Shown here in pieces: positions 1 to 64,000 of a stretch of 64,000 nucleotides of DNA (position 1 is the first letter of the stretch; every line of letters starts with the position of its first letter). The stretch comes from Akkermansia muciniphila (GTDB taxonomy: Bacteria > Verrucomicrobiota > Verrucomicrobiia > Verrucomicrobiales > Akkermansiaceae). The notes beneath the pieces are model-generated. The model searched no databases, was not told where the DNA came from, and saw only the letters and a list, made by a program, of their open reading frames with translations. Made by a program: the position numbers and the translations under genes. Where the stretch lies: assembly GCF_900184965.1 (NCBI RefSeq), contig NZ_FXYA01000135.1, positions 1 to 64,000 of the forward strand. The letters are read 5' to 3'.

Positions 1-52
1 GGTGTAAGTGCAGCAATGTATTGAGCCAAGCGATACTAATTACCAATTGACT
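1..52 (+). rRNA. 23S ribosomal RNA, 3' end (partial)
   Basis: The first bases match the conserved end of bacterial 23S rRNA (GGTGTAAGTGCAGCAATG, then GATACTAAT). The gene enters from the left edge and only its last helix is present. The exact 3' end is a guess from the usual distance after GATACTAAT. A 5S gene follows about 230 nt downstream, as in an rRNA operon. Confidence 0.85.
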
Positions 53-282
53 TCATCATATTACATCACTCCCCGTCGTGAATGAACACTTGCTCTTGTC
101 TCATTCTCCTATGCATGATCTCAACCACCAGCCACGCAGATGTCAGTTTACGCTGAATGCCCCCTCCCCAAAAATCTTCTTAGACTCATACAAACCCATT
201 AAAAAAATCCCACACTCGAAAGCCCCAATGCTGGGCTCCCGGGCAGGCAGGATGAAGATCGATGAAAGTCCCTTCCCCCTGA
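53..282 (+). other. 23S-5S spacer
   Basis: About 230 nt separate the 23S tail from the 5S gene. I see no tRNA and no convincing gene here. Open frames that cross it also run through the 5S gene, so they are not credible. Confidence 0.6.
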
Positions 283-400
283 AGCCCGGTGGCCAGAGCG
301 CAGTGGTCCCACCCGGTCCCGTTCCGAACCCGGAAGTGAAACGCTGCCGCGCCAATGGTAGTCGGACGATAGGTCCCGCAAGAGTAGGTCGCCGCCGGGA
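283..400 (+). rRNA. 5S ribosomal RNA
   Basis: The segment carries the hallmark 5S core CCCGTTCCGAACCCGGAAGT and closes with matching termini (GCCCGGTGG near the start, GTCGCCGCCGGGA at the end). Its length of about 117 nt fits the family. It lies downstream of the 23S end and just before a terminator, so it is probably the last gene of the rRNA operon. Ends are accurate to a few bases. Confidence 0.93.
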
Positions 401-411
401 TTTTTTCCCAT

Positions 412-460
412 CAGGCCCCGCCAGTCTCCAGACTCGCGGGGCCTGTTCGCTTCTTGCTCT
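412..460 (+). terminator. rRNA operon terminator
   Basis: A perfect 9-bp stem (CAGGCCCCG at 412-420 with CGGGGCCTG at 437-445) closes a 16-nt loop and is followed by a pyrimidine-rich stretch. Its place just after 5S fits intrinsic termination of the rRNA operon. Confidence 0.75.
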
Positions 461-552
461 CTCTTATGCCGTCTTCTTGAAGTTATTATTAGTGATAATA
501 TTGACTTTATTCCTTGTAAGAATCTGCAATTCTTGTATGTAGTAAAGTCACT

Positions 553-3114
553 ATGTTTTCTCATGCCTTTGCCGTTGGAGCGGTTCTTGGAACTGTCATG
601 TCCCCGCTTGTTTGCGTATCTGCTGCGGAAAGATCTCCTGTAGCGGCGGCTGAAGATGTAGTGGCGCGTGTAACTCCCTCGGCAAAAGGGGCTGTCCTGT
701 TTCATTTAAATCCGGATTTGGGCAACAAGATCACTATCTCCGGTGTTGCCGGAGGCATCCGGGTGGAGGCTTCTGATGTGCGTCGCCTGGTGGCGGGGTA
801 TGGCTGGTATTTGAAGAATATCGCCAAGGTCCATTTTTCGTGGAACGGGAATCGGATGGCGCTTCCTTCCCCTTTGCCGGTTCCCTCCAGTCCGGTAACG
901 ATAGAAAGTCCGTGGAATATTGTTTTTGCCTATAATTACTGCACCCTTTCTTATACGGCTGCTTTCTGGGATTGGAACAGATGGCAGCGGGAGATTGATT
1001 TTCTGGCGTTGAACGGGTTTACGCATGCGCTGGTAACGGCGGGTCTGGAAAAGACATGGGAGGATTTTCTGATTGGCCTGGGGTATCCCCGGGAAAAAGC
1101 TCTTCGTTTTATCCCTAATCCGGCATTTGCCGCCTGGTGGAATATGGGGAACCTGGAAGGCCACGGCGGACCGTTGAGCCAGCAGCAGATAGATAAGATG
1201 GCGCAGATGGGAAGGCGTATTGTATCCCGTATGGAGCAGTTGGGGATGACGCCCGTACTTCAGGGGTATGTGGGATTCGTCCCCTCTGACTTTCAGGAAA
1301 ACGTCCAAATGGATGGTCTGAAACTTATTCCGCAGGGTACATGGGTTGATAATTTTAAGAGGCCATGGGTAGCGGATCCCACTTGTGAGGCTTTTCCGAA
1401 ACTGGCCTCGGACTGGTATAAGGCTGTCCGCAAGGTATACGGCATTTCCGGAAAGATGTTTGGCGGGGATTTGTTTCATGAGGGGGGACGGAAGGGGGAC
1501 ATTAACGTGACGAATGCGGCACAGGCCGTTCAGAAAGCCATGCAAAAGGCCTCTCCGGGTGCTTCATGGGTGATTCAGGCTTGGGGCGGGAATCCTACCC
1601 GCGAGTTGCTGTCCGGCTTGGACCCGGAACGCGCGCTTGTATTGCAGCTTACCAAGGATATGGCTAACGGAGGGAAGAATTTAAGAACTTTTAACGGTAT
1701 TCCGTGGGTCTGGTGCGAACTGGCGAACTTTGGAGGCAATACGGGACTGTACGGTGGGATTCCCCTTCTTTCCCGGCTCGGAAGTGATTTGTCCGGTTAT
1801 AGGGACAAGGGGCTGGTGGGCATGGGAACTTTGTCCGAAGGGCTGGAGACGAACCCGCTTCATTACGCCCTGTTCAGTGACCGTTTGTGGACCGGGGAGG
1901 ATATTTCCCTCCGGGAGTGGCTTGGGAAGTACGCGCGTCAACGTTACGGTTCCGCCCCAAAGGCTGTCGTGAAGGCGCTGGAAGTCTTGTCTTCCTCCAT
2001 TTACAACCCCGTCCGCTCTCAGGAGGGGTGTACGGAATCTATTATTTGCGCCCGTCCGTCCTGGAATGCCCGGAAGGCTTCCACATGGTCCAGCGGGGAG
2101 CGGTATTATCACTTGGGCGATATTGTAAAAGCGGCGCGCGGTTATCTGAAAGCCGCGAATGATCAGCCGAATCTGGTGAAAAAGGAGACATTCCGTTATG
2201 ATTTGGTGGATGTTGTGCGTCAGGTTCTTGCGGACGCCGCTTTTTACCAGCTTCAACAGGTCAGAAGCGCGTTTGATTCCGGAGATGCGGCTGCGTACAA
2301 AAAGCAGGTAAGGCGTTTCCTGTCTCTGATTTCAGATATGGATGCCCTGTTGGCGACGGATAGCCAGTTTCTTTTGGGGACTTGGCAGAAAAGAGCTCTG
2401 GATTGGGGCAATTCCCGCCAGGAAAAGGCCTTGATGGACAAGTCAGCCAAAATGCTTGTTACTACGTGGAGTGATCTGGCTCCCCGGTCGCTGAATGATT
2501 ATTCCAATCGCCAGTGGGCCGGTCTTGTTTCCGATTTTTATTTGCCTCGGTGGAGGAATTTTTTTGAATCTCAGATGGATGTGCTGACCGGCAGGAAGAC
2601 GCGTGATGCCGCCCATGCCGCATTTATGGATAAAACGGTTCGGGAGGAGCTGGCTTTTGCCGGAAATGGGAAAATATATTCTGCCAAACCGGCAGGGGAT
2701 ACCCTGGCCGTCGCCAATCGCGTGATGAATGCCCACCGGGAAATGCTGGATGCCCTGAGTGCGGAAGAAAAGTTTTCCTCGGGAATTCCCTGGGAACTTC
2801 ATCAAGGTTCCCCGTTGCAGTTTGATGTCACGGATCAGGTGACCGAACCGGGCACGTATACCGCAACTTTCCAGTGGAAAAATGGTCCCAGCGCCTTGAA
2901 AATCCATTCCGTTAAATTATATGAGGGCAACAAGGAGGTGGCTGCCGATGTTCATGAGGGTACGACTGGCGTGGAAAATAAGAATAATGTTTACAGGCTG
3001 GAATTGAAGAAGTACAGAACCAACCTTGATTCCTATACTCTGAAGGCAGAAGTTAGCGGTGTTTCTCAAGGCGCTTCCAAAGGAGAAATGATGTTGAAAA
3101 GGCCGGTGAATTAA
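553..3114 (+). CDS. Secreted GH89 alpha-N-acetylglucosaminidase
   Basis: The 853-residue product resembles the NAGLU/GH89 family, which removes terminal alpha-linked GlcNAc from glycans. In Akkermansia such enzymes are associated with mucin O-glycans. A signal peptide is visible (hydrophobic residues 4-24, Ala-rich cleavage region). Family motifs include YNYCTLSYTAAFWDWNRW and PWVWCELANFGGN. From the family pattern the likely acid/base is Glu310 (GGDLFHEGG) and the nucleophile Glu429 (LSEGLETNP). A small beta-rich C-terminal domain follows the catalytic part. It appears monocistronic. The family call is strong; the precise substrate is inferred. Confidence 0.92.
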   Translation: MFSHAFAVGAVLGTVMSPLVCVSAAERSPVAAAEDVVARVTPSAKGAVLFHLNPDLGNKITISGVAGGIRVEASDVRRLVAGYGWYLKNIAKVHFSWNGNRMALPSPLPVPSSPVTIESPWNIVFAYNYCTLSYTAAFWDWNRWQREIDFLALNGFTHALVTAGLEKTWEDFLIGLGYPREKALRFIPNPAFAAWWNMGNLEGHGGPLSQQQIDKMAQMGRRIVSRMEQLGMTPVLQGYVGFVPSDFQENVQMDGLKLIPQGTWVDNFKRPWVADPTCEAFPKLASDWYKAVRKVYGISGKMFGGDLFHEGGRKGDINVTNAAQAVQKAMQKASPGASWVIQAWGGNPTRELLSGLDPERALVLQLTKDMANGGKNLRTFNGIPWVWCELANFGGNTGLYGGIPLLSRLGSDLSGYRDKGLVGMGTLSEGLETNPLHYALFSDRLWTGEDISLREWLGKYARQRYGSAPKAVVKALEVLSSSIYNPVRSQEGCTESIICARPSWNARKASTWSSGERYYHLGDIVKAARGYLKAANDQPNLVKKETFRYDLVDVVRQVLADAAFYQLQQVRSAFDSGDAAAYKKQVRRFLSLISDMDALLATDSQFLLGTWQKRALDWGNSRQEKALMDKSAKMLVTTWSDLAPRSLNDYSNRQWAGLVSDFYLPRWRNFFESQMDVLTGRKTRDAAHAAFMDKTVREELAFAGNGKIYSAKPAGDTLAVANRVMNAHREMLDALSAEEKFSSGIPWELHQGSPLQFDVTDQVTEPGTYTATFQWKNGPSALKIHSVKLYEGNKEVAADVHEGTTGVENKNNVYRLELKKYRTNLDSYTLKAEVSGVSQGASKGEMMLKRPVN

Positions 3115-3220
3115 GAAGCGGGCAAATTGTTGCGGAAAGGAGAGGCAAGGCGGTTATACGTGTGGGTTCTGCCGTTTTCTGTCTTCTGTTTTTTCCGGAA
3201 TCAGTTTGTTCACCTTGCCG

Positions 3221-3255
3221 AAAAAAGGGAGAAGAGGAATTCCCTCTTCTCCCTT
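3221..3255 (-). terminator. Terminator for the leftward PEP-CTERM/OPT unit
   Basis: A 13-bp stem (AAGGGAGAAGAGG at 3225-3237 with its complement at 3243-3255) closes a 5-nt loop. On the minus strand it is followed by six T residues (plus-strand A at 3221-3226). It lies just past the stop of the PEP-CTERM remnant. On the plus strand it may also stop GH89 transcripts, but no strong T run is seen there. Confidence 0.8.
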
Positions 3256-3278
3256 GAAAGATGGCTTGAGGGTGAAAT

Positions 3279-3618
3279 TTATCGGCGGCAGCGCAATAAT
3301 AGAGCGCCCAGGCCGAGCAGTCCCAGCGTAGCGGTTGCCGGTTCCGCTGGGCAGGAGACGGTATTATGGGACATGGAGAGGGAGGCGGAGACGGCATGAT
3401 TTCTGTAAGCAGCCATATTCTCTGTGTCGGTCGTCAGGTTCAGGTCTTCCCAAGCGGTATTGGTAGTGGTCATGATGGGGGAAGCCATAGGGTCGCAAAA
3501 CCGAAGTAGTTGCTGCCTGCGCTGCTGGCAGCGTTAGTGTTGGTGGTGGAGAATATGCTGGCTGCTTGGGCACCCCACCCAAACGATATGGAATTTTCTG
3601 AGGGAGAACGTTTCCGGT
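3279..3618 (-). pseudogene. PEP-CTERM protein remnant (frameshifted C-terminal fragment)
   Basis: The last residues read CPAEPATATLGLLGLGALLLRCRR, a PEP-CTERM sorting signal: Pro-Glu-Pro-like motif, hydrophobic helix and Arg tail. Upstream, a different minus-strand frame carries the expected preceding sequence (SISFGWGAQAASIF, then AGSNYFGFATLW) and stops after about 5 more codons. One frameshift near 3485-3495 joins the two frames into one ~110-residue protein. No signal peptide or start is found before the adjacent OPT stop codon, so the gene also lacks its N-terminus. It is most likely a decayed exported surface protein. Confidence 0.65.
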
Positions 3619-5487
3619 TCAGTGTGCCGCCTGGTAAATGCTGAACATCAGAATGGCCATTCCCGTGAGGGCTGCCCCTGCAATGATGCCGGAGGCGGAG
3701 GGAATTTTATATTCCCGTGATTTGTCCTTGAAAAGACGGTCCGCAGTCCAGCCGAGCACAGCCCCTGCAAAGAAGAGGAAGGAATCATTCCACTGGATGG
3801 CCCAGGCCAGACCAAAGCCGATGGGAGTGGGGAGCCATTTTCCTGTCCGGGGAAGATAGCGGGGGATAAGTACCAGAATGAGCCCGAGAATGCCGCCTGC
3901 GATGATGGAAAGGACCTTGATGCTATGCAAATGGCTGAATCCCATGCCCAGCGCTTCCGCCGTGGCTGCCCATGTTCTGGCTCCCGGGGCATTGAAAGAC
4001 TGGAGAGCGTTCGCATCCGGAACCATGGAGCGGAAGGCCAGCACGGAAACGAGGGTCCCTAGAAAAATTCCGGAAAACTGGGCGATAAATTGTTTGCGGG
4101 GGTTGGCTCCCAGCAGGTAGCCTACTTTGAGGTCCACGAGCAGGTCTGCCGAGGAACTGGACGCTCCGGAAGTGATGTTGGCCGCCATCAGGTTGGCCGT
4201 TACATGCCCAGGTGCAATCCCTCCGAAGATGAGCTGGGTAACTTTTCCCATGGCTCCGGTGGGTGTAATATTGGCTTCTCCGGTGATTCGGCAGACGACC
4301 AGCGCCAGGAAGAAAGATATGACTACTGCGATGCAACTCATCCAGTACGGAACGTCAAAGGATGCATGAGCCAGATAGCCGAGAGCTCCCAGTGAGATAA
4401 GCTGGCCTGCCAGAAACCAGCTCATGGGCGTTTCTATTTTTTCCACATCCGTCAGTTCACGTTTTTTGCTCAGGGAGAACATGGCCCCCAGGGAAGAAAA
4501 GGAACGAACAATACTTTTCCATTGGAACAGGAAGGCCACAATGCTGGCGACGACCATGCAGGCGGTCCCTCCCCACAAGGTCCAGCTTACGCTTTCCCGA
4601 TAGCCTGCTCCTGCAGGAAGCAGTTCCTGGCTTTCCAGCCACGGCACGTAAAGGGCCCAGCAAACAGTCCCTCCGATGAAGAGACTGAGGGATGTTTTCA
4701 TGCCTATCAGAGCTCCCGCGCCCACGAACATGAGATCCCATTTGAAGAAGATAGTACGCTGGTACCAGTTGCCGAGAATATGTTGCTGGACTACTCCAAG
4801 CCATCGTTCTCCCCCTGCAGCCATGGCGATGGCGTTGGCGGCGGAGAAAAGGGCGGAGTAAAGAAGGGCCTTGGCCTGTCCCGCCGCTTTTTTGCCTTCC
4901 GAATAGAGAACCTTGAGAGTTTCCGCCGTGGCAATGCTGTCCGGGAATCTGATTTGTTCAATGTTGATCATTTGGCGTTTCATTGGAATGGCCATGGTGA
5001 CGCCCAGTACGGCAATGAAAAATATCCAGGCAAAGGTGGTGCCAAGAGGCATGTGCTGTCCTGTCAACAGAAGCAGGGCTGCTACGGCGGAAGTGAGGGT
5101 TCCCCCTGTAGAATAGCCTGCGGAGCTGGCGGCGGACTGCATGCATGTGTTTTCCAGAATAGTCATGGGGGATTTTGAGATGCCCAGGCGCACAAAGGCG
5201 TTCCAGAGGGCAAAAGAGATAACTCCCGCCGTCAGAGCTACCCCAAAGGACCATCCCATTTTAAGGTTGGCATACAGATTAGTGAGGGAAAGGATGGAGC
5301 CGAGGAGCATGCCGACGATGACGGCTCTCCAGGTAAGCTGCTTCATTCTGTCTCCGGAACCCAGGTAGACTTGATCGTACCATTGCTGTTCTACTTCATC
5401 CGGAGTGCCTTGGAATCCCTCCAGAGGCAGTGGTTTTTCCAGACAGGAGGGGAGAGAGCAGGGCGACTGGGGAGACGTGGATGACAT
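3619..5487 (-). CDS. OPT-family oligopeptide transporter
   Basis: The 622-residue protein is strongly hydrophobic, with about 14 or more predicted membrane helices beginning near residue 50. It shows OPT-family stretches such as LTNLYANLKMGWSFG and GEANITPTGAMGK. OPT proteins import small peptides or metal chelates using the proton gradient. The first ~45 residues are cytosolic and Pro/Ser rich. It is transcribed away from pyrF, with about 120 bp between the two starts. The specific substrate cannot be told from sequence. Confidence 0.9.
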   Translation of the reverse strand: MSSTSPQSPCSLPSCLEKPLPLEGFQGTPDEVEQQWYDQVYLGSGDRMKQLTWRAVIVGMLLGSILSLTNLYANLKMGWSFGVALTAGVISFALWNAFVRLGISKSPMTILENTCMQSAASSAGYSTGGTLTSAVAALLLLTGQHMPLGTTFAWIFFIAVLGVTMAIPMKRQMINIEQIRFPDSIATAETLKVLYSEGKKAAGQAKALLYSALFSAANAIAMAAGGERWLGVVQQHILGNWYQRTIFFKWDLMFVGAGALIGMKTSLSLFIGGTVCWALYVPWLESQELLPAGAGYRESVSWTLWGGTACMVVASIVAFLFQWKSIVRSFSSLGAMFSLSKKRELTDVEKIETPMSWFLAGQLISLGALGYLAHASFDVPYWMSCIAVVISFFLALVVCRITGEANITPTGAMGKVTQLIFGGIAPGHVTANLMAANITSGASSSSADLLVDLKVGYLLGANPRKQFIAQFSGIFLGTLVSVLAFRSMVPDANALQSFNAPGARTWAATAEALGMGFSHLHSIKVLSIIAGGILGLILVLIPRYLPRTGKWLPTPIGFGLAWAIQWNDSFLFFAGAVLGWTADRLFKDKSREYKIPSASGIIAGAALTGMAILMFSIYQAAH

Positions 5488-5571
5488 ATGATCTATAAAA
5501 TACCATTTACGGCCGTGGCGGAAAAGTCGTATCTGTCTTTCCTTGCTTTCGGAGCATCCTCCGCTTGGGAC

Positions 5572-5607
5572 TTGCCTGCCTGTGACGGCCGTGGTTTAAT
5601 GGACGTC
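5572..5607 (+). promoter_or_regulatory. pyrF promoter, probably giving a leaderless mRNA
   Basis: A -35-like TTGCCT (5572-5577) is followed by 17 nt and a -10-like TTTAAT (5595-5600). Initiation 7-8 nt later would fall at the ATG at 5608, leaving no 5' leader. There is no Shine-Dalgarno here. The same TTGCC -35 type recurs before exbB and asd. Confidence 0.5.
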
Positions 5608-6393
5608 ATGAGCCAATCTTTTACGGATAAACTTGCCGCCCGCATTAAGGAGACCGGTTCCGCCTTGTGCGTCGGGTTGGATCCGCGCCCCGGCATGGAT
5701 GATTTGGAGACGATTCCTGCGCTGTTGCGGAAGGTTGTGGAGGAAACCGCCCCGTATGCGGCGGCGTTTAAGCCGAATATTGCCTATTTTGAAGCCATGG
5801 GGCTGCGGGGACTGGAAATACTTGAGGATTTACTTCCGGATATGCCTGAGGATGTTCCGGTGGTACTGGATGCCAAGCGTGGAGATATTGGAGAGACTCA
5901 GAAGTATTATGCGCATGCTTATTTTGAACGCCTGGGCGTGGACGCTGTGACGTTGAGCCCTTTTATGGGATATGATACGCTGGAGCCTTTTCTGGATTAT
6001 GAAGGTAAAGGTATTTACCTGCTGGCGGTTACTTCCAATCCCGGTTCTGCGGATGTGGAACGGCAGGAACTGGCAGGGGGCCGCAGGGTTTTTGAACTGG
6101 TGGGAGACATGGTGCTCCGCTCTGTCCGGGAAGGATGTAAAACTTCCGTAGGCATGGTGGTTGGGTTGACCAATGCGGATTCCAGTATTTTGGAGCGTAT
6201 TCCGGATGCTCCTTTGCTCATTCCCGGTCTGGGAGCTCAAGGCGGCGATCTTTCCTGCCTGAGTGGCTCCGGTCATGTGGCTCCTCCCCTGATTAACGTC
6301 TCCCGAGGCATCATGTACCAGAATCCGGAATTGGGTTTTGCAGAGAAGGCTGCCGGATTTGCTCAGCGCATTCGGGAAGCATTGAATTATTGA
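5608..6393 (+). CDS. pyrF: Orotidine 5'-phosphate decarboxylase (type 2)
   Basis: PyrF decarboxylates OMP to UMP, the last step of de novo pyrimidine synthesis. The catalytic motif DAKRGDIGET is present (Lys90 from this start), with the TIM-barrel segments LSPFMGYDTLEPFL and PGLGAQGG of the longer type 2 branch. The frame opens 40 codons further upstream at 5488, but family alignment begins at MSQSFTDKLAARI and a promoter overlaps the extra codons, so 5608 is preferred. Length is 261 aa. carA and carB of the same pathway lie at 35-40 kb. Confidence 0.93.
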   Translation: MSQSFTDKLAARIKETGSALCVGLDPRPGMDDLETIPALLRKVVEETAPYAAAFKPNIAYFEAMGLRGLEILEDLLPDMPEDVPVVLDAKRGDIGETQKYYAHAYFERLGVDAVTLSPFMGYDTLEPFLDYEGKGIYLLAVTSNPGSADVERQELAGGRRVFELVGDMVLRSVREGCKTSVGMVVGLTNADSSILERIPDAPLLIPGLGAQGGDLSCLSGSGHVAPPLINVSRGIMYQNPELGFAEKAAGFAQRIREALNY

Positions 6394-6454
6394 TGTTCAC
6401 GTATTTTTTGCAAATCACAAAACGATAACGTCCTGCTTATGGCTATGCATGCGC

Positions 6455-6481
6455 TTGTCAAAGGGAGAGGGCTGGTATATT
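6455..6481 (+). promoter_or_regulatory. Possible promoter for the TonB-like gene
   Basis: TTGTCA (6455-6460) and TATATT (6476-6481) are spaced by 15 nt, slightly short for a sigma-70-type promoter. The leader to the ATG at 6517 would be about 29 nt. No Shine-Dalgarno is visible. Confidence 0.35.
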
Positions 6482-6516
6482 GAACAGGTGTTCCCCCCGT
6501 TCCCTGCCCGTTTTTT

Positions 6517-7290
6517 ATGGATGAAAAGCCTGGAATTGTAAAATTCACTCCCCATTCCACTTCCAGATCCGCAATATTGATTGCGATGGCTGTGGCAGTG
6601 GGCGTACAGGTAGCTTTGTGTGCCGTGCTTGTAGCCATACATTTGCAGGATATGTGGTTTCCCTCCGTCCAGGGCGAGGAGGTGGAAATGACGTTTGTGT
6701 CTCCGTCCAAAGAAGCCCCTCAGGAAAAGGAAGAGGTTCAGCCTGTATCTGTTGTTCCTGTTGCAGCTCCTTCAACAGTCAGCCCCGTTCCGGAAATTGC
6801 ATCAGATGAAGACCTGTTGGCGATCAAGCTGCCGGAAAATGAAGATTGTTCCGAAATGAAGGATTTTCTGTTGGATGAGGCTTCTTCGGAACTCTTGCCG
6901 GAAGAACTCGCCGTCATGCGGATTTCCATGAATGAGGTAAAGCGCAGGCAACCCGTGAAGAGCCCGGAGGTATCCCCGCCGGGGCGTCCGGACCCGGAGC
7001 AGAATATTTCCCCTGATAAAAAGGTGCGTTATAAACATGCTCCGTCCTTGCCCAATTCCGTCAATTCTTCTAAAGTCGGGAAGGTGAATGCCGTGGTGAA
7101 AGTGGTGGTTGGAGTGAATTCCCAAGGGGAACCTTCATCCGTCAATCTTCTTCAGTCAACGGGGAATGCGGAATTGGACCGCCTTTTCATGCGTTGGGTG
7201 AGAGAGAATTGGACTTTCTATCCGGCGGAAAAGGACGGAGTGCCCATTGCTTCCAAGGTGGTGGTGCCCGTCAGGCTGAATATAGATTAA
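6517..7290 (+). CDS. TonB-family energy transducer
   Basis: The 257-residue protein has one N-terminal membrane anchor (about residues 19-43), a long Pro/Glu/Val-rich periplasmic spacer, and a C-terminal TonB-like domain of about 80 residues (VVKVVVGVNSQGEPSSV, then MRWVRENWTFYPAEKDG and VVVPVRL). TonB links the ExbB-ExbD motor to outer-membrane receptors. exbB and exbD lie 15 kb away, so it may use that motor. It sits between pyrF and ppaC with no clear functional link. Confidence 0.85.
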   Translation: MDEKPGIVKFTPHSTSRSAILIAMAVAVGVQVALCAVLVAIHLQDMWFPSVQGEEVEMTFVSPSKEAPQEKEEVQPVSVVPVAAPSTVSPVPEIASDEDLLAIKLPENEDCSEMKDFLLDEASSELLPEELAVMRISMNEVKRRQPVKSPEVSPPGRPDPEQNISPDKKVRYKHAPSLPNSVNSSKVGKVNAVVKVVVGVNSQGEPSSVNLLQSTGNAELDRLFMRWVRENWTFYPAEKDGVPIASKVVVPVRLNID

Positions 7291-7312
7291 CCTGTGCAAG
7301 GAAATAAGAAAG

Positions 7313-9004
7313 ATGCTTCCGGAGAAGACAGAGAATAGGCCCGTTTATGTGATCGGCCACCAGAACCCGGACACGGATGCTATTTGTTCAGCCATAGGGA
7401 ACGCGGAGTTTTTAAGAACTCATGGCGAACCTGACGCAGTTGCCGCCAGATGCGGGGAGATGACGCTGAGAACATCCTGGGTGCTGGAAAAGGCAGGAGT
7501 GCCGGAGCCGATACTGATTCATGACGTGACGCCCACCGCCGGAACAATCTGCCGTCGTGATGTGATTAGCGTAAGCCCGGACGATACATTCCTGACGGCG
7601 TATCGAAGGATGACGGAGAATTCTCTGCAAACCATACCGGTAATTGACGCTGATCACAATCTTCACGGCCTGTTGCGTTATTTTGATTTGTTGAGCCTGC
7701 TCATGCCTTTGAATATGACGGAGATGAATGTTCGCTCCGTCTTTTCCAGCCTGAGCAATATTGCCACCACCATTGACGGCAAATGTCTGACCGGGGAATC
7801 CTTGAGCGAGGAAGAAACGCAGAATATCCTGCTGGTAGGAGCTTCCAGTGAACCCAGTGTCCGGACAAGGCTCGCAAATTACAGGAGAAAAGGGATTGTC
7901 CGGGATCTGATCGTTATTTGCGGAGACCGTCCGAATGTGCAACTATATGCGGTGGAACATGGCGTACGCGCTTTGGTGACCACGTCTGGCGCGTTCCCTT
8001 CCCTGGACATTATTGAGACGGCCCAGACGACGGGAACATGTATTTTAAGCACCCCGTGGGATACGGCCAGTGTTGGTCAGTTGATCCGTTGTTCTCGGAA
8101 GGTGAGGGAACAGGTTCAGAAGGATTATACAGTTTTTCCGGAAAATATGCTGTTGCCCGAGTTGAGGCAGGCTGCCGTGAAGCGCAAACAGACATTGTTT
8201 CCTGTGATGAGCCTCAAGACGGACAAGATCATTGGTGTTCTGAGCAAGACGGATTTGGTGGATCCGCCCCGTACGCGCGTGGCTTTGGTGGATCACAATG
8301 AATTTTCACAGGCCGTCAAGGGAGTGGAGGAGGCGGAAATTGTGGAGGTAATGGATCACCACCGTTTGGGCACCCAGCTTTCTACACGTGATCCCATCCG
8401 TTTTCTGAATGAACCCGTAGGTTCTACATCTACTTTGGTGGCGCGCAGATTTTACCATCGTAATGTGGAGCCTTCCCAGGCTGTAGCGGTTTGTCTTTGC
8501 GCGGGGATTCTTTCAGATACCCTGAATTTGACGTCTCCTACGGCGGCACGGGCGGATAGGGAAATGTTGGAATGGCTGACAGGTATCGCCAAAATAGATG
8601 CCAAGCAGTTTACAGAGGAGTTTTTTGCCACTGGTTCTCTGTTGCGTTCCAAAACCGAACCTTCCGTTATTATTCAGGCGGACAGGAAGACTTTTACTGA
8701 GTACGGCTACAAGATCAGTATTTCCCAGATTGAGGAAATTGGCATGTTTGGCCTGGAAGAGGTTCAGGAAGGTTTAGTGAGGGAACTTTGGAAGTTGGTG
8801 GAGAAGGAGGGGCTGAAGCTTGCCTGCCTTTTGGTTACGGATATTGTCACCCATGATTCTATGTTGCTGGCCGTCGGGGATGAAGACGCTTTGGAAAATA
8901 TTGAGTACGAGCGGCTTGGCCCCAATCTATTTTCCGCCACTGATGTAGTAAGCCGGAAGAAGCAGCTTTTCCCTGCTATTTCCCGTGCATTAAAAACGTT
9001 GTAG
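7313..9004 (+). CDS. ppaC: Mn-dependent family II inorganic pyrophosphatase with CBS and DRTGG domains
   Basis: The enzyme hydrolyses pyrophosphate. The DHH-superfamily catalytic part is split: GHQNPDTDAICSA (His16, Asp20, Asp22) at the N-terminus, then LVDHNEF (327-331) and MDHHRLG (347-353). Between them lie a CBS pair (about 75-130 and 275-318) and a DRTGG domain (about 160-260). In characterised homologues these domains bind adenine nucleotides and regulate activity. At 563 aa it matches the CBS/DRTGG subtype rather than the ~310-aa simple form. AAGGAA upstream is a plausible ribosome-binding site. Confidence 0.9.
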   Translation: MLPEKTENRPVYVIGHQNPDTDAICSAIGNAEFLRTHGEPDAVAARCGEMTLRTSWVLEKAGVPEPILIHDVTPTAGTICRRDVISVSPDDTFLTAYRRMTENSLQTIPVIDADHNLHGLLRYFDLLSLLMPLNMTEMNVRSVFSSLSNIATTIDGKCLTGESLSEEETQNILLVGASSEPSVRTRLANYRRKGIVRDLIVICGDRPNVQLYAVEHGVRALVTTSGAFPSLDIIETAQTTGTCILSTPWDTASVGQLIRCSRKVREQVQKDYTVFPENMLLPELRQAAVKRKQTLFPVMSLKTDKIIGVLSKTDLVDPPRTRVALVDHNEFSQAVKGVEEAEIVEVMDHHRLGTQLSTRDPIRFLNEPVGSTSTLVARRFYHRNVEPSQAVAVCLCAGILSDTLNLTSPTAARADREMLEWLTGIAKIDAKQFTEEFFATGSLLRSKTEPSVIIQADRKTFTEYGYKISISQIEEIGMFGLEEVQEGLVRELWKLVEKEGLKLACLLVTDIVTHDSMLLAVGDEDALENIEYERLGPNLFSATDVVSRKKQLFPAISRALKTL

Positions 9005-9083
9005 ATGCCGAGAATCTTTGATTTTTAAAGGCAAAATCTTTCCTGCAGAGGAGGGCCGGCGTTGCTGCGCAGTAAAGGATAGC

Positions 9084-10124
9084 TCAGGGGATTGCGATGT
9101 CTGCCACGATGGACCGGCGAATAGTATCCGGTATCAGCACAGTACTGGCTCTTTCAGGTTTAAGCGGCGGTGTGCAAAAAACTCGGTCCAGGCGCAATAG
9201 AGGGAATCTGACAGGCTGCGTAGCTCCATAACCGGCGCCTTTCAGTTTGAAACAATCCTGAAAGTCGGAACTGAATTTGGAAAAAATGGGGGATTGAGGG
9301 GCGGCGCTGAAGTTTCCGGCCATGATAATGGGAAGTTCTCCATGTTGGGTTCCTACTTCCTTCAGAGTGTCAAACAGGTATTGAAGTTGTTTGCGGTGGA
9401 TGAACCGGAGTGTATGGGAATATTTCCAGCAGGCAGGGGCGTACAGGTCGAACCGATGTTCAAAAGGTTCCAGACTGATGTTGATGAGCCGAATTGCCAG
9501 GGAGGAATTTTCCGGTATCCAGTCTACAATCAAACCGGCTGTGTCCGTGATGTTCTGGGCCGGACCAATCTGACCGTGCCTCACGATAATGGCGCAACTT
9601 CCTATTTGCTTGATATAAGAGGTTCTACCGAAAATACTGTAGGCAAATTTGAGCGTTCGGTTATAATTGCTGCAGCCTTGGACGAAAATAACGTCTGCAC
9701 GGAGTTTGGATATTTGTTCAATGGGAGGAGGCTCCTCACTCCTCTCGTACAAGGTAAGAACCCTGATTTGCTTGGCGTGCGGAGCCAGAGGCATCTTGTA
9801 GTACTCCATTCCGGTTCTGGAAATGGGAGGGAGAAAGTCTGTAATGACGATGCCGTACGCAAACCAGACGGTGATGCCAAGCAGACCGATCCGGGAACCG
9901 AAGACCAGCCATGCAATGAGCGCCGGAAAGGAGAAAATAAGGCAGCAAGCCCATATGGGCAGTGACGTTGCAAATGCCATCGTGTCCGAACCGGTCCAGA
10001 AGATGGTGACGACGATGACCCACAGGCACAGAGAAACGCCGCCCAGCGCTATTCCCAAGTGGTTGACTCCGGATAGCGTTGGTTGAGGTTCCTCCAGATG
10101 TTTGCGTCTTCTGAGTCGATGCAC
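9084..10124 (-). CDS. Membrane-anchored EEP-fold protein, catalytic motifs degenerate
   Basis: Three N-terminal hydrophobic segments (about 21-44, 52-75, 78-98) precede an endonuclease/exonuclease/phosphatase-like domain (about 118-346). The fold is recognisable from DVIFVQ, IIMAGNFSAAPQSP and LDRVFCT. The catalytic signatures are altered: the usual QE is QG (149-150), GDFN is GNFS (270-273), and the final SDH is RRS (336-338). Active homologues are Mg-dependent phosphodiesterases. This copy is probably non-catalytic or works differently. It is convergent with ppaC and lies just downstream of ybaB on the same strand. Confidence 0.7.
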   Translation of the reverse strand: MHRLRRRKHLEEPQPTLSGVNHLGIALGGVSLCLWVIVVTIFWTGSDTMAFATSLPIWACCLIFSFPALIAWLVFGSRIGLLGITVWFAYGIVITDFLPPISRTGMEYYKMPLAPHAKQIRVLTLYERSEEPPPIEQISKLRADVIFVQGCSNYNRTLKFAYSIFGRTSYIKQIGSCAIIVRHGQIGPAQNITDTAGLIVDWIPENSSLAIRLINISLEPFEHRFDLYAPACWKYSHTLRFIHRKQLQYLFDTLKEVGTQHGELPIIMAGNFSAAPQSPIFSKFSSDFQDCFKLKGAGYGATQPVRFPLLRLDRVFCTPPLKPERASTVLIPDTIRRSIVADIAIP

Positions 10125-10136
10125 TGAGGTGACAGA

Positions 10137-10451
10137 TTAAAAGCCCATGCCGGGAGGGAGATCCAGGCCTCCTGTCAGTTTTTTCATTTCCGTCGCTGCT
10201 GTTTCCTTACCCTTGGCAATAGCGGCATTGATGGTTTGAAGGAGCAGATCCTGAAGGAATTCAGAATCGGACGGGTCAATGATGGAAGGATCAATGAGCA
10301 GTTCCGTGAGGTTTCCGTCGCAGGTGGCGGTTACTTTCAATTTCCCGCCCGCCCCTTCCGTTGTAACGGTTTGCGAGGCGAGTTTTTCTTGGGCAGCTGC
10401 AAGTCCGGCCTGCATCTGCTGAACCTGCTTCATCATTTTCATTATGTTCAT
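10137..10451 (-). CDS. ybaB: YbaB/EbfC family nucleoid-associated protein
   Basis: The 104-residue product has the family layout: N-terminal helix rich in Met and Gln (MNIMKMMKQVQQMQAGLAAA), central beta hairpin (GGKLKVTATCDGNLTELLID) and C-terminal helices. YbaB dimers bind DNA non-specifically. It follows dnaX by about 30 nt on the same strand, the classic dnaX-ybaB pairing, but the usual third partner recR is not next to it. Confidence 0.92.
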   Translation of the reverse strand: MNIMKMMKQVQQMQAGLAAAQEKLASQTVTTEGAGGKLKVTATCDGNLTELLIDPSIIDPSDSEFLQDLLLQTINAAIAKGKETAATEMKKLTGGLDLPPGMGF

Positions 10452-10480
10452 GGTCGTTGTATCTGGGTGAATGAGTTGGC

Positions 10481-12679
10481 TTATTGGGAAATGATACGGG
10501 CCCGGAAAATCTCCATGGCGGCATCAATCAGCGGATCCGTATAATAAGAGTTATCTTCATTTTCCTTTTTGGTGGTTTCCTGAATAGGCTCTACAGTTTT
10601 TTCCCGCTGGGTATGGGGTTTGGGTGCAGGAACCGGGGATGCCGGGGGAGGCGGTGCAGGCAGAGGATCCAGCTCTTCCTGCACCGGTTCGGGAATGGAA
10701 GAATCCTGACGGACAGAAATAGTAACAGGGGTTCCAATATATTGGGAAAGAGTAGTTTCCAGAGCCGTTCGAAGAGGACCGGCTCCAAGGCTGTCCATCC
10801 CTTGGCGGTCAGAAGGATGAAAAGAAATGGCGGCTACTACGCCGTCATAGCCGGAAAAAACGCTGTTGGTCAGAAAGTCCGCTTGAAGAGGGAATCTGAC
10901 GGCTACTTGTTCCAGAACCGTTTTCCAATCTTCCTCCGTGATAGTCTTTCCTGTTTGTTGGGACGGAACTGCCGGTTCCTCTTTTTCTATGGGAACCTGG
11001 GGGTGGGATGATGAGCTTGGAGTATCGAATAGATTGTCAAAGAAGCTTTTGGTCCGTCTTTCCGGAGGAAGATTTTCCTCTGGATCCATGAAAGTAGGCT
11101 CTGGAGAATCCGTAGGGAGTTCCGACACATCGGAGACAGCGGAACTCGGGCGCCGGGTGGCTTCCTTGGGCACGGGTACGGTTTCTGTCCGCAATTTAGT
11201 GGCGGAGTAGGGAATCTCTTCCTCTGCAACGGCAAGGGATGGGGCTTCTGCAGCGGGTGTGAAAGTGTTTTGTTGCGGTTCGGTTTCCTGCGCGGGATAG
11301 GGAGAAGCTTGCGTGTCGATCCCCTGATTTTTCTGTACTGCGGGGGATAAGCAGGGAGGGGCCGCGGAAAAATCCGGAACCGGATCCATTAAGTGTTCTT
11401 CCGGAGCCGGGGATGGTTTTGTTGCAGCAACAGGAGGCCGGACATTGGATTGGGGGAACGGAGTGGGAGCTGTAGCGGAAGGAGTGAATGCACTTGGTTT
11501 TTGCAGTGAAACAGAATCTGAAGAAGATGCCGGGGGCACGGCGGCTAACGGAGCACCTTCCAACGCCATGATAATATCACTGATGCTGGCCTCAGCCAGA
11601 GTATGGACGGCCTTGATCAGGCCCATTTCCAGATGAAGTCTTTTATTGGTGGACCAGCGCATCTTATCTTCCGTTTCCGCCAGTACTTCCACCAAACGCA
11701 GGATTTTGTCCGTGTGGGTGCGTTTGACCAATCCGGCAAGTTCTTCCTTGGAGGATTCCGGGAGAGAGTCAAAGCTGGCTTCCGGATCTACTTTAGAGAC
11801 CAGAATTTCACGTACGGCGGAGATAATTTCGGAAAGGAACTGACTCATATCCCTTCCTGCTTCCGCCTGTTCATGCAGAAGATGCAGGAGGGAGGGAAGC
11901 TCCTTGTTTAAAATAAGTGTCAGAGCGTGGGCCACGGTCTCCCGGGAAGTAATGCCGAAAATGTGGAGTACCTGCCGTTCTTCAATATGATCTCCACAGA
12001 AGGAAACAAGCTGGTCCAGCATGGATTGTGCATCCCGCATACCACCATCTGCCACTTTAGCGACGGCAAAGGCTGCTTCCCGGCTCAGATTTACTCCCTC
12101 TGCAGAAGCGATATGAAGCAGGTGTTCTGCAATGATTTCAGAAGGAATAGGGCGCAGGTCGAAGCGCTGGCATCGTGATAGAATGGTTGGCAGTATTTTG
12201 TGGGGTTCCGTGGTCGCGAAAATAAATTTGACATGAGGTGGCGGTTCTTCCAGCGTTTTGAGCAGGGCGTTGAAAGATTCTTTAGTGAGCATGTGCACTT
12301 CGTCTATATAGACGATGCGGAAATTGCCTCTGCTTGGAGCGAACCGTACGTTGTCCCTGAGATCCCGGATGTGATCGATGCCACGGTTGGATGCTCCGTC
12401 TATTTCAAGGACATCAAGGCTTCGTCCTTCCGCGATTTCTTCACATATATCTTCATGCGGGTCAAAATCCACTTTGGGACCACCGCTGCAATTTAGAGCT
12501 TTTGCAAAAATTCTTGCGGTTGATGTCTTTCCCGTTCCACGGGGACCTACAAAGAGATAGGCATGGGCAAGGCGGTTGTGCTCAATGGCGTTTTTCAACG
12601 TCTGGACGACATGATCCTGTCCAAGGACGTCATTGAATGTCAGAGGACGGTATTTTCTGGCAAAGACCTGGTAACTCAC
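10481..12679 (-). CDS. dnaX: DNA polymerase III subunit gamma/tau
   Basis: DnaX is the clamp-loader ATPase. Residues 1-370 carry the AAA+ core: Walker A GPRGTGKTS (45-53), Walker B VYIDEVHM (123-130) and sensor LSRCQRFDLR. Only two cysteines (64 and 79) remain of the four that usually bind zinc. A Pro/Ser/Glu-rich linker (about 370-610) leads to a C-terminal tau-like region. The start codon is GTG; MSYQVFARKYRP matches the family N-terminus. No programmed frameshift site was established. Length is 732 aa. Confidence 0.95.
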   Translation of the reverse strand: MSYQVFARKYRPLTFNDVLGQDHVVQTLKNAIEHNRLAHAYLFVGPRGTGKTSTARIFAKALNCSGGPKVDFDPHEDICEEIAEGRSLDVLEIDGASNRGIDHIRDLRDNVRFAPSRGNFRIVYIDEVHMLTKESFNALLKTLEEPPPHVKFIFATTEPHKILPTILSRCQRFDLRPIPSEIIAEHLLHIASAEGVNLSREAAFAVAKVADGGMRDAQSMLDQLVSFCGDHIEERQVLHIFGITSRETVAHALTLILNKELPSLLHLLHEQAEAGRDMSQFLSEIISAVREILVSKVDPEASFDSLPESSKEELAGLVKRTHTDKILRLVEVLAETEDKMRWSTNKRLHLEMGLIKAVHTLAEASISDIIMALEGAPLAAVPPASSSDSVSLQKPSAFTPSATAPTPFPQSNVRPPVAATKPSPAPEEHLMDPVPDFSAAPPCLSPAVQKNQGIDTQASPYPAQETEPQQNTFTPAAEAPSLAVAEEEIPYSATKLRTETVPVPKEATRRPSSAVSDVSELPTDSPEPTFMDPEENLPPERRTKSFFDNLFDTPSSSSHPQVPIEKEEPAVPSQQTGKTITEEDWKTVLEQVAVRFPLQADFLTNSVFSGYDGVVAAISFHPSDRQGMDSLGAGPLRTALETTLSQYIGTPVTISVRQDSSIPEPVQEELDPLPAPPPPASPVPAPKPHTQREKTVEPIQETTKKENEDNSYYTDPLIDAAMEIFRARIISQ

Positions 12680-12887
12680 GGTTCAGAAAGACTAGAAGAT
12701 GAGTTCCCGTTTGAAAAGAAAATAGAGAGTAATTGTTTTAAAATGTTGATAAAACGCTTCTTGGAGGGGCTCGTTACGGAGCCTGTCCGAAAAAAATATC
12801 AAGAAAACAATGAGGATGTTATTTTGATGTTGAAATCTGAAAATGTTCATGCCAATCTCACAAAAGTAACAGGAACCTTCTCATCTC

Positions 12888-12893
12888 TATAAT
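12888..12893 (+). promoter_or_regulatory. -10 box immediately before the coiled-coil gene
   Basis: A perfect TATAAT ends 5 nt before the ATG at 12899, so transcription would begin at or next to the start codon. No good -35 is seen (the best is GTAACA at 12866-12871). The 218-bp gap between dnaX and this gene holds nothing else I can support. Confidence 0.45.
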
Positions 12894-12898
12894 TTCCT

Positions 12899-13675
12899 AT
12901 GTGGGTCAAAGTATCAATAGCAGCCTTGGTCATTGCTCTTCTCGGGGGAGCCATGTATTATCTTGATAACGAGGAAGCTCTAACCAAGGAGCGTAAGGAA
13001 TGCGCCTCCCGCTATAAGAACCTGAACGGTCTTCGTGGTGAGTTCACGGAAGAAAAGACAAAATATGTCGATTTTCTGGTGAAAAATGAGGCTTTGACGA
13101 ATGACATCAATGCTCTAACCAAGGAAAAAGATGAGCTGGAAGTAAAGAATCAGGAGCTGGCGGCAGCCAATGAGGCCAAAAAATCTGATCTTCAAACGCA
13201 GCAAACCGCGTTGGCGGAATTGCAATCCAAGAGTAAGGATATGGAAAGCATTCAGGCCATTGCTGACAGAATCAAGGGGCTGGAAGAAGAGTCCAAACAG
13301 TTGGAAGTGCTTAAGCAGGCGGAACAGGGAAAACATGATGCTATCGTTGCTGAGACTGAACAGCTTGTCGTGAATAATGCTGCCCTCCGTCAGCTCAAGG
13401 CTGACCAGGATGCCCGTCTTTCTCCGCCTAACCTGAAAACGAGGGTGTCCCAGGTGATAGATGATTTTAATGTAGTTGTGATTGACGGAGGAGCCGCCGA
13501 TCTGGGCGTGGTGCCCGGTTCCAAGTTGGCCGTGATGAGGGACGGTAACAAGATTGCCGAACTTGACGTAAACGCTGTTGAATCCCGTGTTTCCACGGCT
13601 ACTATTTTACCAAGTACGGTAACCGCCGGCGAACGTGTTGAAGCCGGAGACGTCGTTGTATCTGTTCGTCCCTAG
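12899..13675 (+). CDS. Membrane-anchored coiled-coil protein, first of a tandem pair
   Basis: I do not recognise a named family. The 258-residue product has an N-terminal membrane anchor (about 4-21), a charged coiled coil (about 25-175, many Lys/Glu/Gln), and a small beta-rich C-terminal domain (about 182-258: VVVIDGG, LGVVPGSKLAVMRDG, VEAGDVVVSVRP). The C-terminal pattern (value, 'preceded by G-S', hydrophobic strand, final GD-V-V) resembles compact FlgT-C-like beta domains. The next gene has the same plan. It probably faces the periplasm; function unknown. Confidence 0.75.
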   Translation: MWVKVSIAALVIALLGGAMYYLDNEEALTKERKECASRYKNLNGLRGEFTEEKTKYVDFLVKNEALTNDINALTKEKDELEVKNQELAAANEAKKSDLQTQQTALAELQSKSKDMESIQAIADRIKGLEEESKQLEVLKQAEQGKHDAIVAETEQLVVNNAALRQLKADQDARLSPPNLKTRVSQVIDDFNVVVIDGGAADLGVVPGSKLAVMRDGNKIAELDVNAVESRVSTATILPSTVTAGERVEAGDVVVSVRP

Positions 13676-13722
13676 CATTTTCTCGGTTCAATACATTCCA
13701 TACACTCTCACATATATACACA

Positions 13723-14538
13723 ATGAAAACTGTTTTAGTAGTTTTATTGATTCTTGCAGCAGGGGCGGGTGCCTGGTTCTCCGGTCTTAGCGGCCTTTTC
13801 GGCATTAATGGCCAGTACCAGGATTTTAAAGAAATGATTTCGTATCGTAAAACCTTGGACAAGGAAATTCGTACTTGGACAGGTCTGCGCAACGATATGA
13901 TTAAGAATCGTGGATTGGCTGCGGAAGAAAACCTTAGTCTGATTTCCAACAAGGCTTCCGTGACTCAGCAGCGCGATGAACAGCTTTCCAAGGAAGCAGA
14001 GTTGAAGGAGGAAGAAGTACAATTGAATGCAGACTTGTCCAAAATCAATAAACAAATTGAGGAATTAAAGAGCAAGTTGCAAGATTTTGGTGTTTCCAGC
14101 GTACAGGAAATCCAAGAGAAGATGGAATCTCTGGAAGCTTCCAATAAAAAGCTTCAGGAAGATATTGACCAGATTAAAAGTGCTACGGAAGTGGCTGCCA
14201 AGAAACGGGCAGAACAAGCCAGTGAGCTGGCTAGCCGCCAGAAGGAACAGGCTGAATATCGAGCTGCTCTTGCCAAAAATGGGGAGGAATATCCCGTTTT
14301 GTCGGTGGATCCGCAGTGGGGGTTTGTCGTGATTGGAGCTGGACAGGGTAGTAGCATTGATCCAAATACGGTTCTGCTTGTTACCCGTAACGGTCGCAGC
14401 ATTGGTAAATTGAAGGTAACTTCCCTGGAAAAGAATCAGACGGTAGCTGACATTATTAAAGACAGCGTGCCTTCCGGTATGAGTATTCAACCTGGTGACA
14501 GAGTACAGCTTCTGCGTCCTCGCCAGTCCGCCAAATAA
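13723..14538 (+). CDS. Membrane-anchored coiled-coil protein, second of a tandem pair
   Basis: The 271-residue product repeats the layout of its upstream neighbour: hydrophobic N-terminus (about 3-20), coiled coil (about 45-180) and a ~75-residue beta domain (FVVIGAGQGSSIDPN, LLVTRNGRSIGKLKV, IQPGDRVQLLRP). Sequence identity between the two is low outside the last domain, so they are old paralogues. A TATATA lies 4 nt before the ATG. A terminator follows, ending the two-gene unit. Function unknown; an envelope or periplasmic scaffold role is only a guess. Confidence 0.75.
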   Translation: MKTVLVVLLILAAGAGAWFSGLSGLFGINGQYQDFKEMISYRKTLDKEIRTWTGLRNDMIKNRGLAAEENLSLISNKASVTQQRDEQLSKEAELKEEEVQLNADLSKINKQIEELKSKLQDFGVSSVQEIQEKMESLEASNKKLQEDIDQIKSATEVAAKKRAEQASELASRQKEQAEYRAALAKNGEEYPVLSVDPQWGFVVIGAGQGSSIDPNTVLLVTRNGRSIGKLKVTSLEKNQTVADIIKDSVPSGMSIQPGDRVQLLRPRQSAK

Positions 14539-14560
14539 GGTTTTTTGTCACGTATTTTCC

Positions 14561-14604
14561 TTGAACCCCAGTATGTCTTTCGGCATAGTGGGGTTCAACT
14601 TTTT
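14561..14604 (+). terminator. Terminator after the coiled-coil gene pair
   Basis: A perfect 10-bp stem (TTGAACCCCA at 14561-14570, TGGGGTTCAA at 14589-14598), extended inside by a further 4 bp, is followed by CTTTTT. It lies 22 nt after the stop codon. Confidence 0.85.
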
Positions 14605-14612
14605 AAAAGGAA

Positions 14613-14819
14613 ATGATGAAACACTTTACAATCTCCTTTTTGTTTGTATTTTCCCCTCTTTTTCTGCTTTCTTCCTGTTCCTGGTTGATGGAGCCGCAGG
14701 AGAGGGAGCGTGTGCCGCAGCCTCCTCCCGGTCCGGAAAAGAGTGCACTCCCTCATAATAAGACTCAAAGATTTGAGGCGGAGGCAACGCTCGGGCCGCT
14801 GGCGTCGCCAAGACGTTAA
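14613..14819 (+). CDS. Small predicted lipoprotein
   Basis: The 68-residue product has a Lys-His start, a hydrophobic stretch and a lipobox (FLLSSC, Cys22), then a short Pro/Arg/Glu-rich tail. AAAAGGAA just before the ATG is a fair ribosome-binding site. Nothing else identifies it. It is probably a real outer-membrane-anchored peptide, but short genes of this type are easily over-called. Confidence 0.55.
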   Translation: MMKHFTISFLFVFSPLFLLSSCSWLMEPQERERVPQPPPGPEKSALPHNKTQRFEAEATLGPLASPRR

Positions 14820-14899
14820 GGCTTTCAAATGACGTGGGCGGTGATTCTGTTCTTTACAGTATTCGGCAAACCGGGTACAACCGCCTATGTCTTCCAGGT

Positions 14900-14990
14900 G
14901 GAGAGATGGCTGAGCTGGTCTAAGGCACTCGACTCGAAATCGAACGTGGGCTAAAACCCACCGTGGGTTCGAATCCCACTCTCTCCGCCA
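14900..14990 (+). tRNA. tRNA-Ser (anticodon CGA)
   Basis: The 7-bp acceptor stem pairs GGAGAGA with TCTCTCC and the gene ends in encoded GCCA. The anticodon loop CTCGAAA places CGA at 14935-14937. A long variable arm (GTGGG...CCCAC) and TTCGAAT T-loop fit class II serine tRNA. It reads UCG codons. Confidence 0.96.
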
Positions 14991-14998
14991 GTTTTTTA

Positions 14999-15035
14999 AT
15001 AAAAGCTCCGTGTTATGCCGGGGCTTTTATTTTTG
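14999..15035 (+). terminator. Terminator after tRNA-Ser
   Basis: A 12-bp stem with one G-U pair (ATAAAAGCTCCG at 14999-15010, CGGGGCTTTTAT at 15019-15030) is followed by TTTTT. Confidence 0.8.
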
Positions 15036-15072
15036 GAAGGAGAACAGACCGGAAATTTGGATGAACGGCTGT

Positions 15073-15813
15073 TTAGTGGTAAAGGGGGTGTTCTTGACCG
15101 GGATCTTTAAGGCGATCTCCATTAGGATGATTGTAACTATAATAATTTTTATGGGCTGTCTCGGTAGGTTTACCAATGATTACATGATCCAGAAAGCGAA
15201 CGCCTAATAATTTGGAGCATTCCCGCACGCGTTCGGTCAGGAGGTTGTCTGTACGGCTGGGGGAGGGGTTTCCGCTGGGATGGTTGTGGGCAAGGATGAA
15301 GCCATAGGCGTTGTGGATGACGGTGGGGCGTAAGATGTCGCGGGGATGAGCAATGGATTCGTTTAAGGTACCACTGGAGATTTCCACAGGTTTAATGAGG
15401 CGACATTTGGTATCCAGCAGCAGAACGAGTACCGTTTCCTTTTCTTTCCAGCGCATGGCTGTTGTCAGATAATCATAGACGTCTTCCGGTGTTTGAATGG
15501 GCTGACGCGACAAAGTTTCGCGAAGAGCCCTCGCGCCCAGTTCAAAGGCCGCGCTCAGCGTAGCGGCTTTCGCCATGCCTATTCCCTTGCAAATGTTCGC
15601 TATTTCAGCAGCTTCCATATGAGCTAGGGCGTCTAGAGATCCAGCAGACTGAATCAGGTCCGAGGACAAGTCCAATACATTTTTCCCCTTGATGCCCATT
15701 CGGAGGAAGATGGCAAGCAGTTCCGCATTGCTGAGGCTGTGCCTTCCCTGATGAAGCAGTTTTTCCCTGGGCAAAGACTGGGAGGGCAGTTCCTGAAGTT
15801 TGCGGTAGGTCAT
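15073..15813 (-). CDS. radC: RadC family JAB/MPN protein
   Basis: The 246-residue protein has the RadC layout: helix-hairpin-helix part (about 25-95) and JAB metalloprotease-like domain with HNHPSG followed by an Asp eight residues on. Despite the name, a role in DNA repair is not firmly established for the family. It begins 1 nt after the nnr gene ends and is probably co-transcribed with it. Confidence 0.92.
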   Translation of the reverse strand: MTYRKLQELPSQSLPREKLLHQGRHSLSNAELLAIFLRMGIKGKNVLDLSSDLIQSAGSLDALAHMEAAEIANICKGIGMAKAATLSAAFELGARALRETLSRQPIQTPEDVYDYLTTAMRWKEKETVLVLLLDTKCRLIKPVEISSGTLNESIAHPRDILRPTVIHNAYGFILAHNHPSGNPSPSRTDNLLTERVRECSKLLGVRFLDHVIIGKPTETAHKNYYSYNHPNGDRLKDPGQEHPLYH

Positions 15814-15814
15814 T

Positions 15815-17305
15815 TCAATAGCAGAGGCGTGCGGTGGAAAGAATGGCGGCAGGCAGATGTCGCAGCGTATCCCCTGCCGTCAGCGTTTGCTGGGTTGCTT
15901 CCCCGACGGAGATTGCCATTTCGGAAGCTCGGCCGCACAGGTAGACACCCAGAACGGCGGAAACCAGAAGAGATTCCCCCTGGCTTATGAAACCTCCGCA
16001 GATACCTGCCAGCACGTCTCCCTGTCCAGCAGTTGCCATGCCGGGATCTCCGGTGATGTTATAAAAGAGAGGTTTTCCCCGTTGGGTGACGATGGTGCGC
16101 GCTCCTTTGTAAATCAGAGCCGCTTCATGTTCTGCCAGAAAGCAGTCGGCAATGTCTGCCCGGATGGCATAGTTGTCTGCATCCGGCAGAAGTCTGCGAA
16201 TTTCTCCGTGGTGGGGGGTAGCCAGAATATGTTCTCCCAAGTTCCACTGCATGGCCGCGGCCAGATTCAGCCCGTCCGCATCCAGAACGGTGGGAGTACC
16301 TGTTTCCAGGATAAGGCGGATAGCTTCTGCGTCTTCCTCCGATACGGAGCCGATGCCTGGGCCAATGAGGAAAGCGCTAAATGTACGGATGGAGATATCT
16401 GCGTAACTGTTCACGGGCCTGACCATGATTTCGGGAGGCATGGATGGAGCAATCAGGGGATAGACATTCTTGTGGACGTGCAGCGTAACCAGTCCGGCAC
16501 CTGCCCGGAGAGCTGCTTCACAGCAGAGACGGGCCGCGCCCAGCATTCCTTCCGAGCCTGCTATGACGCCAATGTGCCCGCGTTTGTTCTTATAATCCGT
16601 ATAGGGTCTTGCAGAAAGGAATTTGGTGAGTCTTGAAGAGGTAATAAGTTCCGTGGCGGGGATCGCCTGTACATGAAGACCGGGAAGGTCGATGCAGACC
16701 AAACGCCCGGCAAAAAGGGTGGCGTCATCGTCCAGCAGGCCCTGCTTAACGGCTCCTATGCACATGGTGAAATCTGCTTCCACAGCATTTTGTTGAGGCA
16801 TCCCCGTGTCTGGATCTACTCCGGTGGGAATATCGATAGCCACGGTACGTACGGCCCCGCAGCGGTTTCTTATATAGTTTATTTCTGCGCAAAGCTCGGA
16901 GATTTCCCTGCGGAGCATTCCCTTTGCGCCAATTCCCAGCAGGCCGTCCAGCAAGATCATAGGTTTTCCCACACGGGGAAGGGGTGGGGCCTGGTATTCC
17001 TGAGGGGGGGGAGATATTTCCGCCAACTGCCGCATAGAAAGTTCACTCCATTCGGTGCGCGGGTAAGCGGTTCGGAAGCCTATTTCCCAACCATGTTGTT
17101 TCAGTAGGTTGAGGACGGTGAGGGCGTCTCCCCCGTTGTTTCCTTTGCCTACATAGGCTATGCACAGACCCGGGACGGGGAAGAACTGCATGAGAGATTC
17201 CGCAATACCGGCTGCGGCCAGGTTCATCAGTGTTCTGGCCGGTGTTCCGCTAACGATGAGCTCGCGTTCCGCGATCTGCATATTTTCCGTGGAGCAAATT
17301 TTCAT
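15815..17305 (-). CDS. nnr: Bifunctional NAD(P)H-hydrate epimerase / ADP-dependent dehydratase
   Basis: This 496-aa fusion repairs damaged NADH and NADPH. The N-terminal YjeF_N part (about 1-215) shows GKGNNGGDALTVL and a DGLLGIGAKG stretch and epimerises the hydrates. The C-terminal ribokinase-like part (about 225-496) shows TVLDADGLNL and GDPGMATAGQGDVLAGI and dehydrates the S form using ADP. Domain order and length match the common bacterial fusion. radC follows almost without a gap. Confidence 0.93.
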   Translation of the reverse strand: MKICSTENMQIAERELIVSGTPARTLMNLAAAGIAESLMQFFPVPGLCIAYVGKGNNGGDALTVLNLLKQHGWEIGFRTAYPRTEWSELSMRQLAEISPPPQEYQAPPLPRVGKPMILLDGLLGIGAKGMLRREISELCAEINYIRNRCGAVRTVAIDIPTGVDPDTGMPQQNAVEADFTMCIGAVKQGLLDDDATLFAGRLVCIDLPGLHVQAIPATELITSSRLTKFLSARPYTDYKNKRGHIGVIAGSEGMLGAARLCCEAALRAGAGLVTLHVHKNVYPLIAPSMPPEIMVRPVNSYADISIRTFSAFLIGPGIGSVSEEDAEAIRLILETGTPTVLDADGLNLAAAMQWNLGEHILATPHHGEIRRLLPDADNYAIRADIADCFLAEHEAALIYKGARTIVTQRGKPLFYNITGDPGMATAGQGDVLAGICGGFISQGESLLVSAVLGVYLCGRASEMAISVGEATQQTLTAGDTLRHLPAAILSTARLCY

Positions 17306-17337
17306 GGCACGCTGATGGAGACAACCTTTACTGTAAG

Positions 17338-17374
17338 CTAAAAAACCTTCCCCTGCAAGCCGGAGAAGGTTTTT
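17338..17374 (-). terminator. infA terminator
   Basis: An 11-bp stem (TAAAAACCTTC at 17339-17349, GAAGGTTTTTA at 17364-17374) with a 14-nt loop lies between the infA stop and the nnr start. On the minus strand it ends in a run of T. Confidence 0.75.
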
Positions 17375-17398
17375 ACAAAAGGAACGATCCGGGAACGG

Positions 17399-17896
17399 TT
17401 AACCGATGCGGAACGTGATGCGCGCTTTGGTCATGTCATAAGGAGACATTTCCATACGCACTTTGTCTCCTACCACGATTTTAATAAAGCGCTTGCGCAT
17501 TTTCCCGGAAATATGGGCCAGCACTTCGTGCCCGTTGGGAAGGCGCACCTTGAACATGGTTCCTGCCAGTACGGCGCAGATGGTTCCTTCCACTTCAATT
17601 TCGCTTTCGGAGTTTTCTTCCTTGGGTTCCGATTTGCTAAAATGCTTTCTCCCCTTGGTGTGGCGTCCTCCGCCTCCTTGCGGGCGCTGCCTGTTGGCGT
17701 TACCTCCGGGACGGCTCCCCCCTCCTGTTCTGGGATTTCCCGGTCCTGCGGACTGTCCGGCCGGTCGTGACGCTCCTGTGCCATTGCCGGAAGACCGGGA
17801 TTGTCCGGGACGGTTGCCGGTGCCGGTCGGTCTGGAACCGGTGCGGGAATTCTGACCGCCGCTGGGACGGCTGCTGGATCTTGGATTCGGGCTGAT
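17399..17896 (-). CDS. infA: Translation initiation factor IF-1 with long disordered N-terminal extension, probable ATC start
   Basis: The C-terminal ~70 residues are a clear IF-1 S1/OB domain ([38 protein letters not shown]). IF-1 binds the 30S A site during initiation. The only ordinary start in frame is GTG at 17593, but it would remove the conserved first strand (IF-1 normally begins about 8 residues earlier) and has no ribosome-binding site. The frame stays open upstream for 101 more codons to a TAA at 17917, encoding an Arg/Gly/Ser/Pro/Asn-rich region and a short acidic linker ([14 protein letters not shown]). An ATC codon (17896-17894) follows AAGGAG by 6 nt. With that start the product has 165 aa. 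The IF-1 identity is certain; the extension and ATC start are inferred. Confidence 0.8.
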
Positions 17897-17901
17897 AGGT
17901 C

Positions 17902-17908
17902 TCTCCTT
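17902..17908 (-). promoter_or_regulatory. Strong Shine-Dalgarno before the ATC codon of infA
   Basis: Minus-strand AAGGAGA lies 6 nt (counting from AAGGAG) before ATC at 17896. Most genes in this window lack such a strong site. No ATG, GTG or TTG lies within reach in this frame, so the site decides the start. Confidence 0.65.
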
Positions 17909-17949
17909 GTAAGGTTAAATGAACGCGTGTGTGCAAATTTCGCGCAGGC

Positions 17950-17977
17950 GTATGATAGACCATATTTTCGCAAGAGC
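17950..17977 (-). promoter_or_regulatory. Probable infA promoter
   Basis: On the minus strand, TTGCTC (17977-17972) and TATCAT (17955-17950) are 16 nt apart. Transcription would begin near 17943, giving a leader of about 46 nt before the ATC codon. Confidence 0.5.
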
Positions 17978-18060
17978 AAGCCCTGAATGCGGAAGTTGCG
18001 CAATTAAACCGCAATTCTATGGAGAGGGACGGGAAAAAGGCCGGAAAAGAGAAAAAGTAT

Positions 18061-18089
18061 TTGACATTTACGTGAATAATCATTAGGAA
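18061..18089 (+). promoter_or_regulatory. Probable rplM-rpsI promoter
   Basis: A perfect TTGACA (18061-18066) is followed after 17 nt by TAGGAA (18084-18089), a weak -10. The leader to the rplM ATG would be about 55 nt. It is divergent from the infA promoter. Confidence 0.5.
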
Positions 18090-18150
18090 TGCGCCCCCGA
18101 ATTGGAAGATAACGGCAGGATGCCGAAAAACGAGAACGAAGAATTGAACC

Positions 18151-18579
18151 ATGAAGACCTTCTCAGCCAAACCGCAAGAAGTAGAGCGCAAATGGTATGT
18201 TATAGACGCTGCCGACAAGGTGCTCGGCCGTGTTGCCGTTGAAGCGGCTAACATTTTGCGTGGCAAGAATAAGACGATTTTTACCCCCCACGTTGATTGT
18301 GGCGATTTTGTCATTATCGTGAACGCGGACAAGGTGGTGTTGACCGGCAATAAGGAAAATGCCAAAATTTATACCCGTTTCTCCGGTTACGTCGGCGGTA
18401 AGCAGGTGGACACTCCCCGTAAAATTCGCGCTCGCCGTCCTGAACTTCTTCTGGAACTGGCTGTTAAAGGCATGGTTCCTCACACCCGCCTGGGCCGTCA
18501 GCAAATGACCAAGCTGAAGGTTTATGCCGGAGCCAGCCATCCGCATGAAGCCCAGCAGCCCACCGCCATTACTCTCTAA
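18151..18579 (+). CDS. rplM: 50S ribosomal protein L13
   Basis: The 142-residue product matches L13 throughout ([45 protein letters not shown]). L13 is an early-assembly protein of the large subunit. It heads the conserved rplM-rpsI pair, with rpsI 15 nt downstream. Confidence 0.97.
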
Positions 18580-18594
18580 TTGATTTTTCAGAAC

Positions 18595-18990
18595 ATGAGT
18601 CAGACAACCCCATACAACGCCACCGGCCGTCGTAAGACCGCCATTGCACACGCTTGGCTTACTGAAGGTTCCGGCCGCATTACCATCAACCGCCGCGGTT
18701 TTGAGGAATATCTTCCTACCGTTCAGTTGCAGAACGCTGTTCTTCAGCCCTTTCAGGTTACCAACACCATGAACAAGTTTGATGTGAACGTCGTTACCAA
18801 GGGCGGCGGGATTCACGGACAGGTGGGAGCCATTCGCATGGCGATCGCCCGTGCTCTCGTTCAGGTTGATGAAGCTTCCCGTTCCCAGCTCCGTGAATTC
18901 GGTCTTCTGACCCGTGATTCCCGCATGAAGGAACGTAAAAAGCCCGGCCGTCCTGGGGCCCGCAAGCGTTATCAGTTCTCCAAGCGTTAA
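18595..18990 (+). CDS. rpsI: 30S ribosomal protein S9
   Basis: The 131-residue product is S9: ATGRRKTAIAHAWLTEGSG at the start, GGGIHGQVGAIRMAIARAL in the middle, and the basic tail ending KKPGRPGARKRYQFSKR that reaches the P-site tRNA. An in-frame ATG exists 5 codons earlier (18580), but MSQTTPYNATGRRK fits the family better. Confidence 0.97.
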   Translation: MSQTTPYNATGRRKTAIAHAWLTEGSGRITINRRGFEEYLPTVQLQNAVLQPFQVTNTMNKFDVNVVTKGGGIHGQVGAIRMAIARALVQVDEASRSQLREFGLLTRDSRMKERKKPGRPGARKRYQFSKR

Positions 18991-19035
18991 GCTTGGCTGG
19001 TTGCGAAGGAACTGGCTTTACCATTTCTTTCTCGG

Positions 19036-19069
19036 AAAAGGAGTACTCCTTGTGGAGTGCTCCTTTTTT
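19036..19069 (+). terminator. rplM-rpsI terminator
   Basis: A 14-bp stem with one G-U pair (AAAAGGAGTACTCC at 19036-19049, GGAGTGCTCCTTTT at 19054-19067) has a 4-nt loop and runs into T residues. Confidence 0.88.
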
Positions 19070-19215
19070 GTTGCAGAAAGAACTTTGTTTTTACTGTTTT
19101 ATACGTCTTTAAACAGCCTTTTCTGGTCGGATTGCTTACGGCGGCTTCAATGATTTTCCTGCATTTGCCTGAAGGGAACAGGTTTTCCTGTACAGGAATG
19201 TCTGGCCGACGAGGG

Positions 19216-19653
19216 TTACCGATGGTATGGTGTTCCTGCCAGAATAGTATGGCAGCGGTAAATCTGTTCCAGCAGGACAACAAGCGCCAGTTCATGTTGA
19301 AGGGTGAATTTGCTCAAGGACAGGATATGGTTGCACCGGGATCGTAATTCTTCCGTATGACCGTCCGAGGCTCCGATGAGAAACGCGATGCGGCGCACGG
19401 AATGCATTTGCCAGTCCTTCGCCAGATCGACCAGCTTTTTTGTGGTCCAGAGTTCTCCGCGTTCGTCCATGGCGATGCGCAGACAGCCTTCGCTGGCTGC
19501 CAGCAGGCGTTTTGAAACGTCCTGGGAGTTTCCATCCCTGACAAGTTTGAGTTCCGTTTTGCCGAAGGGCCTGAGGCGGTTGAGATAAAATTCCACGCCT
19601 TCCTTGGCGTAGCCTAGAGAAGGCTTTCCGGCGGCCAGAATCAGGAATTGCAT
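19216..19653 (-). CDS. rlmH: 23S rRNA (pseudouridine-1915-N3)-methyltransferase
   Basis: The 145-residue SPOUT methyltransferase shows the SAM-binding knot ([16 protein letters not shown]) and the C-terminal [21 protein letters not shown] and PYHR of RlmH. It methylates pseudouridine 1915 in helix 69 on assembled ribosomes. It lies 6 nt after uvrC on the same strand and is probably co-transcribed. Confidence 0.95.
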
Positions 19654-19659
19654 GAGGAG

Positions 19660-21228
19660 TCAGGAGTTGGAAGATGAATTAAGGTAGTTCAGCAGGGCGC
19701 GGGCCCAGGTTTCCGAAATGCCGCGGATGGCGGCGATAGAAGCCGGATCTGCCTTTTTAATGGCAGCTACTGATTTGAATTTTTCCAGCAACAGTCTTTT
19801 TTTTGAGGCGCTCATGCCCGGTGCGTCGTCCAAGGCGCTTTCCCGCATGCGTTTGCGGTAGAGCAGTTCGTTATAGCCGTTGGCGAAGCGGTGGGCTTCG
19901 TCGCGGATGCGCTGCATGAGTTTGAGGGCTCCCGTGCTGTGAGGCAGACAAAGGGGCTGGGACTGATGGGGAAAAAATATTTCTTCCCTCTGTTTGGCCA
20001 GACCGACGATGGGCATGTCTCCCAGTCCGATTGCTTCCAAATCGGCCAGAGCGGAGGAAAGCTGCCCTTTACCTCCGTCCACCACTACCAGATCCGGAAC
20101 CTTGATGGGGGCTTTTCCTTCCGCACTGAGTTTCTTGAGCCACTGGTACAGAGTCATGTCCGCCTGACGGGAGGCTACGGCGTCGCTCTCCGCCAGAATG
20201 CGGGAGTAACGCCTCCGGATGACTTCCGACATGGAGGCGAAGTCATTTTGTCCGTCTACAGTGCGTATACGGTACCGACGGTAGGCTTTATTGTCCGGCC
20301 TGCCGTTGGTGAAGCGCACCATGGAGGCCACGATATGGTTGGAAGAGACATTGGAAATGTCAAAGCATTCCATAATGAGCGGGGGAGATTCTAATCCCAG
20401 GGCCACCCCCAGTTCCTTCATGTCTTCTTCCGGGTGAACGGTGCCGGGAAGATCGGGAGTTCCTTTTCGGAACCGCCGGGCGGGTTCCAGTACCTTGACC
20501 AGATTGTCCCGGATGTCCCGCAGGTATGCCGCGCGTTCAAAGTCCAGTTCATCGGCGGCTTCCATCATTTCCTTGGTAAGTTCGTCCAGAGCGCTTTTTT
20601 TCCCCGTTCCTTCCAGCAGACGCACCGCCTGGTCAAAGTTCCGGTTGTAATCATTGATGGAAATGCGGCCAACGCACGGAGCGGAGCAGTTGCGAATCAC
20701 ATCCGCATGGCAGTGCCTGAAGTCATGGATTCCCGGATTTTTTGTCTTGCAGGTTCGCAATCGGAAGTGCCGGTTGAGCCATTCCTGCGTGGCGTACAGA
20801 GCCTGAGAGTGGACAAAGGGGCCGAAGTAGCGCGCGCCGTCATCTTTGCGCACTCGCGCCAGCTGGAAGCGAGGCAGTTTTTCCCCCTTCGGAATTTTCA
20901 GCAGGGGGTAGCGCTTGTCGTCCTTCATCTGGATATTGTAATGTGGGCGATATTGTTTGATCAGTTTGCTTTCCAGCAGAAAAGCCTCCTGGTCATTTCT
21001 GGTTTCAAAATAATCAAATGACGCAATAGCATTAATGAGCGCTCTTGTCTTATGGTTGGAGAGTGTGGCTCCCGTAGGAGAAAAATAATTGCCCAGGCGG
21101 CGGTGGAGGTCCTTGGCTTTGCCCACGTAGATAGTATTTCCCTGGGCGTCTTTCATGATATAAACGCCTGGTTTGTGCGGAGTTTCCCTCCAGAGTTCTT
21201 TCAGGGTTGGTTGCTCGCGGTCTGCCAC
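19660..21228 (-). CDS. uvrC: Excinuclease ABC subunit C
   Basis: UvrC makes both incisions in nucleotide excision repair. Domains in order: GIY-YIG nuclease (about 15-95; GVYIMKDAQGNTIYVGKAKD), a Cys-rich segment (about 155-190), UVR/UvrB-binding motif (about 205-240), the RNase H-like nuclease (about 280-430; VDGGKGQLSSA) and a C-terminal HhH region. At 522 aa it is shorter than the ~600 aa typical form. The start is GTG (21228-21226), with CATAAT ending 6 nt before it. Confidence 0.94.
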   Translation of the reverse strand: MADREQPTLKELWRETPHKPGVYIMKDAQGNTIYVGKAKDLHRRLGNYFSPTGATLSNHKTRALINAIASFDYFETRNDQEAFLLESKLIKQYRPHYNIQMKDDKRYPLLKIPKGEKLPRFQLARVRKDDGARYFGPFVHSQALYATQEWLNRHFRLRTCKTKNPGIHDFRHCHADVIRNCSAPCVGRISINDYNRNFDQAVRLLEGTGKKSALDELTKEMMEAADELDFERAAYLRDIRDNLVKVLEPARRFRKGTPDLPGTVHPEEDMKELGVALGLESPPLIMECFDISNVSSNHIVASMVRFTNGRPDNKAYRRYRIRTVDGQNDFASMSEVIRRRYSRILAESDAVASRQADMTLYQWLKKLSAEGKAPIKVPDLVVVDGGKGQLSSALADLEAIGLGDMPIVGLAKQREEIFFPHQSQPLCLPHSTGALKLMQRIRDEAHRFANGYNELLYRKRMRESALDDAPGMSASKKRLLLEKFKSVAAIKKADPASIAAIRGISETWARALLNYLNSSSNS

Positions 21229-21295
21229 GCAGACATTATGCCATATGAGGCAAAAAATGGAACTGCGGAAACGTACTGTATTACGGCTACTTGTC

Positions 21296-21323
21296 TTGCC
21301 TAGGAAAACTTCTTCTGTATAAT
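21296..21323 (+). promoter_or_regulatory. exbB promoter
   Basis: TTGCCT (21296-21301) and a perfect TATAAT (21318-21323) are separated by 16 nt. The start site would be near 21329-21330, exactly where a 4-codon mini-frame begins. Confidence 0.6.
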
Positions 21324-21328
21324 CCTCT

Positions 21329-21343
21329 ATGTCTTTTGTATGA
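21329..21343 (+). promoter_or_regulatory. Four-codon upstream reading frame overlapping the exbB start
   Basis: ATG TCT TTT GTA TGA begins 5 nt after the TATAAT box and its stop shares ATGA with the exbB start at 21340. The arrangement would let a leaderless ribosome re-initiate on exbB. It could be chance; there is no other evidence. Confidence 0.35.
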
Positions 21344-22122
21344 ACCCTGTACCGTTTACCACGCTGGCCGCCGCCATGGATTTTGTGGTGGGAGATAGAA
21401 ATTATCCCCTTTCCGAGCTGTTCATGAAAGGCGGTTTCATCATGTGGCCGCTGCTTCTGTTATCCATCGCCGGAGTGGTGGTGCTGGTCATGTGCTGCTT
21501 TTCTACCCGTGCTGCCGCCGTTTTGCCTACCAAATTGGTGGAACAGGCGGAATCTTTCATCCGCAAGCGGGATTACACGGGGCTTTCCATCCTCTGTAAG
21601 AATGGAGATTCCTGTTACGCCCGCGTGATGTTGACTGTAGCCAACTTCATGTTGCGCAACCCCTCCGCCCAGTTTGAGGAGGTGAGGGAGATAGCCTCTG
21701 CGGAAGGAGGACGGCAGGCGGGGTTCCTAAGCCGCCAGATTTCCTGGCTGTCGGATATTGGCGCCGTAGCTCCCATGCTGGGGCTGTTGGGGACCGTGGT
21801 CGGGATGATGAAAACCTTTTTTGAGATTGCCAACGGTGATTTTTCCGGGGGCAAGCAACGTATTGACATGGCGGGCGGCGTGGCGGAAGCCTTGATTACG
21901 ACGGCGGGCGGCCTGATGCTTGGCATTCCCGCCATCCTGGCTTATGTATATTTCCGCAGCCGTGTGCATAAACGGGTGGGTGACCTGGAAGCCGCCGTCA
22001 CGCACAGCGTTTCCGTAGTTGCCACCCAGCTTCAGAAGCCGCGAGCCGGCGCTTTTCATGAAGAGGAGCTCCCCAAAGTTCCCGTAGACCCCACTTCCCT
22101 GCGCGATGTGCGCGGGCTCTAG
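21340..22122 (+). CDS. exbB: ExbB/TolQ/MotA-family proton channel protein
   Basis: The 260-residue protein has three membrane segments (about 28-48, 145-165 and 186-208). The second and third are separated by a short periplasmic turn, as in ExbB. Family stretches include MLGLLGTVVGMMKTFFEIA and GGVAEALITTAGGLMLGIPA. ExbB forms the pentameric stator that powers TonB or TolA-type proteins. exbD follows after 39 nt. Confidence 0.92.
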   Translation: MNPVPFTTLAAAMDFVVGDRNYPLSELFMKGGFIMWPLLLLSIAGVVVLVMCCFSTRAAAVLPTKLVEQAESFIRKRDYTGLSILCKNGDSCYARVMLTVANFMLRNPSAQFEEVREIASAEGGRQAGFLSRQISWLSDIGAVAPMLGLLGTVVGMMKTFFEIANGDFSGGKQRIDMAGGVAEALITTAGGLMLGIPAILAYVYFRSRVHKRVGDLEAAVTHSVSVVATQLQKPRAGAFHEEELPKVPVDPTSLRDVRGL

Positions 22123-22161
22123 CCGGAATGCGTCTGCTTCCTCACCTCACCGGAAGAATGT

Positions 22162-22608
22162 ATGAAATTTCACTATAAAATGCCCAGTCCCATCGGGTTT
22201 CAATTGGCCCCCATGCTGGACATCGTATTTCTGCTGTTGGTGTTTTTCGTCGTAACCCAGACATTTGAGGATGATGAACCGGATCTTTCCATCAATCTTC
22301 CTTCGGCGGAGACTCCCAAGCCCGGTGAAACCGTGTCCAATGAAATTATCGTGAATATCCGTAAAGATGGTACCGTGGTAATTAACCGTCAGCCGTATAC
22401 GATGCCGCAGCTGGAAGACAAGCTTTTTTCCGTTGCCCGCTTGGACAAAACCATGCTCGTTCGTATCCGCGTGGATGAAAAGGCGGAATCCGGCGTGGTG
22501 GTACATGTGATGGACGCATGTTTGAAAGCCGGGCTGAATAACGTTTCTTTTTCCACGCGTCCTCCGGCTCCGTCTTCCATCAATGTTTCCAATTCCCAGG
22601 CTTCATGA
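22162..22608 (+). CDS. exbD: ExbD/TolR-family biopolymer transport protein
   Basis: The 148-residue product has one N-terminal membrane helix containing the expected Asp (QLAPMLDIVFLLLVFFVV) that carries protons in ExbD/TolR. The periplasmic part (about 45-148) shows TVVINRQPYTMPQLEDKL. Its stop overlaps the next gene's start by 4 nt (ATGA), which implies translational coupling with the TPR protein. Confidence 0.93.
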   Translation: MKFHYKMPSPIGFQLAPMLDIVFLLLVFFVVTQTFEDDEPDLSINLPSAETPKPGETVSNEIIVNIRKDGTVVINRQPYTMPQLEDKLFSVARLDKTMLVRIRVDEKAESGVVVHVMDACLKAGLNNVSFSTRPPAPSSINVSNSQAS

Positions 22609-25037
22609 AAGCGTTCTTTTTCATTAATGCAGGTTTAATAACTTTGGCGATGTTTTCCATCGCCCAGGAAAATATTCCGGATGCCGCTCCCATCGCGGAT
22701 GGTCCTCTGGTCGCCAATCCGGAGCAGGATACGCTGGATATGGCTGACATGCTGTACAAGCAGGCCCAGGCTCCGGCTACGAAGGAGAACCGGCAGGAAT
22801 ATGGGCGCCTTCTTGATTTAAGCTTGCGTAAGTATCTGGAATTTACCCAACGCTTCCCCCGGTCTGCCCAGGCTCCCCTGGCAGAGTATCGTGCTGCCAT
22901 GTGTTTGGAGGAGCTGGGCAGGAAAGATGAGGCACACGTCCTGTTCCTCAGATTGATTCAGACAGGCAGCCCCTCCCTGGTTGCCGCCTCCGCCTACCGC
23001 CTGGCGACAGACGCTTCCTCTGCCGGGGAAACGGATAAGGCCATTCAGTATTACCAGCTCGTGATTCGCAATGCGGAACAGAATGATTTGAAGGTGGACG
23101 CCCAGTATCGCATGGGGCGCCTGTTTCTTTCCAGCGGCAATCCGGAGGCTGCCGCTACCATGTTTTGCGCGGTGATGGGCAACCCGGAAGCGAATGCCAA
23201 GTTTGTTCTGGTGTCCCGGATGGGATATGCCGCCCTGTGTGCGGATACGGGACGCCTGGGAGAAGCTTATTCAGAATATCGCAAGGTGCTGGAAACGCCC
23301 GGTGTGGATAACAGGAACCGGGGAATCGCCACCCTTCAGGCCGCCATGCTGGCTACCAAACTGAAGAAGACTGCGGAAGCCCAGGGCCTCTATGAACAGC
23401 TTTTGAAGGATGAATCTTTGAAGGAGATGGCTCCGGAAGCCCGAATGGGGCTTTTTCTGGGGCTGTACAATATGGGCAAGTACAAGGAGATACTTTCCCA
23501 GCATGAGCAACAGAAGGGAATAAAGATGCCGACAAAGGACGGCCAGGTGCGTCTGTTGATGCTGCTGGGGCAGGCCGCCTATAAATTGAAAGAGTACCGG
23601 AAAGCGGCGGATTTCTTTCTGGAAGCGGAAAAGGCCGTTCCTTATACGCAGGAGGCCATGCAAGCCTCCTTTTATCGGTTGCTGTGTTATAATGAACTCA
23701 AGCAGAAGGATCTTCCCCAGCGGGCTCAGAGTTTTTTGAACCATTATGCCAAGGCTTTTCCTACCAGTGAACTGCATGATATGGTGCGCCTGATGGCTGC
23801 AGAAAGCCTGTTCAGCTCCAATCCGGCGGATGCCGCCCGGTTTTATGCCAGCATTGATTTTGACAAGGTGCCCCCGAAGATGCGTGCGGATATTTTATAT
23901 AAGAGCGCGTGGGCAATCGCTCAGGCTGGGAACAGAGGCGTGGCCGCCAAGCTGTTGACGGATTTTATCAATGATTTTCCGAAGGATCCCCGCATTTGTG
24001 AGGCATTGACATTGCGTGGAGACATGTATGCCAAGACCAAGAAGGAGGCTGAGGCGTTGATGGATTTTGACCGTGTGATTGCCCGCTGGCCGAAAGCCGA
24101 ATCCGCCGCTGCCGCATGGCAGAGGGCCGCTCAGATTTATGCGGGACGCCAGGATATGGCGAACATGGCGAAGTATTATGAAGGCCTGATTCAGAATTTT
24201 CCGAAGGCGTCTCCTGCCGCTCTTGCTGAAGCCCATTTCCTGCTGGGGCGCGCGGCGTTTGACCAGGGAGATTTCAAGTCTTCCATCAGCCATATGGCGG
24301 AGGCCAAGACGCTGGATCCCCAGAAATACGGGGAACAAGTCAATGTGCTTTCCGTCCTGTCCTATCACAAGCTCCAGGACGTGAATAAACTGAAGGAAGC
24401 CCTGGAAACCCTGCAAAAGGAAAATCCTTCCGCCGTGGCTCGTGTGCCGGATGTTATTCCCGCATGGCTGGGTCTTCAGGCTTATGGAATGAAGGATCTG
24501 GAAACGGCGGACAAGTATATGACCTGGGCTACGCAGAACGACCAGCTTCAAAATGTGAAGAAGGTGATTTGGCGCAATTTGGCGAAGGTGCGTCTGGCGC
24601 TTAGAAAGTATGACCGCGCCCTGGTGGCTTCCAACAATTTCCTGAAGGATGAGGACCAGCCTTACCGCCGTGCGGACGGCATGCTGGACAAGGCTTCCAT
24701 TCTTCTGGGACTGGGCAAGTATGCGGATGCCAGGAAGACGGCGGAAGAAGCGCTGGCTCTGGGTGTGGAAGGTCCTTTGATGGCTTCCTTGAAAATTGTT
24801 CTGGGGGATATTTCCTATGCGGAGAAAAAGTTTGATGAAGCGGCCAAGCATTACGGCGTTACGGCCGAGTTGTTTGTCAATGACGCTGAATTGAAACCCA
24901 AGGCTCTGTTCAAGGCGGCGGAAGCTTTGGACAAGGCTGGGCGCAAGTCGGAGGCTTCCCAATACCGGGCACGCCTGCAAAAGGAATTCCCGGATTGGAA
25001 ACAGGATGGAGAGCCTCTGCCTCTGGATGCACGATAA
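22605..25037 (+). CDS. Exported tetratricopeptide-repeat protein
   Basis: The 810-residue product begins with a short signal peptide (about 1-20) and is otherwise a chain of TPR-like helix pairs from about residue 50 to the end (typical units: AAYRLATDASSAGETDKAIQ, ADAQYRMGRLFLSSGNPEAA). It contains no catalytic motif. Translational coupling to exbD suggests it works with this ExbBD motor, perhaps as a periplasmic scaffold like YbgF/CpoB beside Tol genes. That role is inferred from position. Confidence 0.85.
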   Translation: MKAFFFINAGLITLAMFSIAQENIPDAAPIADGPLVANPEQDTLDMADMLYKQAQAPATKENRQEYGRLLDLSLRKYLEFTQRFPRSAQAPLAEYRAAMCLEELGRKDEAHVLFLRLIQTGSPSLVAASAYRLATDASSAGETDKAIQYYQLVIRNAEQNDLKVDAQYRMGRLFLSSGNPEAAATMFCAVMGNPEANAKFVLVSRMGYAALCADTGRLGEAYSEYRKVLETPGVDNRNRGIATLQAAMLATKLKKTAEAQGLYEQLLKDESLKEMAPEARMGLFLGLYNMGKYKEILSQHEQQKGIKMPTKDGQVRLLMLLGQAAYKLKEYRKAADFFLEAEKAVPYTQEAMQASFYRLLCYNELKQKDLPQRAQSFLNHYAKAFPTSELHDMVRLMAAESLFSSNPADAARFYASIDFDKVPPKMRADILYKSAWAIAQAGNRGVAAKLLTDFINDFPKDPRICEALTLRGDMYAKTKKEAEALMDFDRVIARWPKAESAAAAWQRAAQIYAGRQDMANMAKYYEGLIQNFPKASPAALAEAHFLLGRAAFDQGDFKSSISHMAEAKTLDPQKYGEQVNVLSVLSYHKLQDVNKLKEALETLQKENPSAVARVPDVIPAWLGLQAYGMKDLETADKYMTWATQNDQLQNVKKVIWRNLAKVRLALRKYDRALVASNNFLKDEDQPYRRADGMLDKASILLGLGKYADARKTAEEALALGVEGPLMASLKIVLGDISYAEKKFDEAAKHYGVTAELFVNDAELKPKALFKAAEALDKAGRKSEASQYRARLQKEFPDWKQDGEPLPLDAR

Positions 25038-25061
25038 GCGTTTTTAAGGATTAAACCCGGA

Positions 25062-26855
25062 ATGGAGAACAGGCGTAAAAGATGGTATGATCTGTTCGGA
25101 TTGCTGCCTCGCAATCTGGGCCGTCTGCTGTTGTGGTTCAGCCTCATTCCTATCGCTTTCATCATTGTTCTTCTCGTTTATGCATGGAGAGCGGACCAGT
25201 ATGAGCTGGACGAGGTTTTGGCGCCGTTGGAAAATTGCGCTGCATATGACCGCAACGGCCAGTGGATAGGCACCTTGACAGATCATGACCGGGTGTATGT
25301 AGCGCGCAATGAACTGCCTGATAATCTGGTGAATGCGTTCATTGCGCGGGAGGATGAAGATTTCTTCGAGCATGGCGGCATTGTATACTCTTCCATTATC
25401 CGTTCCATTTGCCGGAATCTGACTACGTTGTCCTATGCCCAGGGAGCTTCCACGATTACGATGCAGCTGGCGCGGAATTGTTATGAACTGGGGGGGAAGA
25501 CCCTGGATCGCAAGGTTCTGGAAATGGCCGTGGCCCGCCGCATTGAGGGCAAGTATTCCAAGGATGAAATTCTGACGGCTTACCTGAACCGCATTTATTT
25601 TGGCCAGCAATGCTATGGAATTGCGCAGGCGGCGGATTTGTATTTCGGCAAAAAAGTGGCGGATTTGACACTGGCGGAGTGTGCTACCCTGGCCGGGTTG
25701 GTGCGCGGACCTTCCATCTACAATCCTGTTTACAGCCCGGAGGCAGCCGTTAAAGTCCGCAATGCGACGCTGGAAAGAATGTTTGAGTGTGAATTTATTA
25801 CCCGGGAACAATTATGGCAGGCGCTCCGCGAACCGATGGCAGTGGCTGGTAAACGGGAAGCGCGGCCCGGTTCTTATCCCGTTCTGGTCGTTTCCCGGGA
25901 ATTGGGGGACCTGGATTGCTGCGATGAGCAGGAGGGAACCTCCAGCATTTTTGTCATGACCACGCTGGATTTGGAATTCCAGCGGATGGTTGAAGATGTA
26001 AGCGAGCCTATGCTGGCCGCTCTGGAATCTTCTTCCGTATGGGCGGGGCTGCCCAAAAGGGTGGATAACCAGTTGAATCATTGTGTGCAAGCGGCCATAT
26101 TGTGCGTGGATTCCCGTAAAGGGGATCTGCTGGCCGTAACAGGAGGGCGCTCCGCCCAGGACGGTCTGGACCGGTGGCAGTCCAAGGTAATGCCCGGCGA
26201 CCTGTTCACTCCCATCGTCAATTTGTGCGCCGTTGATCAGCGTAGAACCGTTATCCGCAGCAATCCGGAAGTCACTGGTCGCGGGGTAGGTTTCAATACG
26301 GTAATAGAAACGGCGCAAAAGGCCGGCTACAAAGGGGAACTTCCCCGTTCTTCGGACTTGTATACCGGCAGGTTCCGCATACCTCTCTCGCATGCCGTCA
26401 ATGCCCTGTATCTCATCGGAAATGACGGGCTCAATGTAAATATTTCCTCCGTCAGGCAGGTGGGCACCACCAAAAAGAACCTGGTGATGGTGAATGCTCC
26501 TTCTCCGGAAGAAAGCCGTCAGGAGATCCTGCCTAGGGAATCCGCCCATCTGGTGGCGTCCCTTCCTCCCTTCCGCTATGACGAACGAGCCAGGAAAACA
26601 TTCGTCAATGTCAGGCTTCCTGGGAATACGGGGCATTTTTCCGCCGTCATGGGGCGTTATTTCACGGTTTTTGTCTGGGTGGGCTTTGATTCTCCAGAGG
26701 ATGCCATCTATGAGAAGAAGGGGATTGCCGCAGCATTGGCAGCAACCTGTTCCTCCCTGGCTGGGGAAGTGTATGACCGTGCGGAGGAAGGCCGCAGAAA
26801 AGCCGTTCGGGAACGCCGGGAGCGGGAGAATTCTGCGGAACAGGGGCCCCAGTGA
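25062..26855 (+). CDS. Class A penicillin-binding-protein homologue with intact glycosyltransferase and degenerate transpeptidase
   Basis: The 597-residue protein has a membrane anchor (about 20-41) and a GT51 domain with all key motifs: AREDEDFFEHGG (95-106, Glu97 catalytic), QGASTITMQLARN (127-139), the KVLEMAVARRIE stretch and EILTAYLNRIYFGQQCYGI. It polymerises lipid II into glycan strands. In the C-terminal domain (about 295-565) the active-site SxxK reads DLFT (380-383, in PGDLFTP), and the KTG region reads RLPGNTG. It should therefore be unable to cross-link. It directly follows the TPR gene and is probably in the same operon. Confidence 0.85.
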   Translation: MENRRKRWYDLFGLLPRNLGRLLLWFSLIPIAFIIVLLVYAWRADQYELDEVLAPLENCAAYDRNGQWIGTLTDHDRVYVARNELPDNLVNAFIAREDEDFFEHGGIVYSSIIRSICRNLTTLSYAQGASTITMQLARNCYELGGKTLDRKVLEMAVARRIEGKYSKDEILTAYLNRIYFGQQCYGIAQAADLYFGKKVADLTLAECATLAGLVRGPSIYNPVYSPEAAVKVRNATLERMFECEFITREQLWQALREPMAVAGKREARPGSYPVLVVSRELGDLDCCDEQEGTSSIFVMTTLDLEFQRMVEDVSEPMLAALESSSVWAGLPKRVDNQLNHCVQAAILCVDSRKGDLLAVTGGRSAQDGLDRWQSKVMPGDLFTPIVNLCAVDQRRTVIRSNPEVTGRGVGFNTVIETAQKAGYKGELPRSSDLYTGRFRIPLSHAVNALYLIGNDGLNVNISSVRQVGTTKKNLVMVNAPSPEESRQEILPRESAHLVASLPPFRYDERARKTFVNVRLPGNTGHFSAVMGRYFTVFVWVGFDSPEDAIYEKKGIAAALAATCSSLAGEVYDRAEEGRRKAVRERRERENSAEQGPQ

Positions 26856-26882
26856 AATTCAATTTTCCATTAGTAAAGCATC

Positions 26883-27647
26883 ATGAGACACTCACTTGAA
26901 ATGACCACGGCCATTCAGGCCGCCAAATCCGCCGGAGCTTTCCTGAAGAAGCATTTTTATGAGCAAAAGAAGGTGGATGAAGCCAGCCAGAATGACATCA
27001 AGCTGGAGCTGGACAAGCTCTCCCAGAAACTGATTACGGAGGAAATCCTCTCCGTGTTTCCCCACCACGCCGTTTTGGGCGAAGAAGGATACACCGGGGA
27101 CAGGAACAGTGAATATGAATGGATTGTAGACCCCATTGACGGGACGGTGAATTATTTTTACACGATTCCCTGGTTCTGTGTCTCCATAGCTTTGCGCCGC
27201 CGCGGGGAAGTGGTTCTTGGAGTGATTTACGACCCCATGATGGATGAATGCTGGCATGTGGAAAAGGGCGGGATTCCATACATGAATGATCATCCCATGC
27301 ATTGCAGCCGGCGGGAACGCATGGCGGAAGCCGTGGTATTCGTGGGGCATGGCAAGACGGATGGTTCCAAGGAAAAAGGGATTGAACGCTTCGCCAAGAT
27401 CGCCTGGCAGGTACGCAAGGTGCGCAATAACGGTTCCGCCGCTTTGGCCCTGGCTTATATTGCCTGCGGTAGATTTGACGCCTATGTGGAAAGCGTCATT
27501 TCCATCTGGGATGTCGCTGCCGGGGTTTTGCTGGTGGAAGCAGCCGGAGGTAAGGTTGTTTTGGAACCGAAGGAAGACAATCCTGAACAATTCGCCATTG
27601 TCGCATGGAACGGTCGCATCCCTGTTATGGAAGCACTGGGAGAATAG
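26883..27647 (+). CDS. Inositol monophosphatase family protein
   Basis: The 254-residue product carries both signatures of the Li-sensitive phosphatase family: WIVDPIDGTVNY (metal-binding Asp-Pro-Ile-Asp-Gly-Thr) and, near the C-terminus, SIWDVAAGVLLVEAAGG. The upstream metal-binding Glu-Glu lies in VLGEEGYTG. Members dephosphorylate inositol phosphate, fructose-1,6-bisphosphate, PAP or histidinol phosphate; the substrate here cannot be chosen. It lies 27 nt after the PBP gene and just before ispF. Confidence 0.88.
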   Translation: MRHSLEMTTAIQAAKSAGAFLKKHFYEQKKVDEASQNDIKLELDKLSQKLITEEILSVFPHHAVLGEEGYTGDRNSEYEWIVDPIDGTVNYFYTIPWFCVSIALRRRGEVVLGVIYDPMMDECWHVEKGGIPYMNDHPMHCSRRERMAEAVVFVGHGKTDGSKEKGIERFAKIAWQVRKVRNNGSAALALAYIACGRFDAYVESVISIWDVAAGVLLVEAAGGKVVLEPKEDNPEQFAIVAWNGRIPVMEALGE

Positions 27648-27673
27648 CCTGAACATTATTGCCGCAGTACCGC

Positions 27674-28183
27674 ATGAAAAACATGATTGCTTTGACCGGA
27701 ATCGGCTATGATATCCACCGTTTTGCGGAAGTTCCGCGCCCCTTGATGCTGGGCGGCGTGCATATTCCTTCTTCCCGAGGCCTGGACGGCCATTCCGACG
27801 CGGATGTTTTATGCCACTCCATTGCGGACGCTTTGCTGGGCGCTGCCGGGTTGCCGGACATCGGCTACTGGTTCCCGCCGGGAGATCCTGCCTGCAAGGA
27901 CATTCCTTCTCTGGATATTGTGGCGAAAGCCGTCTCTCTGATCCGGGAGCGCGGCGGTCGCATCGTGAATGTGGACTCGTCCCTTATTGCAGAATCTCCC
28001 CGCATTTCTCCTTATTTGGAGCAGATGAAAGGAGCTTTGGGAACCGCTCTGGGAATTTCCACGGCCCGTGTGGGCATCAAGGCCACCACGAATGAACAGC
28101 TTGGCGCGCTGGGCCGCAGGGAAGGCATTGCCGCTTTTGCCGTGGCGTCTATTCTGATGCCGGAGGATCCGGTCATGCCATAA
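27674..28183 (+). CDS. ispF: 2-C-methyl-D-erythritol 2,4-cyclodiphosphate synthase
   Basis: IspF makes MEcPP in the MEP isoprenoid pathway. The zinc-binding motif GYDIHRF and the segments DGHSDADVLCHSIADALLGA and ATTNEQLGALGRREGI are all present. The frame is open from 27659, but MKNMIALTGIGYDIHRF at 27674 fits the family; ATG at 27683 is also possible. Length is about 169 aa. ispA of the same route lies at 59.7 kb. Confidence 0.94.
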   Translation: MKNMIALTGIGYDIHRFAEVPRPLMLGGVHIPSSRGLDGHSDADVLCHSIADALLGAAGLPDIGYWFPPGDPACKDIPSLDIVAKAVSLIRERGGRIVNVDSSLIAESPRISPYLEQMKGALGTALGISTARVGIKATTNEQLGALGRREGIAAFAVASILMPEDPVMP

Positions 28184-28190
28184 GGCGAAT

Positions 28191-28242
28191 TGCCCCGGTT
28201 CTTTTTCTGGAAGTCTTTTCCAGAAAGGGAACCGAATCGGGG
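28191..28242. terminator. Long hairpin between convergent ispF and amidase genes
   Basis: GCCCCG...GGTTC-TT-TTTCTGG pairs with CCAGAAA-GG-GAACC...CGGGGC around a 9-nt loop, with a small bulge. No long T run follows on either strand, so it may be a weak bidirectional terminator or an mRNA-end stabiliser. Confidence 0.45.
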
Positions 28243-28429
28243 CTCTGGAAAGGAATATGCTTCAGAAATAACGGTCAGGAGGGAACGGCTTTTTGGAGAG
28301 GCATTTTCCCCAAAGCGGTTTTAATGAAATGGCGAGAGATTGTTAACTGTTCTCCGTCGGCAAAGCCGTTGTAGGCCGCATGATAAATATTCCCCATCTT
28401 CCTGCGCAGGGGGGAAGTATTGTCCGGTA

Positions 28430-29161
28430 TCAGCTGATGCAGCGGTAATAGTAATCCACGCGGGAGATGAACCAGGACCATTTGAAGCCGGGTTTGCCAT
28501 TGTCCAGCAGAAGATGGGGGCAACGCTTGCCGGTCCAGTAGTAGTGGGGCACAACATTCCGCAGGGGAATATCGTGGGCATACATGTTGTAGGCCGCCAG
28601 CTTGGCGGCGCGGTCAAAGGTTTTGACGATGCTTTGTCCTCGCTTCTCACACATTTCAATGCCGATGGAGTACATGTCTCCGGGGCCGCCCCGGTCCGCA
28701 TGGCGCCCTGTTTCATTCAGGGGGATATGCTGCATGGTCACGTACGGATCGACTGTATAATGCCAGTTGCAGCGCAAAGCTCCGTTATTCAGGGCGCGCG
28801 CGTGCTGCATGGCGTCTGCGGACGGGTTTTCCGTGTTGTGCATGGTAATGAAGCGCGGCTTCATTCGGGAAGAACGGCGGCGGAGCGGAGAAGATTTAGG
28901 CATGAACATAGGCCGGACATTGCATTCCGCCAGCAACTGGCGCGGAGAACGTTTCACCACGGGGACTCCGGAGGGCTTAAAGGAGATCATGGGTGCCATT
29001 CCTGCTTTTCCGGAAGGTCCCGAACAACTGGTCAGGGCAAGCAGGGCGGCGGTTTCCAGCAGAAAAGTTCTGCGGTCCATGCCCTGGACTTTCTCCAGCA
29101 TGGGCTGGAGCTGACCGGAAAAGCGGGCAAGATAAGCGGCGATGGTGGAAATATTGCTCAT
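28430..29161 (-). CDS. Exported N-acetylmuramoyl-L-alanine amidase-like protein (amidase_2 fold)
   Basis: The mature part (about 90-243) resembles the PGRP/amidase_2 fold that cleaves the MurNAc-L-Ala bond: FITMHNTEN (first zinc His), CNWHYTVD, and WTGKRCPHLLL (late ligand). An internal ATG at 29080 would start MDRRTFLLETAALLALTSC, a twin-arginine-like lipoprotein signal with a lipobox. That start (216 aa) is likely the real one, as the 27 residues before it do not look like a signal. It probably acts at the envelope. Confidence 0.75.
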   Translation of the reverse strand: MSNISTIAAYLARFSGQLQPMLEKVQGMDRRTFLLETAALLALTSCSGPSGKAGMAPMISFKPSGVPVVKRSPRQLLAECNVRPMFMPKSSPLRRRSSRMKPRFITMHNTENPSADAMQHARALNNGALRCNWHYTVDPYVTMQHIPLNETGRHADRGGPGDMYSIGIEMCEKRGQSIVKTFDRAAKLAAYNMYAHDIPLRNVVPHYYWTGKRCPHLLLDNGKPGFKWSWFISRVDYYYRCIS

Positions 29162-29308
29162 ACAAAGGCCGGAAGATGGGGAATTTTCAGCACGGATGCG
29201 GGAAAAGTTAAGTCCACGCTAAGATTCGCCTTTCTTCTTTGCAACGAAAAAGTGCGAAAGCTTCAGCATTGTGCCGAATTCTTCGCTTTTTTTGTCATAT
29301 TGATCTGT

Positions 29309-30229
29309 TTAAACCGTTGTTAAGAGTAAAACAGTCTCTGCTTCTGCCGCAGTGACAGCATCCGCGCCTGCCGGGGATAGGATGAATTCGCCCTTCCGGG
29401 CCGTTTTCCCGTCCCAGCACACGGAACCGTGGAGAACCGTGAAAACGGCGAAGCGGGATGAGTCCGGCTGGGTGAACCGTTCTCCCTTATCCAGACGGTA
29501 TTCCTTTGTGGTGAAATGCGGCATTTCCGTCAGGTAGCCGGGGCACTGGCAGAGTTTCCGGAATTCCCCGATGGAATCCAATGCCTGTTCCAGATGCAGT
29601 TCCCGCCCTCGTCCGGAGGCATCCGTGCGGTTCCAGTCATAAAGGCGGTAGGTGGTATCGCTGTTCTGCTGGATTTCCGCAATGAGATGTCCGGCGCCGA
29701 TGGCATGAACCAGTCCCGCCGGAATGTAAAGATGTTCCCCCGGTTCCAGATGGGCGGAGCTTATCAACTGCTCCATTTGTCCCGTTTCCGCCGCATGACG
29801 GATGTCCGGAAGTGAGGCGTTCTCCTTCATTCCCCCGTAAATCCGGGCATCCGGAGTTGCGTGCAGTACGTACCATATCTCATTTTTTACTTCTCCCTGC
29901 CGGGCTGCCGCCGTGCGTTCCGGGGGATGCACCTGGACGGAAAGGTTTTCGCGGGCATCCAGAATTTTGCAGAGCAGGGGAAATCGAGGGAAACGTTCGT
30001 AGCCGGGCCCGAAAATTTCCTGCCGGCGTTCTTCCCACAGCCGGTGCAGGGGCATTCCTGCCCATTCTCCGTCTTTTACGATGCTCATGGCTTCCGGGCG
30101 GTCGCTGATTTCCCACGCCTCCCCATAGGCTGTTTCCCGGTCGGGCAGTTCCCGTCCCAGCATGGTTCTCATGCTCTGGCCGCCCCAGATGCGCGGCTGG
30201 TAGATGGAATGAAAGCGAAAAGGCTGCAT
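29309..30229 (-). CDS. manA: Mannose-6-phosphate isomerase, class I-like
   Basis: The 306-residue cupin enzyme interconverts fructose-6-phosphate and mannose-6-phosphate. Zinc-site motifs are visible: LSVQVHPP, VKNEIWYVL and PAGLVHAIGAGHLIAEIQQ. It is the short ManA type (~310 aa). It can feed GDP-mannose for the gmd-fcl pair 3 kb upstream on the same strand. Confidence 0.92.
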   Translation of the reverse strand: MQPFRFHSIYQPRIWGGQSMRTMLGRELPDRETAYGEAWEISDRPEAMSIVKDGEWAGMPLHRLWEERRQEIFGPGYERFPRFPLLCKILDARENLSVQVHPPERTAAARQGEVKNEIWYVLHATPDARIYGGMKENASLPDIRHAAETGQMEQLISSAHLEPGEHLYIPAGLVHAIGAGHLIAEIQQNSDTTYRLYDWNRTDASGRGRELHLEQALDSIGEFRKLCQCPGYLTEMPHFTTKEYRLDKGERFTQPDSSRFAVFTVLHGSVCWDGKTARKGEFILSPAGADAVTAAEAETVLLLTTV

Positions 30230-30275
30230 GGCTGTGGCGGAAGCGTAGGCTATCTTTTATGGACGGGCAAGCAAA

Positions 30276-30301
30276 ATGCCCACAGGGTTTCCTGTGGGCA
30301 T
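30276..30301 (-). terminator. Terminator after the TonB-like/PA14-like gene
   Basis: A perfect 11-bp stem (ATGCCCACAGG at 30276-30286, CCTGTGGGCAT at 30291-30301) with a 4-nt loop runs into TTTT on the minus strand. Confidence 0.78.
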
Positions 30302-30322
30302 GGAAAGGGAGGAACTGACGGG

Positions 30323-31567
30323 TTATTTGATGGATTCCCAAACAATGCCGATTTCGTCAAATGGCACGTGTTCCTTGTTCTTGTCCGGTTTCGGGACGCC
30401 GTAGTTGGTCCGGAACAGAGGCAGGATGGGGGCTCCCGTTTTAGGATCCTTGTTCAGGGGGGGCATGCCCACTTCCTCCAGAAGCAGGGCCATGCCGAAT
30501 TCTCCCCCAGGAATTTCGCTAATCAGAATTTCAATAGGGTATACCTTTCCCTGTTCCACTTTGAATGTTTTACCGGCCGCAACGCCTCCCAGCGAGCTGT
30601 TCCAGTGTCCGGAGGAAGAGTACTTATAGAAAGTGACCGGTGGGGTATTGATGCCCACACTCTTAAGCTCCTTTTTCAGGTCGTCGTTTCCGGGTTTGTT
30701 TTCCATGGCTGCTATCCATTTTGGATTAGCGGTTATTTTCCCTAGTGATGCCTGGAACCAGCCATAATCAAACACATTTTCGTTATTGAAGCGTACGGCA
30801 ATGACGTCGTCACCAGCTCCGACAAAGCGGAATGTTCCGGATTTTGGAGCGCGCACTTTGCCGCGATAGATGGCAATCCATCGGCTTGGTTTGACTTTGT
30901 CCGCGCAACCGTAGGCCTTAGGCGCGTCATTGGCGGATGTTCTGGGAACGTAGAACTGCGCTGCGTAAAGCTGTTGGGGCGCCTTATAGAAACGGTTCAT
31001 ATCCTTTTCATCCCACCCCCGATTAATGAAGCGGGAAAGAACGGAACAAAACTGTTCCTGCGAAAGATTGGTAGGACGTCCGCCAGGAGTTTGCTTGGTG
31101 TCGTAAAAGGTCCCTACCAGCGTGCTTCCGGAAGGTTGGGACGTACCGAAGGCGGAAGTGGAGTCCCCCAGGTCGGGGCCGAAGCCGTCTCCCATGCCGA
31201 GGGCGGTTCCTTCCTCCAGCATGACGGGTTCATCAGGCGCGTCAATGTCAATCTTGGGGAGGCTCACCGGAGCGGCGGCCGCTGCCACCACAACCTTGAC
31301 GGGCGTTTCCGCGTGGGAAGAAGAGGAAGTTTCCCTCTGCACTTCCGGCGGCGGAGGCGTGTCCGACGGCGGAGCATCGTCCGGCGTAATGTAGCCGACG
31401 ACCTTGGGCTCTTCCGGGGGGGCGATGATGATCGTCAGAGAGTAGAGAATGGCTCCTGCCAAAACGACGGAGAGAATGGATGTCGCGAATGCGGCAATAT
31501 AATTTTTCCGCCTTTCCTTGCGCAGGGTGTCCACTGCGTCTTCCGTGGGTTCTATATGAAGGCTCAT
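30323..31567 (-). CDS. Membrane protein with TonB-like N-terminus and PA14-like C-terminal domain
   Basis: I do not recognise a named family. The 414-residue product has a charged cytosolic start, one membrane helix (about 24-48), a Pro/Ser/Ala-rich periplasmic linker (about 50-130) like TonB spacers, and a folded part (about 165-414). Within it GKVRAPKSGTFRFVGAGDDVIAVRFNNENVF resembles PA14/GLEYA carbohydrate-binding domains. The frame is open 9 codons earlier (31594), but MSLHIEPTEDAVD is the more sensible start. It may tether a sugar-sensing module to the inner membrane; inferred. Confidence 0.65.
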   Translation of the reverse strand: MSLHIEPTEDAVDTLRKERRKNYIAAFATSILSVVLAGAILYSLTIIIAPPEEPKVVGYITPDDAPPSDTPPPPEVQRETSSSSHAETPVKVVVAAAAAPVSLPKIDIDAPDEPVMLEEGTALGMGDGFGPDLGDSTSAFGTSQPSGSTLVGTFYDTKQTPGGRPTNLSQEQFCSVLSRFINRGWDEKDMNRFYKAPQQLYAAQFYVPRTSANDAPKAYGCADKVKPSRWIAIYRGKVRAPKSGTFRFVGAGDDVIAVRFNNENVFDYGWFQASLGKITANPKWIAAMENKPGNDDLKKELKSVGINTPPVTFYKYSSSGHWNSSLGGVAAGKTFKVEQGKVYPIEILISEIPGGEFGMALLLEEVGMPPLNKDPKTGAPILPLFRTNYGVPKPDKNKEHVPFDEIGIVWESIK

Positions 31568-31678
31568 ACATGTATGATAGCATAAGAATCCCATCTGTTG
31601 AGTAACATGAGGATAACAAGGATAACATGTCGGTAACGAAAAAGGCTGCCTTTGCCGTCCTTTTCCCTCATGGGCTTT

Positions 31679-33004
31679 TCAGCGTTTCCGCCGTCTTCCC
31701 TTTCCTCCCCGGGGCAGCGCAATGGCAAGGGTGGCGCAGACGCCCAGAATCAGGGGATAATACAGGTATTCCATGATCAGCAGGGGGGAGACTTGGGAGA
31801 TTCCGGCGGCCATGAGCATTTGAGCCCCGTAAGGGATGACTCCCTGAACCAGGCAGGAAAAAGTGTCCAGAATGCTCGCGCTGCGCTTGGGAGGGATATG
31901 GAATTTATCGCCGATTTCCTTGGCTATGGGGCCAGCCGTGATGATGGCGATCGTATTGTTGGCCGTGCAGAGGTTGGCCAGGGAGACCAATCCGGCAATG
32001 CTGAATTCCGCGCCGCGCCTGCTGCGGATATGGGCCGTGATTTTTTCGATAATGTACGCGATGCCCCCGTTGAAACGGATGAGGGACAGCACGCCGCCTG
32101 CCAGCAGAGTAACGATAATCAGTTCTCCCATGCCGGTCATTCCGCTGCCCATGGCTTGGAACCAGGCGATGAAGGAGAAATAACCCATGCCGATGCCAAT
32201 CAGTCCCGTGGCAAGGAGTCCCAGGGTCAGAACGGTCATGACGTGGATTCCTGCCAGGGCCGTCGCCAGCACGAGCAGATAGGGGAATACTTTCATCCAT
32301 TCAATGGAGGTGTCCGCCGTGGAGGGAGACTGCACGTTCCATCCGAGCAGGATGTAGCAGGCCAGGGCCAGCAGGGCGGCGGGAAGCACTACCTTGAGGT
32401 TGGCCTGAAATTTGTCCCGCATGGAGCAGCCCTGCGTACGGGTGGCGGCGATCGTGGTGTCTGAAATGAAGGAAAGATTGTCTCCGAAGAATGCTCCTCC
32501 CACCACAATGGCCGTCATCATGCCGGCGCTGACCTGAGTGGCCTGCGCCAGCCCCGTGGCTACGGGAGCCAGGGCGACAATGGTGCCTACGGAAGTTCCT
32601 ACGGAGAGGGAGATGAAGCAGGAGGCGATGAAAACGCTGGCAAGCAGCAGATTGTCCGGCAGGAGCCGCAGCGTGAGCTGGACGGTAGCGTCAATGGCCC
32701 CCATGTCCCTGGCCGCCTGGGCGAAGGCTCCTGCCAGCACGAAAATCCAGATCATCATCAGGATGTTCCGGTTGGCCACTCCGGAGGAAAACAGATCCAC
32801 CCGTTCCGCCATGCTTTTTCCGCGGGTAATGAAAACGGCCCAGACGGCCGCCGCCGTAAAGGCCACCGTTACCGGGACGGCGTAAAAATCCTGTACGGCT
32901 ATGGAGATGACCAGGTAAAGCAGGAAGAAAACCAGCAGGGGGCTTAACGCCCACAAGCTGGCTTTAGCAGGGAGTGGATTTTGCTTGTCCGGGTGGCTGG
33001 TCAT
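31679..33004 (-). CDS. nhaC: NhaC-family Na+/H+ antiporter
   Basis: The 441-residue protein has about 11 membrane helices and NhaC-type motifs: SVGTSVGTIVALAPVA, GGAFFGDNLSFISDTTIAAT and LCTANNTIAIITAGPIAKE. It is likely to exchange sodium (or an organic substrate) for protons across the inner membrane. The C-terminus ends in a basic tail. It begins 27 nt after fcl and may be read from the same transcript. Confidence 0.88.
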   Translation of the reverse strand: MTSHPDKQNPLPAKASLWALSPLLVFFLLYLVISIAVQDFYAVPVTVAFTAAAVWAVFITRGKSMAERVDLFSSGVANRNILMMIWIFVLAGAFAQAARDMGAIDATVQLTLRLLPDNLLLASVFIASCFISLSVGTSVGTIVALAPVATGLAQATQVSAGMMTAIVVGGAFFGDNLSFISDTTIAATRTQGCSMRDKFQANLKVVLPAALLALACYILLGWNVQSPSTADTSIEWMKVFPYLLVLATALAGIHVMTVLTLGLLATGLIGIGMGYFSFIAWFQAMGSGMTGMGELIIVTLLAGGVLSLIRFNGGIAYIIEKITAHIRSRRGAEFSIAGLVSLANLCTANNTIAIITAGPIAKEIGDKFHIPPKRSASILDTFSCLVQGVIPYGAQMLMAAGISQVSPLLIMEYLYYPLILGVCATLAIALPRGGKGRRRKR

Positions 33005-33031
33005 GGGGTGAGGGGGGAGCCGACGGAAAGG

Positions 33032-34120
33032 TCAGTTGCCGGCAGCGCACGTCCGGCTCAGATACCACCGGTAAATGCGTTCCACTCCTTCTTCCAGCTC
33101 CACCCGGTGTTTCCAGCCCAGGGAATGCAGCCTGGAGACGTCCGTCAGCTTGCGCATGGTGCCGTCCGGCTTGTCTGCGTTGAACACCAGATTGCCCCGG
33201 TAGCCTTCCGTAGCGGCAATCAGCCGGGCCAGTCCGCCGATGGAGATTTCCTTCCCGGTGCCGATATTGATATGGCAGTTCCGCACTTCCCTGCCTCCTT
33301 CTTCCAACTGGCTGAAATCCACTTGCTCCATCACATGGACGCAGGCGTCCGCCATGTCCTCGCTCCACAGGAATTCGCGCAGGGGAGTTCCCGTACCCCA
33401 CAGTTCCACGGAACCGGGGGTGATGCCGTATTTGTCCAGCACGGCCAGGATTTCCCTTTCTTCAGCCGTTCCGTCCACCTGTTCCACAGGGCGCATATCC
33501 AGATCTTTCCGCACGGCGTTCCAGTCTCCTTCCATCAGGCACTTGGCCAGGTGTATCTTGCGCACCATGGCGGGCAGCACATGACTGTTTTCCAGGTGGA
33601 AATTGTCATTGGGGCCGTACAGGTTCGTAGGCATGACGGCGATGTAGTTGGTGCCGTATTGCAGGTTGAAGCTTTCGCACATCTTCAGCCCCGCTATTTT
33701 GGCGATGGCATAAGGTTCGTTGGTGTATTCCAGCGGGGAGGTAAGCAGGGCGTTTTCCTTCATGGGCTGGGGCGCTTCGCGCGGGTAGATGCAGGTGCTC
33801 CCCAGGAAGAGGAGCTTGGATACGCCATGCCGGAAACTTTCCCCGATAACGTTCTGCTGAATCTGGAGGTTGCGGAAGATGAAGTCCGCCCGGTAGCGGG
33901 AATTGGCGATGATGCCGCCCACAAACGCCGCCGCCAGAAAGACGTATTCCGGCTTTTCCCGGTCAAAGAATTCCCGGACGGCCGCAGGATCTTCCAGGTC
34001 CAGTTCTTGGTGCGTCCGTCCAATCAGGTTGGAATAGCCTTTGTTTTCCAGAGATTTCCAGATGGCGGAACCAACGAGGCCGCGGTGTCCGGCCACAAAG
34101 ATTCTGCTGTTTTTGTTCAT
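33032..34120 (-). CDS. fcl: GDP-L-fucose synthase
   Basis: The 362-residue short-chain dehydrogenase epimerises and reduces GDP-4-keto-6-deoxymannose to GDP-L-fucose. It shows the Rossmann motif FVAGHRGLVGSAIW, the catalytic LFLGSTCIYPREAPQPM and YxxxK (YAIAKIAGLKMCE). The frame is open to 34258, but homology begins at MNKNSRIF. A ~40-residue insertion around RKDLDMRPVEQVDGTAEERE makes it longer than the ~320-aa norm. It starts 1 nt after gmd ends. Confidence 0.93.
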   Translation of the reverse strand: MNKNSRIFVAGHRGLVGSAIWKSLENKGYSNLIGRTHQELDLEDPAAVREFFDREKPEYVFLAAAFVGGIIANSRYRADFIFRNLQIQQNVIGESFRHGVSKLLFLGSTCIYPREAPQPMKENALLTSPLEYTNEPYAIAKIAGLKMCESFNLQYGTNYIAVMPTNLYGPNDNFHLENSHVLPAMVRKIHLAKCLMEGDWNAVRKDLDMRPVEQVDGTAEEREILAVLDKYGITPGSVELWGTGTPLREFLWSEDMADACVHVMEQVDFSQLEEGGREVRNCHINIGTGKEISIGGLARLIAATEGYRGNLVFNADKPDGTMRKLTDVSRLHSLGWKHRVELEEGVERIYRWYLSRTCAAGN

Positions 34121-34121
34121 C

Positions 34122-35189
34122 TCAGAAACGGACGGGAGTTTTGACGTATTCCATGTCGTGGCGCACCATGATGCGCACGAGCTCCTCAAACGGCGTGGAG
34201 GTGGGGTTCCAGCCAAGAAGGGTTTTGGCCTTGGTGGGGTCTCCCAGCAGTTGTTCAACTTCGGCAGGGCGGAAATATTTGGGATCCACTTCCACCAGGA
34301 TATTGCCCGTCTTCCTGTCGCGGCCGCGTTCTTCCACGCCTTCCCCTTCCCATTCCAGCTCTATTCCGGCTTCACGGAAGGCCAGCGTGCAGAATTCCCG
34401 TACCGTGTGCATTTCCCCGGTGGCGATGACGAAGTCTTCCGGCTTGTCGTGCTGGAGAATCAGCCACATGCATTCCACGTAATCCTTCGCGTACCCCCAG
34501 TCGCGCAGGGCGTTCAAGTTGCCCAGGTAAAGCTTGTCCTGCATGCCCTGGGCAATGCGGGCCGCCGCCAGCGTGATCTTGCGGGTAACGAAGTTTTCCC
34601 CGCGGCGTTCGCTTTCGTGGTTGAACAGGATGCCGTTGACGGCGAACATGCCGTAGGATTCCCGGTAATTCTTGGTGATCCAGAATCCGTATTGCTTGGC
34701 TACGCCGTAAGGGGAGCGGGGATAAAACGGCGTGGTTTCCTTCTGGGGAACTTCCTGCACCAGCCCGAAGAGCTCGGACGTGGAGGCCTGGTAAATGCGG
34801 CATTTCTTTTCCATGCCCAGAATGCGGACGGCTTCCAGCATGCGGAGGGTTCCCACGGCGTCCGTTTCCGCCGTGTATTCCGGTACGTCAAAGCTGACTT
34901 TCACATGGCTCTGGGCTGCCAGATTGTAGATTTCATCCGGCTGCACGGTCTGGATGATGCGGATGAGGGAACTGGAATCCGTCATGTCTCCGTAATGAAG
35001 GTTGACCAGCCGGTTCTTTTTCATGTCCCGCACCCATTCGTCCAGGTAAAGGTGTTCGATGCGTCCCGTGTTGAAGGAGGAGGACCGGCGCAGGATGCCG
35101 TGTACTTCATACCCTTTATCAATCAGGAATTCTGCGAGAAAGGAGCCGTCCTGACCCGTAATGCCGGAGATTAATGCGATTTTGCTCAT
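34122..35189 (-). CDS. gmd: GDP-mannose 4,6-dehydratase
   Basis: The 355-residue enzyme makes GDP-4-keto-6-deoxymannose. Motifs: [18 protein letters not shown] (NAD-binding), [44 protein letters not shown], and YxxxK (YGVAKQYG). With fcl it forms a two-gene GDP-L-fucose unit. Fucose could decorate the cell's own polysaccharides, and the pathway starts from GDP-mannose. Confidence 0.96.
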
Positions 35190-35279
35190 GTGGTGTGTAG
35201 GTGGTTTGCTGGCGGGAGTGATTGATGAAAGGAACCCTCTCCCAGAGCATGAAATTCATGCGCTTCGGTGCATAAATAA

Positions 35280-35311
35280 AGCATTTTTCCCTGTGAGGCG
35301 AGAAAAATGCT
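35280..35311 (-). terminator. Probable terminator after carA
   Basis: A 10-bp inverted repeat (AGCATTTTTC at 35280-35289, GAAAAATGCT at 35302-35311) with a 12-nt loop lies between carA and gmd. On the minus strand it leads into TTTATTTATG. Confidence 0.55.
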
Positions 35312-35337
35312 CTGGTCTTGAAGGTGGTCCGTATGGC

Positions 35338-36456
35338 TCAGCGTACCTCCTGCCGCCTGGTGGAGGCGATCATCTGCTTGAAGTCCCGGAACAGGTACTG
35401 GGGATCCCTGGGGCCGGGAGCCGCTTCCGGGTGGTATTGCACGCTGAATACGGGAAGCGTCCTGTGGGCTATGCCCTCCACGGTATTGTCATTCAGATTG
35501 ATCAGCGTTATTTCCACGTCGTCCGGAACGGTGGCCGGATCCACGGCAAAACCGTGGTTCTGGGATGTGATGCTGATTTTACCCGTTTTCAGGTCTTTGA
35601 CCGGATGGTTCGCGCCCCGGTGCCCGAATTTCAGCTTGAAGGTTTTCGCTCCCAGCGCGTGGGAAATAATCTGATGGCCCAGGCAGATGCCGAACATGGG
35701 CACTTTCCCAATCAAGGCAGCCACTTCCCGGTGAATGTCCGTCAGCGTGGCGGGATCTCCCGGACCATTGGAAAGAAAAACTCCGTCCGGGTTCATGGCC
35801 AGCACTTCCTCCGCCTTCGTATGGGCGGGAACTACGGTTACGCGGAAGCCGTTTTCCCTCAACTGGCGCAGGATGTTGTATTTAATGCCGAAGTCAAAGG
35901 CTACGATATCGTATTCCGCAGGGGGCAGAGCTTTTTCCGTAACCAGCGCATCCACTTCCTCCGGCGCCATGGGGCGGGAACCGATTTTGTCCACGATGTT
36001 GCAGCCTTCCATGGAGGGGGCGTTTCTGGCTGCTTCCACGGCTTCCTCAGGAGTCAGCTCCGTGGTGAGGCAAGCGCGCATGGCACCGGCGGAGCGCAGA
36101 TGCTTGGCGATTTTGCGTGTATCCACCCCTTCAATGCCGATGACGCCCTGTTTTTCCAGCCACGGGCCCAGGGATTCCGTGGCCCGCCAGTTGGAGTGAA
36201 CCTTCGCCAGCTCCGCCACCACAAAACCGCTGACCTGCGCTTTGTCTGATTCCCCGTCTTCCGGGTTGACGCCGTAATTGCCGATCAGGGGATAGGTCAT
36301 GGTGACGATCTGGCCGCTGTAGGACGGATCCGTCAATACTTCCTGATAGCCGGTCATGGACGTGTTGAAGCAGGCTTCCCCCACTTCCGTGCCCGTGGCC
36401 CCGAAGTGCGAACCGATGAAGACGCTTCCGTCTTCCAGTGCGAGAATGGCTCTCAT
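35338..36456 (-). CDS. carA: Carbamoyl-phosphate synthase small subunit
   Basis: The 372-residue glutaminase subunit supplies ammonia to CarB. The N-terminal domain begins MRAILALEDGSVFIGSHFGA; the class I amidotransferase has the nucleophile in FGICLGHQ and later His-Glu in QYHPEAAPGPRD. The frame is open 23 codons earlier (36525), but family homology begins at 36456. It follows carB, the reverse of the usual carA-carB order. Confidence 0.95.
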   Translation of the reverse strand: MRAILALEDGSVFIGSHFGATGTEVGEACFNTSMTGYQEVLTDPSYSGQIVTMTYPLIGNYGVNPEDGESDKAQVSGFVVAELAKVHSNWRATESLGPWLEKQGVIGIEGVDTRKIAKHLRSAGAMRACLTTELTPEEAVEAARNAPSMEGCNIVDKIGSRPMAPEEVDALVTEKALPPAEYDIVAFDFGIKYNILRQLRENGFRVTVVPAHTKAEEVLAMNPDGVFLSNGPGDPATLTDIHREVAALIGKVPMFGICLGHQIISHALGAKTFKLKFGHRGANHPVKDLKTGKISITSQNHGFAVDPATVPDDVEITLINLNDNTVEGIAHRTLPVFSVQYHPEAAPGPRDPQYLFRDFKQMIASTRRQEVR

Positions 36457-36488
36457 GGTGATGTAAGTATGCTGTAGGTGGTGCGGGA

Positions 36489-39692
<3,204 letters not shown>

Positions 39693-39943
39693 AATGGCGA
39701 TGGAAGAATCCTGTGATCCTGGACCGCGGATTTCCGCCGGGGGAATTAAGTGCCCGCCGGGCTCCGGAGGAAAGTTTTTTTACGGTCAATGACGCGGATT
39801 TTCAGGGTGTGGGGATCAGTTGAACATGGCGGGGAAAGGAGGCCGGAACAGGGCGCGCCAAGGCTCCGGAGCCGTGCCGTCCCCTGCGGGCAGAGGCTTG
39901 ACCCGCGAGGGGGGCATAACTCCGGAGCCCGTCGGTGCACCCT
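39693..39943. other. Intergenic region between glnN and carB with repeated CTCCGGAG
   Basis: No gene is supported here. The palindrome CTCCGGAG occurs three times (39762-39769, 39864-39871, 39920-39927), once inside the 12-nt palindrome GGCTCCGGAGCC (39862-39873). The region is GC rich. No standard terminator for glnN is evident. Confidence 0.5.
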
Positions 39944-42079
39944 CTAATAGATGAACAGCATTTCCCGGTACTTGGGGAGAGGCCAGGACCGGTCGTTCAC
40001 CAGGGTTTCTGCGGCATCGACGCTGGTTCTCAATCGGGACATCGCAACGAGGATGTCCTCATGGCAGCTCGTAAGCGCCGTTTCCAGGGTATCCAGGTCG
40101 GATACGATGGAATCCAGGGCGTCGCCCAGCTTGTCCGCCAGCTTCTGCAGGGCGGCGGTGCCGCTGGTCCGCTTGGCGTCCAGCGCCCTGGAGAGCGCGG
40201 AAACGGTTTGCTCGTATTCATTGCGCAGAGCGGGGAGAATGATGGTGGCAGCCATTTCCCAGGACAGGCGGCCTTCAATGCGGATGCGCCTGTGGTATTC
40301 TTCCAGGAAAATCTCAAACCTGGATTCCAGCTCCCGCCTGGAAAAGACGCCGTACTTTTCAAACAGGGCCACATTCTTTTCATTCACCAGGGTGTGCAGG
40401 GCCGTCATCGTGTTTTTCAGGTTGGGGAGGCCGCGGCGTTCCGCTTCTTTCACCCATTCTTCCGAATAATTGTCCCCGTTGAAGATGATTCTCTTGTGTT
40501 CGGAAATCCTGCGCTTGAGCGTTTCCTGGAGCTGCGGCAGGAATGTTTCCGGAGCGAAGGAAGAAAGTTCTTCCGCCAGGGAATCGAGGGATTCCGCCAC
40601 AATGGTGTTCAGGGTCATCATGGGACCCGCGCAGGATTGAGATGAGCCCGGTGCGCGGAATTCAAACTTGTTGCCGGTGAAGGCGAACGGGCTGGTGCGG
40701 TTGCGGTCCGTCGCGTCCCGGGGAAGGACGGGCAGCGTGTCCACGCCGATCTTGAGCGTATCGTTGCGCTTGCCGCAGCCGGAAGAGCCGTTGATCATAT
40801 TCTCAATTACTTCATTGAGCTGGGCGCCCAGGAAAATGGAGATAATGGCCGGGGGGGCTTCGTTCGCGCCAAGGCGGTGGTCGTTCCCGGCGCTGGCCAC
40901 GGAATTGCGCAGCAAGTCGCTGTGTTTGTCAACGGCCTCGATGATGGCGGTCAGGACGGTCAGGAAAATGGCGTTTTGCTGCGGATCCGAGCCGGGGTCA
41001 AGCAGGTTCTTGTTTCCGTAGGAAATGGACCAGTTGTTATGCTTGCCGGAACCGTTGACGCCAGCAAAGGGCTTTTCATGAAGCAGGCATACCAGGCCGT
41101 GCTTGCTGGCCTGCTGGCGCAGAACCTCCATCACCAGCATGTTATGGTCGATCGCCAGGTTCACGTCCTCAAACAGAGGGGCCAGTTCAAATTGCGCGGG
41201 CGCCACTTCGTTGTGGCGGGTCTTGGCCGGGATCCCCAGTCTCCAGAGTTCCTGTTCCACGTCGCTCATGAAATTAAGGACGCGGGGCTTGATGGAGCCG
41301 AAATAATGGTCTTCCAGCTGCTGGTGCTTGGCGGGAGGTGCGCCGAAAAGGGTGCGCCCTGTCTGGACCAGATCCGGGCGGTTCAGGTAGAAGTTCTTGT
41401 CAATGAGGAAGTACTCCTGTTCCGGCCCCAGCGTGATGGTCACGTGTTCATCCGGAAGGCCGAAGCACCTCATCAGCTTCTTGACGGCGTTGCCCAATGC
41501 CTGGCGGGAGCGCAGCAGCGGAGTCTTCTTATCCAGCGCGTCTCCCGTATAGGAACAGTAGGCGGTAGGGATGCAGAGTGTGGCTCCGTTCCCGTGCCTC
41601 TTGATGAAGGCGGGGCTGGTGGGGTCCCAGGCGGTGTATCCGCGGGCCTCAAAGGTGCAGCGCAGGCCGCCGGAAGGGAAACTGGACGCGTCCGGTTCGC
41701 TCACAATCAGGTTTTTGCCGGAGAAGCTCATGATGGGTTCCATTCCCTTGGGGTCCAGGAAGGAATCGTGCTTCTCCGCCGTGGAGCCCGTCATGGGCTG
41801 GAACCAGTGCGTATAGTGAGTGGCTCCCCGTTCCAGAGCCCACTGCTTCATGGCGTGGGCCACATCCGCGGCAATGTCCGCGTTCAGAGGAAGTCCGTCC
41901 TGGATAGTGGCCAGGAGGGTTTTTGCCGTATCTTTGGGCAGGTACTTCTTCATCACTTCCGTGCTGAAGACATCCGCTCCGTAATAATCAATGCTGACCG
42001 GGGCGCTTTCGCTTGCTCCGCCCACGGGCAGGGAAGCGATGGCGCTGATGGCTTGTGTTCGTGTCGAGTCACTCATCAT
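39944..42079 (-). CDS. glnN: Glutamine synthetase, family III (first copy)
   Basis: The 711-residue enzyme makes glutamine from glutamate, ammonia and ATP. The family III size and signatures are clear: THWFQPMTGSTAEKHDSF, FPSGGLRCTFEARGYTAWDP, EQEYFLID, KTRHNEVAPAQFELAP and NGSGKHNNWSISYGNKNLL. It is expressed from a perfect sigma-54 promoter and diverges from gltB, its GOGAT partner. A second family III copy lies at 51-53 kb. Confidence 0.96.
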   Translation of the reverse strand: MMSDSTRTQAISAIASLPVGGASESAPVSIDYYGADVFSTEVMKKYLPKDTAKTLLATIQDGLPLNADIAADVAHAMKQWALERGATHYTHWFQPMTGSTAEKHDSFLDPKGMEPIMSFSGKNLIVSEPDASSFPSGGLRCTFEARGYTAWDPTSPAFIKRHGNGATLCIPTAYCSYTGDALDKKTPLLRSRQALGNAVKKLMRCFGLPDEHVTITLGPEQEYFLIDKNFYLNRPDLVQTGRTLFGAPPAKHQQLEDHYFGSIKPRVLNFMSDVEQELWRLGIPAKTRHNEVAPAQFELAPLFEDVNLAIDHNMLVMEVLRQQASKHGLVCLLHEKPFAGVNGSGKHNNWSISYGNKNLLDPGSDPQQNAIFLTVLTAIIEAVDKHSDLLRNSVASAGNDHRLGANEAPPAIISIFLGAQLNEVIENMINGSSGCGKRNDTLKIGVDTLPVLPRDATDRNRTSPFAFTGNKFEFRAPGSSQSCAGPMMTLNTIVAESLDSLAEELSSFAPETFLPQLQETLKRRISEHKRIIFNGDNYSEEWVKEAERRGLPNLKNTMTALHTLVNEKNVALFEKYGVFSRRELESRFEIFLEEYHRRIRIEGRLSWEMAATIILPALRNEYEQTVSALSRALDAKRTSGTAALQKLADKLGDALDSIVSDLDTLETALTSCHEDILVAMSRLRTSVDAAETLVNDRSWPLPKYREMLFIY

Positions 42080-42103
42080 GGTTAACTGTTGTACCTTTTC
42101 TTC

Positions 42104-42120
42104 AGCAAGAAGCGTGCCAA
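42104..42120 (-). promoter_or_regulatory. Sigma-54 promoter of glnN
   Basis: The minus strand reads TTGGCACGCTTCTTGCT, an exact match to the -24/-12 consensus with GG and GC separated by 10 nt. Transcription would begin near 42093, about 14 nt before the ATG. Confidence 0.88.
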
Positions 42121-42242
42121 CTTTTCAGGTAAATGTTCTCATGAATATATTGTTAATTTTAATTTATTGATTATTAGTAAAATATGAATATTGTGGCGAA
42201 GGGGCTGCAAAAAAGGAAAACAAAACTGCGCATAAGAATGAA

Positions 42243-42289
42243 TTACAAAAATGTAAAATCGCAACAAAGGGGTGATTACAAAAATGTAA
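42243..42289. promoter_or_regulatory. Two identical palindromes, likely enhancer sites for sigma-54 activation
   Basis: TTACA-AAAA-TGTAA occurs twice (42243-42256 and 42276-42289). Centres are 33 bp apart, about three helical turns, so both lie on one DNA face. They sit about 125-185 bp upstream of both divergent sigma-54 promoters, a normal distance for a bacterial enhancer-binding protein. The sequence does not match the NtrC box of Proteobacteria, so the regulator is unknown. Confidence 0.65.
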
Positions 42290-42420
42290 AAAATTCTTCT
42301 CGGGGGGAACGATATTTTTATTCCGCTTCAAAATGTCCTGTTATGCCGGCAGCCGCGTCAGTCTTTGTAAAACGGGGGTAAAACAGTTTGAAAGCGGGAA
42401 AATAGGAAGTCTGGGCAATG

Positions 42421-42437
42421 TTGGCACGGTTTTTGCT
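42421..42437 (+). promoter_or_regulatory. Sigma-54 promoter of gltB
   Basis: TTGGCACGGTTTTTGCT matches the sigma-54 consensus exactly: GG at 42423-42424, GC at 42435-42436, 10 nt between. Transcription would begin near 42448, leaving a leader of about 29 nt to the gltB ATG. Confidence 0.9.
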
Positions 42438-42476
42438 ACAAATAAGTCAGCTTAACCCAAACAAAACAGCAAACTG

Positions 42477-45400
42477 ATGAATAGCGATCAATTTGAGACA
42501 GGCATTCCTGCGCCGCAGGGATTGTATGATTTTGAACAGGAGAGGGACGCCTGCGGCGTGGGCCTGGTGGCTGACCTGAAAAATGAACCGAGCCACAAAA
42601 TCATTGAAATGGGAATTACTGTTCTCAAGAGGCTCATGCACCGCGGAGCCGTGGGAAGCGATCCGGATACCGGGGACGGCGCGGGCATTCTGCTGGCCCT
42701 TCCGGATGAATTTTTCCGCCTGGCGCTTCCCAACAAGCTTCCCGCCAGAGGCAAATACGGGGTGGCCATGATGTTCGGCGGATGCGGCCATGAAGAGGAA
42801 TTGGAAGCCGCCGTTACGGAAAACGGCGGCAGCGTGATTGCGTGGAGGCAGGTTCCCGTTGACCGGGACAGCATCGGTAAAAACGCCCAGCGCACATGTC
42901 CCCTGATTCGTCAGTTATTCATTGACGGCAGCGGTTTTGCGGATCAGGCGGAATTTGAACGCAAGCTGTTTGTGATGCGCCGGGAAATGGAACGGCGCGT
43001 GGAAGGCTGTTATGTGTGCAGCTGCTCCAGCCGCAGCATTGTGTACAAGGGGCTGTTCCTCGGCACGCAGATTGAAGGATTTTACGGAGACCTGGCCAGC
43101 GAGCATTTTAAATCCCCTCTGGCCCTTGTCCACCAGCGCTACAGCACGAATACGTTCCCAACCTGGAGCCTGGCCCATCCCTTCAGGTATCTGGCGCACA
43201 ACGGGGAAATCAACACCCTGCGCGGGAACCTGAACCACCTGAGCGTGCGTGAGCCGCATTTGTCCTCCACCCTGCTGGGGGATGACCTGCAGAAGCTGCT
43301 GCCCCTTATTCCCCCCGGCCAGAGCGATTCCGCCTGCCTGGACAACATGGTTGAGTTCCTGGCCGCCGCCGGGCGGGACCTGCGCCATGTCATGCTCATG
43401 CTCATGCCGCAGGCCTGGGGCGTCAACTACCATTTAGGGCCGGATGTGCGCGGTTTCTTTGAATACCACTCCGCCATGATGGAACCCTGGGACGGCCCGA
43501 CCGCCGTCGTTTTTTCCGATGGTATCAATGCAGGAGCCATGCTGGACCGCAACGGCCTGCGCCCTGCGCGCTATACGCTGACCACGGATGACATTTTCAT
43601 TCTGGCTTCGGAAACGGGCGTGGCGGACATTCCCGCGGAAAAAGTAGCCCGCAAAGGCCGCCTCCGTCCCGGGGAAATGATTTACTGCGACCTGGTGCAC
43701 CACCGGCTGGTATCCGATGCTGAAACCAAGAATGAAATGGCCCGGCGCATGCCCTACCGCCGCTGGGTGGAGAAAAACAAGATTTCCGTCCGTTCCCTGT
43801 TTGATTCCATTTCCGCCTCTGCGGAAATGCCGGACCTCGTGGGCCGCCAGCGCCAGTTCGGATTCACCCAGGAGGATGTGGAGCTGATCATCCGCCCCAT
43901 GATGCTGAAAGGCGCGGAACCTCTCGGCTCCATGGGAAATGACGCGCCGCTGGCCGTCCTCTCCGGAAAGGCTCCCCTCCTGTTCAATTATTTCAAGCAG
44001 CTCTTCGCCCAGGTGACCAACCCTCCCATCGACCCCATCCGGGAGGAGCTGGTCATGAGCCTGACCACATACATAGGCAACCATCCCAACATTCTGGAAG
44101 AAACGCCGGAGCATGCCCGTCTTATCAAGATGGCGCGTCCCGTCATTACGGATGAAGAGCTCAACCGCCTCTGCAATATTCGGGAGGCCGGCTTCCCCTC
44201 CGCCAGGCTTCCCCTCCAGTTCCCGGAAGGCGGGGACGGGAAAGCCCTGCGGGAGACGCTGGAAAGCCTGGCGGAATCCGCCGTGGGCCTGGTCAGGTCC
44301 GGCGTGCGCATTCTGGTGCTGACGGACCGCAACATAGGGAACGGCTACCTTCCCGTTCCCAGCCTTCTGGCCTGTTCCGTGGTGAACCGCGCGCTGGCTT
44401 CCGCCGGGCTGCGTTCCGACGTGGGGCTGATTCTGGAAACCGGGGAGGCGAGGGAAACAATGCATTTTGCGCTTCTGCTGGGCTTCGGAGCCACGGCGGT
44501 CAATCCGTACCTGGCTCTGGCGACGGTTACTTCCCTGGCCGCGCCGCAGGACTGCCCGCTGGATGTGGTGAAAGCCTCCGGAAACTACATCAATGCCATA
44601 GACAAGGGATTGCTCAAAATCATGTCCAAGATGGGCATTTCCACGTTGCGCAGCTACCGCTCCTCCCAGCTGTTCGAGGCTGTGGGGCTGAACCGGGAAC
44701 TGATTGACGAATTCTTTCCCGGCACCGTCAGCCGCGTAGGCGGCATAGGGCTGGATGAAATAGCCGCGGAATGCAACCAGCGCGCCGCTCAACACGCGGA
44801 ACACGGAGACAAGCTGGATGCGGGAGGGCAGTACAAGTATAAAAAAGGCGGGGAGAACCATCTCTGGAATCCGCAGACACTTCAGGCTTTCCGCGCTGCC
44901 GTGCGTGACAATGACGAACGGAAATACCGGGAATTCGCGGATTACAGCAATCGGCAGGCGCAGCATCTCTGCACCCTGCGCGGCCTGTTTGAATTTGCTC
45001 CGGCGGACGCTATCCCCCTGGAAGAAGTGGAAAGCGTGGATTCCATCTTGCGCCGTTTCGTTTCCGGGGCCATGTCTTTGGGTTCCCTCAGTCCGGAAGC
45101 CCATGAAACCATCGCCATTGCGATGAACAAAATAGGAGCCAAAAGCAATTCCGGGGAAGGGGGGGAAGATGAAGCCCGCTATGAACCCAACGCCCGGGGC
45201 GAAGTTCGCTACAGCGCCATCAAGCAGGTGGCGAGCGGGCGTTTTGGCGTGACGATTAATTATCTGCGCCACGCTTCCGAGCTCCAGATTAAGATGGCCC
45301 AGGGGGCCAAGCCCGGGGAAGGGGGGCAGCTCCCGGCGCACAAGGTGGATCCGTACATCGCCCGGCTGCGCCATTCCATGCCGAACGTCAGCCTCATTTC

Positions 45401-46916
45401 TCCTCCTCCGCATCATGACATTTACTCCATTGAAGACCTGGCCCAGTTAATTTACGACCTGCGCAACTCCAATCCGGATGCCCGTGTCTCCGTCAAGCTT
45501 GTTTCCGAGGTGGGCATCGGCGCGGTTGCCGCGGGCGTGGTGAAGGCCCATGCGGATGTGGTTGTGGTCAGCGGCCACGACGGCGGAACGGGAGCTTCTC
45601 CTCTCACCAGCGTGAAGCACGCCGGGCTGCCGTGGGAGCTGGGGCTGGCGGAAACGCAGCAGACGCTGGTGCTCAACAAGCTCCGTTCCCGCGTTCGTCT
45701 CCAGGTGGACGGCCAGCTGCGCACCGGGAGGGACGTCGTGATGGCCGCCCTGCTGGGGGCGGAGGAATTCGGTTTTGGAACCGCCATTCTGATCTCCATC
45801 GGCTGCGCCATGCTCCGCAGGTGCCATGAAAATACGTGTCCGGTAGGCGTCGCTACGCAGGATCCGGCCCTGAGGGCCAAATTCAGCGGCAAGCCGGAAT
45901 ACGTCATCAACTACCTCCGCTTTGTGGCCCAGGAAACGCGGGAAATCCTGGCTTCCCTGGGGCTTCGTTCCCTGGATGAAGCCGTAGGCAGGACGGATCT
46001 GCTTTCCGTCAACCGCGCCATAGATTTTTACAAGGCCCGGCATTTGGACTTCTCCTCCATCCTGCATGCGGCAGAGGGGGACGGACGCAGATTTGACCCT
46101 TCTTTTGAAAAGGAACCGCTGGACAACTACGACCGCCGCCATTTGCTGCCGGCATTGAAGCCCCTGCTGGAAAAGGGGGAAAAGATGGAACTCTGCCGCG
46201 ACGTCCGTAATGTGGACCGGACGGTGGGGACGGAGCTTTCCGGCGAACTGGTGATGAAATTCGGGCCGCGCGGCCTGGCGGAAGATACGCTGACGGTGCA
46301 CTTCACCGGATGCGCGGGGCAAAGCTTCGGGGCTTTTCTGGCTCCCGGCGTTACCTTTGAACTTGTCGGGGAAGCGAATGACTTTGTCGGGAAGGGCCTG
46401 TCCGGCGGCAAAATCATCGTGCGCCCCCCGGACCATATTTCCTACGTACCGTCGGACAACGTCATCGCCGGAAACGTCATCGGCTATGGGGCCACTTCCG
46501 GCAGCATCTTCCTTCACGGGCAGGCCGGGGAACGGTTCGCCATCCGCAACAGCGGCGCCAAAATGGTGGTGGAAGGCATCGGCGACCACGGCTGTGAATA
46601 CATGACCGGGGGCCGTGTGGCGGTGCTCGGCAAGGTGGGCGTCAATTTCGCCGCGGGGATGACCGGCGGCCTGGCCTACGTGTATGATGCGGACAACAAC
46701 TTCGATCAGAAATGCAACCTGGGCAGCGTGGACCTGGAAACAGTCATGCCGCATTCCGCTGATGAAGCGGAACTGCTTCAGCTCATTTACGAGCATTACA
46801 TGGCTACCAGGAGCCGAAGGGCTTACGACCTGTTAAATAACTGGCCGGAGGAACGCGGCAAATTCATCAAGGTATTCCCGGTGGAATACCGGCATGCCCT
46901 GGCTATGCATTCCTGA
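42477..46916 (+). CDS. gltB: Glutamate synthase large subunit
   Basis: GltB makes two glutamates from glutamine and 2-oxoglutarate. A 25-residue propeptide precedes the catalytic Cys26 (ACGVGLVAD). Domains in order: class II amidotransferase (26-~430; YSTNTFPTWSLAHPFRYLAHNGEINT), central domain, FMN-binding synthase barrel (about 840-1210), a 3Fe-4S cluster motif near 1110-1122 (CAMLRRCHENTCPVG) and a C-terminal beta-helix. Length is 1479 aa, as in the NADPH type. No small subunit (gltD) lies in the window. Confidence 0.96.
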   Translation: MNSDQFETGIPAPQGLYDFEQERDACGVGLVADLKNEPSHKIIEMGITVLKRLMHRGAVGSDPDTGDGAGILLALPDEFFRLALPNKLPARGKYGVAMMFGGCGHEEELEAAVTENGGSVIAWRQVPVDRDSIGKNAQRTCPLIRQLFIDGSGFADQAEFERKLFVMRREMERRVEGCYVCSCSSRSIVYKGLFLGTQIEGFYGDLASEHFKSPLALVHQRYSTNTFPTWSLAHPFRYLAHNGEINTLRGNLNHLSVREPHLSSTLLGDDLQKLLPLIPPGQSDSACLDNMVEFLAAAGRDLRHVMLMLMPQAWGVNYHLGPDVRGFFEYHSAMMEPWDGPTAVVFSDGINAGAMLDRNGLRPARYTLTTDDIFILASETGVADIPAEKVARKGRLRPGEMIYCDLVHHRLVSDAETKNEMARRMPYRRWVEKNKISVRSLFDSISASAEMPDLVGRQRQFGFTQEDVELIIRPMMLKGAEPLGSMGNDAPLAVLSGKAPLLFNYFKQLFAQVTNPPIDPIREELVMSLTTYIGNHPNILEETPEHARLIKMARPVITDEELNRLCNIREAGFPSARLPLQFPEGGDGKALRETLESLAESAVGLVRSGVRILVLTDRNIGNGYLPVPSLLACSVVNRALASAGLRSDVGLILETGEARETMHFALLLGFGATAVNPYLALATVTSLAAPQDCPLDVVKASGNYINAIDKGLLKIMSKMGISTLRSYRSSQLFEAVGLNRELIDEFFPGTVSRVGGIGLDEIAAECNQRAAQHAEHGDKLDAGGQYKYKKGGENHLWNPQTLQAFRAAVRDNDERKYREFADYSNRQAQHLCTLRGLFEFAPADAIPLEEVESVDSILRRFVSGAMSLGSLSPEAHETIAIAMNKIGAKSNSGEGGEDEARYEPNARGEVRYSAIKQVASGRFGVTINYLRHASELQIKMAQGAKPGEGGQLPAHKVDPYIARLRHSMPNVSLISPPPHHDIYSIEDLAQLIYDLRNSNPDARVSVKLVSEVGIGAVAAGVVKAHADVVVVSGHDGGTGASPLTSVKHAGLPWELGLAETQQTLVLNKLRSRVRLQVDGQLRTGRDVVMAALLGAEEFGFGTAILISIGCAMLRRCHENTCPVGVATQDPALRAKFSGKPEYVINYLRFVAQETREILASLGLRSLDEAVGRTDLLSVNRAIDFYKARHLDFSSILHAAEGDGRRFDPSFEKEPLDNYDRRHLLPALKPLLEKGEKMELCRDVRNVDRTVGTELSGELVMKFGPRGLAEDTLTVHFTGCAGQSFGAFLAPGVTFELVGEANDFVGKGLSGGKIIVRPPDHISYVPSDNVIAGNVIGYGATSGSIFLHGQAGERFAIRNSGAKMVVEGIGDHGCEYMTGGRVAVLGKVGVNFAAGMTGGLAYVYDADNNFDQKCNLGSVDLETVMPHSADEAELLQLIYEHYMATRSRRAYDLLNNWPEERGKFIKVFPVEYRHALAMHS

Positions 46917-46956
46917 AAGAAGCATGCAGCAGTTTTCTGTTGTTTGGGGTAAGGCT

Positions 46957-46990
46957 GGGGCCTCCGCGGGTGCGGAGGCCCCCATTTTTT
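46957..46990 (+). terminator. gltB terminator
   Basis: A perfect 11-bp GC-rich stem (GGGGCCTCCGC at 46957-46967, GCGGAGGCCCC at 46972-46982) has a 4-nt loop and is followed by CATTTTTT. Confidence 0.9.
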
Positions 46991-47060
46991 CAGAGGCGTG
47001 CACGCTGTTTCATGGCCGGGTCATTTGGAGACAAATGTTCCAGGAATACCCGGTTCTGTA

Positions 47061-47230
47061 CGGATTACGAATTCGAAGTCAACCGGAAAGTTTGAATAGA
47101 AATGTGTTAGTGGAGTTTTGGTTTTGAAAATTCGGGAGAATGGCAATTAATAAAAAAATAAATTGGAAGGTAACTGACTGATGGTTTTGTTATTCAGGCG
47201 ATCGGAGAATGGCCGCGAATTCGTAATCCG
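47061..47230. repeat. 15-bp perfect inverted repeats enclosing a 140-bp AT-rich segment
   Basis: CGGATTACGAATTCG (47061-47075) reappears inverted as CGAATTCGTAATCCG (47216-47230). No open frame of note lies inside. Flanking bases show no obvious target duplication. The shape is that of a small non-autonomous element or a large stem structure; I cannot tell which. The right arm ends 10 nt before the yidC duplication. Confidence 0.5.
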
Positions 47231-47424
47231 CTAGGTTTGCTTCAACGGGTGTTTGGCTTTTTCTGCCAAGCCGCTCCAATTAACTACGCAAATGAATATA
47301 TGACGAGGAAACCGGCCCTTTCCTGATGGAGAGGGCCGGTCTTTTGCGGAATTTCTGTAAGGGAGTTCCCTTTCCTTTTTTGAGGCTTGCGCCGGCAAAA
47401 TATCTTTTTCTGCTCCTTTCCATG

Positions 47425-47455
47425 AAAAAAGTGCGGCCGCGGGGCGGTCGCACTT
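47425..47455 (-). terminator. Duplicated copy of the yidC terminator
   Basis: This is the first-copy equivalent of the hairpin at 47885-47915. It follows the truncated yidC copy on the minus strand. Confidence 0.6.
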
Positions 47456-47483
47456 GAAGAGGCGGGAGGAAAAACAGGGATTC

Positions 47484-47699
47484 CTACTTTTTAGGCGTTA
47501 TATTGCGCATATTGCGGCCTTTAGCTTGGCGCTGCTGTTCTTCCAGGGCCGCGCGCTGCTGCTCCATCATCTTTTGGAAAAAGCCCGACTTCTTCTTCTT
47601 GGCGGGGGAAAGCACGGGCATGGGCAGGCGGCGGATAAGGGCCGTTTGTCCTATGGAGATCAAATTCTGCGTGGTCCAGTACAGGGCCAGGGCGGAAGC
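47484..47699 (-). pseudogene. Truncated extra copy of the yidC 3' end
   Basis: The frame encodes the last 71 residues of YidC (SALALYWTTQNLISIGQTAL to NITPKK) and its stop codon, identical to the real gene 460 bp away. It has no start of its own: upstream sequence is the yidC 3' flank. Reading through from the flank gives a 124-codon chimera, which I do not take as a gene. Confidence 0.88.
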
Positions 47700-47884
47700 C
47701 TTCAACGGGTGTTTGGCTTTTTCTGCCAAGCCGCTCCAATTAACTACGCAAATGAATATATGACGAGGAAACCGGCCCTTTCCTGATGGAGAGGGCCGGT
47801 CTTTTGCGGAATTTCTGTAAGGGAGTTCCCTTTCCTTTTTTGAGGCTTGCGCCGGCAAAATATCTTTTTCTGCTCCTTTCCATG

Positions 47885-47915
47885 AAAAAAGTGCGGCCGC
47901 GGGGCGGTCGCACTT
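47885..47915 (-). terminator. yidC terminator
   Basis: A 12-bp stem with one G-U pair (AAGTGCGGCCGC at 47889-47900, GCGGTCGCACTT at 47904-47915) has a 3-nt loop and ends in six T on the minus strand, 28 nt past the yidC stop. Confidence 0.88.
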
Positions 47916-47943
47916 GAAGAGGCGGGAGGAAAAACAGGGATTC

Positions 47944-49830
47944 CTACTTTTTAGGCGTTATATTGCGCATATTGCGGCCTTTAGCTTGGCGCTGCTGTTC
48001 TTCCAGGGCCGCGCGCTGCTGCTCCATCATCTTTTGGAAAAAGCCCGACTTCTTCTTCTTGGCGGGGGAAAGCACGGGCATGGGCAGGCGGCGGATAAGG
48101 GCCGTTTGTCCTATGGAGATCAAATTCTGCGTGGTCCAGTACAGGGCCAGGGCGGAAGCGAAATTGTAACAGAACAGGAAGAACATCACAGGCATCAGGT
48201 TCATGATAATGCGCTGGGAGCGTTCCCCCGCCTGAGGCGTCATCCTCATCTGGATAATCATGGTTACGGCCATGATGAGGGGCAGAATATTGATGGGAAT
48301 GCCGAACAGATGGCCTACGGTATCAGGCAGGGAGAGGTCCGTCATCCACAGGCAGAAGGGCTGGCCCCTCAGTTCCGCGGAATACTGGAGCACTCGGTAG
48401 AAGGCGAAGAAGATGGGAATCTGGATGAGCATGGGGACGCAGCCGCTGGCCGGGTTGATGCCGTATTTCTGGTACAGCTTCATCATTTCCATGTTCACCT
48501 TTTGAGGGTCGTCCGGATATTTCTCCTTGAGTTTGACCATCTCCGGCTGAACCAGGGACATGCGTTTCATGGCCATGTAGGATTTTTTGTGCAGCGGCCA
48601 GATAAGAGCGCGGACAACGATGGTCATGCAGATGATGGCCACGCCCCAGTTGCCGAACCATCCGTGGAAGAGGTTGAGCAGCCAGTTCATCGGAACGCTC
48701 AGGAATACGAGCCAGCCGTATGCCATGATATCGCTGATGGCGGGATAGGAGAGATTCAGGTCACGCAGGTAGGCGTTGAATTTGGGGCCAGTGTAAATGT
48801 CATAGGTGAGTGTCTTGATTTCATTGGGGGCCATGGTCAGATTGGGGATTCCCATGGCTACGGTGACGCCGGGCACCAGGGCGTCGCCTTCATGCGTCAG
48901 AGGGAATTCCTGGCGGGTGGCGTACACCGTGGAGCCCCTGGACTGGTCCTGGGGAAGAAGAATGGTGGCGTAATACTGGCTCATGACGCCGGCATAAGTC
49001 AGGTCCTGAAGGGGGCCTTCCAGGACGCGGGCCTTGGCGCTGCTGAAAAAGCCGCCCGTGAAATAGGAAGGCGCTTCCTGTTCCAGGGAGCCGTCCGCGT
49101 GGTAAAAGAAATGGGTGTAGGTATCTTTGGGTTCGCTTTTGGCGATGGGGTAGGCGCTCCCGCCGAAGATGCCCATGTAGCGCAGATCCTGGACATTGGG
49201 AGATTTATTGAGCAGGGAGACGGTCAGGCGAATGAGGTATTTGCTGCCGGGCAGTACTTCCCCTTCCAGATTTTTGACGGGGTGCAGGGTGTACGTTTTG
49301 GAGATGAAAAGCTGCCGTGCGGGGTCATAGCCTTCCAGAGTTACGGAGTCCGCCGTGCGTTTCACTTCCTTATACACGGTATTGTCATAGGAAGGATCCT
49401 GGGTGGCGTCCATGTTGAAGACGAGTTCTCCGATGCCCCGCTGCTGGGCTTCGTTGATCGTGATGTTATGGTCCGCGACTTTTTGGGAGTCCACAATGTC
49501 GTTGTGCAGGGTAACCGTACCGATAGAGCCTCCCATGCGGTTGAACTTGTAAGTGATGAAAGGTTCCTGCCTGCCGTTCACTTCCTGCGTGGCTACCAGA
49601 GTGATTGGAGCGGTTTTGTCTTCTTCAAGGGCTTTATTGACGGAGGGCTGTTCCGGGGCGGAGGTTCCGGCTCCGGGGAGGCCGCCGGTAACCGGGGCAT
49701 TGGCCGCCGCGGCAGCCGTCTGCGGTGCGGGAATGGGGGCGGTTTCAGCCTTTTTATTGTTGCCCATGTAAATATTCAGGCCCAGAAGGGCGGCGCAAAT
49801 GCCAATGATGATCCATGCTGTGCGATCCAT
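47944..49830 (-). CDS. yidC: Membrane protein insertase YidC
   Basis: The 628-residue protein inserts and folds inner-membrane proteins with or without SecYEG. It has the Gram-negative form: N-terminal membrane helix (about 5-22), linker and large periplasmic beta domain (about 60-385), then the conserved five-helix core (about 390-590; WGVAIICMTIVVRALIWPL, GCVPMLIQIPIFFAFYRVL). A basic tail ends the protein. It closes the rpmH-rnpA-yidD-yidC unit. Its 3' end is duplicated downstream. Confidence 0.96.
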   Translation of the reverse strand: MDRTAWIIIGICAALLGLNIYMGNNKKAETAPIPAPQTAAAAANAPVTGGLPGAGTSAPEQPSVNKALEEDKTAPITLVATQEVNGRQEPFITYKFNRMGGSIGTVTLHNDIVDSQKVADHNITINEAQQRGIGELVFNMDATQDPSYDNTVYKEVKRTADSVTLEGYDPARQLFISKTYTLHPVKNLEGEVLPGSKYLIRLTVSLLNKSPNVQDLRYMGIFGGSAYPIAKSEPKDTYTHFFYHADGSLEQEAPSYFTGGFFSSAKARVLEGPLQDLTYAGVMSQYYATILLPQDQSRGSTVYATRQEFPLTHEGDALVPGVTVAMGIPNLTMAPNEIKTLTYDIYTGPKFNAYLRDLNLSYPAISDIMAYGWLVFLSVPMNWLLNLFHGWFGNWGVAIICMTIVVRALIWPLHKKSYMAMKRMSLVQPEMVKLKEKYPDDPQKVNMEMMKLYQKYGINPASGCVPMLIQIPIFFAFYRVLQYSAELRGQPFCLWMTDLSLPDTVGHLFGIPINILPLIMAVTMIIQMRMTPQAGERSQRIIMNLMPVMFFLFCYNFASALALYWTTQNLISIGQTALIRRLPMPVLSPAKKKKSGFFQKMMEQQRAALEEQQRQAKGRNMRNITPKK

Positions 49831-49886
49831 AATGTGATATAGCTTGATTGGAGTTGGTGAAAGGAAAGGGAAAGAAGGGTAATTGA

Positions 49887-50135
49887 TCAGCGTGGGGGAC
49901 GCGCCGGGGGCACAGGATCATAACCTGATCCGCCCCACGGGTTGCATCTTAAAATACGCCATGTGCCAAGAAGAAAGCCGCGCCAGGCGCCGTGGATGCG
50001 GACGGCCTGGATGAAGTACTGGGAACAGGTGGGCGTATAGCGGCAGCCGCTCCCGGGCCCCCCCAGGGCATGCAGGGGAGCGCTGATGAAGGTTTGGTAC
50101 CCCTTCACAAGGGTGATGAGCAGCCATTTCATCAT
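49887..50135 (-). CDS. yidD: Membrane protein insertion efficiency factor YidD
   Basis: The 82-residue product shows the YidD core: [41 protein letters not shown] and [14 protein letters not shown]. The frame is open further upstream, but those codons belong to rnpA. The start ATG ATG overlaps the rnpA stop (ATGA), so translation is coupled. It assists YidC-dependent insertion. Confidence 0.95.
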
Positions 50136-50503
50136 GTCTTGTCTTGTTCCCGGGAAAGAAGTTGCAGTTTGAGCTTGCGGGCGGCTTTCCGCCAGTCCCG
50201 TTCCAGGTCGGCGTAGCTGGCTTTCACGGCCCGCCAGCGGAGGACGCACACCAGGTGTACGCCGTTTTCAAAAGGAGCTCCGTGCGCCCTCAGTATTTCC
50301 CTCACGCGCCTTCGCAGTTTGTTGCGGACAACGGCGCAGCCGATTTTTTTCGTACAGATGATGCCGAATTTGGAGGGTTCCTCCGGGCGCTCCAACGGGG
50401 CCGCGCTTAAAACAATAAGCCGACCTGCTACGGATGGTCCCTCGTTGCGTACCCGGGCAAATTGAAATGCCCTGGTCATGCTTTGTTGACGAGTAAGACG
50501 CAT
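50132..50503 (-). CDS. rnpA: Ribonuclease P protein component
   Basis: The 123-residue basic protein pairs with the RNase P RNA to process tRNA 5' ends. The signature [20 protein letters not shown] is present. The frame runs open to 50695 through rpmH, but [22 protein letters not shown] is the family N-terminus. Confidence 0.94.
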
Positions 50504-50567
50504 CTCCCGCGGGTCGGCCCGTGAAAAGAAGTTCCAAGGAGGCGTTAACCGGATCCTTGCGGCTGGA

Positions 50568-50753
50568 TTAACGGCCGTGCTGGATGGTGTGGCGCTTGTA
50601 CTGGATTTCGGCTCCCTTGGGAAGCAGGCGCTTGCGGCCTTTAGCGCGGCGGCGGCGGATGATGTCCGCTCCGTTCTTGGTGGCCATGCGTGCACGGAAT
50701 CCGAACTGACGCTTGCGGCAACGCTTGGATGGTTGATAAGTCCTCTTGCTCAT
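50568..50753 (-). CDS. rpmH: 50S ribosomal protein L34
   Basis: The 61-residue product has the L34 core ([21 protein letters not shown]) with a C-terminal extension of about 15 residues beyond the usual 44-47 ([16 protein letters not shown]). It begins the conserved rpmH-rnpA-yidD-yidC operon. No dnaA lies on the other side, so this is not a classical origin neighbourhood. Confidence 0.96.
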
Positions 50754-50830
50754 GATGTTGAAAGATGCTTCTTGTGAATTACTAGATTCAGTGCCGTCCG
50801 TCTAAGCGGCCTATGCACAACCGGACGGAA

Positions 50831-50858
50831 AGGATAACTATTTTGATTGTTTTGTCAA
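50831..50858 (-). promoter_or_regulatory. rpmH promoter
   Basis: On the minus strand a perfect TTGACA (50858-50853) and TATCCT (50836-50831) are spaced by 16 nt. The leader to rpmH would be about 70 nt. Confidence 0.65.
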
Positions 50859-50963
50859 TCCGTCAGGCGATTAATTTGCCGTTTTTCTTGGGGAAAGCAC
50901 GGGGATAAGTAATCTTTATGATTGATAGACAGTGTTTTTCTATTTCAGAAAAGACCGTTTGCT

Positions 50964-53075
50964 TTACAGGAAGAGCAGTTCCGCATATGTGGGAACGGGC
51001 CACAGGTTTGCGTCCGTCAGGCCTTCCAGCATATCAATGGTGCTTCTCAAATTGTCCATGCCCGCCTGGATGGCCTTGGTATCGGCTTCATCCACGGCGC
51101 GGCGCAGTTCCCGCACCTGGTCGGGGAGAAGGTCCAGCAGCGTGCCGATTTGGTTGGCGCGGTCCGTAGTGGCTTTTATTCCCGCCTTGATGCCGGATGC
51201 CTTCATCTGGGCAATGGCGTTGGTAAGCTGCGTGAGCTGTTCCGTTACGGCGGGGATGTAAAGGGTTTCCACCATCAGGAGGGCTGTTTCCGCTTCAATG
51301 TTGATTTCCTTGTGGAATATTTCCGTCTGGATTTCATGGCGGGCGTGGAGTTCTACGGGGCTGACCACTTTATATTTTTCAAAAAGCGCCCTGGCCTTGG
51401 GCGTTTCCAGAGCGGCCAGAGCTTCAATGGTGCCGGGGATGTTGGGGAGATTGCGGCGTTCCGCTTCCTCGACCCAGGCTTCTCCGTAGCCGTCTCCGCT
51501 GAATAGAATGCGCTTATGCTTCTTGATGATGTTTTGAAGAAGCTTGTTGAGGGTGGCGTGGAATTCCTCGGGCTTGTCCTTGACGGGTTCCAGGATGGTG
51601 CAGATTTCATCCAGGCTTTCCGCTACAATGGTGTTGAGCACCGTCATGGGCCATGCACAGGTTTGGGAGGAACCTACGGCGCGGAATTCGAATTTGTTGC
51701 CCGTGAAGGCGAAGGGGCTGGTGCGGTTCCGGTCGGAGGCGTCCAGGGGGAACATGGGCAGGGTGTCCACGCCGATGTTGATGGTCTTTTGAGTGCGCGC
51801 TTTTTTAGCGCTTCCTTTTTCAATTTGCTCAATGATGTCATCCAGCAAATCTCCCAGGAAGATGGAAATGATGGCCGGAGGCGCTTCATGAGCGCCCAGG
51901 CGGTGTTCATTGCCGGATTTGGCGACGGAGGCGCGCAGCAGATCCGCATGTTCGTCCACGGCCTTGATGGTGGCGCAGAGCAGGGTGAGGAAGATGGCGT
52001 TTTCCTGCGGGCTGGAACCGGGATTGAGCAGGCTCCCGTAACCGGGGGCGGAGAGGGACCAGTTGTTGTGCTTGCCGGAGCCGTTCATGCCGGAGAAGGG
52101 CTTTTCATGCAGCAGGCAGACCATATCATGCTTGTTGGCGGTTTTCCGGAGCACCTCCATGACCAGCATATTGTGATCCACGGCCAGGTTCTGGCTTTCA
52201 AAAATGGGCGCGATTTCAAACTGGCCGGGAGCGACTTCATTGTGGCGCGTTTTGGCGGGGATGCCGAGTTTCCAGAGGGCTTCGTCCACGTCCACCATGA
52301 ATTCCAGCACACGGTCCTTGATGGAGCCGAAGTAGTGGTCTTCCATCTGCTGGTGCTTGGGGGGCACATTGCCGAAAAGGGTGCGTCCGCACATCATCAG
52401 GTCCGGGCGCAGGGCATAAAGCTGTTTGTCCACCAGGAAGTATTCCTGTTCCGCCCCCAGGTCGGCGCTGACGTGAATGTTGTCCGGACCGCCGAAGCAG
52501 GAAAGCAGCCGCTTGGCCTGCCGGGTGACGGCAGTCATGGATCTCAGGAGCGGCGTTTTTTTGTCCAGCGCCTGTCCCTTGTAAGAGCAGAAGGCGGTAG
52601 GGATGCAGAGCGTGGCGCCGTTTTCCGTCCGTTTGATGAAGGCGGGGCTGGTGGGGTCCCATGCGGTATAGCCGCGTGCTTCAAAGGTGGCGCGGAGACC
52701 GCCGGAAGGGAAGCTGGAGGCGTCCGGTTCGCCCTGAACCAGGCTCTTGCCGGAAAATTTGAGTTCCAGATTTCCTTCCGGGTCCACGTCCACAAAAGAG
52801 TCGTGCTTTTCCGCCGTGCTTCCATTGAGAGGCTGGAACCAGTGCGTGTAGTGGCTGGCTCCCTTTTCCAGAGCCCACGTCATCATGGCCTGAGCCACTT
52901 CATTGGCGATGTCGGGGTCCAGTTTTTCGTCCTTGCGGATGGTAGCCAGCAGTTTTTTGTAAACGGGCCGGGGCAGGTAATTGCGCATGGTCTCCATGTT
53001 GAAGACATCCTGACCGTAAATTTCCGCAATAAAGGTTGCGGCGTTGCCAACATCGGAAGGTGGGTTTGTATGCAT
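50964..53075 (-). CDS. glnN: Glutamine synthetase, family III (second copy)
   Basis: The 703-residue enzyme has the same family III signatures as the copy at 40-42 kb (THWFQPLNGSTAEKHDSF, FPSGGLRATFEARGYTAWDP, KTRHNEVAPGQFEIAP, NGSGKHNNWSLSAPG). The two copies are clearly paralogous but well diverged. The frame is open to 53114; MHTNPPSDVGNAATF at 53075 is preferred. Unlike the first copy, I find no sigma-54 promoter upstream, so it may serve under nitrogen-rich conditions or in another role. Confidence 0.94.
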   Translation of the reverse strand: MHTNPPSDVGNAATFIAEIYGQDVFNMETMRNYLPRPVYKKLLATIRKDEKLDPDIANEVAQAMMTWALEKGASHYTHWFQPLNGSTAEKHDSFVDVDPEGNLELKFSGKSLVQGEPDASSFPSGGLRATFEARGYTAWDPTSPAFIKRTENGATLCIPTAFCSYKGQALDKKTPLLRSMTAVTRQAKRLLSCFGGPDNIHVSADLGAEQEYFLVDKQLYALRPDLMMCGRTLFGNVPPKHQQMEDHYFGSIKDRVLEFMVDVDEALWKLGIPAKTRHNEVAPGQFEIAPIFESQNLAVDHNMLVMEVLRKTANKHDMVCLLHEKPFSGMNGSGKHNNWSLSAPGYGSLLNPGSSPQENAIFLTLLCATIKAVDEHADLLRASVAKSGNEHRLGAHEAPPAIISIFLGDLLDDIIEQIEKGSAKKARTQKTINIGVDTLPMFPLDASDRNRTSPFAFTGNKFEFRAVGSSQTCAWPMTVLNTIVAESLDEICTILEPVKDKPEEFHATLNKLLQNIIKKHKRILFSGDGYGEAWVEEAERRNLPNIPGTIEALAALETPKARALFEKYKVVSPVELHARHEIQTEIFHKEINIEAETALLMVETLYIPAVTEQLTQLTNAIAQMKASGIKAGIKATTDRANQIGTLLDLLPDQVRELRRAVDEADTKAIQAGMDNLRSTIDMLEGLTDANLWPVPTYAELLFL

Positions 53076-53447
53076 CTTGATAGGGAACGCGCCAAAAGGC
53101 TCGGAACATACCAAACCTTAAAAGAGACTTTTTGGCAAGCCGAATCCTGCCCTATTTCTTCAGGACAAGGACTTCTTCCGCCTCCATCCGTTTTCGGGAG
53201 GAAGCGTAAACGGTTTTCCGGTTTTTATGGGTCTCCGGCGGCAATGGGGAAATTGGGGAAGGGGGGGACGCTGTAAAGGAAGGAACAGTCCGTGATTGTC
53301 GGGAAGTGGGCAGGGCCGGAATTGGTGAAATGCCGGGTTTTTTGTTTCATGAAACGGTACAGGAACCTGCCGATCGGCATTTTCCCGTATCTTGCAAGAA
53401 ATCTATTTCGTTTTCAGTAGTAATAAGTACAACCATATTATTGTGAA
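53076..53447. other. Intergenic region between divergent glnN2 and the hydrolase fusion
   Basis: No gene is supported in these 372 bp. A TATTAT box (53436-53441) ends 6 nt before the ATG at 53448, consistent with a leaderless start; its -35 is weak (TTCAGT, 17 nt away). I find no sigma-54 motif with correct GG-N10-GC spacing on either strand. Confidence 0.5.
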
Positions 53448-55661
53448 ATGCGTTTATTATTAATGCTAAAGTGTTTATTGCCAGTCCTGCTGTGTTTTTC
53501 GGGAGCGGGTATGCTGCTTCATGCCCAGCCTTTGAATAAGAGCCGGATTGCCATTCTGGGCGACAGTATTGCTTATGCGGGCCCATGGGCGAATGAGGTG
53601 GAAAACGCCTTGAAAGCCGATAAAAAGTTTGCGGCCTGCGAGATTGTCAACTTTGCCGTTCCCAGCGAGACGGTAGCCGGGTTGAGCGAGTATGGCCATG
53701 CGGGCGGCAGATTCCCCCGCCCATGCCTGCATGAGCGCCTTGACCGGGTTCTCAAGATGTACCGCCCGCAACTGATTCTGGCATGCTACGGGATGAATGA
53801 CGGCCTTATGCAGGCATTTGACAAGACGCGTTTTCAAGCGTACCAGGAAGGGAATATCCGCCTTAAAGAGGCTGCCGACGCGGCAAAAGCGGAGGTTGTC
53901 TTCATTACTCCTCCATTGTTCCGGGGGGATTCCGCTGAACAGGCTGAGTACGACGCCGTATTGGACAAGTATGCGGAATGGCTGGTTTCTAAAAGAAAAA
54001 ATGGCTGGAAGGTCATTGATATCCGTCCCGGACTTCGGAAGCTCATTGCCAGTGAGAAGTCCGGAAATCCCGGGTTCAGGTATTCCGGTGACGGCGTGCA
54101 CCCCGGCCCGGAAGGGCACCACATGATTGCCCGGGAGGTTATTGCCGGGCTGGTTCCGGAGCTCGGCCTTGATGCGGAAGTCGCGAAAAAAGAGAACCGC
54201 CCGACGCCGGAGACGATGAAAAAACATGAAGAAGCCCGAAACGCATGGCTGGTCAAAACAAAACATGCGCGCCCGGAGATTCCGGGGTATGACCGGGAGA
54301 TGGCCAGGCGCCAATTCCCTAAAACGGTTTCCTCCTGGAACGGTTTTCTGCGGGAGGAGTTTACCATAGGAGGCCGCAGGGCATTCATCGTCTTTCCCGA
54401 CAAGCCTGCTGCCCCAGGAAAAGAACAGTTGTGGATATGGCGCCCGCAATTTTTCGATTATAAGCCTGTCGCGGATCTTGAATTGGTGAAACGCGGTTAC
54501 GCGGCGGTATTTATCAGCATGGAAGACCTTTACGGTTCTCCCAAGGCCATGGATGTTATGGATCAATTTTACAAGTACCTGGTGGATGAACGCCAATTTT
54601 CCAGAAAACCGGTATTGATCGGACTGAGCCGTGGAGGCCTTTATGCGCTGAACTGGGCGGAAAAGAATCCTTTGTGCGTGGCTGGAGTTTATGTGGATGC
54701 CCCCGTCTGTGATTTCAAAAGCTGGCCGGCGGGCAGAGGCAAGGGTAAAGGTTCGCCGGATGACTGGAACAAATGCCTGCGCGCTTATGGATTTAATGAA
54801 CAGCAGGCTTTGTCCTATCAAGGTAATCCCGTGGACAATATGCGCGGCATGGCTAAAGCCGGAATTCCTTTGTTGTTCATTTCCCGGACGGAAGATGATG
54901 TAGTCCCGATTGAAGAGAATACGGATATTTTCGCCAAGCGTTACGCCAGGCTGGGAGGCCCCGTAAAAGTTGTCCGCCGTCCCGGCGGCCACCATCCGCA
55001 CGGTTTTGACAACCCTGCCCATATTGTAGACTTTGTTCTTTCCGTTACCGGACAGCCTGTCCCCTTGCGCATTGCGTGCCTGGGAGACAGCAATACGTTC
55101 GGGGCGGGAGTGGCCGGAGCCAATAAGGATGTTTTACGCTGGAGCCATCTTCTGGAGCAAAAGCTGAAGAAGGAATTCAAACAGAAGGAAGTGGATGTGC
55201 TGAATTGTGGGATAAACGGGCGTACCCTTTTAACCAGGGGGGACCTTCCGTATATCAAAACAGGCGAGTACCGGAACGCGCTCGATTCTCATGCGCAGAT
55301 TGCCATTATCGCTTTAGGCACCAATGACGCCAAACCGCAGAACAGGAAATTCCTGTCCGAGTTTAAGCAGAATTATTCCGACATCATCGCCAAACTGAGG
55401 GAAAACATGCCCGGCATTCAAATCTATTGCGCAATTCCTCTTCCCTCGTGGCAGTCTCCCAGCCAAATTGACAAGGAAACGGTGGAAACTAAGATCGTCC
55501 CTCTTGTGAAGCAGGTCGCGAGGGATAATCAATGTAAAACCATCGACTTCTTTACCCCTTTTCAGAATAAACCGGAACTTTTCCCCGATGGCGTTCATCC
55601 CGATGCCGATGGGCAGGTGATCATGGCTGATATTGCATTCCGGGAACTTCTGAAAAAATAA
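53448..55661 (+). CDS. Exported three-domain hydrolase: SGNH - alpha/beta hydrolase - SGNH
   Basis: The 737-residue product has a signal peptide (about 1-26) and three complete hydrolase modules. SGNH-1 (about 32-235): GDS (38-40), GMND (115-118), DGVH (215-218). Alpha/beta hydrolase (about 300-535): nucleophile elbow GLSRGG (Ser394), acid near Asp483-484, His515/516 in RPGGHHPHG. SGNH-2 (about 540-737): GDSNTF (546-551), GTND (624-627), DGVH (714-717). SGNH enzymes in gut bacteria often remove acetyl groups from glycans. It precedes a GH63-like enzyme by 25 nt. Substrate unknown. Confidence 0.88.
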   Translation: MRLLLMLKCLLPVLLCFSGAGMLLHAQPLNKSRIAILGDSIAYAGPWANEVENALKADKKFAACEIVNFAVPSETVAGLSEYGHAGGRFPRPCLHERLDRVLKMYRPQLILACYGMNDGLMQAFDKTRFQAYQEGNIRLKEAADAAKAEVVFITPPLFRGDSAEQAEYDAVLDKYAEWLVSKRKNGWKVIDIRPGLRKLIASEKSGNPGFRYSGDGVHPGPEGHHMIAREVIAGLVPELGLDAEVAKKENRPTPETMKKHEEARNAWLVKTKHARPEIPGYDREMARRQFPKTVSSWNGFLREEFTIGGRRAFIVFPDKPAAPGKEQLWIWRPQFFDYKPVADLELVKRGYAAVFISMEDLYGSPKAMDVMDQFYKYLVDERQFSRKPVLIGLSRGGLYALNWAEKNPLCVAGVYVDAPVCDFKSWPAGRGKGKGSPDDWNKCLRAYGFNEQQALSYQGNPVDNMRGMAKAGIPLLFISRTEDDVVPIEENTDIFAKRYARLGGPVKVVRRPGGHHPHGFDNPAHIVDFVLSVTGQPVPLRIACLGDSNTFGAGVAGANKDVLRWSHLLEQKLKKEFKQKEVDVLNCGINGRTLLTRGDLPYIKTGEYRNALDSHAQIAIIALGTNDAKPQNRKFLSEFKQNYSDIIAKLRENMPGIQIYCAIPLPSWQSPSQIDKETVETKIVPLVKQVARDNQCKTIDFFTPFQNKPELFPDGVHPDADGQVIMADIAFRELLKK

Positions 55662-55686
55662 CCTTTAATTCAATAAACAAAAAATA

Positions 55687-57213
55687 ATGATGAACGCTAA
55701 ACTATCGGCAATCACAGGTTCGGTTCTCCTGCTGTCAGCCCCGTTGCAGGGATTTTCCGCGACAACCCATCCGGATTCCTGCATTAACCGGGATTGGAAA
55801 AAAGAGATTCCCCTTCCGGTGCATCCAAACCGGGAAATGGTGGATCTTTATCATAAGACATGGGAAATTGCGGCAGGCCGCGTCAGAAAAGGGCCGGAAG
55901 GCCTTCCCGCGTCCCCTTATATGGATGAGAATTGCTATGAAGATCAAATATGGATATGGGATACCTGTTTCATGGTGCTTTTCGCCAAGTATGCGCCCAG
56001 GTCATTTCCCGGAGTTGAGAGTTTGGATAACCTTTACAAGCCTGTTCACGAAAAAGCCGTTACTCCACTTAAGGTCCATTTGGTGGACAATCCCCCGTTA
56101 TTTGCGTGGGTGGAGAAAGAATATTTTGACTTCACCGGTGATAAGAACCGCCTGGATGATCTCTTGAATAAGAAGCAATATCTGCAAAAGCACTTCAACT
56201 GGTTTGCCCAGGCCAAATCAGGGGAACGGTTTGCGTGTTCTCCCCAGAACATCCACTTGAATTCCATAGGAGATGACGGATTTACCTGGACGGGGGGAGC
56301 GAGCGGAATGGATAATACTCCCCGCGGGCGTGACGCCGGCGGCTATCGTAACGTTTTATGGGTGGATGCCATTTCCCAGCAGGCGCTCAGCGCCCGCTGC
56401 ATTGCCGATATGGAGCAGGCTCTGGGCAATGCGGACGAAGCTAAGAAATGGAATATTGAATATGAAGCGCTTAAGGACAAAATCAACCATCTTTACTGGG
56501 ATAAGAAGGAGGGATTTTACTACGATGTAACCATCTCGGACAAACAGCCCTGCCGCGTTAAAACCATTGCATCCTACTGGCCCCTTCTGGCTCAGGTCGC
56601 CTCCAGGGAACAGGCTCAAAGCATGGTCAGGCATTTGATGAATCCCGAAGAATTCGGAGGCAGTTATCCGACTCCTTCCCTGGCCCGTTCAGATAAGGAT
56701 TATCATCATCAGACCGGGGATTATTGGAGAGGGGGAATTTGGCTGCCGACGACGTATATGACCATTAAGGCTATTGAAAAGTATGGCTATCATGAAGAAG
56801 CCGACGCTATTGCCGAGAAGGTTATCAGCCAGCAGCTTGCCGCTTACAGGAACATAGAGCCGCATACCATCTGGGAGTGCTATAGCCCAAGCGGAAATGC
56901 TCCTTCCACGGAACACGGACGCCGTGTAAGACCGGAATTTTGCGGATGGTCAGCCCTGGGGCCGATTTCCCTGTTTATTGAAAATGTGCTGGGATTCAAG
57001 GAAGTGTCCGCAGCCAGAAAAGAAGTGCGGTGGAGGTTGAAAAAAAACAAGGGCCGCCATGGGATCAAAAATTTGAGATTTGGCGGCATTGCAACCGATA
57101 TTGTTTTTGATGGGAAAGGCACGGTATCCGTCAGGTCGAATGCCTCTTACTCTTTAATCATTAATGACAGTAATTATTCAGTGAAGAAAGGGGATACTGA
57201 AATTCAACTGTAA
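55687..57213 (+). CDS. Exported (alpha/alpha)6 glycoside hydrolase, GH63/GH37-like
   Basis: The 508-residue product has a signal peptide (about 1-25) and an (alpha/alpha)6 barrel typical of GH63, GH37 and related inverting glucosidases. Conserved-looking segments: QIWIWDTCFMVLFAKY, SGMDNTPRGRD (Asp209, likely acid) and GDYWRGGIWLPTTYM, with a late IEPHTIWECYSP carrying a possible base Glu. The exact GH family is uncertain. It forms a two-gene operon with the hydrolase fusion, suggesting joint action on a decorated glycan. Confidence 0.78.
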   Translation: MMNAKLSAITGSVLLLSAPLQGFSATTHPDSCINRDWKKEIPLPVHPNREMVDLYHKTWEIAAGRVRKGPEGLPASPYMDENCYEDQIWIWDTCFMVLFAKYAPRSFPGVESLDNLYKPVHEKAVTPLKVHLVDNPPLFAWVEKEYFDFTGDKNRLDDLLNKKQYLQKHFNWFAQAKSGERFACSPQNIHLNSIGDDGFTWTGGASGMDNTPRGRDAGGYRNVLWVDAISQQALSARCIADMEQALGNADEAKKWNIEYEALKDKINHLYWDKKEGFYYDVTISDKQPCRVKTIASYWPLLAQVASREQAQSMVRHLMNPEEFGGSYPTPSLARSDKDYHHQTGDYWRGGIWLPTTYMTIKAIEKYGYHEEADAIAEKVISQQLAAYRNIEPHTIWECYSPSGNAPSTEHGRRVRPEFCGWSALGPISLFIENVLGFKEVSAARKEVRWRLKKNKGRHGIKNLRFGGIATDIVFDGKGTVSVRSNASYSLIINDSNYSVKKGDTEIQL

Positions 57214-57282
57214 GGGCTTTTCAGGAAGGTCAACAAGGGGGTGCCCCGGAATGTTACTGGAGAGGTAATGCTGCCTGCCGTT

Positions 57283-58137
57283 TTAACAAGGGGAACAAGC
57301 TTCCTCCATATGCTTTACGGAAATTTTCTGATAAAGGGTATGGGTCTGCCCGGGAGCAAGGGAAATGGAACGGGGCGCCGCATTCCCCGTTTCAATGCAC
57401 AGGAATTTATTCCAGGATTCCGCGCCCAGGTCCGCCATGTTGCCGGCGCCCTGTTGTCCGGGATTCCAGACGATGACGGAAGAGGCATGGTTCCGCTCCA
57501 CCGTGATGGCACGGTTCAGCATGAGGTCTTCCAGTATTGTTTTTCCCGAATAGGAAGGGATGTCGTAAACGCGGTCCAGACACCCCAACGGCGCCAGCGG
57601 GCGTTCTCCGTGTTTCATGGGCTGGGCGGCTTCTTCCCGGAACGGGATGTCTTCCAGCCCGTGAACGCGGCATTTGGTCAGGTTGCCGACGGCAAAATAG
57701 TTGTGGAAGGCTTCCGTGAGTTTGCAGGGCTGCGTGCGCGCCGTGGTTTCCAGTTTCATGGTCAGCGCGCTGCCCAGTGTAAGGCGCAGGATGGCGGCGG
57801 GATAGGATTCCTCTTCCGGATAGAAAGCCAGGGAAAGCAGGACGTTGCCGCGCTTGTCCATTTCCTGGTGGTGGAGGCGCCATTCCGAAATGCGCGCTAT
57901 GCCGTGGGACGGCGCGCCTTTCCGGGGGCCGAACCAGGGCCAGCAGACGGGAATTCCTCCGCGGATGGCTTTGCCGGGGACAAAGGCTGCATTGGGAGAA
58001 AGAAAGAGGCATTCCTCATGCCCTTCCGGCTTCCATGAGGTGAGGTGCGCTCCCTGAAGGCACAGGGATGCCGTGCAGAGCGGTGTTGCCACGTCCAGGA
58101 AAGAAAGGCCCTGGGTTGTTGTGCGCCGGGAGATCAT
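57283..58137 (-). CDS. D-hexose-6-phosphate mutarotase / aldose-1-epimerase family
   Basis: The 284-residue beta-sandwich protein resembles YeaD-type mutarotases (AAFVPGKAIRGGIPVCWPWFG, HGIARISEWRLH, EAFHNYFAVGN, VWNPG). They speed alpha/beta interconversion of glucose-6-phosphate. Its start overlaps the pdxH stop by 4 nt (ATGA), so the two are coupled. It is convergent with the GH gene. Confidence 0.88.
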   Translation of the reverse strand: MISRRTTTQGLSFLDVATPLCTASLCLQGAHLTSWKPEGHEECLFLSPNAAFVPGKAIRGGIPVCWPWFGPRKGAPSHGIARISEWRLHHQEMDKRGNVLLSLAFYPEEESYPAAILRLTLGSALTMKLETTARTQPCKLTEAFHNYFAVGNLTKCRVHGLEDIPFREEAAQPMKHGERPLAPLGCLDRVYDIPSYSGKTILEDLMLNRAITVERNHASSVIVWNPGQQGAGNMADLGAESWNKFLCIETGNAAPRSISLAPGQTHTLYQKISVKHMEEACSPC

Positions 58138-58772
58138 GGCTGAAGGCGTTCAATGGTCCAGGAACCGTTTTCCTGAAGTTTGTACATGAAACGGTCATGC
58201 ACGCGGCCGGGGCCGCCCTGCCAGAATTCAAAGGTGTCCGGGATGATTCGGTAGCCGCCCCAGAAGGAGGGCAGGGGAATTTCCCCCTTGGAGAATTTGT
58301 TTTTCAGCTCCATCAGCTTCATTTCCAACAGTTTTCTCCCGGAGATGACGGAGCTCTGGTGTGAAACCCACGCTCCAAGCTGGGATTCCTTGGGGCGGGT
58401 GAGGAAATATTTCAGGGATTCCGCGCGGGAAACTTTAACGGCTTTTCCGTAAATGATGATCTGGCGTTCCAGCATGACCCAGGGAAGCATCATGCAGACC
58501 TGCGGATTTTCTTCAATGTCACGGGCCTTGTGGCTGCCGTAGTTGGTGAAGAAAACAAAGCCCGTCCTGTCAAAATATTTGAGCAGCACGGTGCGCAGGG
58601 ACGGTCTGCCCTGCGCATCCGCCGTGGCCAGGGAAAAAGCGTTGGGTTCCGGAATATCCGCTTTCAGGGCCTGTTCAAACCAGGTTTGAAATTGTTCAAA
58701 GGGATTTTCCGCCAGATCTTTTCTGTGCAGCTGGCCTTTGAGGTATTCTTCTCTGAAATTAGACAGGTCCAT
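58134..58772 (-). CDS. pdxH: Pyridoxamine/pyridoxine 5'-phosphate oxidase
   Basis: The 212-residue FMN enzyme makes pyridoxal 5'-phosphate. Motifs: RPSLRTVLLKYFDRTGFVFFTNYGSHKARDIEENP, VKVSRAESLKYFLTRPKESQLGAWVS and WGGYRIIPDTFEFWQGGPGRVHDRF. Length and ends match the family. It lies 22 nt after nadC in a cofactor-rich unit. Confidence 0.96.
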   Translation of the reverse strand: MDLSNFREEYLKGQLHRKDLAENPFEQFQTWFEQALKADIPEPNAFSLATADAQGRPSLRTVLLKYFDRTGFVFFTNYGSHKARDIEENPQVCMMLPWVMLERQIIIYGKAVKVSRAESLKYFLTRPKESQLGAWVSHQSSVISGRKLLEMKLMELKNKFSKGEIPLPSFWGGYRIIPDTFEFWQGGPGRVHDRFMYKLQENGSWTIERLQP

Positions 58773-58793
58773 GACGTAGGGAATGATGAGGGG

Positions 58794-59657
58794 TTATTCT
58801 ACGCTGAAATCCAGCCCCAGATCCAGGGAGGGGGCGGAGTGGGTCACATAGCCTACGGAGACAAAATCTACGCCGGATTCCGCAATGGCGGCTACCGTGT
58901 CCAGATGAACGCCTCCGCTGGCCTCCATCAGGGGGGTGGTGCGTTCTCCGCGCATGGCGACGGCCTGTTTCAGCATTTCCGGCGTCATATTGTCCAGAAG
59001 GATATGGTCCACGCCTTCCAGTTTAAGGAAGGTAGCCACCTGTTCCAGGGTGTCCGCTTCCAGCTGGATTTCCACGCCGGGCTTTTCCTTCCGCAGCCTG
59101 TTGATGCATTCCTGAAGGTGTCCCGTATTCCCGTCCGTCATCAGGTGGTTGTCTTTCACCATGGCGCGGTCATAAAGGCCCATGCGGTGGTTGGTGCCTC
59201 CGCCATGAACGACGGCCGCTTTTTCCAGCAGACGGTAACCGGGGGTGGTTTTGCGGGTATCCAGAATGCGGGCGCTGGTGTGGGAAACGGCTTTCACGTA
59301 TTGTCTGGTGAGCGTAGCTACTCCGGAAAGACGCTGGATGAAGTTAAGGGCGGTGCGTTCCGCCCCCAGGATGGAGCGGGCGGAGCCTTCAATGAGCATC
59401 ACCACGGCGCCGGGCGCCACGGCTTCCCCGTCGTGCAGGTAAACTTCCACCTTCAGGGAGGGATCCACCTTGCGGAAAACTTCCGCCGCGACATTGACGC
59501 CGGAAAGAACGCCTTTTTTCCGGGGAGTCAAAATAGCCCTGGCTGTCAGATGTTCCGGGACGAAATAGGTGGAAGTCACGTCGCCGGAGCCGAAGTCTTC
59601 GGCCAGCGCCAGATTGATCAGGGTTTCTACGTTGTCGGATACGGTTTCTGAGGACAT
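58794..59657 (-). CDS. nadC: Nicotinate-nucleotide pyrophosphorylase (carboxylating)
   Basis: NadC turns quinolinate and PRPP into nicotinate mononucleotide in NAD synthesis. The 287-residue product shows LAEDFGSGDVTS, RTALNFIQRLSGVATLT, DTRKTTPGYRLLEKAAV, GGGTNHRMGLYD and LEADTLEQ. nadA and nadB are not in the window. It starts 15 nt after ispA ends. Confidence 0.96.
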   Translation of the reverse strand: MSSETVSDNVETLINLALAEDFGSGDVTSTYFVPEHLTARAILTPRKKGVLSGVNVAAEVFRKVDPSLKVEVYLHDGEAVAPGAVVMLIEGSARSILGAERTALNFIQRLSGVATLTRQYVKAVSHTSARILDTRKTTPGYRLLEKAAVVHGGGTNHRMGLYDRAMVKDNHLMTDGNTGHLQECINRLRKEKPGVEIQLEADTLEQVATFLKLEGVDHILLDNMTPEMLKQAVAMRGERTTPLMEASGGVHLDTVAAIAESGVDFVSVGYVTHSAPSLDLGLDFSVE

Positions 59658-59672
59658 GAAAGAAGAAGCGGC

Positions 59673-60566
59673 TTAATATTCGCGGTTAAGAAGATAATTG
59701 GCCAGTTCCACCAGGCGGGCGCGGCGTTCTTCCGGGAAGATCATCAGGGCATCCAGAGCCGCTTGGGTGCGGCATTTGGCTTCGGAACGGGCGCCATCCA
59801 GGCCGATCAGGGACGGACAGGTGGATTTCCGGGAATTGACGTCCTTGCCGGCGGTCTTGCCGAGTTTTTCCGTGGACGCCGTCAGATCCAGAATGTCGTC
59901 AATCACCTGGAAAGCCAGTCCCAGGTTGTAACCGAAGTCCGTCAGAGCTTCCAACTGGGCTTCCGTGGCGTTTGCGGACATGCCGCCGAAGCGAAGGGCC
60001 GTGGTCAGCAGGGCGGCCGTCTTCCCTTCGTACACGGTGCGCACTTCCGGCTCGGAGAGCTGCTTGCGCTCTCCCTCCAAATCCAGAATCTGGCCTCCAA
60101 TGAGCATGGTGCTGCCGCCGGTGGCTGCCAGTTCCCTTACGTAGTCCCTGACGGTATAGCGTTCCGTGTCGTCCACCTGGGCGATTACGGCAAAAGCTTC
60201 CGTCAGCAGAGCGTCTCCCGCCAGAATGGCGACGCCTTCTCCGAAAGCCTTGTGGCTGGTGGGCTTCCCGCGGCGCAAATCATCGTTGTCCATGGCTGGC
60301 AGGTCGTCATGGATGAGGGAGTACGTATGCATCATTTCCACGGCGCAGGCGGGAACCAGGGCGTCCACCGCCAGGCCTCCGCAGGCCTCCGCCGCCGCCA
60401 GGCAAAGGACGGGGCGCATTCTTTTCCCACCCGCAAATATGCTGTAGCGCATGGCTTTATGGATGGTTTCGGGACTTTCGTCCTCTGCGGGCAACAGCCT
60501 GTCCAGCGCCGCGTCAATCAGGGCGCATTGTTCCGTGATGTAGTCGTTCAGAGATTGTTCACACAT
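59673..60566 (-). CDS. ispA: Geranylgeranyl/farnesyl diphosphate synthase family
   Basis: The 297-residue trans-prenyltransferase has the two Asp-rich motifs: DDLPAMDNDD (first) and DDILD (second), plus GGKRMRP and the Lys-Thr-Ala helix KTAALLTTALRFGG. Chain length is probably C15 from similarity to IspA but not proven. It uses IPP from the MEP pathway (ispF at 27.7 kb). Confidence 0.93.
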   Translation of the reverse strand: MCEQSLNDYITEQCALIDAALDRLLPAEDESPETIHKAMRYSIFAGGKRMRPVLCLAAAEACGGLAVDALVPACAVEMMHTYSLIHDDLPAMDNDDLRRGKPTSHKAFGEGVAILAGDALLTEAFAVIAQVDDTERYTVRDYVRELAATGGSTMLIGGQILDLEGERKQLSEPEVRTVYEGKTAALLTTALRFGGMSANATEAQLEALTDFGYNLGLAFQVIDDILDLTASTEKLGKTAGKDVNSRKSTCPSLIGLDGARSEAKCRTQAALDALMIFPEERRARLVELANYLLNREY

Positions 60567-60600
60567 GGCGTTATGGGATAGGTGCGGGGGAGGAAGCGGT

Positions 60601-61611
60601 TCAGCGGTTGACCAGCAATTCCGCGATTTGTACGGCGTTGAGGGCGGCTCCTTTCCGGACCTGGTCGCCCACGACCCAGAGGGTCAGGGCATTGTCGATC
60701 GCCATGTCCATGCGCATGCGCCCCACGTAGCAGGTGTCTCCGTTGGTGCTGTCCAGCGGGGTAGGCCACACGCCCTCCGCAGGGTTGTCCATCAGGGCGA
60801 CTCCGGGTTTGCCTTTATAGGCGCTGCGGGCCGTTTCCACGTCCACGGGTTTTTCAAACTGGGCGGTAACGGCGATGGAATGGGAACGGTAAACGGGCAC
60901 GCGTACGCAGGTGCATGTTACCTTGAGTTCGGGCAGGGAGAGAATTTTACGGCCTTCATTGAGCATTTTAAGCTCTTCCTTGGTATAGCCGTTTTCCGCA
61001 AAGGAGTCGATCTGGGGAAGAAGGTTGAAGGCTATCTGGTGAGGATAAACATTTTTCACTACAGGGTGGCCGTCCACGACGGCGCGAACCTGGGCTTCCA
61101 GTTCCGCGATGCCGTGCTGGCCGCTGCCGGAAACCGCCTGGTAACTGGAGGCAATGACGGTTTTCAACCCGAAACGCTGATGCAGAGGGAAGAGGGCCAT
61201 CAACGTGATGATGGTGGTGCAGTTCGGGTTGGCGATGATATTGCGGGGGTGGTTGAAAGCCGCTTCCGGGTTGATTTCCGGCACCACCAGGGGCACGTCC
61301 GGCTCCTGCCGGAAGGCGGAGGAATTATCAATGACCACGCAGCCCGCAGCAGCCGCGACAGGAGCGAATTTCAGGGAAATGCCTCCGCCTGCGCTGAACA
61401 GGGCGATGTCCACCCCATCAAAGGATTTTTCCGTCAATTCTTCCACAGTCAGCATTTTCCCGCGGAAAGCAACCTGTTTTCCGGCGGACCGGGCGGAGGC
61501 CAGAAGCTTCAGGGAACCTACGGGAAAATTGCGTGTTTCCAGGCAGGACAGGATTTCAACGCCCACCGCTCCGGTGGCGCCGACGATGGCAACATGGGGT
61601 GCTTGGTTCAT
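60601..61611 (-). CDS. asd: Aspartate-semialdehyde dehydrogenase
   Basis: The 336-residue enzyme reduces aspartyl phosphate on the way to lysine, threonine, methionine and diaminopimelate. NADP-binding IVGATGAVGVEIL, the active-site Cys in NPNCTTI, the QAVSGSGQHG loop and CTCVRVPVYRSHS are all present. It is the first gene of the asd-ispA-nadC-pdxH-mutarotase unit. Confidence 0.96.
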   Translation of the reverse strand: MNQAPHVAIVGATGAVGVEILSCLETRNFPVGSLKLLASARSAGKQVAFRGKMLTVEELTEKSFDGVDIALFSAGGGISLKFAPVAAAAGCVVIDNSSAFRQEPDVPLVVPEINPEAAFNHPRNIIANPNCTTIITLMALFPLHQRFGLKTVIASSYQAVSGSGQHGIAELEAQVRAVVDGHPVVKNVYPHQIAFNLLPQIDSFAENGYTKEELKMLNEGRKILSLPELKVTCTCVRVPVYRSHSIAVTAQFEKPVDVETARSAYKGKPGVALMDNPAEGVWPTPLDSTNGDTCYVGRMRMDMAIDNALTLWVVGDQVRKGAALNAVQIAELLVNR

Positions 61612-61652
61612 GATTGTTGTCAGAGAATGACGGATGTTTTCCGTCCGCCCTC

Positions 61653-61680
61653 ATTATACGGCAGCCCGGTCATATGGCAA
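61653..61680 (-). promoter_or_regulatory. asd promoter
   Basis: On the minus strand TTGCCA (61680-61675) and a perfect TATAAT (61658-61653) are spaced by 16 nt. The leader would be about 35 nt. Confidence 0.65.
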
Positions 61681-61710
61681 TACGATTGCAAGCCTTCAGG
61701 CTTAAAAATG

Positions 61711-61745
61711 AAAAAACTGCCCGAGATTTTACACCTCGGACAGTT
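61711..61745 (-). terminator. Terminator upstream of asd
   Basis: AACTG-C-CCGAG (61715-61725) pairs with CTCGG-A-CAGTT (61735-61745), with one internal mismatch. On the minus strand it runs into TTTTTT. It would stop transcription coming from 62-63 kb. Confidence 0.7.
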
Positions 61746-62092
61746 GTTGAAAAACGGGAAAGATCGTGTTTTTTATTTCAGCGCTCAAGTCCAAGGACAA
61801 GTTCATATCTGTTTGACTCAGGCTGGAGGCGTGGTCGGCCAGTTGGCTGATTTGCCATTTTCCGTCTGGAAAACGATGTTAAGGGGCGCGAAGTTGACGC
61901 TAAATCTCCGCTGTTGATATCTTCTGGCCAGACAATGCAAGGTATTGTAGAAAATATCCTTTCTACAGTAGCGTCCCCCTTTATGTGACTTGTAGTTGCT
62001 ATGGGGCATTTCAACGCCGCAACGCAACGCCGTAAACCTGAAGAGAATTAATCGGGAAGCGGTTTTTGAAGGAAAAGGGCGGTGCAAGACTG
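61746..62092. other. Region without a supported gene between asd and the secreted protein
   Basis: Several short minus-strand frames exist (for example 61818-62087) but none has a recognisable product or ribosome-binding site. The terminator at its left end implies a transcript crosses it, either a long 3' UTR of the 62093 gene or a small RNA. A decayed gene is also possible. Confidence 0.4.
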
Positions 62093-62782
62093 CTATTTAA
62101 CCCATTTTCCCGCGCCTTCCGGCAGCCTGCCGTCAGAGACGGGGCCGTAGCGGGTGGATTCCGTGTTGCCCCAGAGGGGGACGCCTATGATGCGCTTCCA
62201 CCAGCGGGACATGCTGGCCCCCGTATAGCAGCCGAAGCTCCAGCAATCGGACTGCGGCGTGAAAATATCCCGCCGTATCCTGTTCAGGTCCGTCTCATGG
62301 ATCCATTCCGTGGAAACGGCCATGATATTGTTGCCGTAATCCAGCATCCACGCATAGCAGTTGGAATGGCCGAAGTAGTAAAAGGATTCCACCTTGTCGC
62401 CGCGGAAGCGCGGGGAGGCATTCAGCGCCCGGATGGCCTGGTCGGCGCTGTCCGCCCAGACGAGCTTGATTTTGTACTTGGAAGCCAGGTCCGCAATCCA
62501 GCGGGTGTAAGGTTTGCCGTCTTCCTTCCCCCGGGTTGCGTAACCGGGGCGGTAAACAATCCAGGTGATTCTGGCGGCAGGGTCTTGCTGCTGGATCTGG
62601 GCGATGCGAATGGTGGAGGCCCTGACAAAGTTGGCCCACCAGTTGTCATGCCTGTCAGGCTGTATTCTCAGTCCTTCCCATTGCCTGAGCGCGGGGCCGC
62701 CGCACATGACGACGTGAACGGCCCGGGACAGTCCCGTGCCGCCCAGCAACAGGGCCAGAGCGAGAAAGAGGCGTGAAAGCAT
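62093..62782 (-). CDS. Secreted protein, putative caspase-like (clan CD) cysteine peptidase
   Basis: No family name was recognised. The 229-residue product has a signal peptide (about 1-21). The mature part contains a strand ending in FYYFGHS (His139) and, 46 residues on, a strand ending in SFGCYTG (Cys185). This His-(~45)-Cys order at the ends of two beta strands is the hallmark of clan CD peptidases (caspases, gingipains, CHAT). The size fits a minimal domain. Activity is inferred only from this pattern. Confidence 0.6.
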   Translation of the reverse strand: MLSRLFLALALLLGGTGLSRAVHVVMCGGPALRQWEGLRIQPDRHDNWWANFVRASTIRIAQIQQQDPAARITWIVYRPGYATRGKEDGKPYTRWIADLASKYKIKLVWADSADQAIRALNASPRFRGDKVESFYYFGHSNCYAWMLDYGNNIMAVSTEWIHETDLNRIRRDIFTPQSDCWSFGCYTGASMSRWWKRIIGVPLWGNTESTRYGPVSDGRLPEGAGKWVK

Positions 62783-62788
62783 GACCGC

Positions 62789-62817
62789 ACCCTACCTTTG
62801 CTCCCCGTATCTGTCAA
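62789..62817 (-). promoter_or_regulatory. Probable promoter of the secreted caspase-like gene
   Basis: On the minus strand TTGACA (62817-62812), a 17-nt spacer and TAGGGT (62794-62789) lie so that the box ends 6 nt before the ATG at 62782. The -10 is weak. If used, the mRNA is leaderless. Confidence 0.4.
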
Positions 62818-62883
62818 TCCGGCGGAGCGTTTTTTACGGGAACAGACGCGCTTGGAAAACCAAGGGAGGATGTTCTTGCCTTC

Positions 62884-64000
62884 TCAGCAATTCACCACGT
62901 TGACGGCCAAGCCGCCCTGGGCGGTCTCCTTGTATTTGGATTGCATGTCCCTTCCGGTATCCAGCATGGTGCGGATGACTTTGTCCAGCGGGACAAAATG
63001 GGCGCCCGTTCCGCCCAGGGCCATGCGGGCGGCGTTGATGGCCTTGATGGCGGCAATGGCGTTGCGTTCGATGCAGGGTATCTGGACGAGGCCCGCAATA
63101 GGATCGCAGGTGAGCCCCAGATTGTGTTCCATGCCTATTTCCGCGGCGTTTTCCACCTGGTGGGGAGTTCCCCCCAGGTACTCCGCAAGCGCGGCGGCAG
63201 CCATGGAACAGGCTACGCCCACTTCTCCCTGGCAGCCTACGTCCGCGCCGGAAATGGAGGCGTTTTTCTTGTACAGGATGGCGATCCCCCCGGCGGTGAG
63301 CAGGAAACGATGCACGGCATCCGGGTACGGTGAAACACAGAATTTGGTGGCGTAATTAAGAACGGCCGGAACAATTCCCGCCGCTCCATTGGTCGGCGCG
63401 GTGACGATGCGGCCGCCAGCCGCGTTTTCCTCACTTACGGCAATGGCGTACAGATTGATCCAGTCCATAATGGAGAGAGGATCTTTCAAGGCCGATTCTC
63501 CGTGCACCAGAAGATTTTTGCGCAAAGTTTTGGCCCGGCGCGGAACCTGCAGAACGCCCGGCAGATTGCCGCGCGCGCTCATGCCGTTGGAGATGGACTG
63601 CTTCATCGTCGTCCAGATCAGATCCAGTTGTTCACGGACTTCCCGTTCCGGGAGCATGGCGCATTCGTTCGCCATGACAATGGAGGAAAGAGGGCATCCG
63701 CGCTCATCAGCCATGTGCAGCAGTTCATCCGCGGATTCATAAGGAAAAGGAAAGGTTTCCCGTTCCTTTTCCTCCGGATGCAGAAGTTCCTGTTCGGAAG
63801 AGACGAACCCGCCCCCCGTGGAATAAAATACCGCATCTTCAACCGGTTCTCCGTCCCGGTTGACGGCAGTGAACTGCATCCCGTTCGGATGCAGGCGCAG
63901 GGGCTGGTAGTGGGAAAGATCTAGGTCGCGGGAAGGAGAGAAACGGACGGTTTTTTCTTCCGTGACGGATAACGTTTCCTGCTGGTGCAGGCGGGCGATT
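62884..64000 (-). CDS. sdaA: L-serine dehydratase, iron-sulfur type (5' end outside the window)
   Basis: The enzyme deaminates L-serine to pyruvate. The alpha domain is complete: GRIVTAPTNGAAGIVPAVL, GADVGCQGEVGVACSMAAAA and CDPIAGLVQIPCIERNA, which carry the cluster cysteines. The frame continues without a stop from the ATG at 63879 to the right edge (...LHPNGM), so the start lies beyond 64000 and the N-terminal beta domain is cut off. Confidence 0.93.
   Translation of the reverse strand, partial: IARLHQQETLSVTEEKTVRFSPSRDLDLSHYQPLRLHPNGMQFTAVNRDGEPVEDAVFYSTGGGFVSSEQELLHPEEKERETFPFPYESADELLHMADERGCPLSSIVMANECAMLPEREVREQLDLIWTTMKQSISNGMSARGNLPGVLQVPRRAKTLRKNLLVHGESALKDPLSIMDWINLYAIAVSEENAAGGRIVTAPTNGAAGIVPAVLNYATKFCVSPYPDAVHRFLLTAGGIAILYKKNASISGADVGCQGEVGVACSMAAAALAEYLGGTPHQVENAAEIGMEHNLGLTCDPIAGLVQIPCIERNAIAAIKAINAARMALGGTGAHFVPLDKVIRTMLDTGRDMQSKYKETAQGGLAVNVVNC

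Follow-up and report, generated by a model that had tools for sequence, protein, structure and literature searches.

An infA gene of Akkermansia muciniphila with a strongly supported ATC start codon and a basic N-terminal tail, and the recurrence of AUH starts among its relatives

The window analysed here is a stretch of 64,000 nucleotides from Akkermansia muciniphila (contig NZ_FXYA01000135.1, positions 1 to 64,000), and on its minus strand lies the gene infA for translation initiation factor IF-1, between a divergent upstream gene that we take to be rplM-like and a downstream gene that is presumably NAD(P)H-hydrate-epimerase-like (Table 1). The window's genome, of completeness 99.99, gave one match at E <= 0.001 in a profile search with PF01176 and so has a single copy of infA. 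The sequence-only reading had proposed that the gene starts at ATC 17896, with AAGGAG 6 nt and an in-frame TAA 18 nt before it, and this arrangement was confirmed in the sequence, while the frame, the tail and the AUH codon (AUC, AUU or AUA; ATC, ATT or ATA in DNA) recur in relatives. The frame contains 165 codons, ATC included, and all of them are open. Its description as open for 101 codons upstream of GTG 17593 is right when counted from the ATC to the GTG, but counted from the stop the number is 107. That this GTG is the only ordinary start codon (ATG, GTG or TTG) holds for the stretch from the in-frame stop to the GTMF motif of infA, and, as had also been claimed, no Shine-Dalgarno (SD) sequence was seen just in front of it. 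At the window locus, a consensus promoter scan and an inverted-repeat search returned no promoter, no repeats and one terminator-like stem versus 1.7 expected.

Table 1. Coordinates of the infA locus in the window
Feature	Position	Strand	Basis
Promoter-like TTGCTC-16 nt-TATCAT	17952..17979	-	by eye; weak; similar pairs in several related leaders; leader about 50 nt
In-frame stop TAA, six codons upstream of ATC	17915..17917	-	sequence
Shine-Dalgarno AAGGAG, 6 nt 5' of ATC	17903..17908	-	sequence and Akkermansia comparison
ATC, inferred infA start codon	17894..17896	-	comparison of 134 loci: 62 with ATC/ATT/ATA, 71 with ATG
98-residue low-complexity basic tail, acidic linker at its end	17603..17896	-	composition, frame-0 purifying selection, low pLDDT
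IF-1 OB-fold core	17402..17602	-	TIGR00008, PDB matches, pLDDT
GTG, only ordinary start codon before GTMF, within strand 1; probably not main start	17591..17593	-	comparison across loci
infA stop codon TAA	17399..17401	-	sequence

The C-terminal part of the product is a normal IF-1. It matches the NCBIfam model TIGR00008 (infA) over residues 97-163 with 97.4 bits, above the curated cut-off of 61.15, and solved IF-1 structures in the PDB match the core (best E 6.9e-23). In the structure model the block-mean pLDDT is 92-97 in the core and 40-58 in the tail, so the tail is probably disordered. The tail (residues 1-98) is composed largely of 22 G, 17 S, 13 R and 11 P, and carries 17 K/R versus 4 D/E with a net charge of +13; each of the 61 aligned members has a positively charged tail, with net values from +2 to +19. 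The first strand of the fold is predicted at residues 101-109 and GTG 17593 encodes residue 102, hence the earlier statement that a start at this GTG would delete the first strand was overstated: the tail and about one residue of the strand would be lost, and the remaining 64-residue form still scores 95.7 bits against the same cut-off. The sequence comparisons strongly support an extended IF-1, and the infA product is most likely one protein of 165 residues in which a normal OB fold is preceded by a basic, probably disordered tail of about 98 residues.

The tail itself is very probably a translated protein, since dN/dS is well below 1 in frame 0 alone and the variation is biased to codon position 3. 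Stops and frameshifts in the extension were looked for in the A. muciniphila clade and none was found: all 11 distinct sequences read through without interruption between the ATC and the fold, and their lengths (294-321 nt) differ by whole codons. In four pairs within the clade the frame-0 dN and dS were 0.21/0.70, 0.14/0.41, 0.16/0.58 and 0.13/0.71, and for the pair L001-L011 (0.21/0.70) the other two frames gave 0.32/0.28 and 0.30/0.30; over frames 1 and 2, dN was equal to or above dS in 6 of 8 comparisons. Over 112 codon columns of the alignment, 36 first, 26 second and 71 third positions were variable. The view that the extra codons are low-complexity Arg/Gly/Ser/Pro coding sequence rather than random sequence is thus borne out by purifying selection on the tail in frame 0 only. 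Third positions of codons 2-8 were never variable (0 of 7), whereas 71 of 112 were so in the tail as a whole, and these frozen positions after the ATC look as expected of an initiation region constrained at the RNA level. In contrast, the clade is not uniform in the start codon, which is ATC in 11 and ATT in 1 of 12 loci.

Relatives were collected by PF01176 matches, which were obtained in 72 of 76 genomes at genus level, in 253 of 260 at family level, in 137 of 141 in the order set and in 284 of 288 in the phylum set, as well as in 26 of 27 genomes of genus g8 (five of the 26 with a weak second match only) and in 3 of 3 of family f6. The start codon was read in 134 loci, 117 from the 260 genomes of the family and 17 from the families f3-f6; 16 loci of family f2, L182, L049-L078 from the phylum set, L200-L279 from the named collection, duplicates and unfetched genomes stand outside this count. 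The AUH position was set by the reading frames in the alignment together with fixed N-terminal patterns chosen by the analyst. The start was ATC in 51, ATT in 9 and ATA in 2 loci (62 AUH), ATG in 71, and unclear in one (L162, family f4); the ratio of 62 to 71 is not a frequency estimate, the sample being non-random, with g8 searched in full after it had looked AUH and the large genus g3 represented by 4 loci. In Akkermansia 15 loci are AUH and 40 ATG. AUH is the sole type read in g8 (20 loci), g184 (7), g4 and g186 (4 each), family f6 (3), g183, g185 and g187 (2 each), and g6, g7 and g181 (1 each), and ATG is the sole type read in g5 (8), g2 (6), g3 (4), f3 (7), f4 (5, plus the unclear one) and f5 (1). 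The two forms are homologous, as L014 (ATG, MSPQPSPSNNRG) aligns beside the window clade (ATC, ISPNPRPSNRP). The core-gene tree, which is short (195 columns) and weakly resolved, with 58 of its 130 inner branches open, requires at least 6 changes of the AUH/ATG label.

In 14 of the 62 AUH loci (10 in g8, 2 in Akkermansia, 1 each in g184 and g185) the stretch from the in-frame stop to GTMF is free of ATG, GTG and TTG, which leaves little room for a standard start; from the stop to 14 codons before GTMF the same is true of 39 of the 62. An ordinary start codon inside the extension in 9 of the 62 loci counts against the AUH reading. The pattern is not an artefact of draft assembly, since it is present in single-contig genomes: L096 has AAGGAG-N6-ATT with no ordinary start before GTMF, and L002, L003, L006, L011 and L012 of the window clade are from such genomes too. 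The comparison of sequences shows that an AUH start of infA is recurrent across the Akkermansiaceae and the neighbouring family f6, and initiation of the window's infA at ATC 17896 is strongly supported by it. In L182, a g8 locus that was dropped, the infA frame has a differing 5' part with no recognisable start, possibly an assembly join.

Within Akkermansia the presence of an SD sequence is tied to the type of start codon, AAGGAG preceding 15 of 15 AUH starts versus 0 of 40 ATG starts. Over all loci a 4-nt SD core was found in 36 of 62 AUH versus 0 of 71 ATG loci; as the rows are related and not independent, a Fisher p value for this contrast cannot be read as a real probability. The 26 AUH loci lacking this core include all 20 loci of g8, each with ATC, which argues against a simple rule of compensation by the SD. 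All 6 relatives searched, including one of the same species, contain the 16S-end pattern GATCACCTCCTTT, taken as a pattern match anywhere in the genome, and a search for GGATCACCTCCTT in the window's own assembly gave no match. RNAalifold on the 20 g8 leaders detected no conserved pairs, and we make no claim for the hairpins that individual leaders show on inspection. Leaderless transcription in g8 with the ATC at +1, suggested by TATTTTAAGTT before the ATC, was put aside because pairs resembling -35 and -10 elements lie further upstream by eye in several lineages.

The gene of IF-3, infC, was read in L280-L309, comprising 24 loci outside Akkermansia and 6 in it. Outside Akkermansia, ATC, ATA or ATT heads a basic N-terminal segment in 24 of 24 loci (by eye), and all but one of these, 23 loci, offer in addition an ATG in frame, 3-8 codons ahead of the conserved domain, so that an AUH start of infC is likely there rather than certain. 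In the 6 Akkermansia loci GTG is the likely start; in 5 of them it stands two codons before the position that corresponds to the AUH, where the window's genome has ACC. Such a GTG-started infC argues against a strictly paired infA/infC circuit in Akkermansia. Furthermore, infA and infC begin alike with AUH-Ala-Lys/Arg-Pro. The pattern ATHGCNARRCCNARRAA gave 12 matches in 9 related genomes, of which 7 are infA or infC starts and the remaining 5 are followed by just 13-59 codons, and its reversed control gave 3 matches. This likeness of the two starts may reflect convergence or a transferred start region.

It is known that IF-3 represses non-canonical starts, including that of infC itself (ATT in E. 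coli, ATC in Streptomyces), which is reported as autoregulation (PMC5472188), and the infC start is described as AUU in E. coli and B. subtilis alike (PMC1805508). IF-2 and IF-3 are reported to be augmented by IF-1 (PMC11497404), and a preprint describes IF-1 acting together with IF-3 in the quality control of the 30S complex (PMC13345285). The explanation that we consider somewhat probable is that an fMet start at the ATC, guided by AAGGAG, yields the tailed IF-1, and that AUH has been kept as a weak start under the stringency exerted by IF-3 and IF-1. The AUC would be deliberately weak: a 30S subunit carrying both factors would reject AUH when they are plentiful, and IF-1 synthesis would fall at high and rise at low initiation stringency, much as in the infC circuit. 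In Akkermansia, the strong SD would compensate for the weak codon. Less certainly, the basic tail might extend from the A site towards the mRNA and the decoding centre and tune start-codon stringency in the manner of eIF1A. The earlier suggestions of an infC-like feedback and of RNA or ribosome binding by the tail are both plausible by analogy. Such a feedback would be dispensable, since 71 of the 134 loci manage with ATG.

Alternatively, the AUC start and the tail could both be real and the AUC might merely fix a low rate of synthesis, without feedback responsive to the factors, which we regard as possible but rather unlikely. In accordance with this, AUG and AUH lineages exist side by side within Akkermansia (40 AUG and 15 AUH among 55 loci), the feedback step is itself an inference from sequence, and infA in the phylum often has GTG or TTG as its only start (in at least 12 of the 30 loci L049-L078), so that a weak start alone may be selected; the phylum as a whole may tend towards weak starts of infA. 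However, AUC, AUU and AUA are the class that IF-3 is reported to discriminate against (PMC5472188), GTG or TTG would do for a fixed low rate, and the combination of AUH with a strong SD in Akkermansia is unlike plain down-tuning. It is more doubtful that two isoforms are made, a long IF-1 from the AUC and a short one from the internal GUG 17593, as with the internal starts of infB. In the A. muciniphila clade this codon is GTG in each of the 11 distinct cores, ATG occupies that column in 26 of 40 ATG-start Akkermansia loci, and the short form retains nearly all of strand 1; on the other hand, V117 is likewise GTG in 11 of 11 cores, the residue across loci is a hydrophobic V, M, L or I of strand 1, the column has no ATG, GTG or TTG in 41 of the 62 AUH loci (an ordinary start in 21), and no SD was seen just in front of the GTG.

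The two readings that dispense with initiation at the ATC fit the data poorly. That IF-1 is made solely from GTG 17593 behind an untranslated leader agrees with the score of the 64-residue form, which exceeds the infA cut-off, but is hardly credible when dN/dS is well below 1 in a single frame, relatives carry ATG at the homologous place of the ATC, and the 14 relatives mentioned above have no ordinary start codon before GTMF. Entry into the tail by frameshifting from an upstream ORF has in its favour that other frames are open nearby; against it, the gap from the stop to the AUH is one codon in 14 and six codons in 16 of the 62 loci, and the frozen third positions beside the ATC resemble an initiation region, making this the least credible reading of all.

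The preferred reading, a weak AUH start governed by initiation stringency, could be extended to a two-factor thermostat of initiation in the Akkermansiaceae. In this extension infA and, outside Akkermansia, infC would share the AUH-Ala-(Lys/Arg)-Pro start module, the synthesis of both factors would be limited by the tolerance of the 30S subunit for AUH, and the IF-1 tail, as a bacterial counterpart of the eIF1A tail, would set that tolerance and close the loop on its own start. We hold this to be unlikely, and its probability was lowered slightly because 23 of 24 infC loci carry an in-frame ATG near the domain.

Among known systems, infC is likewise an initiation-factor gene with an AUH start, apparent also in the infC of related genera. 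It differs in that the gene here is infA, the autoregulation is a proposal, the start is ATG or AUH depending on the lineage, and infC of Akkermansia seems to use GTG. Chloroplast infA shares a non-AUG start, and changing UUG to AUG in the Chlorella gene is reported to have raised translation 300-fold (PMC9845219, citing Hirose 1999); however, UUG is an ordinary bacterial alternative and not AUH, and the passages on this gene mention no basic tail. In Streptomyces the GTC-started sigR is described as repressed by IF-3, its rare start being read as an IF-3 sensor (PMC5472188), but the codon is GTC and the product a sigma factor rather than a translation factor. The eukaryotic factor eIF1A, related to IF-1 by its OB fold, bears an unstructured basic tail at its N-terminus that influences initiation at near-cognate codons, and basic residues of this tail are reported to stabilise the closed complex and to promote the use of suboptimal start codons (PMC5756025). 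The window's IF-1 (P0001) resembles it in having a basic unstructured N-terminal tail (net charge +13, block pLDDT 40-58), which we treat as an analogy between the two tails rather than homology; its score against TIGR00523 (eIF1A/aIF-1A) is 24.8 bits, below the cut-off of 102.9. While AUH starts are already known for infC and UUG for chloroplast infA, an AUH start of infA is strongly indicated here on sequence grounds, and an open literature search, with most titles judged without full text, brought up no recognised report of an AUH-started bacterial infA or of its tail.

A recurrent AUC, AUU or AUA start on an essential initiation-factor gene besides infC would suggest a wider bacterial start-codon feedback. 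The ATG and AUH versions of infA within one genus would constitute a natural panel for tests of feedback, and the IF-1 tail is a possible bacterial model of the eIF1A tail. In addition, gene finders usually weigh ATG, GTG and TTG alone, so the annotated IF-1 of this prominent gut bacterium may lack residues 1-101.

Other IF-1 forms were met in the same searches. Most non-Akkermansia genomes of the family have a second, weak PF01176 match (L186-L194, about 1501-1690), and the seven weak matches translated, all from g8, encode a divergent IF-1-like protein, EPITTTGEVL...LPNGKKVIAHPAK...LEMTPFDFEKARIA, while the window's genome has its one match. In the 16 loci of family f2 (L032-L041 and L043-L048) the N-terminus is the ordinary short one with ATG and has no tail, and IF-1 there carries a basic C-terminal tail of about 40-55 residues, as if the tail had swapped ends.
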